From: Clostridiales bacterium
Lineage (GTDB): Bacteria; Bacillota; Clostridia; Peptostreptococcales; Acidaminobacteraceae
Assembly (NCBI GenBank): GCA_021107455.1
Contig: JAIOSU010000143.1
Span: forward strand, 1 to 64,000
Length of the DNA stretch: 64,000 nucleotides
Reading direction: 5' to 3'
Part shown: positions 1 to 64,000 of the stretch, piece by piece
How the letters are laid out: each line of letters begins with the position of its first letter
Numbering within the stretch: position 1 is the stretch's first letter
Made by a program: the position numbers and the translations under genes
Notes under the pieces: model-generated
Told to the model about the DNA's origin: nothing
Databases searched by the model: none
What the model saw: the letters and a program-made list of their open reading frames with translations, nothing else

Positions 1-710
1 TCCATCTCTTCCTCAGTCAATTCCCTATACTCACCAAGCGTCAACTCGGGATCGAGGTCAAGCCCACCCATTTTTATTCTTTTCAAATAAAGCACGTTCT
101 TGCCGACACTTTCAAACATACGCTTTACTTGATGGAACTTGCCCTCATAAATGACGAGCTCAATCTCTGATATTCCAGATTCATTCACATCAATCACTTT
201 AAGCTCAGCAGGTTTACATAAATAATCGTCTTCAAGTGTGACTCCCGATCTAAAAAGTTCAATATCTTTTTCGTCTACTGGTTGATCAATTTTAGCATAG
301 TAGGTTTTCGGGACGTGCTTTTTCGGAGATAATAAATTGTGCGAAAGTGCACCATCATTTGTAAGAATGAGAAGCCCTTCGGTATCAATGTCCAATCTTC
401 CTACCGGAAAGAGGTTCATGTTGCTCCATGGTTCCTCAAGTAGATCCACAACAGTTTGATGTCTATGGTCATCAGTCGCTGAAATGACCCCTTGTGGTTT
501 GTTCATAATGAGTGTGGCATATTTCTGATACTTCACCGGCTTGCCTTCATAAAGGATTTCATCCGTTTCCACATCCACTTTCTCTTTTCCATATTTCATG
601 ACGACCCCGTTGACTTTGACCCAACCATATCTTAGGGCATCGTTCATTTCTTTTCTCGATCCCAATCCCATGTTTGAAAGCAGTTTGTCGAGTCTCATTT
701 TTTCTCCCAT
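1..710 (-). CDS. RsuA/RluB-family rRNA pseudouridine synthase (partial, continues past window start)
   Basis: Reverse-strand translation begins MGEKMRLDKLLSNMGLGSRKEMNDALRYGWVKVNG (S4-like domain) and contains the VGRLDIDTEGLLILTNDG motif; runs off the left edge. Confidence 0.85.
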   Translation of the reverse strand, partial: MGEKMRLDKLLSNMGLGSRKEMNDALRYGWVKVNGVVMKYGKEKVDVETDEILYEGKPVKYQKYATLIMNKPQGVISATDDHRHQTVVDLLEEPWSNMNLFPVGRLDIDTEGLLILTNDGALSHNLLSPKKHVPKTYYAKIDQPVDEKDIELFRSGVTLEDDYLCKPAELKVIDVNESGISEIELVIYEGKFHQVKRMFESVGKNVLYLKRIKMGGLDLDPELTLGEYRELTEEEM

Positions 711-719
711 TGTTTCCTC

Positions 720-2045
720 CTATTGCATTCTCCAAGATACGGGATACATGTTTTTAAGCGTACCCCTGTTGATTTTTGCCCATCCTATTGGAAATCCATC
801 CGTACAAACCAAATGAACTCCTTCTGTTGTTATATCCAGATGTATAGTTTCACCTTTCAGATATTTTATTGCATTAATTGAATCAGATGGAAGATCCACA
901 ATCGGTTCAAAATCCGACTTTTTGAGATATAAAGCAAGCGCCTGACTGGGAGTAAATCGTTCTTTCTTAAGTTCTCCCACCAAAAGTCCTTCCCTCACTA
1001 CACGAATACCTCCAAGAGGAAGTTTTTTATTCGGTTTTAAGTAAATGCGATCTTTTTCAGTGGTGAAATGTCCATTAAGCGCTTTCGTTTTGAAATGGGA
1101 TGCTATAAAATCCTTAAGCAAAGGATGAGGATCATTGGATTCATATTCCTCCAAATCCACACCTTCAAGTGTTCCATCCGTCCATAAACTGCTGATGAAA
1201 TGTCCTTCCCCTTTGTGAAGATGGGGCCAAATATGTGCCATGTGTCCATCCACACTTATGGAAGGGACCAGAATCGGTTTTTCAATGAAGCAGTTATAGT
1301 CACTGATCAGATGTTTTATTTGCTCTTCATTCTCCATCTGAGAAAAAGTACATGTTGAATAAACGATTTTCGAATTCGGTTTTGTCAAACGATTCAAATT
1401 GTCGATGATCTCCCTTTGAATGACCTGACACTCCTCAGGTCCAAATGTTTCCCAAGACTTTACAGCCTTTCTATCTTTTTTGAACATTCCTTCACCGGAA
1501 CATGGGGCATCCACCAGCACCGCATCAAAGCAATTCCCCATACGGCTCGCAATTCTCGATGGAGCTTCATTGATTACAACGACATTTCTGAGTCCATATT
1601 TTTCAACATTCCTAACTATAGCTTTTATCCGACTGTCATTGATGTCGTTTGAGACTAAAATTCCCGACTCGCCTATGGCAGCGGCTATTTGCATCGATTT
1701 GCCCCCCGGAGCTGCGCAAAGATCTATGCAGACATCTCCTCTTGATGGCTCTAAAATGTTGACTGGCGCCATTGCAGAGGGTTCTTGAATATAATAAAGC
1801 CCTGCGTGGTAATAAGGATGCTTTGTTACCGGATCTTCAATATTATAGTAAAATCCGTCTTTAGTCCACGGTATAGGTTTCAGTGGATATGGAAACAATT
1901 CCAAAAAATCGGATACGGAAATTTTTTCTGTATTGACTCTCAACCCTGTGAAGACTGGCTCGTCAAACGATTGCTCGAATGCTTCATAGTCGTCACCTAG
2001 TGTCTTTCTCATCCGATCTATGAATACTTCTGGAAATTTCATCAA
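720..2045 (-). CDS. RsmF/NOL1-NOP2-Sun family rRNA (cytosine-C5) methyltransferase
   Basis: DLCAAPGGKSMQIA SAM motif, VLVDAPCSGEGMFKKD, YSTCTFSQMENEEQI catalytic Cys motifs. Confidence 0.9.
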   Translation of the reverse strand: MMKFPEVFIDRMRKTLGDDYEAFEQSFDEPVFTGLRVNTEKISVSDFLELFPYPLKPIPWTKDGFYYNIEDPVTKHPYYHAGLYYIQEPSAMAPVNILEPSRGDVCIDLCAAPGGKSMQIAAAIGESGILVSNDINDSRIKAIVRNVEKYGLRNVVVINEAPSRIASRMGNCFDAVLVDAPCSGEGMFKKDRKAVKSWETFGPEECQVIQREIIDNLNRLTKPNSKIVYSTCTFSQMENEEQIKHLISDYNCFIEKPILVPSISVDGHMAHIWPHLHKGEGHFISSLWTDGTLEGVDLEEYESNDPHPLLKDFIASHFKTKALNGHFTTEKDRIYLKPNKKLPLGGIRVVREGLLVGELKKERFTPSQALALYLKKSDFEPIVDLPSDSINAIKYLKGETIHLDITTEGVHLVCTDGFPIGWAKINRGTLKNMYPVSWRMQ

Positions 2046-2166
2046 TTATGCTCCTATTCTACTGGCATTTTCAAATGACATGCTTTATAATATCATATAT
2101 AGCAGGATAATGTTAATACCCTTGTAATCAAGATTTGCACTTAATTCATACAAAGGGAGTGATCAA

Positions 2167-3083
2167 GTGCCATTAGTAACATCAAAAGAAATGTTTAAAA
2201 AAGCCTACGAAGGCGGTTATGCGGTAGGTGCTTTCAACGTAAACAACATGGAAATCATCCAAGGAATCGTTAAAGCAGCTGCGGAAACAAAATCACCTGT
2301 GATTCTTCAAGTATCAGCTGGTGCCAGAAAATATGCAAGTCCAGTATATTTGAAAAAATTGGTGGAAGCCGCATTAATCGAGAATCCTGAACTGGATATC
2401 GTATTACATCTTGACCACGGTGAAGATTTTGAAATTTGCAAATCATGTATCGATGATGGTTTTACATCAGTTATGATCGATGGTTCACATCATTCATACG
2501 AAGAGAACGTAGCGCTCACCAAGCGCGTTGTCGAATATGCTCATGCTAGAGGTGTTGTCGTTGAGGCTGAACTAGGAAGACTTGCCGGTATCGAAGATGC
2601 TGTAAATGTTTCTGCGGAAGACGCAACCTACACTGATCCAGATCAAGCAGTTGATTTTGTAAAACGTACAGGCTGTGATTCACTTGCGATTGCAATTGGA
2701 ACTAGCCACGGTGCATACAAGTTCGCAGCGGATTCAGACCCTAAGCTCGATATAGAGCGTCTTTACCTGGCTTCCCACTTGTTCTTCACGGTGCATCCTC
2801 AGTTATTCCTGAGTATGTGACTATGTGCAACGAGTTCGGTGGTGAACTTAAAGATGCAAAAGGCTGTCCTGAATCCATGCTTCGTGAAGCTGCTCAGTAT
2901 GGCGTTTGTAAAATCAATATCGATTCAGACTTAAGACTTGCTATGACTGGTGTCATCAGAAAGCAATTCGCTGAAGACCCAAGCAATTTCGATCCAAGAA
3001 AATATTTATCTCCTGCTAGAGATGCTATCTACGGAATGGTTAAGCATAAGATCCTTAACGTATTAGGTAGCAACCAAAAATAA
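2167..3083 (+). pseudogene. fba: Class II fructose-1,6-bisphosphate aldolase, frame-disrupted near 2780 (two ORFs 2167..2820 and 2817..3083)
   Basis: N-part has VLHLDHGEDFEICK, EAELGRLAGIED, IAIGTSHGAYKF; C-part in a different frame continues PGFPLVLHGASSVIPEYVTMCNEFGG...CKINIDSDLRLAMT; GTG start. Confidence 0.9.
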
Positions 3084-3095
3084 AAAATGCTGATT

Positions 3096-3134
3096 AAAGG
3101 GCTTTTGCAGCCAACCTGCAAAAGCCCTTTTTTC
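3096..3134 (+). terminator. Rho-independent terminator, probably bidirectional
   Basis: AAAGGGCTTTTGCAG-CCAAC-CTGCAAAAGCCCTTTTTT. Confidence 0.85.
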
Positions 3135-3135
3135 G

Positions 3136-3657
3136 TTACATTTTTGTTGGTTCCGGATAGTCCACACCACCAAGTTCCACTGTGACTTCTTTGATACGTT
3201 GATCAACAACCGGACGATCATTGTATCCCGTTTTGACTGTAGCGATTTCATCTACCACTTCAATACCTTCGACAACTTTTCCAAAAGCCGCATACTGACC
3301 ATCAAGATGAGGTGAATATTCATGCATAATGAAAAACTGACTTCCAGCTGAGTTCGGACTTTGCGATCTCGCCATGGACAATACGCCTTTGTCATGTTTG
3401 AGGTTGTTCTGAACACCATTTGTGATGAACTCCCCTTTGATGCCATAACCTGGGCCGCCCATTCCTGTACCATCCGGGCATCCACCTTGAATCATGAAAC
3501 CCTTGATTACACGGTGAAAAACGAGGCCGTTATAAAACCCTTTTTGTACCAAGCTAATAAAATTGTTTACCGTATTCGGAGCGATCTCCGGATACAGTTC
3601 GATTTTGATGGTCTTTCCACTCTCGAGTGTCATCGTCACCATTGGATTATTTGCCAT
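3136..3657 (-). CDS. Peptidyl-prolyl cis-trans isomerase (cyclophilin type)
   Basis: FHRVIKGFMIQGGCPDGTGMGGPGY, SQFFIMHEYSPHLDGQYAAFGKVVEG. Confidence 0.92.
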   Translation of the reverse strand: MANNPMVTMTLESGKTIKIELYPEIAPNTVNNFISLVQKGFYNGLVFHRVIKGFMIQGGCPDGTGMGGPGYGIKGEFITNGVQNNLKHDKGVLSMARSQSPNSAGSQFFIMHEYSPHLDGQYAAFGKVVEGIEVVDEIATVKTGYNDRPVVDQRIKEVTVELGGVDYPEPTKM

Positions 3658-3674
3658 ATGCTACCTCCTGAATT

Positions 3675-4301
3675 TTACGACCCTACTTGTCGTTCTATGA
3701 ATATATCTTTTTCGTTGACTTCAAAAATACCGTTGACCAAATCCCACACGTCGTATTTCCCCTTTTTTTCTGATGAGGATATAGGTATGATGATTCCATC
3801 GTCTTCCATTTGAAGCTCACTTTTTATGATCTTCAGTTGTTTATCGATTTGTTGCTTGCTCAATTTGTCGGTTTTAGTCGCAATGACTATCCCACTGAAT
3901 CCGGAAGCTCTGATCCATTCATACATCTGTTTGTCCTCACCGGACGGCTTGTGTCTGATGTCCACCAGCTGGAATACCTCAAGCAGATTCTCGCGTGATT
4001 CCAAGTAAGTCTCAATGATTTTTCCCCAGGTCGCCTTCTTTTCCTTTGATACTTTGGCAAAGCCGTATCCTGGTAGGTCGACGAATCTGAAAAGACCATC
4101 GATGTCATAAAAATTGACAAGTTGCGTCTTACCTGGAGTGGAACTTGTTTTCGCAAGCCCTTTTCTGTTAAGAATCATGTTGATCATCGATGATTTCCCG
4201 ACATTGGATCTTCCCGCAAATGCGATTTCAGGCAATTCATCATCCGGATATTGTGATTTCGCCACTGCACTGATTACAAATTGGCTGTTTTTTATCTTCA
4301 T
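3675..4301 (-). CDS. engB: Ribosome biogenesis GTPase EngB/YsxC
   Basis: [55 protein letters not shown]. Confidence 0.92.
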
Positions 4302-6631
4302 TTTTTTAACTCCTCTTTCACGAGTGCGTGTTCAAGGACTTCATCCATGCTCTTTACAGCCACAAATTCAATTTCCTTTTTAATGGTCTCCGGAATATCT
4401 TCCAGATCTTTGAGGTTCTCATATGGGAAAAGAATTTTCTTTATGCCGGCACGTTTCGCAGCAAGTGCTTTCTCTTTGAAACCACCTATTGGAAGCACGC
4501 GACCACGGAGAGTAATCTCACCTGTCATGGCGACAAAACGGTTTACTGGTATTCCGGATAACGCTGAAATCATGGCCGTTGCCATAGTGATTCCTGCAGA
4601 TGGACCGTCTTTTGGAATCGCACCTTCTGGAATATGCACATGCATGTCAAGCGTCTCGTAGAAATTCTCTTCAATCCCATACTTCGCAGCGATGGTTCTA
4701 ATGTACGATAGTCCGGCTTGTGCGGATTCCTTCATCACATCTCCCAGTTGTCCTGTGAGCTGCAATTTTCCTTTACCCTTCATGGTGTTGACTTCAATAG
4801 AAAGTGTATCTCCACCGACAGTTGTCCATGCGAGTCCTGTGACTATTCCGATTTGATCTTCTTCAGCGATCAAGTCATAGTGATATTTGGACTTGCCGAG
4901 ATACTTGTCGACATTCTTTTCAGTGATCCTTACGGTTTTGACTTCACCTTTTACAACCCTGACTGCAGCTTTTCTACAAATGTTGGCAATCTTTCTCTCA
5001 AGCTCACGAACACCGGATTCTCTAGTGTATTTTCTGATGAGCTCTAATAGTGCTTCATCTGAGAGCGATAGACTCGATTTCGCCATACCATGCTCTTCCA
5101 TTTCCTTAGGAACCAGATATTTCTTGGCGATATTGAGTTTTTCATATTCTGTATAACCTGAAACTTGAATGACCTCCATACGGTCAAGAAGTGGTCTTGG
5201 AATAGTCATGAGTGAGTTGGCTGTAGTTATGAACATGACTTTCGACAGATCGAAAGGCACTTCCAAATAATGATCTGTGAATTCCTTGTTTTGCTCCGGA
5301 TCGAGCACTTCAAGTAACGCAGACGCCGGATCGCCTCTGAAGTCACTGGAAACCTTGTCAATCTCATCAAAAAGGAATACAGGATTTTTTGTGCCCGCTT
5401 CTTTGATACCATTGATGATTCGACCAGGAATCGCGCCGATGTATGTTCTTCTGTGTCCTCTGATCTCAGCCTCGTCTCTCACACCACCAAGTGACATTCT
5501 TACGAACTCACGATTAAGTGATCTGGCGATAGACTTGGCTATGGAAGTCTTACCTACACCTGGAGGTCCAACCAAACAAATGATGGGACCTTTCATGCTG
5601 TGGGTCAGATCTCTTACAGCGAGGTACTCCACGACTCTTTCTTTGACACTTTCAAGACCAAAGTGATCTTCATCAAGAATAGCTTGAGCTTTTACCAGAT
5701 CGATTTCATCCTTAGTTTCTTTTTTCCATGGTAGATCAAGAATCCAATTGACATAACTTCTTATGACACCACTTTCCGCAGAAGATGGGGATAATCTTGA
5801 ATATCTATCGATTTCATTAGAAACTTTCTTTTCGATTTTTTTGGATAGTCTCAACTTCTTGAGTTGTTTTCTCATCACTTCTATTTCGTCTTCTTGTGCT
5901 TCCTCTTCACCAAGTTCATCTCTGATGGCTTTGATCTGCTCACGAAGATAGTATTCTTTTTGAGATTTGTTGATCTGATTTTTTACCTTGTCGTTGATGT
6001 TTTTCTCAACTTCCAAAATTTCAATCTCAGTCAAAAGGATTTTGAGCAAATGCTCAAGACGCTCTTTGACATCAATGGCGTTGATCAGTTCTTGTTTTTG
6101 TTCAGTCTTAAGTGTGATCTGAGCTGCGATGATGTCTGATAATCTACCAGGTTCATCGATTGCGGACACAGATAGGATGACATCAGGACTGACACGGTTA
6201 CTGATGGCAATGTACTTTTCAAATGCGGTAATGGCACTTCTCATTAGTGCTCGTGTTTCTTTGTCTATTTCAAGGCTGTCGAGATACGTCTTCACTTCCA
6301 CACGGAAATAGGGCTCTTCTTCAGTAATGAGTTCCACTTCTGCACGTTGAATACCTTCCACCAAAACTCGGATTGCATCACCCGGTAGTTTTAGCATTTG
6401 TTTGATTTTACAGATGGTACCTACTTTATAAAAGTCTGTCGATTCTGGAGAGTCGTTGTCGATATCAAATTGTGTTGTTAAAAATATTCTTTGGTCTTTA
6501 GCCATTGCAGCTTCGAGTGCTTTTATCGATTTTTTTCTACCCACGTCAAAATGTAGTACCATATATGGGAATATGGAAAGTCCTCTGAGTGGAATCAATG
6601 GCAAATTGATGACTTTATTTTCAGTTTCCAT
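4298..6631 (-). CDS. lon: ATP-dependent protease Lon
   Basis: [42 protein letters not shown] catalytic Ser region; start at 6631 ([17 protein letters not shown]) has an AGAGGTGA RBS; the longer ORF start at 6661 is less likely. Confidence 0.95.
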
Positions 6632-6715
6632 GCAATCACCTCTTTCTTCTACGATATTCATACCCCTTTTGGAGAAATTAAACGAAAGAACGAGCTTCCG
6701 CTCGCCCTTATTGTT

Positions 6716-8005
6716 TTAGGATACACTTTCTTTACTTTCTTTGGTTGCTTTGCTTTTTGATGTATCTTTTGACGAGTCCATAAGGACAAGAGTCGGCAAT
6801 TGATGATTGTGTATTGTCTCTTTGGTGACTATGCATTTTTTGATGTCATCTCTTGAAGGAATCTCATACATGATTTCCATCATGATGTTCTCAAGGATTG
6901 ATCTCAAACCACGGGCACCAGTCTTACGTTCTATCGCAAGTTTGGCAACTTCCACCAAAGCCTCATCATCAAATTCGAGCTCGACGGAATCGAGTTTCAA
7001 CATCTTCTGATATTGCTTGATAATAGCGTTTTTAGGCTCTTTGAGGATTCTGACCAAGGCTTCCTGGTCGAGTTCGTGTAGGGAAACCACTACTGGTACC
7101 CTGCCGACAAACTCAGGAATCAAACCGAACTTGAGTAAATCTTTTGGCTCGATTTTATCAAAAAGTTCACCAAGTGAAACGTTCTTTTTGCTTGTGACGG
7201 TCGCGCCGAATCCCATGGCTTTTTCACTTATTCTTGATTTGATGATAGAGTCCATGCCATCAAAGGCACCCCCTACAATAAACAGAATATTAGTGGTATC
7301 CACTTGCAGGAATTCCTGATGCGGATGCTTTCTACCACCTTGTGGTGGAACATTGGCAACAGTACCTTCTATAATTTTGAGAAGAGCTTGTTGAACGCCT
7401 TCTCCGGAAACATCACGCGTAATCGAAGGATTTTCCGATTTGCGTGTGATTTTATCGATTTCATCGATGTAAATAATGCCCTTTTGTGCACGTTCGATGT
7501 CATAATCTGCAGCTTGAACAAGCTTCAAAATGATGTTTTCGACATCTTCGCCAACATAACCGGCTTCTGTCAAAGCTGTGGCATCTGCAATGGCAAACGG
7601 CACATCGAGAATTTTGGCCAGAGTCTGTGCGAGCAGCGTTTTACCCGAACCTGTAGGACCAATCAAAAGGATATTGCTCTTTTGAAGTTCCACTTCATCT
7701 TCTTCGGTTTCAGATTGAATGCGTTTGTAATGATTGTACATTGCCACGGAAAGTGTTTTTTTGGCACGTTCCTGACCAATCACGTAGGCATCTAGAATCG
7801 CTTTGATTTCAGAAGGTTTTGGAAGTTCCTCAATAGTCCATTCCAAAAGATCGTCGCCTTTATAAATGGCGAGTTCCTCTTCCAATATCTCATTGCAAAG
7901 TTCAATGCACTCATCACAAATGTAGACATTTGGACCAGCAATCAAACGCTTTACTTGCTCTTGACTTTTGCCGCAGAAAGAACACTTCAAAGTCGGTTTA
8001 TCCAT
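6716..8005 (-). CDS. clpX: ATP-dependent Clp protease ATP-binding subunit ClpX
   Basis: N-terminal [30 protein letters not shown] zinc finger, [30 protein letters not shown]. Confidence 0.96.
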
Positions 8006-8026
8006 TTCTTACCTCATTTCCAATTA

Positions 8027-8611
8027 CTATCTCTTTGTAAAAACCTTGTCTATAAGACCATATGCAACTGCTTCTTCTGCTGTCATAAAGAAATCTCTGT
8101 CTGTATCTTTTTCAATTTGCTTTAAAGGTTTGCCTGTCTTTTGACTTAAAATATTGTTCAAGTCTTTTCTCAATTTTATGATTCTGTCCGCTTGGATTTT
8201 GATATCTGATGCTTGTCCTCTCGCGCCACCCAGTGGCTGATGGATCATCACTTCAGCGTTCGCAAGCGCATATCTTTTGCCTTTTTCACCAGCTGCGAGC
8301 AGGAACGCTCCCATACTTGCCGCCATGCCTACACAAATGGTTGAGACATCAGGTTTGATGTACTCCATTGTGTCAAATATTGCCATACCGGCAGTGATGG
8401 ATCCACCCGGGCTGTTGATGTAGATGCTGATATCCTTGTCTGGATCTTCTGCTTCTAGAAACAAGAGTTGAGCGATGACTACATTTGACATATAATCGTC
8501 GATTTCTCCACTTATGAACACAATTCTATCCTTTAAAAGTCTGGAATAGATATCATAAGATCTCTCGCCCTTGCTTGTTTGTTCTATTACATAAGGAACA
8601 TAATTTGCCAT
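8027..8611 (-). CDS. clpP: ATP-dependent Clp protease proteolytic subunit ClpP
   Basis: [46 protein letters not shown]. Confidence 0.96.
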
Positions 8612-8631
8612 TTAACACCTCCTGCCGGTCA

Positions 8632-9918
8632 TTAGACCAACTTTGCTTGACTTACTAGGAAATCAACTGCTTTCTTTGATTTCAAATTCTCTTTCAGATA
8701 TTCAAAATCATTTTGCTCGAATATTTTTCTGGTTTCATCTACGGATTTATTCTGAATTTCAGCGATTCTAGCTATTTCAGCATCGATTTCAGCTTCAGTC
8801 ACTTCAAGGTTTTCTTGCTCTGCTACTTTTTCGATGACCATACCTGTTTTGACACGCATGAGTGCGTCAGGTCTCATTTGAACTTTAAGATCGTCGATTT
8901 TTCCACCTGTGAACTGAATGTATTGCTCAAGGCTCAATCCTTGATATTTGAGTTGTTGATCGAAATCTCTAAGCATCCCGTCAACTTCACCGTCTACCAT
9001 TTTCTCTGGGATTTCAACCTCGAGTAGTCCAGCGACAGCTTCAATGACTTTATCTCTTTGAGCAGCTTCAGCGCTGTCTTTTGATGATTCCTCAAGTTCT
9101 TTTTTAATGCTCGCTTTGTATTCATCAAGAGTATCGAATTCTGAAACATCTTTTGCGAACTCATCATCTAGAACCGGTAATTCCTTCATTTTTATATCAT
9201 TTACATTTACAATGAAAATTGCTTCTTTGCCAGCGAGTTCCTCTGAATGATATGTCTCAGGGAACGTGACGTTCACTTTGACTTCTTCTCCGACTTTAGC
9301 GCCGATCAATTGCTCTTCAAATCCAGGAATAAATTTATTTGAACCGATTTCGAGTTCTTGGCCTTCTGCTGTACCACCATCAAATTGGTGTTCTCCTACA
9401 AAGCCTTTGTAATCGATGATAGTAGTGTCGCCGTTTTCTACCGCACGGTCTGTGACACTAACTAGTCTCGCGTTCATGTTTCTTGTCTTTTCTAGCTCTT
9501 CCATCAACATTTCTTCTGTGACTTCAGCGTTGATTTTTTCTACTTCAATGCCTTTGTATCCTTCAAGTGTGAACTCAGGAGCCACTGTAACAACAGCTGT
9601 AAATACGAGACCTTTACCGGCTTCGATTTCCTCGATGTCAATATCAGGTCTAGCAACTGGTTCAACACCTAGTGTGTCTAGTGCGATTCCATAATGTTCC
9701 GGTAAAAGTGCATTGACTGCTTCTTCATAAAACACGCCTTCACCGTAATGCTTTTCGATGATGCTTCTAGGTGCTTTGCCCTTTCTGAAGCCTGGAATGT
9801 TGAATTTACCTTTGCTTTTGTTGTATTCTGCTTGAACTGCCTTTTGAAATGCTTCATCTGAAACAGTGATTTTCATCGTTACTTCACTGTTTTCCTTTTT
9901 TACGATCTCATAATTCAT
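8632..9918 (-). CDS. tig: Trigger factor
   Basis: PGFRKGKAPRSIIEKHYGEGVFYEEAVN, FKBP-like IDYKGFVGEHQFDGGTAEG; start 9918 with a GGGAGG RBS. Confidence 0.95.
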   Translation of the reverse strand: MNYEIVKKENSEVTMKITVSDEAFQKAVQAEYNKSKGKFNIPGFRKGKAPRSIIEKHYGEGVFYEEAVNALLPEHYGIALDTLGVEPVARPDIDIEEIEAGKGLVFTAVVTVAPEFTLEGYKGIEVEKINAEVTEEMLMEELEKTRNMNARLVSVTDRAVENGDTTIIDYKGFVGEHQFDGGTAEGQELEIGSNKFIPGFEEQLIGAKVGEEVKVNVTFPETYHSEELAGKEAIFIVNVNDIKMKELPVLDDEFAKDVSEFDTLDEYKASIKKELEESSKDSAEAAQRDKVIEAVAGLLEVEIPEKMVDGEVDGMLRDFDQQLKYQGLSLEQYIQFTGGKIDDLKVQMRPDALMRVKTGMVIEKVAEQENLEVTEAEIDAEIARIAEIQNKSVDETRKIFEQNDFEYLKENLKSKKAVDFLVSQAKLV

Positions 9919-10173
9919 TTGATTGCCTCCCAACTATTTCTACTGGATCCTCCAGTAATTTTCAATTTCATCTATTTTTACAAAAAAATGCTCATTAACC
10001 CAATAATCGTACCTTATTTGGTCAAAAAAGTAAAGTTTAATACCGAAAATCAATATAATTATACCTTAAATGCGCCATCAAACAACCCTTTCTTGCAAAA
10101 TTTAATGGATTGTTATAAACTATTCACATTCCGTTTACAACTTACAATTTTTAACATTTGGACAGGAGAGAAA

Positions 10174-12060
10174 ATGTCATTCGATTCACTCACAAACGAC
10201 CAACGAACAGCCGCATCGCACTTTGAAGGACCCGCACTGACACTTGCAATTCCGGGGAGTGGAAAAACCACCCTACTGATTCATAGATTGATCCACCTCG
10301 TAACAGAGCACGATGTGTCACCCGACAGGATTTTGACCCTGACTTTTTCAAAAGCTTCAGCTGAGGATATGAAAAACCGTTACAGGTCGATTGCGAAGGC
10401 CGGTTACGATTACAACTTCACCTTCATGACCATACACAAATTCGCATTTGGAATCTATAAACTCTATTCCAGTAAAACAGGCAGACAGATGCGACTGATT
10501 GATGAGGGCGGAGAAAAATTTAGAATCCTATCTGGCATCTTCAAAAAACATCAGGATGAAAAACTTGGTGATGATGAATTTGAAACGCTTTCAAGTCAGA
10601 TCGGACTCATATATAATCTCAAGCTCAAAAGAGAAGATGCCGAACCTGGACGATTTGAATGGGACAATATTTTTGACATGGCAGAAGATTATCATAGGTA
10701 TAAACGCAAACACAATTGCTTTGATTTCGATGATATGCTATTGGACGCCATAAAAATATTGAGGAAAAATCCCACCCTGCTATGTTCTATCAGGGAACGA
10801 TATGCATTTGTTCAAGTGGATGAGGCACAAGACACCTCAAAACTTCAATACGAGCTCATTGAACTCATTGCCGGTGAACATAACAATTTGTTTCTTGTGG
10901 CTGATGATGATCAATCCATTTATGGATTCCGGGGTGCTTATCCCGATTATCTTCTGGACTTTCCAAAAAAATATCCTGGCGCAAAACTCTATCATCTCTC
11001 CATCAATTTCAGATCTGATGCAAATATCGTAAGGACCGCAGAGGGTCTGATCGGATATAATTTGAACAGATATGACAAGCCCATGAAAGCAAACAAACCT
11101 GCTGAAATAAAACCTTCAGTCATATTGTTTGAAGATTTGTACAAACGTAATGCCTATTTAGTTTCTTCAATTGAAAAGAATCCTTCAGAAAGAGCGATTC
11201 TTTACAGAAACAAAGTATCCGCACTCAGCATCATGGATACTCTGTCGAGAAATGGAATCGCATTTGACATTAAAGACCCTCCACTAGGTGAACTCAATCA
11301 CTGGATGCTTCAGGATTTGCTGTCTTTTTTCAATTTGATGCTCATCCCGCAGGACCTTGAAAGTTTTTCACGTGTCGCATTCAAAATGAATGGGTTCATT
11401 TCACGGGAAATGCTTGATTTTGTAAGGGCCAACCACCGAGGTAGAGATGTGTTCTCAATTCTGGTCGACATCCCATTTCTGATGGATTATCAGACGAGGA
11501 CTCAGGAAAGACTTAAAGCCCAATTTTACGAACTCTCAAGATTGAGACCATTTGACGCCAGACATTATATTGAAACCGAACTTGGGTATCTGGATTATCT
11601 CAAAAAAAATACTGACAGGCATGGAATGACCATGCACTTCGCAAGAACCAGACTGGACGCCTACAAGGCCATAGCGAAACCACTCAAAACAGCATTTGAT
11701 TTCATTACACGAGTTGAATCACTTAAGACCATTTTATCCGAATCCAGAAACTCAGGAAGCGCCATAACATTATCGACGATTCACGGCTCAAAAGGACTTG
11801 AATTTCAAAACGTCAGTATGATCGATGTGAATCCAAAAACATTTCCAGGCTTCAAAGCGACAGAAAACGGCGCTCTTGAAGAGGAACGCCGCCTATTTTA
11901 TGTAGGTCTCACCAGAGCTAAATCCAGTTTTGAACTTTTGCATGTTGAGTTTGTCAACGGCTCGTTCAATCCAAACTCAAAATTCATCGATGAACTCATC
12001 AGTCAGCCGCTCACGGACCACCTTACCAATCACATCACCGGAAAAACCGCGACCAGCTAA
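10174..12060 (+). CDS. UvrD/Rep-like superfamily I ATP-dependent DNA helicase (compact)
   Basis: AIPGSGKTTLLIHRLIHL, VDEAQDTSKLQYELI, ADDDQSIYGFRGA, LSTIHGSKGLEFQNV, EEERRLFYVGLTRAK; start chosen at 10174 after AGGAGAG, not the ORF-track start at 9919. Confidence 0.9.
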   Translation: MSFDSLTNDQRTAASHFEGPALTLAIPGSGKTTLLIHRLIHLVTEHDVSPDRILTLTFSKASAEDMKNRYRSIAKAGYDYNFTFMTIHKFAFGIYKLYSSKTGRQMRLIDEGGEKFRILSGIFKKHQDEKLGDDEFETLSSQIGLIYNLKLKREDAEPGRFEWDNIFDMAEDYHRYKRKHNCFDFDDMLLDAIKILRKNPTLLCSIRERYAFVQVDEAQDTSKLQYELIELIAGEHNNLFLVADDDQSIYGFRGAYPDYLLDFPKKYPGAKLYHLSINFRSDANIVRTAEGLIGYNLNRYDKPMKANKPAEIKPSVILFEDLYKRNAYLVSSIEKNPSERAILYRNKVSALSIMDTLSRNGIAFDIKDPPLGELNHWMLQDLLSFFNLMLIPQDLESFSRVAFKMNGFISREMLDFVRANHRGRDVFSILVDIPFLMDYQTRTQERLKAQFYELSRLRPFDARHYIETELGYLDYLKKNTDRHGMTMHFARTRLDAYKAIAKPLKTAFDFITRVESLKTILSESRNSGSAITLSTIHGSKGLEFQNVSMIDVNPKTFPGFKATENGALEEERRLFYVGLTRAKSSFELLHVEFVNGSFNPNSKFIDELISQPLTDHLTNHITGKTATS

Positions 12061-12492
12061 AAACATGGAAAACTTCTGATACATTTTATTTTTATAAGCA
12101 TAATCCGACTTAAGGCGATCCCAATCAATGGTTGTGGTCGCCATCTTTTTGTCCAGAACCAACCGCGCCACTTCATCGGACTCAGGTACGTCCTCCAAAC
12201 TCTCAAAAGCTTTTTCAATGTCTTCAGGAGCAACACCTTTTTGCTTTAGGTATGCCTTGAGCCTGTACGGACCATAGATTTTTTGCTTGGCTTCAATATA
12301 GTAAACCGCAAACTGAACATCATCCAAAAAACCGTTCTCAATCAAAAAATTCAAAACAAGCCTCTGAGTGTTTTCATCGACTTGTTTCTCACCTAATTTT
12401 TTTATAATTTCAGCTCGTGACCTCATCTTGAGTGATAATAGATAAAGTGTGTAATTCAGCCATTTTTCATAATATTTTTGATCCAAAAACAA
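11977..12492 (-). CDS. recX: RecX-family regulatory protein
   Basis: YLLSLKMRSRAEIIKKLGEKQVDENTQRLVLNFLIENGFLDDVQFAVYYIEAKQKIYGPYRLKAYLKQKGV (typical RecX repeat pattern). Confidence 0.85.
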   Translation of the reverse strand: MFLDQKYYEKWLNYTLYLLSLKMRSRAEIIKKLGEKQVDENTQRLVLNFLIENGFLDDVQFAVYYIEAKQKIYGPYRLKAYLKQKGVAPEDIEKAFESLEDVPESDEVARLVLDKKMATTTIDWDRLKSDYAYKNKMYQKFSMFLAGRGFSGDVIGKVVRERLTDEFIDEF

Positions 12493-12504
12493 CTCCCTTT
12501 CAAA

Positions 12505-13257
12505 TCATCTTCTCAGTTTTTTGTTCTCCACCGTGATTTCTATGCTGTCAATTTCAATGATATTGCCATATCCGGTTCCATATGGGTGCATAAAAAATCT
12601 GATATTGCCTCGATCCAATTTGTAACTGTTGAGTTTATACTCATCGTTGTTGATTCTATAACTGATTTGATTGGATCTCGTATCAAACACTATCACTTCA
12701 TTGTACCACTCATCATAAATCGGTGTGATCAACGTATAATTGTTGTTGTACTCCCAATCCGCTGCCAAAAACCTGATAATATCCCTTCCCGGTCTTTCCA
12801 GATCACTGGTCAAATCATAATTGTATTCCACCAAAAATACACCATCTCCAAGAGATGTGAACCATTCACCGTCAGTAGTCTCAGGCAAAAGTTCAATATC
12901 AGATGTCTGATACATGGCGATACCACCTGAAAAAGTATCAGTACCGTGCTGGATCTTAACTTTTCTCTTCAGCGTAATGACATCTCCATCCCTGATTTCA
13001 ATCGGTCTCGTCAACATGTATGGCATGATGCCGTTGACATCTGAAGACAACTTGACTGTGCCTCCGCTGACAGCTACGCTTTCATAAGACCTTTCGAAAG
13101 ATCCCCATGGACCGACTAGCCAAAAATCACGATCGATTTCTTCTTCGAAATCGAAGACATAGGAAATAATAGGCTCCGGTTCTCTGTTTTTAAAAACCAT
13201 ACTGAATATAAAGAACGTGATAATTAAAAACAAAACGCCTACGACTATTTTTCTCAT
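12505..13257 (-). CDS. Hypothetical membrane-anchored protein, probable beta-sandwich extracytoplasmic domain
   Basis: Single N-terminal TM (VVGVLFLIITFFIFSMVF), then alternating strand-like sequence (FDFEEEIDRDFWLVGPWGSFERSYESVAVSGGTVKLSS); no family recognised. Confidence 0.7.
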   Translation of the reverse strand: MRKIVVGVLFLIITFFIFSMVFKNREPEPIISYVFDFEEEIDRDFWLVGPWGSFERSYESVAVSGGTVKLSSDVNGIMPYMLTRPIEIRDGDVITLKRKVKIQHGTDTFSGGIAMYQTSDIELLPETTDGEWFTSLGDGVFLVEYNYDLTSDLERPGRDIIRFLAADWEYNNNYTLITPIYDEWYNEVIVFDTRSNQISYRINNDEYKLNSYKLDRGNIRFFMHPYGTGYGNIIEIDSIEITVENKKLRR

Positions 13258-13261
13258 TGGG

Positions 13262-13648
13262 TCACATCCTCTTCAACATTTCTTCCACATCTTTAAGCCC
13301 GATGATAAATTTGTATCTTGGTTTCAGTTTTTCAAAATTGAATTCAAAGATAAATTGAATGGCATCGACAGACTGCCATGTGATTTTGATGTCATCCACC
13401 CATGGAGAAAGCTTGATTTCCTGAAGTCTTTCAATCAGAACGCTTCTCAGTCGATTGAGATCCACCATTCGTCCCGGTGTTTTTTTCAAATAATTGAAAG
13501 TGGAAAGCAAAAGAGCATCCCTGACTTTCTTAAAAATAATAAATTGTCTCATGCTGTTGTAAAACTCCACTGATATGAAAATCAGAAAAGTAATGACCCC
13601 TGCAATCATAACATTCAATAACATAATCTTAACTCCCATCTTTATCAA
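13262..13648 (-). CDS. Hypothetical membrane-anchored protein
   Basis: N-terminal TM (MLLNVMIAGVITFLIFISVEF); 4 nt separate it from the downstream gene. Confidence 0.65.
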   Translation of the reverse strand: MIKMGVKIMLLNVMIAGVITFLIFISVEFYNSMRQFIIFKKVRDALLLSTFNYLKKTPGRMVDLNRLRSVLIERLQEIKLSPWVDDIKITWQSVDAIQFIFEFNFEKLKPRYKFIIGLKDVEEMLKRM

Positions 13649-13681
13649 TCAACGAAAGCGTCACTGATATTATCGTCACAT

Positions 13682-14386
13682 TTACTCAGTACCTTTAGAA
13701 TACACCAATCTCCTAAGTTCGTCCAGTTCGTCCTTGCTAAGATGACGCCATTTCCCTTTTGGCAAATCATTAAGCATTATATTTATTACCCGAATTCTTC
13801 TCAGTTTAACCACTTCATAACCAAGAGCCTCACACATTCTTCTGATTTGCCTGTTGAGTCCCTGAGTCAAAACAATAGAAAATGTGGAATGTCCCGTCTG
13901 CTTCACTTCACACGATCTTGTAAGTGTATCTAGAATTTCCACCCCGTTACTCATACGGTGAATGAACTCTTCTGTACAAGGTTTGTTCACAGTGACAACA
14001 TACTCTTTCTCATGATAATACCGCGCTTTGAGTATGCCATTGGATAATTCTCCATCGTTGGTGAGCAAAATCAGCCCTTCCGAATTTTTATCAAGTCTTC
14101 CCACTGGAAAAATGCGGGTAGGAAAATTGATATAATCGATGATATTGTCTTTCACATCTCGGTTTGAGGTGCATTCCACTCCGATTGGTTTGTTGAATGC
14201 TATATAGACTTTCTCCGAACCACCCTGAACAACTCTGCCACCGAAGAGAACCTCATCCTCAGGACTGACTCTGGACCCAAGAGTCGCTGGTTCACCGTTG
14301 ATCACAACGTTGCCCGATTCAATTTGACGGTCCGCCTCACGTCTTGAGCAGATGCCGGCGTCACTTAAAAACTTGTTGATTCTCAT
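13682..14386 (-). CDS. rluF: 23S rRNA pseudouridine synthase, RluF-like
   Basis: S4 domain MRINKFLSDAGICSRREADRQIESGNVVING; FPVGRLDKNSEGLILLTNDGEL; LNRQIRRMCEALGYEVVKLRRIRV. Confidence 0.88.
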   Translation of the reverse strand: MRINKFLSDAGICSRREADRQIESGNVVINGEPATLGSRVSPEDEVLFGGRVVQGGSEKVYIAFNKPIGVECTSNRDVKDNIIDYINFPTRIFPVGRLDKNSEGLILLTNDGELSNGILKARYYHEKEYVVTVNKPCTEEFIHRMSNGVEILDTLTRSCEVKQTGHSTFSIVLTQGLNRQIRRMCEALGYEVVKLRRIRVINIMLNDLPKGKWRHLSKDELDELRRLVYSKGTE

Positions 14387-15369
14387 AAAAGCTCTCCTAA
14401 ATTTTTGAGTTGGATGGATAATGTGCCATCCGGGTGATTGATAATTTCCAAATTTTCACCATTCGCAGTATAGTCATAAGGCAAAATAATCTCTACGCCA
14501 CTGGCGGTTTTGATTTTTTGACTTCTTTTGATTTTTTTCTTATGGGTTTCGTCCACAACCCAAGTTTTGTCATCGAGGCCTTTTTTTGAGATTTCATCAT
14601 TATAGGCTTCTCTTTCGGCCGCAGTTTCAAAACATTGCTCCGCTATGGCGTCTGAGGTCACTTCAGCATCGGAATCAATCAACTCGTGAATTGTCGAACG
14701 CACTTTTGCCATTTTGACCATATTGTTGTCCTGATATTTTTGGACGATTTTTTCGGCTGTTTTGGTCATTATATCAACCGCTTTTTTAGGCGTCAATACA
14801 GATGTGTTCGCAAAAAAAGCATTGGCGATATACGCCCTCTTTTTGCCATCAACTGTCACTACCTTGTCCTTGACATATGCTTTACCAGACATCCAGTCCA
14901 CGACGAAGCCCTCGTCCACTGTTTGGGTTTTATGCGGAAGCGTCGAAACGTGTCTGATGATTTTATTCGCAATTGCCTGACCTTCCATCTCGACCAAATG
15001 CACATAAGATGTCTTGAAGTTTAGTTTTATGAACGCCATATATTCTTTGTCTTCACGATCGATCAAAGCACAAATCAGATCGCATGGTTTGATGTCCTCA
15101 CTTTTTGACATTTCTTCAAGCAGCACATCGGCAACATCGAGTCCAAGCGATGCAAAGCCTGTGGATTGGGATGTCATGATCATTTGATGCGCTTTCATGG
15201 TATTGTTAAGTAAAATATCTGAAACATCGTACCCTTCAAAAAAACTTTCAATATGTTTTGCGACGTATTCCTCAATGTCCGCATCAAGTACCATGGGCAC
15301 CTCGGAGAAGACTTTTGTATCATTTATATAATCGAGTATATGCAAATAACATTCTTTGATCTGGATCAA
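14383..15369 (-). CDS. Nucleoid-associated protein, NdpA/YejK (NA37) family
   Basis: N-terminal IKECYLHILDYINDTKVFSEVPMVLDADIEEYVAKHIESFFEG and overall length/layout resemble the NA37 family. Confidence 0.7.
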   Translation of the reverse strand: MIQIKECYLHILDYINDTKVFSEVPMVLDADIEEYVAKHIESFFEGYDVSDILLNNTMKAHQMIMTSQSTGFASLGLDVADVLLEEMSKSEDIKPCDLICALIDREDKEYMAFIKLNFKTSYVHLVEMEGQAIANKIIRHVSTLPHKTQTVDEGFVVDWMSGKAYVKDKVVTVDGKKRAYIANAFFANTSVLTPKKAVDIMTKTAEKIVQKYQDNNMVKMAKVRSTIHELIDSDAEVTSDAIAEQCFETAAEREAYNDEISKKGLDDKTWVVDETHKKKIKRSQKIKTASGVEIILPYDYTANGENLEIINHPDGTLSIQLKNLGELL

Positions 15370-15402
15370 TTCTATTACACACCTTTCTTAAAGACAAACC
15401 AG

Positions 15403-15449
15403 ACGGGGCAATTCCGTGCAGCGATTTCCCCTGCGCAAAACTGCCCCGT
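15403..15449 (-). terminator. Long imperfect hairpin between the MCP gene and the NA37 gene
   Basis: Minus strand ACGGGGCAGTTTTGCGCAG-GGGAAATCG-CTGCACGGAATTGCCCCGT pairs over ~19 bp with G-U pairs and one mismatch. Confidence 0.6.
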
Positions 15450-15466
15450 TTTGTTTGCATGTTTTA

Positions 15467-17662
15467 TTATACTACCTTAAAACGATTGGTTTCCGTTTCC
15501 AGTAGACCGGCCATATTTTTGAGTTCCGTGATGCTTGCTGCGATTTCCTCAAAAGTCGCTACTTGGCTCTCAACGCTTTCACCGATTCGCTCAGATGAAG
15601 CGACATTGCCTTGCATGACATGTGAAAGTTCATCGATTGCTTTGGCCATTTCCTCTGAAATCATTGATTGTTGATGTGCGCCGTGACTGATATTCGTCAT
15701 TTTAACTGCTATCGCCTCTATCAGACTGAGAATTTGATTGAAACTCACGCTGGTATCATTGGCTTCGCTGACACTAATATCCACAAGCGTTTGCTCTTTG
15801 ATCATGGTTTCACTCGCACCTTTTATATCCTTAGAGATTTGAGAGATGATGTCATTGATTTTGAAAGCCGAACCTTTGCTCTGCTCCGCCAATTTTCTGA
15901 CCTCTTCCGCCACAACCGAGAAACCTCTTCCATGTTCTCCCGCTCGGGCCGCCTCTATGGAGGCATTGAGTGCAAGAAGTGATGTCTGTTCTGCTATGGC
16001 ATTGATCATATTGACTATGCCAACAATTTCTTCGGATGACATTTTCAGGGCACCGATGACACCTGCCATGGATTCTGTCGAGTTCTTCACTTGTCCAATG
16101 CTGTTCACCACTTTTGATAGCTTCTCCACGCCGTTTTTCGATGCAGATAGCACTTGTTTGGAATCACTTGCCACAGCATCGGCTTCCTTAGAAATCATTT
16201 GGGCGCTGCTGGAAAGCTCCTCTATGCCGGCAGTGGTCTGCTCAACAACACTTGCGCTGTTTTGTAGGCCATCAACCATGTTCCTGACTTCAAAATTGAC
16301 CTGTTCTATACTCTCGTTAGCCTGTTCTATGGCTTCGTGAATTTCATCCGTATAGTTTGTGAGTGAAGCTGCACTAGCTTTCACCTGAATCACAACGTTT
16401 CTGATTTTCATGACAAATTGATTGAAGAGTTTGGCAAGAGTGCCGATTTCTTCTCTAGTATTGATATTCAGTTCTTTTGTCAGGTCACCTTCACCGTCTG
16501 AAATGTCACTGAGCATCTTGTTCACGTTTGTAAGTGGTTTTGAGATAATGTTCGAAAGTATAACAGCAAACCCTATAGCAACCAAAGTGATTATTGCGAC
16601 TGTAAGAAGAAGCATCATCATGGTTCCAGCTATTTGATCTTCAAGTCTTTGCTTGATACTGTCATTGAAGATGTCTGCCATGTCAGTTGCTTCTGCGCTC
16701 AAAGCCCCGATTTTAGCAAATAAACCTTCACTTTCGTTCCTTCCAATAACATTGTCGATTTCCACAAGTTCAAGGAATTTGTCGGTATACCCAGTTGCGA
16801 TCCCTCTGTACTCATCTTTGAACTTTTGGGTGTAATCTCCTAAAGCCACCTGGGTGTTTGGATACCCCAGTCGATCTGCGATCTGTTTTTGATAGCGTGC
16901 TTCTTGGGTATACAAGTAGTTGATGTGAGCCAGATCAAGATTGGCAAGTGCTTTCACCAGATTTTCATCTTGTGGTAGAGACACCAACTTATTTTTGAGC
17001 AGTTTTCTTAGCGATTCGATTTCACCGATGACGCCATATTCACCGAATCCACGCTTTTGAATGTTGAGATGCATTTCATTGAAGGTTTGTCTGTAGACTG
17101 ATAATTTCCCTTCAAGTTTGTAGAGTTGGTCGATAAGGTCTTCATCGTTTTTGATCAACGATGTTTTTCTGAGCTCATCAATCGTCTTTAGAACATTGTT
17201 ATAGTGTTCACCAAACTCCATACTGCGTTCAGTAGGACTGAGTTGTCCTTCTTGCAGTGTCTGAGCCGCTTTAAAGAATTCTTCATTGGAACGGTCTATG
17301 ATCACAAAATCCCGTTGCGTCACATTCATTTCTTGTACCGAACTGGCAATGACTGTTTGAGCTTCAATGATAGGAATGTAATCCTTAACGATTCTTCCAA
17401 TGAAATTGTAAGCAGTTGCAGTGATAAAAATAAGTGAAAGTATGATGACGATAAAACCTATGAATATTTTTTGCCTGATTTTCCAATTTCTAAATTCAAA
17501 TTTCTTTCCTGACGAATCCTTCATGCGTTTGAAAGTTGTTTTTTTGAGATGAAACCTTTTTTTCTCTCTATTTTTTTTAGGTTTTCTCTCTCTTTTTCCC
17601 TTTTTTAATTTCAATCCCTTTCCCACACCTGTGCTGTCAATCTTTCTTTTGAATTTGAACAT
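15467..17662 (-). CDS. Methyl-accepting chemotaxis protein with lysine/arginine-rich N-terminal extension
   Basis: [40 protein letters not shown] signalling hairpin; HAMP-like region; two TMs; [11 protein letters not shown] start at 17662. Confidence 0.93.
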
Positions 17663-17809
17663 TGAATCCTCCCCAATATGCCAAATTTTCGGACACCTAT
17701 AGAACATTATAACCAGTTGTCTCCATTTTATCTATCTCTAAATGCTCATGCCTTTTGATGTAACAAGCAAAAACATTGAAAAATCAATATTCATACCATA
17801 TAACTTATT

Positions 17810-19720
17810 TTATTTGCTCCCAAACATAATGGCTTTCATTACTTCCAGATTTTCGAAAAAGACGTCCACGATAACCGGATCCAAATGATTGCCTCTAGAG
17901 TTTCTAATGATGTCCAGTGAGTCGTCCAGAGAAAATGCTTCCTTATAAACCCGTTTTGAAGTCAAGGCATCAAACACATCAGCTATTGCGACTATTCGTG
18001 CAGATAGAGGTATTTCAGTACCTTTAAGTCCATCCGGATAGCCAGTGCCGTCCCACTTTTCATGATGGTGGCGTGCGATTTCCTCAGCCATTTTATAGAA
18101 ATCAGGATCAAATGCGGTGAGTCCCATTCTAAGATCTCTAAATATGTCCGCTCCAATGGCCGCATGAGTCTTCATAGTCACCCATTCATCCGGATTGAGT
18201 TTACCAGGCTTTTTCAGAACACTGTCAGGGATGCCTACTTTTCCGATATCGTGGGAAGAGGCATTTCGCTCTATTTCGAGTATGAACTTTCGGTCAATTT
18301 CATATCCAGGCATTTTTTTAAGTCTCAAACCTTTAGATATTGCAACGGAATATTTGACCATTCTGTTGATATGATCTCCGGTTTCATTGTCCTTCTGATC
18401 TACTAGTTCAGAAAAACTCGTTGTGATTTTCGAAAAAATGACCTTTGTGAAATAGGCACGATTTAGAAGCCCTTTTATCTCATATATCAATTTTTCTGCG
18501 AGCATCAAATGTTCCTGACCAAAAAAACGCTTTTCTTTGGAGCTGAGGAATACCATCCCAAAAACAGCATCCCCCATCGTCATCGGCAATACGAGATTGG
18601 ATTTGATGCCTTCATTACTCAGCAGAGCAAGTGCAGGACTCTCTGGACGATTCATAAAATCAAGCTCAAGGTCGGAAGTCATAAACGGTTGTTTATCCAC
18701 CAACATCTTGGACAGTCTGGACGAACCTATTTCCACCTCGAAACCTGGTCCCAGCAAAACTTCATCATAATTTGAGACGCCATATTCTGCAATCAGCAGG
18801 TTTCTGTCATAATCAACAAATGCGATTCCGATTCGATCGATCCCCATGACCTTTTCGAGACTTTCAAAAAGCGATTCGATGACATCGTCAACGATATAAT
18901 GCTCCAGTAAAATTTCTCTGATCTCAGCAATGAATTTCCTTTCATCAAACAATTGTTTAATGTTGGTTTTCATCTCTTTTTCCTCTTTGAATATGGATTT
19001 GACTGTCGGCAGACTCTCAAATTCAAACCGGTTGCTTCCAAGGGCTCTGAAGCTATGGTGTATAAAAATATACTCTTTTGATATGAACCTGATCACTCCG
19101 ATATTGTAACCGAGAAGCAGGATCAGCAATATGATCAACATGATATTGATGATAGCGTTCAAATCCCCGACAATAGCATCGTTGAGAATACGATGTTCAT
19201 TTTTTAACCGCAAGCTGAGTTCGGTATTTGATTCCTTGATTGCCTCAAGCGAATCATATGGGATGTCCTCAATTGATGCCACGGACATTATCATAGACAG
19301 TTCTTCTGCTTTTGAATTCATCTCATCAAGCAAATTTGAGAGTTCCAGTATGGATTTTCCATGCCTGGTAAGACTCATGGTATTTAGTTTGTCCCAATTG
19401 AATTTCAGTCCATCTATTTCGCCCATGATCTCACTTGATTTAAGTTCGAGAATCCCCTTGTTCCTATTGAATGCTTCTTGTAATGCGTCACTTACATCAG
19501 GTGTTTCAGACTTCTGAAGTTGTTGATGAATATTGCCCATTACACGTATGGATAGTTCCATTTCGGAGCGTTTTTCAGTGATGGATTCCTCATACGACTG
19601 ATTCTTTGCAGCATAAGTTCTGACTTCAGGCACAAAATAAAAATTAAGCCAGATCACGAACACAGAAAAGACGACAATTGTAAAAAGACTTAATCTCGTT
19701 ATTTTTTTAATACTGATCAT
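17810..19720 (-). CDS. Membrane-bound sensor with GAF-like and HD-GYP domains (putative c-di-GMP phosphodiesterase)
   Basis: HDIGKVGIPDSVLKKPGKL, ARHHHEKWDGTGYPDGLKGTEIPLSARIVAIADVFDALTS; two N-terminal TMs flank an extracytoplasmic helical region. Confidence 0.9.
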   Translation of the reverse strand: MISIKKITRLSLFTIVVFSVFVIWLNFYFVPEVRTYAAKNQSYEESITEKRSEMELSIRVMGNIHQQLQKSETPDVSDALQEAFNRNKGILELKSSEIMGEIDGLKFNWDKLNTMSLTRHGKSILELSNLLDEMNSKAEELSMIMSVASIEDIPYDSLEAIKESNTELSLRLKNEHRILNDAIVGDLNAIINIMLIILLILLLGYNIGVIRFISKEYIFIHHSFRALGSNRFEFESLPTVKSIFKEEKEMKTNIKQLFDERKFIAEIREILLEHYIVDDVIESLFESLEKVMGIDRIGIAFVDYDRNLLIAEYGVSNYDEVLLGPGFEVEIGSSRLSKMLVDKQPFMTSDLELDFMNRPESPALALLSNEGIKSNLVLPMTMGDAVFGMVFLSSKEKRFFGQEHLMLAEKLIYEIKGLLNRAYFTKVIFSKITTSFSELVDQKDNETGDHINRMVKYSVAISKGLRLKKMPGYEIDRKFILEIERNASSHDIGKVGIPDSVLKKPGKLNPDEWVTMKTHAAIGADIFRDLRMGLTAFDPDFYKMAEEIARHHHEKWDGTGYPDGLKGTEIPLSARIVAIADVFDALTSKRVYKEAFSLDDSLDIIRNSRGNHLDPVIVDVFFENLEVMKAIMFGSK

Positions 19721-19837
19721 CTATGTTTACCTCATTTTATATAGTTATAATTTTATATTATAACATATCACGAAGAAAAGTATCTTGACAAATATGATAT
19801 AATATATCGAGAATTTATCGATAAAGGGGATATACAA

Positions 19838-21499
19838 TTGAAGAATAATTTAAGATTACAAGGACTGGTCTTAGGATTGGTTCTTTTGTTGGCATCCATG
19901 GGATTTCTTCTTATAAAATATAATAAATCCGCATCTGCTTGGTATGATGATACCATTTCAAACTTAATGGGCGATCAAGCCCCCAAGACACTAATCGTCG
20001 GAAGAACACTTGACTCCATTGGTCTTGATCCAGCTGTCGTCACCGATTCAGAATCCTTTCAGGTCACTACCAATATCTATGAAGGACTTGTTAAATTCGA
20101 TACTACAGGATCCGAGGTTCTACCAAGTCTCGCTGAAAGTTGGAAGATGAGCGAGGATGGGAAAACATGGGTCTTCAAGATACGTGACAACATCAAATTC
20201 CACGACGGTTCCAAACTCAACGCCGAAGCAGTCTCATTCAATTTTCACCGTTGGATGGATATCGACAGCCCATATCATGCGGGGCATTTCAGTTATTGGA
20301 GCTACAGTTTTGGTGGTTTCCCAGGAATCGTGAAAAGCGTCACCGCACTTTCAGATTATTCGCTTGAGATTGTACTGAATGAACCTTATGCTCCATTTTT
20401 AAGCGTACTTTCAATGCCGTCTTTTGGAATTGCAAGTCCAGAAGCCATCATGAAATACAATGAGAATTTAAAACTCAGTCCTGTGGGTACTGGACCTTTC
20501 ATGTTTGAATCCTGGGAAAAGAATATTCAAATCACTCTTGAAAAAAATAAGGATTATTGGGGTACGAAAGCCAAAGTCGATCAGGTTGTTTTCAAGAAAA
20601 TCAGTTCACAAATCAGTAAAATTGACTTGCTTTTAGATGGCGAGGTGCATATCGTCGACGGCTTAAACCCATCTGAAGTCGACCAATCAAGAACAGACAA
20701 GCGTTTAAAACTTTATTATAGACCCTATTTCAATATCAGTTATATGGCACTCAACCACAACATAGAACCATTCGACAATCTGAAAGTCCGACAAGCCATA
20801 AGTCTTCTGATCGATAAAAACGAAATGATCAACGATGATCCCAATCCACTTACCAGACCTGCAAACACATTTTTGCCACCTGTTTTGCTCGGTTATCATG
20901 AATCCATCAAATCTCCCGAACCGGATGTCAATGCAGCCAAAAGACTTCTTTCAGAAGCTGGATATCCAGACGGGTTTACCACTTCGTTATGGGTGATGGA
21001 CCAACCAAGGGGATATATATCAAATCCTGTTCAAGTAGCGAAGTTTTTACAATCCGAGCTTTCAAAAGCCAGTATCACTGTGGATCTTCACATTATCAAA
21101 TGGGATACATTTATTGAAGCCATCAAAGAAGGCGATCACCCGATGGCAATTGTCGGATGGAACGGTGACATCGTGGATCCAGACAATTTCCTCTATACAT
21201 TTTTCTCTTCGGAAAACACTAAGTCGGGACTAGCACTGAACTATTCATTTTATGAAAATCCCACTGTGGACCGACTATTGGAACAAGCGAGAAATGTAAC
21301 GGACGTTGAATTCAGGAAAAGTCTTTACAGAGAAATACAGGAAATCATTGCCTCAGAGGTTGTATCCATACCTTTGACCCATACAATGACAGCCATTGGG
21401 TCATCCAATCTCGTCAAAGGATTCGAACCGCATATTACCGGAAAGGAAGTCCTGAATCAAATCGAGTTGATTGATGAAACGGACAAGGACGGAAAATGA
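19838..21499 (+). CDS. Peptide-type extracellular solute-binding protein (SBP_bac_5 family), N-terminally anchored without lipobox
   Basis: SLAESWKMSEDGKTWVFKIRDNIKFHDGSKLNAEAVSFNF, VRQAISLLIDKNEM, AKRLLSEAGYPDGF; TTG start after AAAGGGGA; no Cys in or after the signal region. Confidence 0.9.
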   Translation: MKNNLRLQGLVLGLVLLLASMGFLLIKYNKSASAWYDDTISNLMGDQAPKTLIVGRTLDSIGLDPAVVTDSESFQVTTNIYEGLVKFDTTGSEVLPSLAESWKMSEDGKTWVFKIRDNIKFHDGSKLNAEAVSFNFHRWMDIDSPYHAGHFSYWSYSFGGFPGIVKSVTALSDYSLEIVLNEPYAPFLSVLSMPSFGIASPEAIMKYNENLKLSPVGTGPFMFESWEKNIQITLEKNKDYWGTKAKVDQVVFKKISSQISKIDLLLDGEVHIVDGLNPSEVDQSRTDKRLKLYYRPYFNISYMALNHNIEPFDNLKVRQAISLLIDKNEMINDDPNPLTRPANTFLPPVLLGYHESIKSPEPDVNAAKRLLSEAGYPDGFTTSLWVMDQPRGYISNPVQVAKFLQSELSKASITVDLHIIKWDTFIEAIKEGDHPMAIVGWNGDIVDPDNFLYTFFSSENTKSGLALNYSFYENPTVDRLLEQARNVTDVEFRKSLYREIQEIIASEVVSIPLTHTMTAIGSSNLVKGFEPHITGKEVLNQIELIDETDKDGK

Positions 21500-22095
21500 T
21501 TATAAGAATTAGGAATTTGTTGATTTTACCAGTTTTGGCAATAATTCTTTATCTGATTTCAACAAACAATCCACTCTCTACCAATCTGAACGCACACGTA
21601 ATCCCTTCTCTGCCAAGACCAATAGCAGAAGAGACCATACTTGTCACATCGGCGGGACAAAGTACGGACACTTATATCATCAAGGATATTTCAAACAAGT
21701 TGATGATTCATAATTTTTTTATGCCACAAGCTGTGAATGATGACCTTGAAGAGATCAATACGATTGTTTTTGTCATTGGGTACAGCCCTCTCAGCGAGAA
21801 AGTTAACCAACTGAGCTATGAAAATGAGCTCAAAAGAATTGATAGTCTCTTGAACTATGCCTCCAATAATGAAGTCACTGTCATTTCCGTTTTTATTGGT
21901 GGCAAACAGCGCCGCGTGTCAGAAACCGATGAGATGCTTGGAAGCATTATTCCAAAATCCCATTATGTTATATCAACTTTCGAGGGTGATTTTGACCATT
22001 TCATTTCTGAAATGGCCAGACAAAACGATATCCCCTTGACTTTAGTTGAGAATATCACAGATGTATCAGAACCCTATGCATCTGCATTCAGGTAA
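21496..22095 (+). CDS. Small secreted/membrane-anchored protein of unknown function (possibly the DUF6305 family, from memory)
   Basis: N-terminal TM, then EETILVTSAGQSTDTYIIKDISNKL; ATGA start/stop overlap with upstream SBP gene. Confidence 0.65.
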   Translation: MIIRIRNLLILPVLAIILYLISTNNPLSTNLNAHVIPSLPRPIAEETILVTSAGQSTDTYIIKDISNKLMIHNFFMPQAVNDDLEEINTIVFVIGYSPLSEKVNQLSYENELKRIDSLLNYASNNEVTVISVFIGGKQRRVSETDEMLGSIIPKSHYVISTFEGDFDHFISEMARQNDIPLTLVENITDVSEPYASAFR

Positions 22096-22104
22096 GAGGT
22101 CTAT

Positions 22105-23466
22105 ATGATAGGAACTCAAAACAAAGACGAACTCAAATATGGTTTTGCGACGCTTTTTTTAGTGATGATGGCGGTCTTTTTTCCTGCGGTAACAGAAGAA
22201 TCATGGTTCAACATGATTGTCAAAATCAGAGAAGCAATCACTACTGGAGATAGCGGACACTTAATTTTACCTGCCGCATCAAACAATTTTTTACATGCGG
22301 TTCAAAGCACGCTGATTTTTCTCAGCATCTCATGTGTTCTCGTGCTTACAGGCAGTCAAAAGAAGATCAACGATAACATTCGATATGCGATTCACTTTTC
22401 AGCTTTCATTGGGATGAATCTGTTGATCGGTTATTGGATGAAGCTGCCTTGGGAGCCACTTAACGGAATGGTATCCGCACTTGTAACCCTACTTTTGATC
22501 AAACCTTCAATAGGTGACAACTATCCATTATTTCGATCATCAGTGTTGTCCATTCAGATTTTTTTTGCGTTCTCCTGGCTTAACATCATGCCGGCATTGA
22601 ACTCTTATCAATTTGGAGTCACTGATGTAGCCACCAGCATAAAAATCACATCAGTATATCTGCACAGTACATCCGTGATGAACTTTATGGGACTTGCATT
22701 TTTTCTTCCTATGTTTTTGTCTGCAATCATCACATCGATTCTTTTCATGTCACATGACAGGAATATCAGTATCGCAAAGGAGAACTTTCAGAAAGAAAAA
22801 GCACTTGTCGCCATTCAATCACAAGCGATGGAAAATAGAATTTATGAGGAGATCAACTCACTTACCCACGATCTCAAAACACCCCTTGTCACCATCAGAG
22901 GGCTCAATTCACTGCTGTCCATATCAAAAGATATCGGAAAAATAGGTGACTATACCGATCGCATTGAAAGTGCTGTCGGAAAAATGTCGGAGATGATTTC
23001 AAGTTTTCTGTACGATTCCTCAAGACAGCATCTGAATGTCGATGAAGTCGTTCAATATGTGCGGGCACAAATACCGGTTGAGGATGAACGACTAAATATT
23101 GAAATCCATGCGGAACCTGACTTACCTAGTATCTATGTCAACAAAATCCGCGTAGTCCGCGCACTGATCAACTTGATAGAGAACGCCATTGTAGTCCCCT
23201 ATACTCATGATTTCAAAGAAATTAATATTGAAGTCACCAGAAACGGCGACGATATCCAAATCATTATTTCTGACAACGGCATAGGCATCTCAAAAGAGAA
23301 ACTGGACAAAATTTGGATTGCTGGCTTCTCCACGAATCAAACTTCGGGTCTTGGTCTTTCCTTTGCCAAAAAAGTGATCGAAGACAACGAAGGCACTATA
23401 AAGCTCAAAAGTGAAGTAGGCATTGGTACAGTCGTGACTGTTTCATTTCCCGGACACTCCTCTTAA
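22105..23466 (+). CDS. Multi-TM sensor histidine kinase
   Basis: H-box LTHDLKTPLVTIRGL, N-box ALINLIENAIV, DNGIGISKEKLDKIW, TSGLGLSFAKKVIE; about 6-7 predicted TMs N-terminally. Confidence 0.9.
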   Translation: MIGTQNKDELKYGFATLFLVMMAVFFPAVTEESWFNMIVKIREAITTGDSGHLILPAASNNFLHAVQSTLIFLSISCVLVLTGSQKKINDNIRYAIHFSAFIGMNLLIGYWMKLPWEPLNGMVSALVTLLLIKPSIGDNYPLFRSSVLSIQIFFAFSWLNIMPALNSYQFGVTDVATSIKITSVYLHSTSVMNFMGLAFFLPMFLSAIITSILFMSHDRNISIAKENFQKEKALVAIQSQAMENRIYEEINSLTHDLKTPLVTIRGLNSLLSISKDIGKIGDYTDRIESAVGKMSEMISSFLYDSSRQHLNVDEVVQYVRAQIPVEDERLNIEIHAEPDLPSIYVNKIRVVRALINLIENAIVVPYTHDFKEINIEVTRNGDDIQIIISDNGIGISKEKLDKIWIAGFSTNQTSGLGLSFAKKVIEDNEGTIKLKSEVGIGTVVTVSFPGHSS

Positions 23467-23481
23467 GAAAGGTGGTCAACC

Positions 23482-24117
23482 ATGCAATCAGAGCGTAAGA
23501 AAAAAATCCTCATTATTGACGATGAAGCGGATATAGTTTACACCATCAAAGAAATATGTCTCTATTCCGGTTATGAAGTTGTCACTGCAAGTACCGGAAT
23601 CGAAGGAGTCAAAAAGTGTATCGATGAGAACCCAAACCTCGTGATTGTGGATTATCACATGCCGGGTTGGGATGGACTTACCACAGTAAAAAAAATCAAG
23701 GAACTGGATGAGGCGGTTGCAATCCTTGTCCTGACAGTTGATGAACGACAGGAAATCTCAGACAAATTTATCGAAGTCGGAGCGACAGACTTTGCAATCA
23801 AACCGATCAAGGCACCTGATTTGATCGCACGAATCAACGTCAATCTCAGAATCAACGCCATCCAGCTTCAATCCATGCGCTCCAGAGAAAAAATCTATGT
23901 GGAAAAAGGAATCAGTGCCGCTACTCTTTCATTGATCGTCGATTATTTGAAGGCGCAAACTGAAGGCGTTACCATTGACGATGTGGCACTCGGTGTGAGC
24001 CTTGCCTATCAAACTGTACATCGATACATCCATCATCTTCTGGATACAGGTGTTGTCGAAGTGATTCCAGTATATGGACAGGTCGGCAGACCTAAAAATA
24101 TCTATAGATTATGTTAA
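23482..24117 (+). CDS. Response regulator with CitB/DcuR-like C-terminal HTH
   Basis: IIDDEADIVYTIKE, VDYHMPGWDGL, IKPIKAPDL receiver motifs; C-terminus EKGISAATLSLIVDYLKAQTEGVTIDDVALGVSLAYQTVHRYIHHLLDTGVVEVIPVYGQVGRPKNIYR. Confidence 0.88.
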   Translation: MQSERKKKILIIDDEADIVYTIKEICLYSGYEVVTASTGIEGVKKCIDENPNLVIVDYHMPGWDGLTTVKKIKELDEAVAILVLTVDERQEISDKFIEVGATDFAIKPIKAPDLIARINVNLRINAIQLQSMRSREKIYVEKGISAATLSLIVDYLKAQTEGVTIDDVALGVSLAYQTVHRYIHHLLDTGVVEVIPVYGQVGRPKNIYRLC

Positions 24118-24253
24118 ATTCTCATTGCACATGTGAATGATTTGTAAATAAAATCAGAATAATCTCTCAGAGAAATATGTTAGAAAAATTTTCATTTGGT
24201 TTTCCTCCCTATATAATGATTTTAAGTTAAAAATAATCTCTAGGAGGAATACC

Positions 24254-25783
24254 ATGAAATCAAAAGACACTGCTGTCAAGAACAAGGGTTTATTCACTCG
24301 TTTTCTTGACCTGGTGGAAAGAGGCGGAAACAAATTGCCTCATCCTGTAACTATTTTCGTCATCTTATCCCTTATTGTTATTATTATTTCAGAAATTGCG
24401 GCACGCACCAACTTGACTGTATCTTACTATGATGCAAGATCAAAAGCTGATGCGACTGTTTCAGCGGTATCACTTTTAAATGCTGAAGGCATCCGTTACA
24501 TGTTCACTTCAGCTACAAAGAACTTCACAAGCTTCGCACCGCTCGGAACTGTGCTTGTAGCAATGCTTGGTGTAGGTGTAGCAGAAGGTACTGGACTTAT
24601 CGGTGCCACACTTAAGAAAATCGTACTTGGAACTCCAAAGAAACTCATTACTGCTGTTGTAGTATTGATGGGTATCATGTCAAACGTCGCATCAGATGCG
24701 GGTTACGTTGTACTTGTTCCACTTGGTGCCATTGTATTTTTAAGTTTCGGTAGACATCCACTCGCTGGTCTTGCAGCTGCATTTGCCGGCGTTTCAGCAG
24801 GTTTCTCAGCAAACCTATTACTTGGTACACTTGATCCATTACTTCAAGGGATCACAAATGAAGCTATTAAAGTTGGCGGTTTTGACTTTGAAATTTTACC
24901 AACTGCAAACTACTACTTCATGTTCGTCTCGACTTTCCTTCTCACAATCCTTGGTACTTGGGTCACTGAAAGAATAGTCGAGCCTAGACTTGGTGAATAC
25001 AAAGGTGAAAAACTCATTGAAACAATGGAAGTTTCTCCTGCTGAGAAAAAAGGTCTCAAAATGGCCGGACTCTCTATCCTTGCATTCTCAGCACTAATGT
25101 TATTCCTCACTGTTCCAAGCAATGGCCTACTAAGAGTGGATGGCGACCTCAATCCATTCATCGGAAACGGTCTTGTTCCAACAATCATGTTGTTCTTCTT
25201 GATTCCTGGTATCGCATTTGGTATGGCTGCCGGAACAATCAAGAGCGATAAAGATATTGTTCACTCAATGGGTAAAGCTATGGCTTCCATGGGTGGATAC
25301 CTTGTTCTTGCATTCGTGGCGTCACAGTTCGTTGCATACTTCAGCCACACCAACCTTGGAATCATCCTTGCTGTAAGTGGAGCAAACTTCCTTCAAGCAA
25401 TTGGATTCACTGGTTTACCATTAGTACTTGCATTTATTGTTGTTGCAGCATTCATCAACTTGTTCATTGGTTCAGCTTCTGCGAAGTGGGCGATTATGGC
25501 TCCAATATTCGTTCCGATGTTGATCCGTCTTGGAATCACGCCTGAGTTCACACAACTTGCATACAGAATTGGTGACTCTTCAACAAACATCATATCACCA
25601 CTCATGTCTTACTTTGCAGTTATCATCACATTTGCACAAAAATATGAGGAAGACACAGGTATCGGTACTTTGATCTCAATGATGCTTCCATACTCAATCA
25701 TCTTCTTGTTGGGCTGGACAATCATGATGGCTCTCTGGTACTTCACTGGATTGCCAATCGGTCCTGATGCGTTCATGAGATAA
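24254..25783 (+). CDS. AbgT family transporter
   Basis: LDLVERGGNKLPHPVTIFVILSL, APLGTVLVAMLGVGVAEGTGLI, SDAGYVVLVPLGA, AGVSAGFSANLLLGTLDPLLQGIT. Confidence 0.92.
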   Translation: MKSKDTAVKNKGLFTRFLDLVERGGNKLPHPVTIFVILSLIVIIISEIAARTNLTVSYYDARSKADATVSAVSLLNAEGIRYMFTSATKNFTSFAPLGTVLVAMLGVGVAEGTGLIGATLKKIVLGTPKKLITAVVVLMGIMSNVASDAGYVVLVPLGAIVFLSFGRHPLAGLAAAFAGVSAGFSANLLLGTLDPLLQGITNEAIKVGGFDFEILPTANYYFMFVSTFLLTILGTWVTERIVEPRLGEYKGEKLIETMEVSPAEKKGLKMAGLSILAFSALMLFLTVPSNGLLRVDGDLNPFIGNGLVPTIMLFFLIPGIAFGMAAGTIKSDKDIVHSMGKAMASMGGYLVLAFVASQFVAYFSHTNLGIILAVSGANFLQAIGFTGLPLVLAFIVVAAFINLFIGSASAKWAIMAPIFVPMLIRLGITPEFTQLAYRIGDSSTNIISPLMSYFAVIITFAQKYEEDTGIGTLISMMLPYSIIFLLGWTIMMALWYFTGLPIGPDAFMR

Positions 25784-25796
25784 TCGTTAAAACACT

Positions 25797-25828
25797 AAGA
25801 GACATCTGCTATAATAAAGATGTCTCTT
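25797..25828 (+). terminator. Rho-independent terminator after the AbgT transporter gene
   Basis: AAGAGACATCT-gctataataa-AGATGTCTCTT followed by a T-rich run. Confidence 0.8.
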
Positions 25829-25859
25829 ACTTTTTACTATTTTTTTGGAGGTAATGAAT

Positions 25860-26975
25860 ATGATCAACAAGGAAAGAATCGTTAACTCATTTATGGATTA
25901 TGTAAAAATATCAAGCCCTACAAAACAAGAAGGAAAATTTGCCGAGTTCATTTCTAAAGAACTTGAAGCCCTCGGTATGGAAGTCACGATAGATGATGCT
26001 GGTCCCAAAGTGGGCAGTGATACTGGAAATGTCATAGCCAAACTGAAAGGTAACGCTCCTGGTGAAACCATATTGTTCAGTTGCCACATGGATACTGTAT
26101 CTCCTGGCATCGACATTAAACCTGAAATCCGCGATGGCGTGATTTACAGTGACGGCACCACTGTTCTCGGTGGTGATGACAAAGCTGGAATCGCTGCTGT
26201 AGTGGAAGCCATAAGAGCAATCAAGGAAAACAATCTCCCTCACGCAGATATCGAAATCGCATTCAGTATATTTGAGGAAGGTGGCCTTCACGGCGCTAAG
26301 AATATCGATTATTCAACTCTTAATGCCAAAAGAGCATTTATCTTAGATAGTGGTGGAGAGCCTGGACAAATCATCGTCAAAGGTCCTGCCCAAGACAAGA
26401 TTGATGTAAAAGTCCTTGGAAAATCCGCTCATGCGGGCGTCGCACCTGAAGAAGGCATCAGCGCCATCATGGTTGCCAGCGCAGCGATCAGCCGTATGAA
26501 ACTGCTGAGAATCGATGAGGAGACTACTGCAAACATCGGAACCATAGAAGGCGGTAGCGTCACAAACATCGTTACTCCAGAAGTCATCATCAAAGCAGAA
26601 GCCAGAAGTCTTGACAACGACAAACTCAAAGCGCAATCAGACCATATGGTGGAATGTTTTGAGTCAGCGGCAAAAGAGTTCGGTGCAAAAGTTGAATGCG
26701 ATGTCGTTCGTATGTATTCTGCGTTCTCTGTTGATGTTGAAGCACCGATCGTGAAAACAACCATAAAGGCATGCGAGAACATCGGTCTGAAGCCATTTAC
26801 AGCCGCATCAGGCGGTGGTAGCGACACCAATGTGTACAACGCCAACGGAATCACTGCCATCAACCTAGGAATTGGCGAGAAAAAACCACACACGCTTGAA
26901 GAGCATCTCCACATTAAGGATCTTGTGGATTCATCAAGATTGGTGATGGAACTGATTAAGATACATTTATCATAG
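25860..26975 (+). CDS. M20 family metallopeptidase (PepT-like tripeptidase)
   Basis: FSCHMDTVSPGIDIKP, LGGDDKAGIAAVVEAI, FEEGGLHGAKN, KSAHAGVAPEEGISAI, GGGSDTNVYNANGI; ATG at 25860 after GGAGG. Confidence 0.9.
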   Translation: MINKERIVNSFMDYVKISSPTKQEGKFAEFISKELEALGMEVTIDDAGPKVGSDTGNVIAKLKGNAPGETILFSCHMDTVSPGIDIKPEIRDGVIYSDGTTVLGGDDKAGIAAVVEAIRAIKENNLPHADIEIAFSIFEEGGLHGAKNIDYSTLNAKRAFILDSGGEPGQIIVKGPAQDKIDVKVLGKSAHAGVAPEEGISAIMVASAAISRMKLLRIDEETTANIGTIEGGSVTNIVTPEVIIKAEARSLDNDKLKAQSDHMVECFESAAKEFGAKVECDVVRMYSAFSVDVEAPIVKTTIKACENIGLKPFTAASGGGSDTNVYNANGITAINLGIGEKKPHTLEEHLHIKDLVDSSRLVMELIKIHLS

Positions 26976-26978
26976 AAT

Positions 26979-27012
26979 AAATGCCAAGAGTGCTCGCACT
27001 CTTGGCATTTCA
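26979..27012. terminator. Bidirectional terminator between convergent genes
   Basis: AAATGCCAAGAGTGC-TC-GCACTCTTGGCATTT. Confidence 0.85.
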
Positions 27013-27014
27013 TT

Positions 27015-29204
27015 TTACCGTCTTACCCCCAATAAAACATTGTTTTTTGTGAAATCATCAATTTCTTCCTGGGTGTTTAGTTCCAAATCCGGAACATAAA
27101 TGATATTTCTAAATCCCATATATTCCAGCCTGGTGTAATCTTCCATATTAGTCATCATTGGTGCAATCTGCCGTTTCAATTCTTGATCTATCACCTTAAG
27201 TTGATCGAAATCAAAAAATGCGGCTACAAACGCATCAGGATGGATTGTCAGCCATTCCATCACTTCCGAAACGGTTTTCTCTTCATGAAGTTGCCCTATC
27301 CCAAACCCGTTGACCCCCTCATCATATAATCGAGTGAGATTGTTCACTTCAGCGGAATCCAACCATTCAATATCCTCCATGGACCATTCGCCTTTGTCTG
27401 GCTCCAAATCCGTCATATCAATTTGATTTTCCATGAAACCTGCAATCAAATTTTGTTCAAGTATAACAGCAGAACTGTTGATTTCTTTCAAAGCCTGTTC
27501 ATAACTTTCGCGGCACAGCTCGATATCCACAGATTCTTTCGTGAATCGATTCCACGCACGGCTGTTGTTGAAAACGCCATCCCGAGACATCTCAAATACA
27601 ATCTCATCCTGAATAAAAGACCCCTTAAGCATGTAAGTCTGTGAGGCAACAAATCCCGAATCCGAATTGATCAGATCCTGGCCAAACGCATACGGATTAA
27701 CATTAGCGAGGCCCATCAAATTAAGTATCGTCGGCATAAAATCAATTTGACCACCGACAGTATCTATAGTCTCCTCCACGTCTGAACCGGGAATATGGAC
27801 AATCAGTGGAATTCTGAGCATCTCTTCATAATCATAAGAATAACCCAAAAAAGCCGAAACATTGTCATGAATCGACTGATCCTTGCTGTTGAGCCCAAAA
27901 TGATCGCCATATATGACAATTATTGAGTTTTCATATAATCCAGATAGTTTCAGTTCTTCGATAAAAATGCCTATGGCATGATCGGAATATGCGACACCAT
28001 TCAAATAATCTCCGAACAACGTGCCCTCATCTGCTGCTTTCAGTGCAATTATTTTCTGATCATCGGGCAGCTCAAAAGGATTATGATTGGTTAAAGTAAT
28101 CAAAAAACTGTAGAATGGACTTTCAGCTTTTTCAAGATATTCCATGGATTGAGTGAAAAATTCCACATCATTCACCCCTAGACCAATGGGGTTTTCGCTC
28201 GAGAAATGATCCTCATGATAGTAAGTATCAAATCCCTGACCGGGATATGCGACTTCTCGATTCCAAAATTCTTTTTTATAACCATGGAGCACCAATGTTT
28301 CGTAACCGTGATCCTTCATAATCCAAGGTAGTCCATGGTACTTGTTATGCGAATAAGCACTATATGCCTGAGTGAAAATCGGCGCATATAGTCCATTCTG
28401 GCTTACAAATTCTGCATCAGAGGTATTCCCTTTTCCCAGTTGCTGAAAATAACTGTCGAAGTAAAATGAATCCTTCCCGATCATACTATTGAGTACCGGA
28501 GTCAGCTCTTGCCCTTCATATGCTTTTCCGATCATCATACTTTGAAGAGACTCCACCTGTATGACAATCAGATTTTTATCTTTGGCAATCCCAAAATACT
28601 CGCCTTCAGTATCATCCTTCTCTTCGAAATCCATCTCAAGTTCAGTATTTTGCTCAGTTGGTCCAGAGATCACAGAGGCGATATCCTTGATATGATACAT
28701 GAAAAATTCCTGATGGTTGATGCTTGAGGCGGCGTCTCCACCAATGGGGTTGACGATCAACATACCTATTGTGATTGCAACCATTACTCCAGAAATTATT
28801 TTGACCCTTTTTTTCACACCTTGATCCAGTAGTAAAAAAGGCACAATGACCAGTAAATCCATGAACAACAAAAGTTCTTTGAAGCCAATCAAATATAAAA
28901 TGGACTCCTTCACATCACCAAGTAGATGTGCTTCCCCAATCATATTTAAACTCAAACTCCTGTTGAAATATTTGAAATAAATGACGTCCACAAACATCAA
29001 AATGGAAACCAATAAATAAGCTGCAATGAAAGTCGGGACGTTTCCTTTAAAAAAGCGGTAAACCCAGGCAATGAACACCACGCTAAATGCGACAAGAACA
29101 AGTGCATTTCCAGTGACATTCATGAGCTGATAATATAGAAGCAATTTCAAAACAATCGCAATCAGAGCGAAATATGAACTTTTTTGGACAAGAAATTCTT
29201 TCAC
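27015..29204 (-). CDS. LTA synthase/phosphoglycerol transferase-like sulfatase-fold membrane protein with GDPD-like C-terminal segment
   Basis: Five N-terminal TMs; NLIVIQVESLQSMMIGK, GKGNTSDAEFVSQNGLYAP, SFLITLTNHNPFELPDD, IIVIYGDHFG; unusual C-terminal ~120 aa. Confidence 0.88.
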   Translation of the reverse strand: MKEFLVQKSSYFALIAIVLKLLLYYQLMNVTGNALVLVAFSVVFIAWVYRFFKGNVPTFIAAYLLVSILMFVDVIYFKYFNRSLSLNMIGEAHLLGDVKESILYLIGFKELLLFMDLLVIVPFLLLDQGVKKRVKIISGVMVAITIGMLIVNPIGGDAASSINHQEFFMYHIKDIASVISGPTEQNTELEMDFEEKDDTEGEYFGIAKDKNLIVIQVESLQSMMIGKAYEGQELTPVLNSMIGKDSFYFDSYFQQLGKGNTSDAEFVSQNGLYAPIFTQAYSAYSHNKYHGLPWIMKDHGYETLVLHGYKKEFWNREVAYPGQGFDTYYHEDHFSSENPIGLGVNDVEFFTQSMEYLEKAESPFYSFLITLTNHNPFELPDDQKIIALKAADEGTLFGDYLNGVAYSDHAIGIFIEELKLSGLYENSIIVIYGDHFGLNSKDQSIHDNVSAFLGYSYDYEEMLRIPLIVHIPGSDVEETIDTVGGQIDFMPTILNLMGLANVNPYAFGQDLINSDSGFVASQTYMLKGSFIQDEIVFEMSRDGVFNNSRAWNRFTKESVDIELCRESYEQALKEINSSAVILEQNLIAGFMENQIDMTDLEPDKGEWSMEDIEWLDSAEVNNLTRLYDEGVNGFGIGQLHEEKTVSEVMEWLTIHPDAFVAAFFDFDQLKVIDQELKRQIAPMMTNMEDYTRLEYMGFRNIIYVPDLELNTQEEIDDFTKNNVLLGVRR

Positions 29205-29235
29205 GATATTTCCTCATTTCATCATATGTAATAAT

Positions 29236-29280
29236 AGAAGAAAGACCGAACTATTGCCAAAGGCAGTTCAGTCTTTTTTG
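29236..29280. terminator. Terminator downstream of tRNA-Arg(TCG)
   Basis: AAAGACCGAAC-...-GTTCAGTCTTTTTT inverted repeat. Confidence 0.75.
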
Positions 29281-29357
29281 TGGTGCACCCGACGAGATTC
29301 GAACTCACAACCAACGGATTCGAAGTCCGCTACTCTATCCGATTGAGCTACGGGTGC
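29281..29357 (-). tRNA. tRNA-Arg (TCG)
   Basis: Cloverleaf GCACCCG...CGGACTTCGAATCCG...GAGTTCGAATCTC...CGGGTGCACCA, encoded CCA. Confidence 0.93.
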
Positions 29358-29377
29358 CAATGTTGAATATAAATAAA

Positions 29378-29401
29378 AAAGTCACTCCAAAGAGTGACTT
29401 T
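29378..29401 (-). terminator. Rho-independent terminator inside the tRNA cluster
   Basis: Minus strand AAAGTCACTC-TTTG-GAGTGACTTTTTTATTT. Confidence 0.8.
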
Positions 29402-29406
29402 CATCA

Positions 29407-29482
29407 TGGTGATCCATCCGCGACTCGAACGCGGGACACCCTGATTAAAAGTCAGGTGCTCTACCGACTGAGCTAATGGATC
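29407..29482 (-). tRNA. tRNA-Lys (TTT)
   Basis: GATCCATTAGCTCAGTCGGTAGAGCACCTGACTTTTAATCAGG...GTTCGAGTC...ATGGATCACCA. Confidence 0.94.
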
Positions 29483-29485
29483 CTA

Positions 29486-29560
29486 TGGCTGGGGATACAG
29501 GATTTGAACCTGTGAATGACGGAGTCAAAGTCCGTTGCCTTACCGCTTGGCGAATCCCCA
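29486..29560 (-). tRNA. tRNA-Gln (TTG)
   Basis: TGGGGATTCGCCAAGCGGTAAGGCAACGGACTTTGACTCCG...GGTTCAAATCC...ATCCCCAGCCA. Confidence 0.94.
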
Positions 29561-29566
29561 ATAAAA

Positions 29567-29643
29567 TGGGGCGACTGATGGGATTTGAACCCACGCATGA
29601 AGGAGTCACAGTCCTTTGTCTTAACCACTTGACGACAGTCGCC
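29567..29643 (-). tRNA. tRNA-His (GTG)
   Basis: GGCGACTG...AAGGACTGTGACTCCTT...GGGTTCAAATCCC...CAGTCGCCCCA with encoded G-1:C73 pair. Confidence 0.93.
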
Positions 29644-29670
29644 ACAACATTCGAAAATAAACAAAATTAA

Positions 29671-29747
29671 TGGTGCGTCCGAAGGGACTCGAACCCCTAA
29701 CCCCCGCCTTAGAAGGGCGGTGCTCTATCCAGTTGAGCTACGAACGC
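29671..29747 (-). tRNA. tRNA-Arg (TCT)
   Basis: GCGTTCGTAGCTCAACTGGATAGAGCACCGCCCTTCTAAGGCGG...GGTTCGAGTCC...CGGACGCACCA. Confidence 0.93.
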
Positions 29748-29751
29748 ACAT

Positions 29752-29828
29752 TGGTCGGGGTGGCAGGATTTGAACCCGCGGCCCTCTGGTCCCAAACCAG
29801 ATGCGCTACCAAACTGCGCTACACCCCG
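29752..29828 (-). tRNA. tRNA-Pro (TGG)
   Basis: CGGGGTGTAGCGCAGTTTGGTAGCGCATCTGGTTTGGGACCAGA...GGTTCAAATCC...CACCCCGACCA. Confidence 0.94.
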
Positions 29829-29897
29829 TTGTTTACTGACGAATTTTATTATACATGATTCGCCTATACCCGTCAACACCTTTTTAAGATATTTTCC

Positions 29898-30365
29898 CTA
29901 CAAATGAATATGTTTTGCAGATATCCCATTGTCAGAAAATTCAATAATTCCAATGGTTGGAGCGCATGACGGATAGGGGTGGGTCGGACTGCCCGGATTG
30001 AAGAGTCGGACTCCTTCCTCAAGCAGATTGGTTGGTTTGTGGGTATGTCCGAAGCAGATCAATTCAAAGCTTTCCTCAATACCCTTGTAAAACAGCTGCA
30101 TAAGCGACTGCTTTACGCGATAATGGTGTCCATGGGTCAGGAACACCTTATGACCCATGCGTTCAATGACGAGGGACTCAGGCCCTTTGACGCCAATGTC
30201 CCCATTACCTTTGACAGCTATTACCGGAATGCCCGTATAAAGGGCAAAATCGTTGTAATAATCGCCTAAATGCCAGATTTCATCGATTTTATCTTTTTCA
30301 TGTTCAATATAAGCCATAACTCGGCCGGTATGTCCATGTGTGTCACTGATTACTGCTATTTTCAT
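29898..30365 (-). CDS. YfcE/MJ0936-type metallophosphoesterase
   Basis: MKIAVISDTHGHTGRV, HLGDYYND, VKGNGDIG, LTHGHHYRV, FGHTHKPT. Confidence 0.92.
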   Translation of the reverse strand: MKIAVISDTHGHTGRVMAYIEHEKDKIDEIWHLGDYYNDFALYTGIPVIAVKGNGDIGVKGPESLVIERMGHKVFLTHGHHYRVKQSLMQLFYKGIEESFELICFGHTHKPTNLLEEGVRLFNPGSPTHPYPSCAPTIGIIEFSDNGISAKHIHL

Positions 30366-30960
30366 GATACTTCCTCAACAATTCTTTCAATTGCTTCAAA
30401 GCGTTGGCGCGGTGGCTAATTTCATTTTTTTCCTCTGCAGACAGTTCTGCCAGGCATCTATTGAGATCGGGCACAATGAATAAAGGATCATAGCCGAAGC
30501 CATTATGCCCAGCTGGTGAGTGTCCAATCACACCTTCAAGAGTACCTCTTGCTTCAAGTTTGTCGCCGTTTGGAAACAACATGACAATCATTGAGACGAA
30601 TCGTGCCGTTCTCTCACTAGTAGGAATACCCTCTAGTGCACCAATCAATCTTTTATTATTTTTGATGTCATTTGAAGGTTCACCGGCATAACGTGCCGAA
30701 TAGACACCTGGCGCACCATCAAGCGCATCCACTTCAAGCCCTGAATCATCCGCAAGGGTGATTTCTCCTGTCAAATCGGCGACAGTCTTGGCTTTGATAT
30801 AGGCATTTTCTTCAAATGTGGTTCCGGTTTCCTCGATTTCAAGATCACCGAGATCAATTTCATCCAGCGCGACCAGGTCGTATTCAAAACCCTCCAGAAT
30901 CGCTTTTATTTCTTTCAGTTTGTGTTTATTGGAAGATGCAAGTACAACTCTTTTTCTCAT
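30343..30960 (-). CDS. rdgB: XTP/dITP diphosphatase (RdgB/HAM1)
   Basis: VLASSNKHKLKEIKAIL, ETGTTFEENAYIKAKTVADLTG, LADDSGLEVDALDGAPGVYSARYAG, GHNGFGYDPLFIV. Confidence 0.94.
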   Translation of the reverse strand: MRKRVVLASSNKHKLKEIKAILEGFEYDLVALDEIDLGDLEIEETGTTFEENAYIKAKTVADLTGEITLADDSGLEVDALDGAPGVYSARYAGEPSNDIKNNKRLIGALEGIPTSERTARFVSMIVMLFPNGDKLEARGTLEGVIGHSPAGHNGFGYDPLFIVPDLNRCLAELSAEEKNEISHRANALKQLKELLRKYHENSSNQ

Positions 30961-30963
30961 AAC

Positions 30964-31674
30964 TCACCTCATCGCTTCATTTTGCGCCTTGATCAAAGCT
31001 TCTATGCCTCTTTCGCCAAACTCGAGCAACGCGTTTAATTGCTTTTTATCAAACGGACGTTCTTCTCCTGTACCTTGTAATTCGATATATTCGCCTTCTG
31101 CTGTCATGACGAGGTTCATATCCACATGTGCCGCAGAATCCTCCTCATAACATAAATCCAGCATGACTTCGCCGTTCACAACCCCTACGCTGACCGCAGC
31201 CACGTTCGTTGTGATTGGAGATTGAGTTATTAGACCTTGTTCCATGATTTTCGACACTGCATCTGAAAGTGCTACAAAAGCTCCTGTGATAGAAGCTGTT
31301 CTAGTACCTCCATATGCCTGGATGACATCACAGTCAATCCAAATGGTGCGTTCACCGAGCGCCTTTAGGTCGATGATCGACCTGAGGGACCTGCCGATCA
31401 GTCTTTGAATTTCCTGACTTCTCCCATCGATACCTTTGGTGTTTCTAGTCTTCCTTTGTCCTGTTGATCCCGGAAGCATGCCGTATTCCGCAGTCACCCA
31501 ACCAGATCCGGCCCCCTTTAAAAAATGGGGGACCTTTTCCTCTACTGTTGCAGTACATATGACTTTGGTGTTGCCCATCTCGATCAGCACCGACCCTGCG
31601 GGATGCATGAGATAATTCCTCGTGATTTTAACAGGGCGGAGCTCTTCGTTGGTTCGTTCATCTATTCTCATCAA
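30964..31674 (-). CDS. rph: Ribonuclease PH
   Basis: [68 protein letters not shown]. Confidence 0.95.
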
Positions 31675-31683
31675 GAATCCTTT

Positions 31684-33777
31684 CTATTTTAAAAATTCCA
31701 CAATTCCTTTTGCAATTGAGTTCGCTGCCTTTTGTAAATAAGTGTTGTCCATCAACTTGCTTTGTTCAGTAGGATTACTGATGAATCCGAGTTCAGCAAG
31801 TACTGAAGGCATGGTCGTTTCTCTAAGAACTGCAAGATTCGGGCGATGTGCGATGCCTCTATCTGTTGCTCCAAGTTGTCTGATCAGTTCACTTTGGATC
31901 TTTTGTGCCAGTCCCTTGTCACTGGAGAGTGATTGATTACCATAAAGCACTTCAACACCGTTTGCGCTGGACCCTGTATGCGCATTGATGTGGATACTCA
32001 CAAAGACAGTCGCATTAAGTCCTTCCGCCATTGCCGCACGGTCATAAAGGTTGACATATTCATCTTTTGAACGGGTCATATATACTTTAAAGCCTTGTTT
32101 CTCAAGTTCCTTCTGTAGCATGATTGAAGCTCTGAGAGTAAGCACTTTTTCTTGAACCAAACTTCCAACTGCACCTGGATCACGACCACCGTGGCCAGCG
32201 TCGATGACTACCAGCGTCTGGTTGAAATCGGAATTCTGAATGACTTGGTTGACGAAGGTCAATAATACCTTGCTTCCACTAGAAAGATTGGAGACAGTGG
32301 TGGAAGGTGATAATTTGACAGCCATGTCATAAGTTTCCGCAGTCTCTGAGATCACAACGGACTCGACGATATTGTCATTGACCGGGAAGTCGAAACTTCC
32401 AAGATCTGTCACACTCTTAGGAATGGACATTTGAATCATTTTCGTGTCTGGATTGTAATTGTATGAGACATTGGAGTTTTCAAAGAGTCGTACACTCAAA
32501 TTGGCTTTTGAATTATCCAGTTTCACGTAATCGAAATTGTTGATCGGATTGTCACTGACGTAAACCAATATCTCCGAACCTTTGCCCTCGACGTAGAAAT
32601 CATCGTAAGTAGGCGCTTCGGTCAGTTCGATAGTCACCCTCGTGATGTCATCCCAAGGTGCATAGAAGGCTTCTTTTCTTTGTTCATAGGTCACAGATTT
32701 AATTTTGCCTGTGTTGACCGCCATCAATTCTTTGATGCCTTCATTTGCATGTAAATAACTGCCGATGACATCCACTATGATCTTGTTGCCTTCGATTGTA
32801 GGTTGGAACATCGGATTTTCACTGGTTTTGATGACCACTGTATCTGTAGAATATATTTCTTCCACAGAGACCTCATTCACTGTATTGATGAGTCTGATGA
32901 CGAGTTCCTTTGTGACCGCATCATAAGATATGTCATGGCCTCTACGTTCATTCTGGAAAAGTGTCAATCTCGTTGTTTTCGGATTGGTGCTCGTTAAAGT
33001 GAGCTCAACACGATCGAGTCCAAAAATGCCATCGTATATGTCATAAATCCACGTATTGCCATTTTGGGACCAATTGTTGTCCATGTTTGTGATATTCAGA
33101 TTCGTATTTTGAACATCCACTACGATCTGATCCTGTCCACCGACATCGGCCCCTCCGATTACAAATGAGGTCGCCTCCACTTCACCGGTGACTTTGAGTC
33201 TGATTTCAGGATATTTGTTCTTATAATTGAGGTATGCGCCTGTCATAGTCTGTTCCAATTTGTTGATTGCGACTGTTCTCGTCTCATTGATCCAAGAAAC
33301 GCTGAGCCCGAGTATTTCTGTCACGAATCTAACTGGTACATAAGTTCTTCCTATACCGTCATAGGAGAAAATTCTAGGAGCGACACCATCTGGAAGCAGT
33401 GTCGATACACCGTTGATCTGGGCATTTTTATTGTCAATTTGCATAACCACGGATTTTCCACCGACACTAAATTTGATTTCTTCAGTGTCCTGAACCCAAC
33501 TGTATTCAATGCCTAGTTCTTTGAAAATCGCAGCAATCGGGACAAGAGCTCTCTCGTTCACAATGATTCCAGGTGTATCAGAAAAAATATCCTGTCCTTT
33601 GATCATGAGGGAGATCGGTTCATAAGAAACATCTTTTTTGCTGATTCTGTCATAGAGTTCAACACTTTCAAATTCCGAATACTTGTTTGCGAATACCGTT
33701 TGTAGTGGTGAGATCAGTGTAAAGCACATGATCAATGCCATAAGTAATCCGACTTTTCCCTCTATTCTCTTATTCAT
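31684..33777 (-). CDS. N-acetylmuramoyl-L-alanine amidase with copper-amine-oxidase-N-like and AMIN-like domains
   Basis: VVIDAGHGGRDPGAVGSLVQEKVLTLRASIMLQKELEKQGFKVYMTRSKDEYVNLYDRA, VSIHINAH; stalk-domain GRTYVPVRFVTEILG. Confidence 0.92.
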   Translation of the reverse strand: MNKRIEGKVGLLMALIMCFTLISPLQTVFANKYSEFESVELYDRISKKDVSYEPISLMIKGQDIFSDTPGIIVNERALVPIAAIFKELGIEYSWVQDTEEIKFSVGGKSVVMQIDNKNAQINGVSTLLPDGVAPRIFSYDGIGRTYVPVRFVTEILGLSVSWINETRTVAINKLEQTMTGAYLNYKNKYPEIRLKVTGEVEATSFVIGGADVGGQDQIVVDVQNTNLNITNMDNNWSQNGNTWIYDIYDGIFGLDRVELTLTSTNPKTTRLTLFQNERRGHDISYDAVTKELVIRLINTVNEVSVEEIYSTDTVVIKTSENPMFQPTIEGNKIIVDVIGSYLHANEGIKELMAVNTGKIKSVTYEQRKEAFYAPWDDITRVTIELTEAPTYDDFYVEGKGSEILVYVSDNPINNFDYVKLDNSKANLSVRLFENSNVSYNYNPDTKMIQMSIPKSVTDLGSFDFPVNDNIVESVVISETAETYDMAVKLSPSTTVSNLSSGSKVLLTFVNQVIQNSDFNQTLVVIDAGHGGRDPGAVGSLVQEKVLTLRASIMLQKELEKQGFKVYMTRSKDEYVNLYDRAAMAEGLNATVFVSIHINAHTGSSANGVEVLYGNQSLSSDKGLAQKIQSELIRQLGATDRGIAHRPNLAVLRETTMPSVLAELGFISNPTEQSKLMDNTYLQKAANSIAKGIVEFLK

Positions 33778-33795
33778 ATTTGATTGTCCTTTCTG

Positions 33796-34812
33796 CTAGT
33801 TAATTACTTTGTATAGCTCGTCCGATTCAGGTGGCATGATCTCATCACAGATCATTTCCACTGAATCCTCACCATAACATACGATTTTTTCCTGACCCTC
33901 TGTGACAACGCCAACCTTGGAATACTCAATTCCAGCATCCAGGAATGCTTTTTCAAGGTCCGTAGCACGTTCGGGAGGTACTGCCATAACCATGGATCCG
34001 CTGGCGATGAGCTTAAGTGGATCGATATGATAAAAATCACATATTTTTTCCGTTACAGCATGGACCGAGATTTTCTCTCTTCTTATGCGACACCCTTTTT
34101 CGCTCGCTTCACAAAGCTCATGAATTGCTCCAATAACGCCACCTTCTGTGGCATCATGCATTGCCGAGACGCCGACTTTCTGACCAATCTGTCCTTCACC
34201 AAGCACACTGATCTGTTCCATCATGGCGCTTGCTTCATCGAGTTCTCTGTTGCTGAGTATTTCCAGCAAATCTTTTCGCTTATCGGTTGCTATGATCGCA
34301 GTGCCTTCAAGACCCGCTTTTTTTGTCAGATAGATCCAATCTCCATTTTGCGCATTACCTGTTCGTATTAATTTATCCTTCGGAATTTTTCCGATTGCCG
34401 TAGCAGAAACAATAATTCTATTCACAGCAGAGGTGAGCTCGGTATGTCCACCAATAATCTCAATGCCCATGCTGTTGGCTTCTTTGTTTGCCTCACTTAA
34501 AAGGTCTTCAATAACTTCCTTTTCAGTGTCTTTGGGACAAAGCACAGTCAAAAGCAGAGCCACTGGAACGGATCCGCTTGATGCGATATCGTTTACACAG
34601 ACATGCACAGCAAGTTTTCCAATATTGCTGTCACTGCCTGTGATCGGATCGGTTGTAAGCACACAGGCCATATCTCCGAACTCGATAGCCGCACAATCTT
34701 CACCGATGCCAGGTCTTATGAGAATATCCTCTCTGACAGGCTTTATTTTCTTAAGAACGACATTTTCAAGGTCGTCATTACTCAGTTTTCCAACACTCAT
34801 TTTACACCTCAT
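33796..34812 (-). CDS. AIR synthase/HypE/SelD-superfamily protein
   Basis: GIGEDCAAIEFGD, TTDPITGSDSNIGKLAVHVCVNDIASSGSVPVALLL, MHDATEGGVIGAIHEL. Confidence 0.82.
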   Translation of the reverse strand: MRCKMSVGKLSNDDLENVVLKKIKPVREDILIRPGIGEDCAAIEFGDMACVLTTDPITGSDSNIGKLAVHVCVNDIASSGSVPVALLLTVLCPKDTEKEVIEDLLSEANKEANSMGIEIIGGHTELTSAVNRIIVSATAIGKIPKDKLIRTGNAQNGDWIYLTKKAGLEGTAIIATDKRKDLLEILSNRELDEASAMMEQISVLGEGQIGQKVGVSAMHDATEGGVIGAIHELCEASEKGCRIRREKISVHAVTEKICDFYHIDPLKLIASGSMVMAVPPERATDLEKAFLDAGIEYSKVGVVTEGQEKIVCYGEDSVEMICDEIMPPESDELYKVIN

Positions 34813-34890
34813 TGATTTGCTTTTTCAATTCAATATTATATCATAATCCCTGATTTAAAGGGTGTTCGTAATGGATAATTAACTGTTTCG

Positions 34891-34924
34891 TAAAAAAAAT
34901 GGCTCACAAAGGGGCCATTTTTTA
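34891..34924 (-). terminator. Rho-independent terminator after ligA
   Basis: Minus strand AAAAAATGGCCCC-TTTGTGA-GCCATTTTTTTT. Confidence 0.8.
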
Positions 34925-34928
34925 CAAC

Positions 34929-39148
<4,220 letters not shown>

Positions 39149-39162
39149 TAATTCCCTCCGCC

Positions 39163-39612
39163 TTATAATATCAGATTAACCAGTAATCCTTGAATCTCTC
39201 CCACTTTTTTGAGCACACCGATTTCCTTGTGCTCCCGCTTCAAAATCAGATTGGTCAGCTCCACGAGTTTGGCATCCACCTCTGCGACAGTTCGAAGCAC
39301 TTTCGCTCTACCCATTCTTGAAAACCCGCGTTTCTCTCTCATTTCAAACCCTTTATGGACCGTTTCCTCAATGAAACCCCTGATCAAATCTTTATATTCA
39401 TATAAATTCTCTACAGTTCTGTTTTCCACCAGCGCCTGACCTTTATGGTCAATCTCATCAAGAGCGTGTTGAAGCGCCTCTTTTTGTTTGTCATAATCCT
39501 TCTGTGCCAGAATCTCTGTAAAACTGATTTTGGGTCTCTCATCCGTCTTCGGTGAATTTGACACCGGACCTGAACTCGCTTTGGAAGCCCCCGTCGTTTT
39601 ACCCACTTTCAT
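39163..39612 (-). CDS. YaaR-family (DUF327) protein
   Basis: IDHKGQALVENRTVENLYEYKDLIRGFIEETVHKGFEMREKRGFSRMGRAKVLRTVAEVDAKLVELTNLIL. Confidence 0.78.
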   Translation of the reverse strand: MKVGKTTGASKASSGPVSNSPKTDERPKISFTEILAQKDYDKQKEALQHALDEIDHKGQALVENRTVENLYEYKDLIRGFIEETVHKGFEMREKRGFSRMGRAKVLRTVAEVDAKLVELTNLILKREHKEIGVLKKVGEIQGLLVNLIL

Positions 39613-39855
39613 CTATTTGTCCTCCCCTGATTCCACTTTCTCCACCGCAGTTGTTATCCTTCCAATCAGCTCAAACAACTGCGAAGGGAGTGCATCTCTC
39701 AGATCATTTTTGACCATATGCTTCATGAAATCTGGATTTTGCTCCACAGGAATATTCTTATCGTTTGCTTCTTTTATGACACTCTCCGAGTAGGATCTGA
39801 AATCACCGAGGTTGTCAAAATTTTCATACACCCTGGAAATATTCTTTTCATTCAT
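39613..39855 (-). CDS. Short FlhB-C-terminal-like protein (YlqH/FhlB-like)
   Basis: SVIKEANDKNIPVEQNPDFMKHMVKNDLRDALPSQLFELIGRITTAVEKV resembles the FlhB cytoplasmic C-domain segment after the NPTH site. Confidence 0.5.
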   Translation of the reverse strand: MNEKNISRVYENFDNLGDFRSYSESVIKEANDKNIPVEQNPDFMKHMVKNDLRDALPSQLFELIGRITTAVEKVESGEDK

Positions 39856-41819
39856 ATCTTGAAATCAAATCCTTTCTCGGTTTCGTACGTATAATCCATA
39901 GGTTTCACATTTTGCTGGACACTGAGCATTGGTTTGCCACCATCAGAATAATTTTCAAACGAGAATTCACCCTGTAAATAGCCAAGATCATCCAGTCCCT
40001 CAAACAACTCCCTAAACAACGGTTCAAGTGCGGCTCTTGAATCACTCATCACTTTGAGATTCACTCTCCCCGATTGAATGGTTACTTTAACGCCAACTTC
40101 TCCATGCTTTTTAAGAGACATGCCAAAATACAGTTCCGTATTTTTAGGATCCAGCTGTCCGCCGTTTTTTCTTCCATTCATATAGACCTTCATGTTGCCA
40201 ATGGTCTCCCCATCCTCAAAAGGCATATTGAAAAACTGAAATTGCTTGCGTCCTTCCTGGTCCGGTTGATTCATCATTTGCTGACCAGAAAGATTCATCA
40301 TCGTCTTCTCCTGACTTTGAATCGTTCGGGATTCCGTCTCCTCTTTCATCATTTTGAGAAGGATTTCTTTGACATTGCCTTCAATCCACTCCTGACTCTT
40401 CACGGAATCTTTCATTTCAATTTTGGAAGACACTTCCGATTCGTGATTGATACCCATAAAACGCATGATCTCAGCCACATCTCTGGCTTGTCTCACACCT
40501 GTTGAATCCTTGAATATCTCCAGGACGCGTTCCAGCTGAGCCTCAAGTTTCACCGGCTTCTCGTTTTGCTTCGGTGAAAACTCATTTATGATCTGGTCTG
40601 TTTTTAGTGTTGCAAACGCCTGAACTCTTTTAACTGATGGCGTAAAAGTCATCTTCTCAAAAGTCTCTTTGACTTCGGTTGTGATTTTCACCGCACCCGC
40701 AATATCGCCTTTAATAAGGGCATCTTTTGCGTTAAGGAGTTTCGCACTCGCGTGCATCAACTCTTTTTCCATATGCATATCCGTGAACAGCGTCACGTTG
40801 CTTTTCATGATCAAATGTTCCAAACGGTCGATTGCTTTCGTGACCACCTGGATCATATCGGCTTTCACTGGTTTTTCCGGCATCTGTAAAAGTTCGACCA
40901 CATCCTTTTTAAAGGCACTAAATGTCTCTTTTGCCTCAATGGTCGCCTGAGTGGTTTCCTTCACGATAAATTGCTTGAAATCAAACACCTCAGTAATGAT
41001 GCTTGCGGCTTGTTCCAGTATATGATTCACTGCTTCTGTGATTGCTTTTTCAAACTCGGGGTCGATTTCAAGATCTGATTTGGGAACGTCCTCTAAAATT
41101 TCATGATCTGCTGGTTGAGCAGGTTTAATGGAAGTTTCTTGTTCATCGTCAACTTGTTCTGCGTCAACTTGTTCTGCGTCAACTTTTTCTGTTGTCTCGT
41201 TTGAAACAGGTGCCTTCACAGGTATTGGCATCTCATTGATAACCTTAACCAACTTTTCAAGCAATGTGGTCACAGTCTCTTTACTGAGATCCAGCAGTAC
41301 AGTTTCTTTGGAATCAACGCCGGCAACGAACTGAATCGCTCTCACAACTGCGGACTTAAAATCCTGACCACTCTCCAGAGCTCTTATAATTTCGGCTTTT
41401 ACAGCCTCGGGCAACTTCAAGTTTTGGACCAGTTTCTTGACATCTGCTTGTGGCAACCGATCCACCACGCTGTCATCAAGCAAAAGTTGAAGATCCTCCG
41501 GATTCGCCTGAAGCGCGCCATGAAGCGCCATCAAATGATCCGATGAAAGATCCACACCTTTGTAAAGTGCCATCTCAACTGTTTCGAGTTTAGATTTGAC
41601 ATCGCCATCCGCTGTATTCATGAACTCAGTAACCTCATTGATCGTTTGTCGATCCGGTACCGTATTATATTTTGAAAAGAGAGCATTCAGGGCTTTTCCA
41701 TCCTCACCGCTGAATTTCGGAGCTTCGACTTTGTTTTCCTTTATGGTTTGCCCATCGCTCGTTTTTTCGGACATCTTCAGCGATTGGGTCAATGATTGTA
41801 ACATACTACCAATTTTCAT
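39852..41819 (-). CDS. FliK/YlqG-like protein (C-terminal hook-length-control-like domain)
   Basis: C-terminal LDPKNTELYFGMSLKKHGEVGVKVTIQSGRVNLKVMSDSRAALEPLFRELFEGLDDLGY resembles FliK C-domain; long acidic/helical N-part. Confidence 0.65.
   Translation of the reverse strand: MKIGSMLQSLTQSLKMSEKTSDGQTIKENKVEAPKFSGEDGKALNALFSKYNTVPDRQTINEVTEFMNTADGDVKSKLETVEMALYKGVDLSSDHLMALHGALQANPEDLQLLLDDSVVDRLPQADVKKLVQNLKLPEAVKAEIIRALESGQDFKSAVVRAIQFVAGVDSKETVLLDLSKETVTTLLEKLVKVINEMPIPVKAPVSNETTEKVDAEQVDAEQVDDEQETSIKPAQPADHEILEDVPKSDLEIDPEFEKAITEAVNHILEQAASIITEVFDFKQFIVKETTQATIEAKETFSAFKKDVVELLQMPEKPVKADMIQVVTKAIDRLEHLIMKSNVTLFTDMHMEKELMHASAKLLNAKDALIKGDIAGAVKITTEVKETFEKMTFTPSVKRVQAFATLKTDQIINEFSPKQNEKPVKLEAQLERVLEIFKDSTGVRQARDVAEIMRFMGINHESEVSSKIEMKDSVKSQEWIEGNVKEILLKMMKEETESRTIQSQEKTMMNLSGQQMMNQPDQEGRKQFQFFNMPFEDGETIGNMKVYMNGRKNGGQLDPKNTELYFGMSLKKHGEVGVKVTIQSGRVNLKVMSDSRAALEPLFRELFEGLDDLGYLQGEFSFENYSDGGKPMLSVQQNVKPMDYTYETEKGFDFKI
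41139..41183. repeat. Three tandem 15-bp units within the FliK-like gene (encode VDAEQ-type repeats)
   Basis: TTGTTCATCGTCAAC / TTGTTCTGCGTCAAC / TTGTTCTGCGTCAAC. Confidence 0.85.
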
Positions 41820-41855
41820 AAGACCACCTCTCTGAGATTATCGGCAGGACTTCCT

Positions 41856-42752
41856 CTATATCTTAGACGCAGCCAGCCTTTTTTCACGGACATTTGTCAC
41901 CGTAAGTGAGAGCATGACAAGAGCTCCACCCACAAATTGTTTGACTGAAATCAATTGTCCCAAGTAGAGATAACTGAAAATTATTGTCACAATAGGCAAG
42001 AAATTAATGAACAACGATGACTCAGTTATTCCGAGGAGATCCATGGATCTCGCAAAATAATAAAATCCTAGAACAGATGCGAACACACTGAGGAAAATCA
42101 AATGCATATAGCCTTCAAGTGGCACTGCTGTCCAATTGTTTTTTTCGAAAGGAGCGACTATCAAGAAAAATGGCAAACTGTATAGGAACTGATAAAAAAT
42201 GATGGTCAAATAGGAGTAACTTCTAAATAATGGTTTTGATGCCATGGAATAAACCACCCATGACAGAACAGCGCCGAGCATCATCAAATATCCGACAGTC
42301 TCCTCCACAACGAAAAGTGATTCAAACCTCAAGTCGATGATCAAAACGACGCCAGCGATGGAAATCAAAATGGCCAGTACATCGATCTTATCAATCCTTC
42401 TTTTGAAGATCAGGCCTTCAAATATAAGTGTGAACATCGGAATGGAGGCAATGATGAGTGCGGCAGGAGATGCTGAAATGTACATGATTCCCGTATTCTC
42501 AAAATAGAAGTAGATGGCTATACCAATCGTTCCTGCGAGTACAAAAAGTGGTCGATCCTTCTTATGCACTTTCAGAGGTTCTTTCATGATTTTCATCATG
42601 GCGAACATTATTGCCGTGGCGATTACAAATCTTATCGCTCCTATAGTCATCGGTCCCAGATAATCGAGTAGATATTCAGTGCTCACAAAGGATATGCCCC
42701 AAGTGATCACTGGAATCGACACACTAATCAGACCTTTCGTTTTTCTTGTCAT
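41856..42752 (-). CDS. EamA/DMT-family transporter
   Basis: Ten TM-like segments; ISASPAALIIASIPMFTLIFEGLIFKRRI. Confidence 0.88.
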   Translation of the reverse strand: MTRKTKGLISVSIPVITWGISFVSTEYLLDYLGPMTIGAIRFVIATAIMFAMMKIMKEPLKVHKKDRPLFVLAGTIGIAIYFYFENTGIMYISASPAALIIASIPMFTLIFEGLIFKRRIDKIDVLAILISIAGVVLIIDLRFESLFVVEETVGYLMMLGAVLSWVVYSMASKPLFRSYSYLTIIFYQFLYSLPFFLIVAPFEKNNWTAVPLEGYMHLIFLSVFASVLGFYYFARSMDLLGITESSLFINFLPIVTIIFSYLYLGQLISVKQFVGGALVMLSLTVTNVREKRLAASKI

Positions 42753-42762
42753 GTGTTTCCCC

Positions 42763-43986
42763 TCATTGTCTATTATTTTTGATGATATGATCGGCGACTG
42801 TTTTTGCAGACGAAAATGCCCACTGAAGATTATAACCGCCTGAATCGCCGTCGATGTCGAGTACTTCTCCTATGAAATAAAGACCTTCCTTTAATCTGGA
42901 CATCAGATGTTTAGCACTTACGTCCTCAAGAGCGACTCCACCTACAGTGACCATGGCTGATGCTTCTCCAGTAAGTGACTGGACCTTCACCGGATATGCT
43001 GTCAAATGTTTTATGAATTCTTTTCTTATTGGTTTTGTCACCTCAGAAAGTCTCAGCTCCTTTTTTGCACCTGATGAGGCTAGGATGACTGGTTTGAGAC
43101 GGTCTGGAATATCTAGTTTATTCATGAAAAAGGCCAAAGGCTTTTCTCCGTTATCTCCCGCAATTCCTAGAAAGAACCGATCGAGCGCTTCATAGGTCAT
43201 ATCGACAAACTGAATTTCAAGTCTGTCACCTTTCTCAAAGTTCCTGCTATTGTCGAGGATCACTGGTCCACTTAGTCCGAAATGTGTCAAAAGCAAATCT
43301 CCAGTGAACCTTCTGGTCTTTTGGCCTTCCCTCCCCATAGAGATATGGATGTTCTTAAAGGTGAGCCCACTCAATTCCAGCAAGTTCCTGTCATCGCAAT
43401 GAACAGAGGTCAGTCCAGGCTTCGCTTCCACGACCCTGTGCCCCAGCTTTTCAGCGATGACATAACCGTCCCCTGTCGTTCCAAGTCTTGAATAAGTCAT
43501 GCCTCCTGTAGCGACAATCAGATTTGTGGAACAGAAGTCACCATGATCAGTGCGTACAGTATAGGTTGATTCATCAAAAAGCACTTCAGTAAGCTTTACC
43601 TCTTTCATGATTTTTGCATTTCTGTTGTCACGGATGGCATTCAATAGTGTTTCAAGAACATCATTCGATCTAAGAGTTGCCGGGAACACTTTCCCATCTT
43701 CCCTCTCGGTACACTTCAGTCCATGAGATTCAAAATATCTGATCACAGCCTTGTTGTCATGATGTGACAATGAGAATTTCACAAAATTCTTATGCTCGCC
43801 ATAATGTGAATAGAAAGCCTTGATATCACCTCCGTGCGTCAGATTGCACTGACCGCTCCCGGATGCGAGAAGTTTGAGTCCCAAGCGGTTATTTTTCTCA
43901 AGCACAAGCACTTTGAGGGGACTAAGATGTGCCGCCAGATACAATCCCGCTGCACCTCCACCTATAATTATTGCATCATATTTCAT
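42763..43986 (-). CDS. HI0933/YhiN-family flavoprotein (NAD(P)/FAD-dependent oxidoreductase)
   Basis: IIIGGGAAGLYLAAHLSPLKVLVLEKNNRLGLKLLASGSGQCNLTH; VTVGGVALEDV; GEVLDIDGDSGGYNLQWAFSSA. Confidence 0.92.
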   Translation of the reverse strand: MKYDAIIIGGGAAGLYLAAHLSPLKVLVLEKNNRLGLKLLASGSGQCNLTHGGDIKAFYSHYGEHKNFVKFSLSHHDNKAVIRYFESHGLKCTEREDGKVFPATLRSNDVLETLLNAIRDNRNAKIMKEVKLTEVLFDESTYTVRTDHGDFCSTNLIVATGGMTYSRLGTTGDGYVIAEKLGHRVVEAKPGLTSVHCDDRNLLELSGLTFKNIHISMGREGQKTRRFTGDLLLTHFGLSGPVILDNSRNFEKGDRLEIQFVDMTYEALDRFFLGIAGDNGEKPLAFFMNKLDIPDRLKPVILASSGAKKELRLSEVTKPIRKEFIKHLTAYPVKVQSLTGEASAMVTVGGVALEDVSAKHLMSRLKEGLYFIGEVLDIDGDSGGYNLQWAFSSAKTVADHIIKNNRQ

Positions 43987-44030
43987 GTTTACCTCTTTTA
44001 CGGTATAATGTTAGTATCAGATTCGATTGG

Positions 44031-44100
44031 GGTACCGATTGGGGACAGGTGCAAACTGGTACCTTGAGGTACCAGTTTGCACCTGTCCCCAATCGGTACC
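44031..44100. repeat. Perfect palindrome (33-bp arms, 4-nt loop); REP/RAYT-associated-like element
   Basis: GGTACCGATTGGGGACAGGTGCAAACTGGTACC-TTGA-GGTACCAGTTTGCACCTGTCCCCAATCGGTACC; every base of the arms pairs. Confidence 0.9.
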
Positions 44101-44139
44101 TCATACTAAGAATTTCAAATATACAAGGAAGTGATCGAC

Positions 44140-45255
44140 TTGTTTTCAACCGAAGCCGAAGCCAAAAACCTCATAAACGCACTCAGAAACGGCACTGCCC
44201 CGTTTAGACATCATACGATGATCCTATCCGGTCGCGATGACGAGATCGACTCATTCAAAAAAGCGCTGAAGCTCATTGAAAACGACACCGGTTTAGTGAA
44301 AATCCTTGTCGGGGACTACAGCGTAGGTAAATCTTTTCTAATGGGTACCTACAAACATATTGCCCTCAATGACGATTATGTGATTGCATCGTTTCAAATC
44401 AACAATGGATATCGATTGAACAAACTGGAAGATCTATACTATGCCATCATGCATAATCTTTATTTGAAGCACAATCCACAGTCTAAATCTTCATTTGATG
44501 CTATTTTTGACCTTTGGATTGAAAATCTTAAATACTCACCGTTTCCAGTGCAAAAGAGCCACGAGATTCAGACGGTCTGTGATGCACTCTCGAAGTTCAA
44601 CCTCACTTTTTCTAGGGCGTTTTTAAGCTATATACGTTCAAAAATCAGGGGAGATCATGAAGCGACCACCACCACAAGCGCATGGCTTTCAGGGGAACAA
44701 CATATTCCTCAAGGCTTGAAACAAAAAGTCGATCTCACCGGAGGAGTCGACAAGACCAATTCGCTGGATTTCCTTAAATCTTTCGTGAAATTGATCACTT
44801 TGCTCGATTATAAAGGACTAATTGTTTTCATCGATGAACTCGACCTGGTATTGCACGATCGAAGTGATATAAGGTTAAGTGCCTATGACAATCTGAAGTA
44901 CCTTGTCGACCTCACCACCTCTGGAGAACTCCCCAATACTTTTTTTGTTTTCACCGGAACAAAAGAAGTGATTACGTCTGAAGAAAAAGGGGTATTAACG
45001 CATACGGCGCTTGCTCAGAGACTAAATCTGAACGTTCCGGAAGATTCCGGCTCGGTGTTTCATATTAGCTCACTTGAACCCATTGCCTTACTGGAATTGA
45101 CAAAAAAAGTCTTAAAACTTTATAGCAGCTTCACAGCTCTACCGAATCACATCAGTGCTGAGATGCTATATGATGAAATCAATAAAAGCGAACCGAAAGT
45201 AACACGTCATTATGTCACAAGGCTCATCGAAAGACTGGATTCTGAAATCCTATGA
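44140..45255 (+). CDS. BREX-type BrxC/BrxD (DUF2791)-like P-loop ATPase, orphan
   Basis: Walker A LVGDYSVGKSFL, Walker B GLIVFIDELDLVL; AEAKNLINALRNGTAPFRHHTMILSGRDDEI and AWLSGEQHIPQGLK resemble BrxD; start GTG 44131 or, with better RBS spacing, TTG 44140. Confidence 0.8.
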   Translation: MFSTEAEAKNLINALRNGTAPFRHHTMILSGRDDEIDSFKKALKLIENDTGLVKILVGDYSVGKSFLMGTYKHIALNDDYVIASFQINNGYRLNKLEDLYYAIMHNLYLKHNPQSKSSFDAIFDLWIENLKYSPFPVQKSHEIQTVCDALSKFNLTFSRAFLSYIRSKIRGDHEATTTTSAWLSGEQHIPQGLKQKVDLTGGVDKTNSLDFLKSFVKLITLLDYKGLIVFIDELDLVLHDRSDIRLSAYDNLKYLVDLTTSGELPNTFFVFTGTKEVITSEEKGVLTHTALAQRLNLNVPEDSGSVFHISSLEPIALLELTKKVLKLYSSFTALPNHISAEMLYDEINKSEPKVTRHYVTRLIERLDSEIL

Positions 45256-45262
45256 TTCGCCT

Positions 45263-45291
45263 GAACCTATCTATCATTTTAGCATAGGTTC
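45263..45291 (+). terminator. Hairpin terminator after the ATPase gene
   Basis: GAACCTAT-ctatcattttagc-ATAGGTTC. Confidence 0.55.
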
Positions 45292-45339
45292 ACAACAATT
45301 TTATATGCTTTTTATAAATAATATTGAAGGAAGGTCACA

Positions 45340-47135
45340 ATGAAAGGTACAGTAGTAAACATCTGGCTCAACACAATCACCAAACTCTATGGAGAAAACA
45401 CAAAAAATAAAATTCTAACCGAACAAGGTTGGAATCCAGGTCGTCTGATCACTCCACTCGAAGAGATTGAAGACAAACGCGTTTTTGCGTTAATCGACGC
45501 ATTCGCAAAGAACAAAGGTATGAAAAGCGAAGAACTTTGGAGAAAACTTGGGCAAAACAATATCAAATCTTTCCACGATTGGTTCCCGTCCTATTTTGAC
45601 AATTCCAGTGCCATGGGCTTTCTGATGTTGATGGACAGGGTTCACGCCCAACTCACCAAAATGATCCCAGGAGCTAAACCTCCCCGACTGATTCCGGAAG
45701 TCATTGATGAAAAAAACATCTACCTGACCTACAAATCCAAAAGAGGACTGTTTGAGTACCTTGCTGGACTATTTGAAGGAGTCGCTGAGCACTATGGTGA
45801 AAAAATCGACGCAAAAATTGTAGAGAAATCAACTGAGGCAGACGGGACCCATGTGGCGAAGTTCCATCTGATATTTGAAAAATCTCCAAAAACAATCAAA
45901 AAATACAAGCTCACAAAGTTCTTATCGTTTGGATTCATAAAATCCTTACCAATTAAGATCATGCTGATTCCAACACTTCTTACTGTAGCGATTATCGCAA
46001 TTCTAAATGGCGTTGAAAACATACCATTATTGATTGGAGCACCAATACTTGTATTCCTTTCAGGCATTTTTGTTGCCAGTGCTGTCATGAAACCGGTAAA
46101 TGAAATCCATGAGGAACTCGAAAAAATCAGGACACTCCAGATTTCTGAAGATTTGATAGTTAAAACCGGGGACCACATCGAATCAACTTATCGCGACATT
46201 GCAGATGTCAAAGACTCACTTAGAGAAGAATTCACTTATTTCAAAGGTGGAATGGATGATCTTTACTCATTCACAGATAAATTCTCCGTGGTTTCCAAGA
46301 ACCGATTGCCCAGTCCGTACAGGAAGTAGCGGAAGGTGCCATCCATCAAGCCACTGAAACAGAAGGTTCTGTGAGCATACTCGCGGACAACATCGAAATC
46401 CTTAATCAAATCAGCCAAAGAGAGCTCGAAGGTAAAGAAAGTCTGGAGTCCGCAGTGAAGCAAATTGAGATTTCATTCAACGATCTCGAGAAAGTCTCCA
46501 TAAATCTCAACCAGGTCAAAGACAAATTTTCCGAGGTCAACACCCAAGGTACTGAACTCAGTAAGAAAGTCAAAGACATCATTACAATCGTCAGTACAGT
46601 CGAAAGTATTGCCGAACAAACGAACCTATTGGCACTTAACGCTTCTATTGAAGCTGCAAGAGCTGGTGAAATGGGACGTGGATTCAGCGTTGTTGCTGAA
46701 GAAATCAGAAAGCTCGCTGAGGATTCAAAAAATGCCGTCAGCACCATCAACTCAAGCCTCAACCTGTTCACCCACGGTGTCAACAGCATGGTGAGTCAAG
46801 TCAATGACCAGTTCATCGAGCTTGAAAACGGCACAAAGACCATGGCGAACGTCACTGTGGAAAGTAAAAATGCATCTTCCCGAATCAAAGTGGTTTCAAA
46901 CTCTATTTCCGAGATTTCAAAACAACTTTCGGATGAGACCCAGAAAATCAACAAGGTATTCGAAAACATGCATACTTTAGCTGCCATAGCTGAAGAAAAC
47001 TCCGCTACATCACAGGAGATGAGTGCAAACGTCACGAATTTCTCCTCAGAGATCATATCGTTGACCGAGAACATCTCTGAACTTGAGAAAGTCGTGTTGT
47101 TCCTCAAAAATGAACTCAAAAGATATAAATTATAA
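45340..47135 (+). pseudogene. H-NOX (heme NO/O2-binding) domain methyl-accepting chemotaxis protein, frame-disrupted near 46300 (ORFs 45340..46329 and 46371..47135)
   Basis: N-part MKGTVVNIWLNTITKLYGEN...MDRVHAQLTKMIPGAKPPRL...YLTYKSKRGLFEYLAGL; C-part in another frame [30 protein letters not shown]...[40 protein letters not shown]. Confidence 0.93.
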
Positions 47136-47148
47136 CAGAAACGGCTCG

Positions 47149-47178
47149 TTTCCCATTGATGGAGAACGAGCCGTTTTA
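47149..47178. terminator. Bidirectional terminator
   Basis: AAACGGCTCGTT-...-AACGAGCCGTTTT. Confidence 0.85.
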
Positions 47179-47182
47179 TAAT

Positions 47183-48550
47183 TTAGACAAGTCTTGGATT
47201 GTCATAGATATTCGTTTTAAAATATAGGAAACTGTTGAGCAGCAAACGTACCGTCATATCCAGTGCAATCGCCAGAAAAATGACGTTGATAGACATTTGA
47301 AACACATAAGCTGCAAGAAGCGCTATAGGAACACGGACCACATAGAGACCGATTCCCGCTGCATACATAGGCATTTTGGTATAACCCGCACCTCTCAGTG
47401 CACCACCGAGTACGCCCGCTACATTCTGAGGCACTTGAGCAAGACCGCAATAGATTAGATACATCGTTCCGATTCGAATCAGTTCCTGGTCATTTGTCAT
47501 AATTCCAAGTAGCACTTTTGGAAACAGCACCAGAGATCCGCCACCAATCACAGACACGATCACAGCCCATCTTATGATTTCTCTTAGGTAACTCCTGGCC
47601 TTTTCTGGAGATTTGGCTCCCAGATATCTGCCCACGTAAGCCGTTGCAGCTACTTGAAATCCCGCCATAGGCATATATGCTATGCTTTCCGCTTGGAGCC
47701 CCAATTGATAGGCCGCATACGCATTGTCACCATATGTGAGTATTGCCCTGATCAACAATACTGAACTCATTTGCCAAAACAAGGATTCGATGGCACTAGG
47801 CACACCCGTTTTATAAACCGAAGAAATGATATTCTTTTTAAATCTGAAAAATGAAGAAAAACTGCTATGTTCAATGATGCCACCTTTTCTTACGATTACG
47901 ACAATCGCAATAATCGCAGCAATCGCTTGAGACGACGCCATGGCAATACCTGCACCCATGAGTCCTAGTGCCGGAATTCCAAAGGCTCCTCTCACTAAGA
48001 TCAGACCCAAAACAACATTGAGTATATTCATGATAGCACTGATGATCATTGGTGTAGTTGCGTCACCACGTCCCTGAAGGGCTCCCGCAACAATAAGGAC
48101 AATACCCAGAAATGGCATCCCAAGCCCCACAACTCTGAGCAGTTTGACACCGACTTCAAGGAGTTCACCTTTAGCGCCGAAAATTCCTAACCAAAAAGAA
48201 GGTAAAAATATCAAAGTACTCAAGAAAATCAATGACAATATACAGATTGATCCGATTGTTTGTCTAATTGCATGCTTGATGCGTTCATGGTCTTCCGCCC
48301 CTAGTGCTTGAGCGATGACGACCTGGACTCCGATTGCTATGCCTTTGTAGACCGCCCAAATCATACCTCTGACGCGGGTACTGAGGCCCATTGCCCCAAT
48401 AGCTATGAAACCAAGGTTACCAATGAGTGCCATGGATACGATACCGACCATCATTTCAAGTATACTGGACATCATGATTGGTAAAATCATTTTGAGTATA
48501 GCAAGTCTCATTTCGCGTTTTTCAATAGTCACAACAGCCATGACATCCAC
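47183..48550 (-). CDS. MATE family efflux transporter
   Basis: VVIAQALGAEDHERIKHAIRQT, 12 TM layout, GALQGRGDATTPMIISAIMNILNVVLGLIL. Confidence 0.92.
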   Translation of the reverse strand: MDVMAVVTIEKREMRLAILKMILPIMMSSILEMMVGIVSMALIGNLGFIAIGAMGLSTRVRGMIWAVYKGIAIGVQVVIAQALGAEDHERIKHAIRQTIGSICILSLIFLSTLIFLPSFWLGIFGAKGELLEVGVKLLRVVGLGMPFLGIVLIVAGALQGRGDATTPMIISAIMNILNVVLGLILVRGAFGIPALGLMGAGIAMASSQAIAAIIAIVVIVRKGGIIEHSSFSSFFRFKKNIISSVYKTGVPSAIESLFWQMSSVLLIRAILTYGDNAYAAYQLGLQAESIAYMPMAGFQVAATAYVGRYLGAKSPEKARSYLREIIRWAVIVSVIGGGSLVLFPKVLLGIMTNDQELIRIGTMYLIYCGLAQVPQNVAGVLGGALRGAGYTKMPMYAAGIGLYVVRVPIALLAAYVFQMSINVIFLAIALDMTVRLLLNSFLYFKTNIYDNPRLV

Positions 48551-48607
48551 CCCGAGTCATTTTATTTCGCTTCCCTATATATTCTAACAGAATTGTAGAT
48601 TTTGTAA

Positions 48608-48637
48608 ATAAAAAAGAGGACCGCTTAAGCGATCCTC
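48608..48637 (-). terminator. Rho-independent terminator after the ribU-like gene
   Basis: Minus strand GAGGATCGCTTAAGCGGTCCTCTTTTTTATT. Confidence 0.8.
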
Positions 48638-48646
48638 CCGTAAATT

Positions 48647-49240
48647 TTATCGATGCAATATCGGTGATATTCTCTTGTAAAGAACAAGTGTCAAAATTGA
48701 AAGTACAATACCTTTGAATATGTTGAACGGCATGATTCCGAATAAGATCAATGTCTCCAGTGAAACTATCGACGGATTCACAGCTGCGCCCATACCAATA
48801 ATGGCATCAATCGGCATGAAATTCGTATAAAATGGAATCAAAATGAAATAGTTTGCGAGACCGCCAACGATTGACATAACCACAGTTCCCACAGCGAGTC
48901 CGATAATCGCCGACTTCTTGGATTTACTTCTCTTATATACCAGAGCGGCAGGAACCACCATGGAAATACCGATTATAAAGTTGGCAAGTTCTCCAACTCC
49001 ACCAGTTGATGTTTGAAACATATGCAACAAGTTCTTGATGCCTTCAACAGCTATTCCCGCAAAAGGTCCCATTGAAAACGCTAATATAAGTGCCGGTAAA
49101 TCACTCACGTCGATTTTCAAGAATGCCGGGAAAATTGGAATTATGAGTTCAAATTGCATCAATACGAAAGCGAGAACACTCATCATCGCTATCTTGGTCA
49201 TATGTGAGACCGAAATCTTTCTTTTTGTCTGTGCTACCAT
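48647..49240 (-). CDS. ribU: ECF transporter riboflavin S component, RibU-like
   Basis: KIDVSDLPALILAFSMGPFAGIAVEGIKNLLHMF...ANFIIGISMVVPAALVYKR; preceded by an FMN riboswitch; start 49240 after GGAGG. Confidence 0.9.
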   Translation of the reverse strand: MVAQTKRKISVSHMTKIAMMSVLAFVLMQFELIIPIFPAFLKIDVSDLPALILAFSMGPFAGIAVEGIKNLLHMFQTSTGGVGELANFIIGISMVVPAALVYKRSKSKKSAIIGLAVGTVVMSIVGGLANYFILIPFYTNFMPIDAIIGMGAAVNPSIVSLETLILFGIMPFNIFKGIVLSILTLVLYKRISPILHR

Positions 49241-49288
49241 ACCTATTACCTCCATCATCATATAATTGGGTTTATGACTTTCGGGGTA

Positions 49289-49322
49289 CAAAAAATCCCC
49301 ATAAAGCATGACTTCAGGGGAA
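49289..49322 (-). terminator. Terminator hairpin, likely expression platform of the FMN riboswitch
   Basis: Minus strand TCCCCTGAAGTCATGCTTTATGGGGATTTTTT. Confidence 0.7.
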
Positions 49323-49339
49323 AATAGACATGTAACATA

Positions 49340-49452
49340 AACCTCTTCTTCCATCCAGACTATAACTGTCGGCTCTGGAATTCAACCAGATCAACCTTTC
49401 GGCTCGCGGGCTATACCGCCGGTGGGGACTCACACCCCGCCCTGAAGATTAT
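49340..49452 (-). promoter_or_regulatory. FMN riboswitch (RFN element)
   Basis: Minus strand TTCAGGGCGGGGTGTGAGTCCCCACCGGCGGTATAGCCCGCGAGCC...TGGTTGAATTCCAGAGCCGACAGTTATAGTCTGGATGGAAGAAG. Confidence 0.96.
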
Positions 49453-49486
49453 TTCGTTTTTATTTTAACACGAGTCTTTTATTATG

Positions 49487-50869
49487 TCAAGCTATTGCTT
49501 CGCTGACCGAACCCTTAGGTGACTTGATCACTTTGCGCTGCCAATTGCCTGTCATATAGATGCCGAGTCCCACGATGCAGATCAAGAGATTACTGATGAT
49601 CATGGCATACCATATGGAAGAAGGACCGAAATTTGCATTTTTGCTTAAATACATTACCATAGGAATTCTGAGTACCCATAGTCTTCCCATCATGAGGACC
49701 ATCGCGGAAAGCGTATGACCGGAACCTTGAAATGTACCGACGAGAATTTGAAAATAGCCCATGAGTGGTATGGAGATCAGTATCATTTTCAAATATGCTG
49801 TGCCGCTCTCGATCACTTCTGGTGACTGAGTAAAAGCACTAACAATCGTTTCCGAAAATGGGAACATCATGCCACCACCCACAACCAACATGATTGTGCT
49901 CAATTTCGTACTGGTCCAAACAGCAGTTTTGGCTCTCTTTACATTGTCTGCACCGAGATTTTGCCCAACAACAGTAGCAAGAGCGCTACCAATTCCCATA
50001 GAAGGCATCATGATGAGTGAACTGATTCTATTTCCTACTGCAAAAGCGGTTAATGTGATCTCACCAAACGACACCAGGAACACATTTAGTACAGTAAAAC
50101 CGAGTGCAGTCGTCGCTTGACCCGCAGAAGAAGGAAAACCAATTTTGATGATTTTCATCAAACGTTCCATGTCCGGCTTCAGATCTGCGAAATCAATTTT
50201 GAGACTTTGTTTGTCACTGAATAGAGTGAATACACCATAAATAGCGAAGACACCTGTGGAAAGCACTGTCGCGTATGCGGCACCTTCGATACCCAACTCG
50301 AGGACAAAAATGAAAATCGGATCCAGAATCACATTCATAAGAACTGATAAAGCGCCAATCACCAGTGGTGAAATCGTATCACCTTGTCCGTGCTTGACCG
50401 CATTGAATGCATTCATCAGAAAAGTCGAAAACAAACCCGCAAACATGATGCTTAGGTACGCGACACCATTGTCGTAAAGACTTCCCGTCGCTCCCATCCA
50501 TCTGACGATATAAGGTGCGGCGAAGAATCCTGCGACTCCAAGAACAACCGAAAGACTAAACAATAAGAGAATCGCCTGACCGGCTGTTTTTTTTGCCTTA
50601 AAATTGTCTCCCGCTCCAATGTATTGTGAAATCAATGCAGACGTAGCAATTGTCATACCGATTCCAAAAGACATCATCAGAAATATGAGTGGCCAGACAA
50701 ATTGCACCCCAGCTACCTCATTGCCACCAATCCGACTTATAAAGAACGTATCTGTTAAATTATAGAGCGTATGTATGAAGTTGTTGAGCATGACCGGCAA
50801 AGACAAAGTCAGAATCACCTTGTTCATATTCCCGTTCAAAATCAAATCCCTTTTCTTTTTGAAATCCAT
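49487..50869 (-). CDS. MATE family efflux transporter
   Basis: LTLSLPVMLNNFIHTLYNLTDTFFISRIGGNEVAGVQF; GQNLGADNVKRAKTAVW; start at 50869 preferred. Confidence 0.92.
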   Translation of the reverse strand: MDFKKKRDLILNGNMNKVILTLSLPVMLNNFIHTLYNLTDTFFISRIGGNEVAGVQFVWPLIFLMMSFGIGMTIATSALISQYIGAGDNFKAKKTAGQAILLLFSLSVVLGVAGFFAAPYIVRWMGATGSLYDNGVAYLSIMFAGLFSTFLMNAFNAVKHGQGDTISPLVIGALSVLMNVILDPIFIFVLELGIEGAAYATVLSTGVFAIYGVFTLFSDKQSLKIDFADLKPDMERLMKIIKIGFPSSAGQATTALGFTVLNVFLVSFGEITLTAFAVGNRISSLIMMPSMGIGSALATVVGQNLGADNVKRAKTAVWTSTKLSTIMLVVGGGMMFPFSETIVSAFTQSPEVIESGTAYLKMILISIPLMGYFQILVGTFQGSGHTLSAMVLMMGRLWVLRIPMVMYLSKNANFGPSSIWYAMIISNLLICIVGLGIYMTGNWQRKVIKSPKGSVSEAIA

Positions 50870-51033
50870 AAAAACCTCTCCATCACATGTCATTTTAGCC
50901 ATTTTTATTATAGCACATATTAATTAGCTACTCAAACATTTCGTGAGGCTAAATATAATATTTTGTAATACCTTTCGCTCACTCTGTGTATTTCTGATAT
51001 AATTATCTTATCAAATAATAATGGAGGTCACAT

Positions 51034-51381
51034 ATGGTCGTAGGAAATTTTAATGCGCTGAAAGCAAAAGAAATCACCAGCCCACTTGCTCGGAATGCCG
51101 CCATGAAAGTATTGGTATCACCAGAAGATGGTTGGGAAGGTTACGTCATGCGCGTAGTCGAGCTGGAAGTGGACGGGTATAGCCCGAAGCACGAGCACGA
51201 TTGGCCACACATCAATTTTGTAATCGAAGGTAACGGTACCCTTTTAATAGGAGAAACACTTCATACGTTATCACCAGGCAGTTACGCCTATGTACCAAAC
51301 AACACAATTCACCAATTCTCAAATGCTGGAGACACCACACTAAAATTTATTTGTATTGTGCCGGAAGAAGGTCATCAATAA
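51034..51381 (+). CDS. Cupin-domain protein
   Basis: SPKHEHDWPHINFVIEGNGTLLIGETLHTLSPGSYAYVPNNTIHQFSNAG. Confidence 0.9.
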   Translation: MVVGNFNALKAKEITSPLARNAAMKVLVSPEDGWEGYVMRVVELEVDGYSPKHEHDWPHINFVIEGNGTLLIGETLHTLSPGSYAYVPNNTIHQFSNAGDTTLKFICIVPEEGHQ

Positions 51382-51396
51382 TTAAGGGGATTAATA

Positions 51397-53172
51397 ATGA
51401 AATTTTCGAAAAAAATCAAGTTGATCAGGGAACAAATGCGTTTTTCGGGCATTGATGCCTACATTGTCCCTTCAAGTGATCCACACGCAAGTGAGTATTT
51501 ACCCGAATATTACAAGACCAGGGAATGGGTTTCCGGTTTCAAAGGTTCCGCAGGAACACTCGTCATCACCCCAAAAAAATGTGCACTTTGGACCGATGGC
51601 CGATATTTCATCCAGGCAGAAAAAGAATTGGCGGATACAGATATTGTGATCATCAAAATGGGAATGCCATCAGAACCGACAATATCCCAGTGGCTCATCG
51701 CTGAACTCGATGATGATTTCAGTGTTGGTTTCAACGGACTACAGATGATGACAAGTGAAGTTCAAAGGCTTCAAAAACATCTGAAGCACAAAAATGTCAA
51801 AATAGATTTCACTTCCAACATCATTGACAAGATTTGGCTGGATAGACCTTATCTGCCTTCCGAAAAAATCTATATTCACGATGACGTTTACAATGGTGCA
51901 TCCTCTAGTGAGAAAATTCAAAGAATCAAAGATAAAATGAATGCACTTGGAGCAAGTAGCCATTTGATCACCAAACTTGATGACATCGCGTGGGTCCTCA
52001 ACCTCAGAGGCAACGACATCACCAACAATCCCTACTTTCTTTCTTATCTGTTCATTTCCAATGAAAAAGTGATCCTTTATGTGGATCCACTAAAACTCAA
52101 TAAAAAAATTATTGAGAAATTGCACAGCAACCAGATCAAAGTCAAGCTTTACGAAGATTTGCTCAAGGATCTCGGCGGACTCAAATGCCTCAAAGCCATC
52201 ATGCTGGATAAGTCCGCTACACCATACTTTATTTATAACAGTTTGGAAAATCGTTGCAAAGTGATTGACCACAGGAATCCAAGCACTGATTTCAAAGCAG
52301 TGAAAAACGATGTGGAACTGAAACATCTTGAAACGTGTTACATCGATGATGGCGTAGCTGTCGTAAAATTCCTAAATTGGTTGTCGAAAACAGGCACGGA
52401 AACTTTGACTGAAGTGGACATAGACACTAAGATCACCGCATTCCGCAGTGAAAATCCACTGATGCGAGGAAAAAGCTTTGATACCATTGCAGCTTATAGA
52501 GACCATGGTGCAATCATGCATTACAGAGCAACTGAGCAAAGTGCCTATACGATTGAACCAAAAGGATTGCTTCTGATTGACTCCGGTGCACAGTACTTGA
52601 ACGGAACAACAGATATCACCCGAACCGTTGCCATGGGTCCCCTTACCGAGGAGGAGAGAACCGACTTCACGTTGACTCTGAAGAGCATGCTTGCCCTCTC
52701 AAGAGCAGTATTCCTTGAAGGTGCAACAGGCACACATCTCGATACTATATCTCGCATGAACATGTGGGAACACGCAATGGATTACAAAAGCGGTACCGGA
52801 CACGGCATAGGATATTTCCTTGGCGTTCACGAAGGTCCTGGAAAAATCTCCATGAACCTTTCCGATGTACCACTCGCCCCAGGTATGGTGTTTTCCAATG
52901 AACCTGGTGTATACAGAAACGGCAAGCACGGCGTAAGACTTGAAAACATCATATATGTCATTCCGCATAAGGAAAATGAATTCGGTCGTTTTTTCAGATT
53001 TGAGACATTGACCATGTGTCCACTTGATATTGATGCAATCGATCTTGATATGATGACCAAAGTCGAAAAAGACCAGCTCAATGCTTATCATGAAAAAGTC
53101 AGAACCTTGCTATCCCCTAAGTTGAATGAAGAAGAAAAAAAATGGCTTGAAAATGCAACACGTGCCATCTAG
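51397..53172 (+). CDS. Xaa-Pro aminopeptidase (M24 aminopeptidase P family)
   Basis: LLIDSGAQYLNGTTDITRTVAMG, GTGHGIGYFLGVHEGPG, SNEPGVYRNGKHGVRLENI. Confidence 0.94.
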   Translation: MKFSKKIKLIREQMRFSGIDAYIVPSSDPHASEYLPEYYKTREWVSGFKGSAGTLVITPKKCALWTDGRYFIQAEKELADTDIVIIKMGMPSEPTISQWLIAELDDDFSVGFNGLQMMTSEVQRLQKHLKHKNVKIDFTSNIIDKIWLDRPYLPSEKIYIHDDVYNGASSSEKIQRIKDKMNALGASSHLITKLDDIAWVLNLRGNDITNNPYFLSYLFISNEKVILYVDPLKLNKKIIEKLHSNQIKVKLYEDLLKDLGGLKCLKAIMLDKSATPYFIYNSLENRCKVIDHRNPSTDFKAVKNDVELKHLETCYIDDGVAVVKFLNWLSKTGTETLTEVDIDTKITAFRSENPLMRGKSFDTIAAYRDHGAIMHYRATEQSAYTIEPKGLLLIDSGAQYLNGTTDITRTVAMGPLTEEERTDFTLTLKSMLALSRAVFLEGATGTHLDTISRMNMWEHAMDYKSGTGHGIGYFLGVHEGPGKISMNLSDVPLAPGMVFSNEPGVYRNGKHGVRLENIIYVIPHKENEFGRFFRFETLTMCPLDIDAIDLDMMTKVEKDQLNAYHEKVRTLLSPKLNEEEKKWLENATRAI

Positions 53173-53193
53173 AATAATTGACTATAATGAATT

Positions 53194-53232
53194 AAAGAGA
53201 CTCACAAAATCATCGATTTTGTTGAGTCTCTT
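53194..53232. terminator. Rho-independent terminator between convergent genes
   Basis: AAAGAGACTCACAAAATC-ATC-GATTTTGTTGAGTCTCTT. Confidence 0.85.
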
Positions 53233-53285
53233 ATCTTTTTCTTTTCCTATTCTCCCTGCCTTACCTGCTTCTTCCCTGCTCTTAA

Positions 53286-54533
53286 CTACTTCCCTATATC
53301 ATTTCTATAATACGCCTGATCGAAACTTATTTTACGAACAGCCTCATATGCGCCAGCTCTAGCCGATTCAAGATCATCACCTAGGCTTGTCACACCAAGC
53401 ACGCGCCCACCATTTGAAACGATATCACCATCTGACATCTTGGTCCCACAATGAAACACTGTCGCACCACTTACATTCTCAAGACCTCTGATGATTTTTC
53501 CTTTTTCATAGTTTTCCGGATAACCTCCTGATGACATGATCACACAAACCGCATTCTGATCAATCCAATCCAGTTCGATTTCATCAAGCTTTTGTGAGAT
53601 AATCGCTTCGAATATAACAATAAGGTCGTTTTTAAGTCTCGGGAGTGTGACTTCCGTTTCAGGATCACCAAATCTGACATTGTACTCCAGTACACGTATG
53701 TCATCTCCATCGATCATAATTCCGACGAACAATATGCCTTTGAACTCAATGCCATCCTTATGAATGCCGTCTATGAACGGCTGAAGAATAGTTCTATTTA
53801 TAGTGCCCATCATGGCATCATCAATCACGCGACTTGGAGAATAAGTGCCCATTCCGCCTGTATTGGGCCCCAAATCTCCATCCATGGCCTTTTTGTAATC
53901 TTGGGCGGCTTGCATTGGTAGCAGTGTCAATCCATCACAAAAACATAGAATTGAAGCCTCGACGCCTACTAAAAATTCCTCAATGACCACACATGCTCCA
54001 GCTTCACCGAACACGAGATCCTTCATCATATCATCAATTGCAGCTCTTGCCTCAATCTCATCGTTTGCAATGATAACGCCTTTGCCAGCCGCAAGACCAT
54101 CGGCTTTGATCACCACCGGAAACCCAAACTTTCCCAGTGCGCAGGTAGCCTCTTCATGTGAATTGTAAGTGCCATAAGCGGCTGTGGGGATACCATGTCT
54201 TGTCAGAAAAGCCTTTGTGAAATCCTTGCTTCCTTCAAACTGCGCCGCAACCTGATTAGGACCGATGATTTTAAGGCCTTCTGATTCAAATCGATCCACT
54301 ATTCCTAGAACGAGAGGGACTTCAGGACCTACAACCGTCAAATCAATGTTTTGGTCTTTCGCAAAAGTAAGCAAGGCATCAATGTCATCCACCGGGATAT
54401 CGATACACGTGGCAATCTCCATGATCCCCACATTGCCTGGTGCTGCAAAAATTTCAGGATTATGTGAGCTTTGATTCAATTTCCATGCGATGGCATGTTC
54501 TCTTCCACCACTTCCAACAATAAGTATTTTCAT
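53286..54533 (-). CDS. purD: Phosphoribosylamine-glycine ligase
   Basis: MKILIVGSGGREHAIAWKL, VVIKADGLAAGKGV, FGDPETEVTLPRL. Confidence 0.96.
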   Translation of the reverse strand: MKILIVGSGGREHAIAWKLNQSSHNPEIFAAPGNVGIMEIATCIDIPVDDIDALLTFAKDQNIDLTVVGPEVPLVLGIVDRFESEGLKIIGPNQVAAQFEGSKDFTKAFLTRHGIPTAAYGTYNSHEEATCALGKFGFPVVIKADGLAAGKGVIIANDEIEARAAIDDMMKDLVFGEAGACVVIEEFLVGVEASILCFCDGLTLLPMQAAQDYKKAMDGDLGPNTGGMGTYSPSRVIDDAMMGTINRTILQPFIDGIHKDGIEFKGILFVGIMIDGDDIRVLEYNVRFGDPETEVTLPRLKNDLIVIFEAIISQKLDEIELDWIDQNAVCVIMSSGGYPENYEKGKIIRGLENVSGATVFHCGTKMSDGDIVSNGGRVLGVTSLGDDLESARAGAYEAVRKISFDQAYYRNDIGK

Positions 54534-54557
54534 GCTTAGCCCCTTATAAATTATGGA

Positions 54558-56096
54558 TTAGTGTTTGAAATGTCTCATCCCTGTGAACACCATAGCAATG
54601 CCATACTTGTTGGCTTCATCGATGATGTCTTGGTCCTTCACTGAACCTCCGGGTTGAATAATTGCAGAAATTCCAGCCTCCGCAGCAGCTTTGATGGCAT
54701 CCGGAAAAGGAAAGAATGCATCCGATGCGAGGACTGCGCCTTTTGTCGAATAATTAGAATGTGCTATTGCGCCTTCTGCTGCCCACACTCTGCTGACTTG
54801 ACCTTGACCAAGTCCTAGAGTTTGTCCATCTTTAGTGATTACTATGCCATTGGATTTCACATGCTTGCAGACTTTCCAAGCGAACATGAGCTCCTCGATT
54901 TCATTTTTGGTCGGAATGCGTTCGGTTACACTTTTGAGCTCACCTTCGATGAGAACCTCATCGGTTTCTTGAACTAAAAGTCCTCCAAGTACTTTTTTCA
55001 GATCCAGTCTTGGTCGGTCCATTTTATCGCCAATGCCGCTAAGTTCAAGCAAGCGGATATTCTTTTTAAGTGAAAGTTTTTCAAATGCATCCTTCTCAAA
55101 TTCAGGAGCAATGACAATCTCAAGAAAGATTTCACTGAGTTTCTCTGCTGTCTTTAGATCAACAGCACTATTGAGAGCGACTACCCCTCCAAAGATAGAT
55201 TGTGGATCGCATCCATAAGCCTTCTCATAAGCATGAAGGATGTCGTAACCCACACCAACTCCACATGGAGCGGCATGTTTAACCGCCACTGCAGTTGGTT
55301 TCTCAAATTCTTTTATTAATGCGATTGCAGCATTGGCGTCATTGATGTTGTTGAACGAAAGCGCTTTGCCATGCAATTGCTTTGCTGCTGATAGTGTTGT
55401 TTCAGTGCCAAGAACTTCTTTATAAAATGCCGCCTTTTGATGTGGATTCTCACCATAGCGCATATCTTCAACTTTTTCATAAGTGAGTGTCAAAAGACTT
55501 GGGAAAGCATCTTTGTCCGCTTTCTCCCTCAAATACGAAGCAATCATCGCATCATAATTTGCAGTATGTTCAAATACTTTGAGCGCTAAATCATATCTGA
55601 GTTCATAGGTCACTTCGTTGTTTTTCAGTGCCTCATAAACCCTGTCATAATCCGCAGGATCGACAATCACCAGTACATCCCTGTGATTTTTTGCCGCTGA
55701 TCTAAGCATGGTCGGTCCGCCGATGTCTATATTTTCAATCGCTTCTTCAAGCGCTACATTCGATTTTGAAATGGTTTCCTTGAAAGGATAAAGGTTGATC
55801 GCTACAATATCGATGGTCTCAATATTGAGTTTTTCCAGTTGTTCCATATGGGAAGGATTATCTCTCATAGCAAGTATCCCTGCATGTACAGAAGGATGAA
55901 GTGTCTTGACACGACCATCCAAACATTCCGGAAACTCAGTGATGCGCGATATGTTGATCGCATCCACGCCCGCATCCAAGATAGTCTTTTCAGTACCACC
56001 TGTTGAAATAATCGATACTCCTAATTCAGATAGTTTTTTTGCAAAATCCACAATCCCTGTTTTATCAGAAACACTGATGAGTGCTCTAAGATTCAT
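54558..56096 (-). CDS. purH: Bifunctional AICAR formyltransferase/IMP cyclohydrolase
   Basis: [62 protein letters not shown]. Confidence 0.96.
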
Positions 56097-56694
56097 ATCC
56101 GCCTCCAAAATTATTTATAAGATCTTTAAGTACTTTGACCAGTAGTTCGTGTTCGTATGCCAGCACACGCTTTGATAGGATTTCAGCAGTATCGCTTTCT
56201 TGAACCTGAATCTCTACCTGGTCAATCACCCTTCCTGTGTCCACTCCCTCATCCACGTAATGAACCGTCACTCCTGTGACAGCATCTCCACTCGAAATCA
56301 CCGATTCATGCACTTTTATGCCGTAAAAGCCTTTACCTGAGTGTCTGGGGATAAGCGATGGGTGAACGTTTATGATTCTGTCTTTGAATGCAGCAATGAC
56401 ACTAGAAGGCAATATATTGAGATACCCCGCCAATACCACAAGATCAATCCTCTCACTCACAAGCAAATTCAGAAGTGCGTTTTCACGCTCAATTTCATCG
56501 GGATAGTTGCCGATCCCGATATAATATGCTGGAACTCCAGCAGCCTCAGCCCTGTTAAGTCCAAATGCCTGTTTGCGATTAGACACCACACACGCGACCT
56601 TAAGATCCAGTTCACCGGTTTTGACAGCATCGAGGATGGACTGTAGATTGGTGCCACCACCTGAAATAAGAACCGCGATTCTTACTTTTGACAT
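56086..56694 (-). CDS. purN: Phosphoribosylglycinamide formyltransferase
   Basis: [26 protein letters not shown] (as [18 protein letters not shown]), [17 protein letters not shown]. Confidence 0.95.
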
Positions 56695-57719
56695 AATATG
56701 ACCCCTTCATCACTTTTGACAATACTGCCGATCACAGAACAAACCTCTCCATTTGATTCCAGTGATTGAATGGTCATATCCACTTCGTCAGGACTGACCA
56801 CCACTATAAATCCGATGCCCATATTGAAGGTTCCAAACATATCTTCAACTGAGATGTCTCCTTTTTCTTGCATTACTTTAAAAATAGGAAGAGGCGTCCA
56901 GGCATTGAGATTGATTTCTGCAGAAAGTCCCTCTTGAAGGATTCTAGGAATATTCTCGTAAAATCCCCCTCCAGTCATGTGCACAGCACCCTTCACATTG
57001 ACTTTTTCAAACAAATCGAGCATGGATTTCACATAGATTCTCGTAGGTGTCAAAAGTGACTCTCCGAGTGTTTCACCAAGCTCATCGATGTAGTCGTTCA
57101 CACCAAGTCCCATACGCTCGAAAAACAACTTTCTCACCAGTGAGAAACCATTGGAATGTACCCCACTTGAACCAATTCCGATTACTACATCTCCGGGATT
57201 GATATCTTTTCCTGAGATGATTTTTGATTCTTCAACTACACCGACTGCAAAACCAGCCATGTCATATTCACCATCGCTGTAAAAACCAGGCATCTCAGCG
57301 GTTTCCCCGCCAAGAAGCGGCATCTTTGAAAGCTTGCAACCATCTGTGATTCCTTTTACTAGCTCAGCAGCTTTTTCAGCTTTAAGTTTGCCCGTGGCTA
57401 GATAATCCAGAAAAAACAACGGAGTGGCACCTTGGCAAAGGATATCATTCACACACATAGCCACAAGATCTTGTCCCACAGTGTCATGACGGTCCATCAT
57501 GAAAGCGATCTTCAGTTTTGTACCAACGCCATCGGTTCCTGCCACCAGAACAGGATTTTCAAATTTTCCGCTCAATCTCAACAATCCACCGAAACTGCCA
57601 AGATCACCGATCACATCCTCATTGAAAGTTTCCTTGACATGCTTTTTCATAAGTTCAACTGCTTTTGCGCCTTCTTTTACATCGACTCCCGCAGAAGCAT
57701 ATGTTAATTTGTCATCCAT
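56682..57719 (-). CDS. purM: Phosphoribosylformylglycinamidine cyclo-ligase
   Basis: YASAGVDVKEGAKAVELMK, GTDGVGTKLKIAF, GGETAEMPGFY, HMTGGGFYENIPRIL. Confidence 0.96.
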   Translation of the reverse strand: MDDKLTYASAGVDVKEGAKAVELMKKHVKETFNEDVIGDLGSFGGLLRLSGKFENPVLVAGTDGVGTKLKIAFMMDRHDTVGQDLVAMCVNDILCQGATPLFFLDYLATGKLKAEKAAELVKGITDGCKLSKMPLLGGETAEMPGFYSDGEYDMAGFAVGVVEESKIISGKDINPGDVVIGIGSSGVHSNGFSLVRKLFFERMGLGVNDYIDELGETLGESLLTPTRIYVKSMLDLFEKVNVKGAVHMTGGGFYENIPRILQEGLSAEINLNAWTPLPIFKVMQEKGDISVEDMFGTFNMGIGFIVVVSPDEVDMTIQSLESNGEVCSVIGSIVKSDEGVILCQK

Positions 57720-57738
57720 TATTTCATTCTCCTTATGA

Positions 57739-59151
57739 TTACTCAAATCTCAATTTGTCAGCACTTTCTGGAACTTCCATAGGATAATCGCCATCAAAAC
57801 ACGCAGTACATAGTTCACATTTTGGAAGTCCGATCCCCTGTACCAAACCTTCTGCACTCAAGTAAGCAAGACTATCTGCACCGATCATTTCTCTGATTTC
57901 TTCAACCGTTTTGATTGCACCAATCAGGTGTTGACGGTTTGGTGTGTCGATACCAAAATAACAAGAATGAGTCACTGGAGGCGAGCACACTCTGATGTGT
58001 ACTTCTTTTGCTCCAGCGTCTTTAAGAGTCTTGACGAGTTTTGCACTCGTTGTCCCTCTCACGATAGAGTCATCTATAAGGATCAATCGTTTACCGTTAA
58101 TGTTGTCCTTCATAGCGTTAAGTTTGAGTCTAACAGCAAGTTCTCTCGATTTTTGATCAGGCTGGATGAATGTTCTACCCATGTATTTGTTCTTGATCAA
58201 GCCCACATCAAATGGAATTCCTGATTCTTCAGCGTATCCGATTGCTGCAGCTGTACCCGAATCCGGAACGGCAATAACCATATCAGCATCCACGGGATTC
58301 TCTCTAGCCAGGATCTTGCCGGCTTCTTTTCTTGTCACAAATACATTTCTGCCGTCGATGATGCTGTCTGGTCTGGCAAAATAGACATATTCAAAGGAAC
58401 AAACCGCTTTTCTGCAATTTTCTGCAAATCGCATACTCTCGACTCCGTTTGAGTCAATAATCACGACTTCACCAGGTTCGATATCTCTAACAAACTCTGC
58501 ACCTACTACATCGTGGGCACAAGTTTCAGACGCGAGCACATAACCCCCGTCTATTTTTGCAAGTGATAAAGGTCTGAGTCCATTTCTGTCTCTGACACCA
58601 ATCAGCATGTTGTCTATAATGATCACCAGTGCAAATGAACCTTTGATTTCCTTTACCGATTCAATGACTGCTTCTTTCATACCCATATGGTAATTACGTG
58701 CTATAAGGTTTGCAATGACTTCAGTATCGATTGACGTCTGGAAGATTGAACCCTCATCTTCAAGTTTCTCTCTGATTTCTCCTGCATTCACCAGATTGCC
58801 ATTGTGAGCAAGTGCAATGCTACCACCTTTGTATCTGACCACAAGGGGTTGGGCGTTTGAGACATAGCTTTCTCCAGTAGTCGAATAACGCACATGTCCG
58901 ATACCGATATCAGCAGGCAGCCTATCCAGGATTTCGTTGCTGAACACTTCCTGAACCAAACCCATTTCTTTGTAATATTGCATCTTATTATCTTTGAGCA
59001 CTGCGATTCCAGCGCTTTCTTGTCCTCTATGCTGTAGGGCGATTAGTCCATAACAGACCATTTGTGAAATAAGAGGCACCCCAGGTGCATGGATACCAAT
59101 GACACCGCATTCTTCATGCAATTTGTCTGAGCCGTGAAATACTTCCATCAT
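57739..59151 (-). CDS. purF: Amidophosphoribosyltransferase
   Basis: ECGVIGIH (propeptide/catalytic Cys), LQHRGQESAGIAV, LIDDSIVRGTTSAKLV. Confidence 0.96.
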   Translation of the reverse strand: MMEVFHGSDKLHEECGVIGIHAPGVPLISQMVCYGLIALQHRGQESAGIAVLKDNKMQYYKEMGLVQEVFSNEILDRLPADIGIGHVRYSTTGESYVSNAQPLVVRYKGGSIALAHNGNLVNAGEIREKLEDEGSIFQTSIDTEVIANLIARNYHMGMKEAVIESVKEIKGSFALVIIIDNMLIGVRDRNGLRPLSLAKIDGGYVLASETCAHDVVGAEFVRDIEPGEVVIIDSNGVESMRFAENCRKAVCSFEYVYFARPDSIIDGRNVFVTRKEAGKILARENPVDADMVIAVPDSGTAAAIGYAEESGIPFDVGLIKNKYMGRTFIQPDQKSRELAVRLKLNAMKDNINGKRLILIDDSIVRGTTSAKLVKTLKDAGAKEVHIRVCSPPVTHSCYFGIDTPNRQHLIGAIKTVEEIREMIGADSLAYLSAEGLVQGIGLPKCELCTACFDGDYPMEVPESADKLRFE

Positions 59152-59166
59152 TAATCCTCCAGTCCG

Positions 59167-59871
59167 TTATTTTTGAACTCTTCCAAGTACTTCCTGATAT
59201 ACAGATTCCACGTCACCAAGATCTCTTCTGAAACGGTCTTTGTCCATCTTTTTGTCTGTTTTTGCGTCCCACAGTCTACAAGTGTCAGGAGATATTTCAT
59301 CAGCCAATATCACATTGCCGTCGTAAATTCCGAATTCTAATTTAAAGTCGATGAGTTTCAAATCTCTTTCTATAAAAAACTTTTGAAGCAAAGTGTTAAT
59401 TTTAAGGGCATAACTTTTTACCGTCTCTACCTGCTCTTTGGTTGCATATCCCATTGCAGCAATATGATAATCGTTGATCATAGGATCGCCAAGTTCATCG
59501 TTTTTATAACAAAACTCAAGGACGGTTTCTTTCATGATGACGCCCTCCTCAAGACCTAGTCTTTTTGCGAGTGAACCCGCCGCCACATTTCTTACGATAA
59601 CTTCAAGTGGTAGGATTTCCACTGCTTTGACCACTTGCTCGCGATCGCTTAGGAGCCCTTCGAAATGAGTCGGAATGCCTTCCAGTTCAAGCATTTGAAA
59701 TAAAAGAGCACTCATCTTGTTGTTGACGATCCCTTTATCCAAAATCTGACCTTTCTTCTCGCCGTTGAAAGCTGTGGCGTCATCCTTATACTCTATCCAA
59801 TAACGATCTTTAACATCAGTCTTATATACTCTTTTCGCTTTTCCCTCGTATAACATTTCCAGCTTGTTCAT
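59167..59871 (-). CDS. purC: Phosphoribosylaminoimidazole-succinocarboxamide synthase
   Basis: [55 protein letters not shown]. Confidence 0.96.
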
Positions 59872-59880
59872 CATGGCCTC

Positions 59881-60366
59881 CTAGTATTTGGATTGAATCG
59901 CTTGGTCTTTTTCAAGAACCTTCTCTGACATACTTTTCTTATAAGCGTGCATTTTGACTCGTAATTCAGGATATTTGATCGATAACATCTGTACCGCCAA
60001 AAGTGCAGCATTTTCCGCACCGTTGATCGCTACAGTCGCTACAGGGATTCCACTTGGCATCTGAACGATTGAAAGTAGAGAATCCAGTCCATCAAGTGTT
60101 GATGATTGGATGGGTAAGCCTATAACCGGTAAAACAGTGACACCTGCGATGACACCTGGTAGGTGAGCTGCTTTTCCCGCAGCACCAATGATGACTTCCA
60201 CTCCCCTTGCTTCAGCACCGATAGCATACTCAATGGCCAGGTGTGGGGTTCTGTGTGCCGAAAGTACACGAGCCTCGACTTCCACTCCAAATTCTTTCAG
60301 AATATTGATGCTTTTTTCAACAATCGGGAAATCTGAATCACTTCCCATTAAAATCGAAACTTTCAT
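59881..60366 (-). CDS. purE: N5-CAIR mutase
   Basis: MKVSILMGSDSDFPIVEKS, VLSAHRTPHLAIEYA, GAAGKAAHLPGVIAGVTVLPVIGLPIQSS. Confidence 0.96.
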   Translation of the reverse strand: MKVSILMGSDSDFPIVEKSINILKEFGVEVEARVLSAHRTPHLAIEYAIGAEARGVEVIIGAAGKAAHLPGVIAGVTVLPVIGLPIQSSTLDGLDSLLSIVQMPSGIPVATVAINGAENAALLAVQMLSIKYPELRVKMHAYKKSMSEKVLEKDQAIQSKY

Positions 60367-60514
60367 AAAACCTCCATAAATCCGAATTATATTCTGGACT
60401 TTCACTATTTTATTCGTCTATATCCATGATAACGAAGATTTTATACACCGTCAAGGTCTTACGAACAATTTTATATCAAATTAAATTAATATTCAGAAAA
60501 AATTAATAAATAAA

Positions 60515-60542
60515 AAAGCCGAGGTCCATATGAACCCGGCAT
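60515..60542 (-). terminator. Rho-independent terminator after galM
   Basis: Minus strand GCCGGGTTCATATGGACCTCGGCTTTTTT. Confidence 0.8.
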
Positions 60543-60549
60543 CTATAAC

Positions 60550-61542
60550 TTACTCAAAAATATACTCTGTAAAATGATTATACTCTTCATCAGGATGTAG
60601 CATGTGAACCACATTTGGATAGTGCTGCATCTCAAAACATATGCCTTCATGATTCTTGTAACCGATGTTGTTGGTATAGACGACCACACAAGGCTGATTG
60701 CTGTTTATGGTCAACTTTCTTCCACTCATTCCATCTTCCAAAATCACAGAAGGTTGATCCAGATCAGACTTGATATTGAGATCAAAAGGATGATCCAGTC
60801 CATTAGGAGGCTTTGCAAACACTTCGGATAATTTCTTTGGAACTCTAAAATCAAACGGGGTCCCAACAACAGATTCGGAGTCACTTACAGGGATTCCGTT
60901 TTCCTGAAGAGGTCTATAAGCCATGGCATTGATGAACAAAATATGATCATCGAGTTTGATGCCACAATCCCCTGTTAAATTGAAATAATTATGATGAGCC
61001 ATATTCAAATGACACATCTGATCCGTGGTTGCTTTGAATGAAACGGACAATCGATTGTCCTCATGTAGCCTGAAATGGGCATAAATCTCCATATTGCCAG
61101 GAAATCCTCCCGTCATGTGCTTATGGCTATGAAAAAGAGAAACTCCACAATAATTCATTTCCACACTTCTCTCTCTGATCTCCCAGAGCTGTTTATGAAA
61201 ACCAGTGTTTCCACCGTGCAGATTTGCATCACCATTGTTCTTTTCCAGTTCAAAACCGGTACCCTCCAGATTGAGCTTAGCATTTTCAATGCGGCCCGCA
61301 CTTGGTCCTATGACGGTGTTTAAATAAAGTGGATTGACCAGCATACTTTTCGGATCATCGTAATTCAGTAAAATATTGCCAACCTTGCCGTCTCGATCCG
61401 GAACATTGATTGAAATCATGGTACAGCCATAATTTAATATTTGAACCGACATTTGGCCATTATCGAGAGTTATGCAGTCGACTTCGAGATCCAATAGTTC
61501 ACTGAATGGTTCGTGTTTTGAAATTTCAACGCGCATATCCAC
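60550..61542 (-). CDS. galM: Aldose 1-epimerase
   Basis: IGPSAGRIENAKLNLEG, NLHGGNTGFHKQLW, NMAHHNYFNLTGD; gal gene context. Confidence 0.92.
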   Translation of the reverse strand: MDMRVEISKHEPFSELLDLEVDCITLDNGQMSVQILNYGCTMISINVPDRDGKVGNILLNYDDPKSMLVNPLYLNTVIGPSAGRIENAKLNLEGTGFELEKNNGDANLHGGNTGFHKQLWEIRERSVEMNYCGVSLFHSHKHMTGGFPGNMEIYAHFRLHEDNRLSVSFKATTDQMCHLNMAHHNYFNLTGDCGIKLDDHILFINAMAYRPLQENGIPVSDSESVVGTPFDFRVPKKLSEVFAKPPNGLDHPFDLNIKSDLDQPSVILEDGMSGRKLTINSNQPCVVVYTNNIGYKNHEGICFEMQHYPNVVHMLHPDEEYNHFTEYIFE

Positions 61543-61545
61543 CTC

Positions 61546-63051
61546 CTATAATAGACAGCCTTCCTCTAAAAATTTGAGCACACCTTCATAACTATCTTTA
61601 AACACACCGGAATCTATCAAGGCTAGTTCAAACTTTTTACCGATCTCATCATCAAAAAACCTTGATAATGCTTGTTCATCAGAAATCAGATCTTTTATGG
61701 TTTCACCAAGAGATGCCACCCACTGATCGTGCTTGATCAGTTCAGGGGAATCGTCAAACAGGCCTGCTTTGTACCCACCGGATGACATCAGCATTTCCAT
61801 CAGTTGATTCTTCTCAGCGACAAGACGTCCCGGAAGCACTGCAAGTCCCATAACTTCTATCAGACCAATATTTTCACGCTTGATATGATGATGCTCATCA
61901 TGTGGATGAAAAAGACCTGATGGATGCTCAGGAGTGTGTCTGTTGTTCCTGAGGGCCAGGTAGAGTTCATAAACCCCGTTTTTCTTTCTCATGATCGGCG
62001 TCACCGTATTATGTCTTTGATCGGTATGTGATATCAAATCATAATCGAGATCACTGTATTCAATCCAGCTGGCAAGGATGTTGTCTGCAAGATCAATAAG
62101 TCTTTCACGATCAGTACTGGCAAGTTTTACAACAGAAAGTGGCCACTCCAAAACTGATATGTCGACATTCGGATATTCCACAGCATCATACTGTAAGGCT
62201 TCTTTCGCGCGCATCATCGGCATTTCGTAGTTGCCCGCCTGATAATGGTCATGTGTGAGAATTGATCCACCCACCGTATGCAGATCCGCATTGGATCCTA
62301 CAAAATAATGGGGCAGTAAGTCCACAAAATCACTCAGTCTCACAAAAGTGTTTCTGTCAATTTTCATATTTCGGTGTTCTTTACAGAGCACTATGGCGTG
62401 CTCATTGTAATATACATAAGGTGAGTACTGAAAATACCAGTCTTCCCCTCCAAGTTCCATCTTCACCAGTCGATGATTTTGCCTTGCAGGGTGCTTGATA
62501 TTGCCCCCATAGCCCGCATTTTCCACACAAAGCAAACATTTTGGATAGACTGAAGGTTTGGCTTCCTTCATCATTGCAATCTCTTTGGGGCTCTTTTCAG
62601 GTTTTGAAAGATTGATGGTGATATCCAGTTCACCGAACACTCCATTCGAAGTCCAGCTTACATTGTTTTTCACCCGGTCCATTCTGATATACGCACTCTT
62701 ATTAGAAAGTGTATAGAAATAGGCAGTAGCTTTTTCTGGAGATTCATTGTGAAGTGCCCAAAATTTCTGATTGAGCTCTGAGTTCCTCGGCAATAGTTTT
62801 GACATCAACTCAGCCTGAAAAGACTCGATTTCATATTCGAGCTCAAGACGATCCTTGCGATTGGCAACAAAAGCTCCAAGCAAATCGTAAATGTCATCAT
62901 CAGAGGTTTCTCTCACCACATCATCCAGATCGCATTCAATCTGAAGAAAACGCCAAAGTTCATTGCGTACCACTTCCACATCACAGCTTGTCATCAACTC
63001 ATTTTTGATTCCATAATCCAATAATTTTTCAACCAAAACAAAATCATTCAT
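61546..63051 (-). CDS. galT: UDP-glucose-hexose-1-phosphate uridylyltransferase (GalT class 2)
   Basis: CLLCVENAGYGGNIKHPARQNHR, GSILTHDHYQAG; start MNDFVLVEKLL at 63051, overlapping the galK stop. Confidence 0.94.
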   Translation of the reverse strand: MNDFVLVEKLLDYGIKNELMTSCDVEVVRNELWRFLQIECDLDDVVRETSDDDIYDLLGAFVANRKDRLELEYEIESFQAELMSKLLPRNSELNQKFWALHNESPEKATAYFYTLSNKSAYIRMDRVKNNVSWTSNGVFGELDITINLSKPEKSPKEIAMMKEAKPSVYPKCLLCVENAGYGGNIKHPARQNHRLVKMELGGEDWYFQYSPYVYYNEHAIVLCKEHRNMKIDRNTFVRLSDFVDLLPHYFVGSNADLHTVGGSILTHDHYQAGNYEMPMMRAKEALQYDAVEYPNVDISVLEWPLSVVKLASTDRERLIDLADNILASWIEYSDLDYDLISHTDQRHNTVTPIMRKKNGVYELYLALRNNRHTPEHPSGLFHPHDEHHHIKRENIGLIEVMGLAVLPGRLVAEKNQLMEMLMSSGGYKAGLFDDSPELIKHDQWVASLGETIKDLISDEQALSRFFDDEIGKKFELALIDSGVFKDSYEGVLKFLEEGCLL

Positions 63052-64000
63052 GCCATACTCCCGCTCCGCTTGAAATAACGGCTTTGTAAAAACTAGGGAC
63101 AAGTCCCGTCTGATCAGTGTAAACTCTACGGATATGATTCTCGTAATCTTCAACATGCGCCTTGTGTACAAGGGCTACAACGCACCCGCCAAAGCCGGCT
63201 CCTGTCATTCTGGCACCTAGCACACCACTGAGCGGTCTCCCTGCATCGACAATGATGTCGAGCTCATCACAACTGACTTCAAAATGATATCTGAGTGAAT
63301 CATGGGACCTGTACATCCATTCCCCAAAAGCCATCAAATCTCCAGATTTCAGTGCGATGCTCGCCTGCTGAGTCCTATATTGTTCCATTACCGCATGATG
63401 AGTGCGTTTGTAAACTTCTTCAGAAGGCATCAGTTCAGTTAATGTCAACCACTCTTTCGGTGTCAACTCGCAGATCCCGCTGAGAGGCTTCGCTTCATTA
63501 AGTGCCTTGAGTCCAAGATCACAGGCAATCCTTCTTGCATTGTATGCGGAGTCCACCAGTCCTCTTTTCTTGTTGGTGTTGACGATCATCAGAAGATATT
63601 CACCAAGTTCAAGTGGTACATGATCGTACTCCAGTGTATTGCAATCGAGCAAGATGGCGTGGTCTTTTTCACACATGGCGATGGAAAACTGATCCATTAT
63701 GCCACAGTTCACGCCATTGAATTGATTTTCAGATCTTTGACTGAGCAAGGCAATATCTTTTTTTGAAAATCCAAGTGCATAGTGGTCATTGATCATGGTC
63801 GCTGTCAATACTTCAATAGACGCAGAAGAAGAAAGACCCGCACCATTTGGCAAATCTCCAAAAAAGAGAACATCAAAACCATGATCAAGTACATTGCCCA
63901 TCCTCTGAATCTCGTTGAAAATCCCCATAGGATAGTTGCACCAATCCATAGCGATGTCATATTCAATACTGCCAAGGTTGAACCTATAAATGCCTTGATC
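63044..64000 (-). CDS. galK: Galactokinase (partial, continues past window end)
   Basis: DLPNGAGLSSSASIEVLTA, GVNCGIMDQFSIAMCEKDHAILLDC, GARMTGAGFGGCVVALV; reading frame open to the right edge. Confidence 0.95.
   Translation of the reverse strand, partial: DQGIYRFNLGSIEYDIAMDWCNYPMGIFNEIQRMGNVLDHGFDVLFFGDLPNGAGLSSSASIEVLTATMINDHYALGFSKKDIALLSQRSENQFNGVNCGIMDQFSIAMCEKDHAILLDCNTLEYDHVPLELGEYLLMIVNTNKKRGLVDSAYNARRIACDLGLKALNEAKPLSGICELTPKEWLTLTELMPSEEVYKRTHHAVMEQYRTQQASIALKSGDLMAFGEWMYRSHDSLRYHFEVSCDELDIIVDAGRPLSGVLGARMTGAGFGGCVVALVHKAHVEDYENHIRRVYTDQTGLVPSFYKAVISSGAGVWHE

Follow-up and report, generated by a model that had tools for sequence, protein, structure and literature searches.

The locus described here raises the question of what a peptide-binding protein, which would normally feed a transporter, does at the head of an operon that encodes a sensor kinase and a response regulator. 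In these anaerobic clostridial bacteria, such a protein seems to have been turned into the membrane-tethered "nose" of a regulatory circuit, with an unrelated peptide transporter and a peptidase encoded next door as the proposed target. The reading favoured here, with a probability of about 70%, is that of a dedicated dipeptide-sensing, four-component signalling operon which switches on a neighbouring peptide-uptake operon. The features on which this reading is built, all within the window (the whole 64-kb stretch of DNA that was analysed), are as follows.

19838-21499, + strand: SBP_bac_5 (DppA-like) solute-binding protein (SBP), transmembrane (TM)-anchored (Pfam)
21496-22095, + strand: DUF6305 (PF19823) protein, 199 aa (Pfam)
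22105-23466, + strand: sensor histidine kinase (HK), HisKA + HATPase_c (Pfam)
23482-24117, + strand: response regulator (RR), Response_reg + putative CitB/DpiA-like winged HTH (Pfam, profile comparison)
24165-24190, + strand: proposed RR operator, a conserved cis-site with its core at 24169-24188 (site conservation)
24189-24217, + strand: putative AbgT promoter, TTTTCA-17-TATAAT (conserved spacing to the cis-site)
24254-25783, + strand: AbgT-family transporter (PF03806, E=1.3e-193), proposed regulated target
25845-26975, + strand: PepT-like M20 peptidase (TIGR01883, above cut-off), proposed regulated target

All four genes of the operon named in the original prediction were found. The order SBP-DUF6305-HK-RR is kept in 24 loci from about 20 genomes, which bears out the predicted co-occurrence of the small protein and the HK with the SBP. 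Cultivable carriers of the operon include Tepidibacter formicigenes/mesophilus, Maledivibacter halophilus, Fusibacter and Acidaminobacter. The first two reading frames overlap by 4 bp (ATGA), followed by gaps of 9 bp before the HK and 15 bp before the RR. The TTG start of the SBP, together with the preceding AAAGGGGAT, is kept in a locus of the same genus (L128). The claim that the operon lacks a transporter holds only for Opp and other ABC genes, and no Opp/Dpp permease or ATPase gene lies beside it; instead, the AbgT and PepT-like genes follow on the same strand. These are the next two genes after the RR, and they had been overlooked.

The transporter that adjoins the four genes varies among the relatives, being AbgT with PepT, OPT or a DUF3798-type ABC system, and the same circuit and DNA switch precede several other transporter types. 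In distant relatives, DUF6305-HK-RR lies beside complete Opp/Dpp operons, and in others HK-RR and DUF6305 lie beside poly-gamma-glutamate (Pgs) genes, where the SBP is absent. The original prediction had counted permease genes that occur routinely in homologous loci as evidence against itself; such genes are found in part, at the family level, in the complete Opp/Dpp operons of the distant relatives. In these Opp/Dpp-type loci, the SBP is a lipoprotein encoded beside the permease genes.

The SBP belongs to SBP_bac_5 (PF00496; E=1.7e-100, 337 bits against a gathering score of 32.4). Its residues R391, Y393, W422 and D444 are equivalent to R355, Y357, W386 and D408 of DppA, positions that do not vary among the 24 cassette SBPs or the Opp-triad SBPs; D408 of DppA touches the dipeptide amino terminus (PMC3295651). 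The protein shares with E. coli DppA both its family and its dipeptide-contact residues, and it probably keeps a dipeptide-type ligand specificity. However, DppA is a soluble periplasmic ABC component, whereas the window SBP is TM-anchored and encoded with a two-component system. As predicted, a lipobox is lacking, with Cys absent from residues 1-60. The lipobox-less SBPs form a single clade (20 rows, SH-aLRT 99) in which a TM anchor replaces the lipobox, and the window SBP is sister to SBPs encoded within complete Opp operons, the Opp-linked SBPs being lipoproteins. The proposal that the SBP is a dedicated sensor gains from this combination of a lost lipobox, retained contact residues and no adjoining Dpp/Opp permease of its own, and from a conserved DNA site that marks the adjacent transporter operon as its likely target. 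On sequence grounds, the sensor role is strongly supported as an inference.

The second protein was originally described as small, anchored and unknown. It is anchored, but it belongs to an already named Pfam family, the domain of unknown function DUF6305, which it matches over positions 1-154 of 154 (E=6e-49, 166 bits against a gathering score of 25). Its AlphaFold model (pLDDT 90) comprises an N-terminal TM helix and an extracytoplasmic Rossmann-like alpha/beta domain. A profile search of PDB sequences returned nothing, Foldseek returned only generic alpha/beta matches with TM scores below 0.46, and the literature collection searched held no paper under the term DUF6305. DUF6305 lies immediately 5' of this HK type in 45 loci. 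In the reciprocal test, 46 of all 399 genomes had DUF6305, but among the 38 genomes that encode this type of HK N-terminus the figure was 33 (Fisher p=2e-32).

The N-terminal domain of the HK contains about six TM helices and short extracytoplasmic helices and is followed by HisKA and HATPase_c, with the catalytic motifs H255 (HisKA), N360, DNGIGI and GLGL present. In the structure model, just two short helices, 31-47 and 163-185, lie outside the cytoplasm between the TM segments, and a sizeable docking domain was not found. No Pfam family matched the N-terminus in more than 1 of 22 members, and a Foldseek comparison with known structures gave no match at E<0.1.

The constant partners across these loci are DUF6305, HK and RR, and the SBP is an exchangeable input. 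This departs from the SBP-centred view of the original prediction and suggests that DUF6305 may matter more than was thought. The strongest rival, which has a substantial though less than even chance, is that DUF6305 itself is the true kinase input, the SBP concentrating peptides near the membrane or being an optional add-on. DUF6305 accompanies this HK/RR pair in loci of the Opp type, which have their SBP among the transporter genes, and in Pgs-type loci, all of which lack an SBP; it also occurs without any HK, by gamma-glutamyl/dipeptide hydrolases and transporters. Against this, the SBP gene invariably heads the operon in the window clade, its reading frame overlaps that of DUF6305 in the window, and all tested dipeptide-contact residues are kept. 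A wider reading is given slightly better than even odds: DUF6305, a 6-TM kinase and a CitB-like regulator with one conserved cis-site may form an undescribed, phylum-wide signalling family of Bacillota. DUF6305 would then be the adaptor, missing until now, that links peptide-binding proteins to the kinase on the extracytoplasmic side. The regulatory core would be kept, with inputs (an Opp lipoprotein SBP, an anchored SBP or none) and outputs (Opp, AbgT, OPT, DUF3798-ABC or a poly-gamma-glutamate cluster) being swapped.

The RR carries the phosphoacceptor D57, and its motifs LAYQTVHRY and YGxxGRPK are nearly invariant among relatives. The Pfam family HTH_64 matched its output domain weakly, in 6 of the 24 orthologues and with E values that did not fall below 1e-3. 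In a provisional comparison of profiles, the RR and E. coli DpiA/CitB aligned end to end with a probability of 98.6%.

A single site of ~20 bp, newly recognised here, lies ahead of the non-homologous transporter operons of these loci, 42-43 bp 5' of a -10 box, and the RR is its probable binder. Its core in the window is AGAGAAAWAWGTKAKAAAA, also given as AGAGAAATATGTTAGAAAAA; it directly adjoins TTTTCA-17-TATAAT, with the -10 box starting 43 bp after the core start. In most loci, the -10 box lies at +42 to +44 relative to the site. The promoter claim rests on this conserved spacing because promoter scanning by itself was at chance level. In leave-one-out scans, the site was the top match in 18 of 18 cassette loci (24.4 versus 13.0 bits in the 64-kb window). 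As an independent test, a matrix trained on cassette loci alone recovered it in the majority of the independent Opp and Pgs loci and in none of the five loci with the helicase gene uvrD after the RR. It is weak or missing in L032 (strict matrix), L036, L066, L072, L073 and L160. A perfect site is single-copy in most genomes searched. A genome-wide regulon was not supported, as one-mismatch matches were about as frequent as those of a reversed control pattern; trust is therefore restricted to perfect sites.

The pairing of RR and site is presumptive, and the site could instead belong to another regulator or be a special promoter element, with the two-component system controlling something else. 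This is improbable: the site tracks the system over about 40 loci whose target genes are not homologous to one another, faces the transporter even where the latter is divergent, and is missing before uvrD. Across this locus set, moreover, the recognition region of the RR hardly varies.

In the favoured reading of a dipeptide-sensing operon, the anchored SBP would capture a dipeptide-type ligand outside the cell. Once loaded, it would influence the 6-TM kinase at its short extracytoplasmic helices, either by itself or with the anchored DUF6305 protein as intermediary. The kinase would phosphorylate the RR at D57, and the RR would bind 24169-24188, immediately next to the -35 region of the abgT promoter, and activate both abgT and the gene for the PepT-like peptidase; peptides would thereby be imported and hydrolysed. 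Two observations count against this mechanism: the HK lacks a large extracytoplasmic domain such as SBPs contact in CuaS and LytS, and Pgs-type members have no SBP, which is thus not essential to the kinase design. Gene adjacency of SBP and HK is also not equal to coupling, as PA0602, AgtB and PA4985 did not bind their neighbouring kinases (PMC11113362). If true, the mechanism would add a dipeptide-sensing SBP-kinase system whose kinase has no large sensor domain, propose a role for DUF6305, and illustrate the conversion of a transporter part into a dedicated sensor by loss of the lipobox, gain of a TM anchor and disappearance of the permeases. The operator DNA would have stayed recognisable across the phylum during such conversion, allowing the regulator's targets to be read directly from genomes, and the natural substrate class of AbgT in anaerobes would become testable.

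SBP-two-component ("three-component") systems are already known, and the window operon, with its SBP gene linked to HK and RR in 24 loci, is a variant of them. CuaDSR of Ruminiclostridium cellulolyticum, which responds to cellobiose (PMC10384115), likewise comes from Clostridia, has a dedicated sensing SBP gene adjoining HK and RR, and controls an uptake operon. It differs in its sugar-binding lipoprotein SBP, in CuaS with 2 TM helices and a large extracytoplasmic domain, in an AraC-type RR, in a target ABC importer with its own SBP, and in the absence of DUF6305. XylFII-LytS of Clostridium beijerinckii is a further Gram-positive system with an extracytoplasmic SBP devoted to sensing; its sources (PMC9769921, PMC10384115) describe XylFII as kinase-bound, a contact that is presumed for the window SBP, and present a xylose system with a 4-helix-bundle sensor domain in LytS, an unrelated HK N-terminus and no DUF6305. 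In Bordetella pertussis, the SBP BctC activates the HK of BctE/D to up-regulate a transporter (PMC9602780), as is proposed here, but this TctC-type citrate SBP also serves the transporter. CitA/CitB (DpiBA) and DcuSR may share the CitB-like RR output domain, whereas the window kinase is HisKA-type with 6 TM helices and no detected PAS sensor domain.

The least probable alternative, in which the SBP would feed a Dpp/Opp ABC transporter encoded elsewhere and the two-component system would be a neighbour regulating it, draws on the sister SBPs in complete Opp operons and on several other Opp/Dpp clusters in the window genome, but the four clusters inspected each have their own SBP, the window-clade SBPs are TM-anchored with neither lipobox nor adjoining Dpp permease, and the cis-site points to the AbgT, OPT and DUF3798-ABC operons as the regulated ones.

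The AbgT and OPT families are not known to use an SBP. Leaders before DUF3798 genes gave no Rfam match to known riboswitches. AbgT would act as an importer in the favoured reading; AbgT proteins are also described as drug-efflux pumps, which counts against this, and the family name of TIGR00819 is antimetabolite efflux transporter. Within the family, the AbgT-PepT pair occurs without the cassette in G402 and G422 (65-68% identity to the window AbgT), and all six AbgTs that share 73% or more identity with it lie beside the cassette, that of G461 across a contig break.

The four-gene operon was recovered with exactly the coordinates of the original prediction, and Pfam assigned its reading frames, in order, to SBP_bac_5, DUF6305, HisKA/HATPase_c and Response_reg. 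The genes for the solute-binding protein (SBP) and DUF6305 share an ATGA overlap, followed by intergenic gaps of 9 bp and then 15 bp. Two genes absent from that earlier account lie further along the same strand, and downstream of them the strand switches.

19838-21499, SBP gene
21496-22095, DUF6305 gene
22105-23466, histidine kinase (HK) gene
23482-24117, response regulator (RR) gene
24169-24188, core of a candidate RR operator (cis-site)
24254-25783, same strand, AbgT transporter gene, 136 bp past the operon
25845-26975, same strand, PepT-like M20 peptidase gene, 61 bp past the AbgT gene

The proposal that the SBP serves as an extracytoplasmic sensor for the membrane kinase is partly supported, and is extended here to a sensor–regulator system for abgT and pepT, with a probability of about 0.7; SBP to DUF6305 to HK as the exact order of contacts is held less firmly.

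The cis-site was first noticed as a repeated string in the DNA upstream of transporter genes. Its consensus, from an 18-locus matrix, is TTTCAGAGAAAAAAGTGATAAAAATA; in leave-one-out scans, it ranks first in all 18 loci, scoring 24.4 bits in the 64 kb window, where the runner-up reaches 13.0 bits. The core starts 42-44 bp ahead of a TATAAT-like -10 element in most loci, and in the divergent loci L140, L159, L133, L134 and L139, it is directed at the transporter or peptidase gene, away from the SBP gene. Across 1.8 Mb of fetched DNA, strong matrix matches lie nearly all at these operons. A related form, AGAGAAATAWGAGAKAAAATAG, detected by a matrix built only from sites of the cassette (SBP-DUF6305-HK-RR), is found downstream of the RR gene in most Opp and Pgs loci, where its matches outscore nearly all of 200 shuffles. 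This cassette-trained matrix found no site in five loci having uvrD after the RR gene; the top-scoring site of both L053 and L071 lies ahead of the operon itself, not after RR. In whole-genome searches, 10 of the 11 genomes that have the perfect pattern carry it once, at the cassette; the remaining genome, G466, has it at another place, and its cassette site departs from the pattern by one mismatch. One-mismatch matches genome-wide showed no excess over a reversed-pattern control. The cognate RR is the putative binder of the cis-site, since the two occur together and the RR motif LAYQTVHRY hardly varies.

A one-mismatch Opp-type form also occurs in the window's own genome (G000:C278:966-984, L113:966-984), flanked by the gene of an OppA-like lipoprotein SBP and by a divergent gene for a membrane protein; it could be another target or have arisen by chance. 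A second matrix match, of about 20-22 bits, lies inside an ORF of Maledivibacter halophilus (L159:1168-1193).

Three architectures were found among the loci: the cassette with a non-Opp target (a), DUF6305-HK-RR with Opp genes (b), and HK-RR with DUF6305 beside poly-gamma-glutamate genes (c). Peptides and glutamyl compounds run through all three as a shared theme.

Architectures of the window and of relatives' loci (L numbers)
(a) AbgT and PepT target: window, L127, L138, L149, L174; divergent in L140
(a) AbgT without PepT, divergent: L159
(a) PepT without AbgT, divergent: L139
(a) OPT oligopeptide transporter target: Tepidibacter L150 (Pfam test), L153, L154 (both by size and position)
(a) DUF3798 and BPD_transp_2 ABC transporter target: L152, L162, L163, L133, L134; L155 and L043 partly seen (Pfam tests on L152, L165, which equals L134, and L043; remainder by size and position)
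(b) DUF6305-HK-RR, then OppD-OppF-SBP-OppB-OppC: L032, L042, L044, L046-L048, L065, L067, L078, L079
(c) HK-RR with DUF6305 beside PgsB, PgsC, PgsW and a DcuC/DctM-like transporter; alongside, AstE-like, gamma-glutamyltranspeptidase or C69 dipeptidase genes

Opp genes precede the cassette in L036, and a separate Opp cluster, its own SBP included, lies just upstream of it in L153. In genome G461, the cassette ends one contig and AbgT-PepT begins another (L175, L176).

Several loci carry further elements. In L034:7051-13761, the genes next to PgsB-PgsC-PgsW encode a fusion of DUF6305 with an AstE/AspA-like domain, HK, RR, another DUF6305 protein, a DcuC/DctM-like protein with 13 TM segments, and C69 dipeptidases; the cluster possibly serves poly-gamma-glutamate salvage or transport under the same two-component family. 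In Tepidibacter, the gene after OPT (L150:13750-14109) encodes a small protein with a PqqD domain, and a gene of this kind comes first behind the cis-site in L137 (L137:3264-3722). Long AT-rich leaders between the RR or HK gene and the DUF3798 gene (L155, L162, L163) end in a conserved hairpin-like element, TTxGGAAAGC..GCTTTCCAGxCTAATA; an Rfam search of leaders before DUF3798 genes gave no match.

Of 399 genomes sampled from the phylum, 46 carry DUF6305, as do 14 of 41 from the family; the close family, judged by named relatives, centres around Fusibacter and Acidaminobacter, with more copies in Tepidibacter and Maledivibacter. It lies directly upstream of this HK in 45 loci, 24 of them with an SBP ahead. 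Since these loci were collected through DUF6305, a reciprocal search with an HK N-terminal profile was run, and DUF6305 was present in 33 of 38 HK-positive genomes (Fisher p=2e-32).

The closest solved relatives of the window SBP are the HbpA/AI-2 binding protein and DppA. In DppA, R355 takes part in dipeptide contact. The DppA contact residues R355, Y357, W386 and D408, the last touching the amino terminus of the bound dipeptide (PMC3295651), correspond to window R391, Y393, W422 and D444. All contact residues checked are invariant in the 24 cassette SBPs and in those of DUF6305-HK-RR loci beside Opp/Dpp genes, and most unrelated SBPs from the same loci do not have the full set. In the SBP tree, these two sets form one group, within which lipobox-less SBPs make a 20-row clade (SH-aLRT 99), L066 being a separate case. 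A lipobox is present in the Opp-linked SBPs (further in for L071, because its ORF start is too early) and in the basal cassette SBPs L036, L043, L053 and L156; the L140 Cys at position 12, within the TM segment, was not counted. This distribution argues that the SBP moved next to the sensor genes before its lipobox was lost.

AlphaFold models DUF6305 with a single TM helix and, at high confidence (pLDDT 90), a Rossmann-like domain; no convincing structural neighbours were found. The kinase N-terminus comprises about six TM helices and short conserved extracytoplasmic helices (WFN.I.KIREAI..GDSG and FG..D..SIKI..YL), with no known domain recognised. Because it is so bare outside, the kinase plausibly needs extracytoplasmic partners, the candidates being the SBP and DUF6305. 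Kinases activated by SBPs are already established in CuaDSR, XylFII-LytS and BctC-BctE. Unlike these, the present system has a dipeptide-type SBP with a TM anchor, a DUF6305 partner, a kinase without a large sensor domain, exchangeable transporters and a putative operator common across a phylum. SBP-kinase gene adjacency can mislead as evidence of coupling: AgtS and AruS were not bound by the SBPs encoded next to them.

The window's own genome encodes another AbgT as well, a more distant one at 47% identity (L179:1886-5818, G000:C248), flanked by two M20-type amidohydrolase-like genes in an arrangement resembling AbgAB-AbgT. Just upstream of the operon, divergent genes (15467-19720) encode a methyl-accepting chemotaxis protein (HAMP and MCPsignal) and a GAF and HD-GYP protein, and genes similar in size and strand lie upstream in genus relatives (L127/L128). 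Six tRNA genes cluster on the minus strand at 29284-29828.
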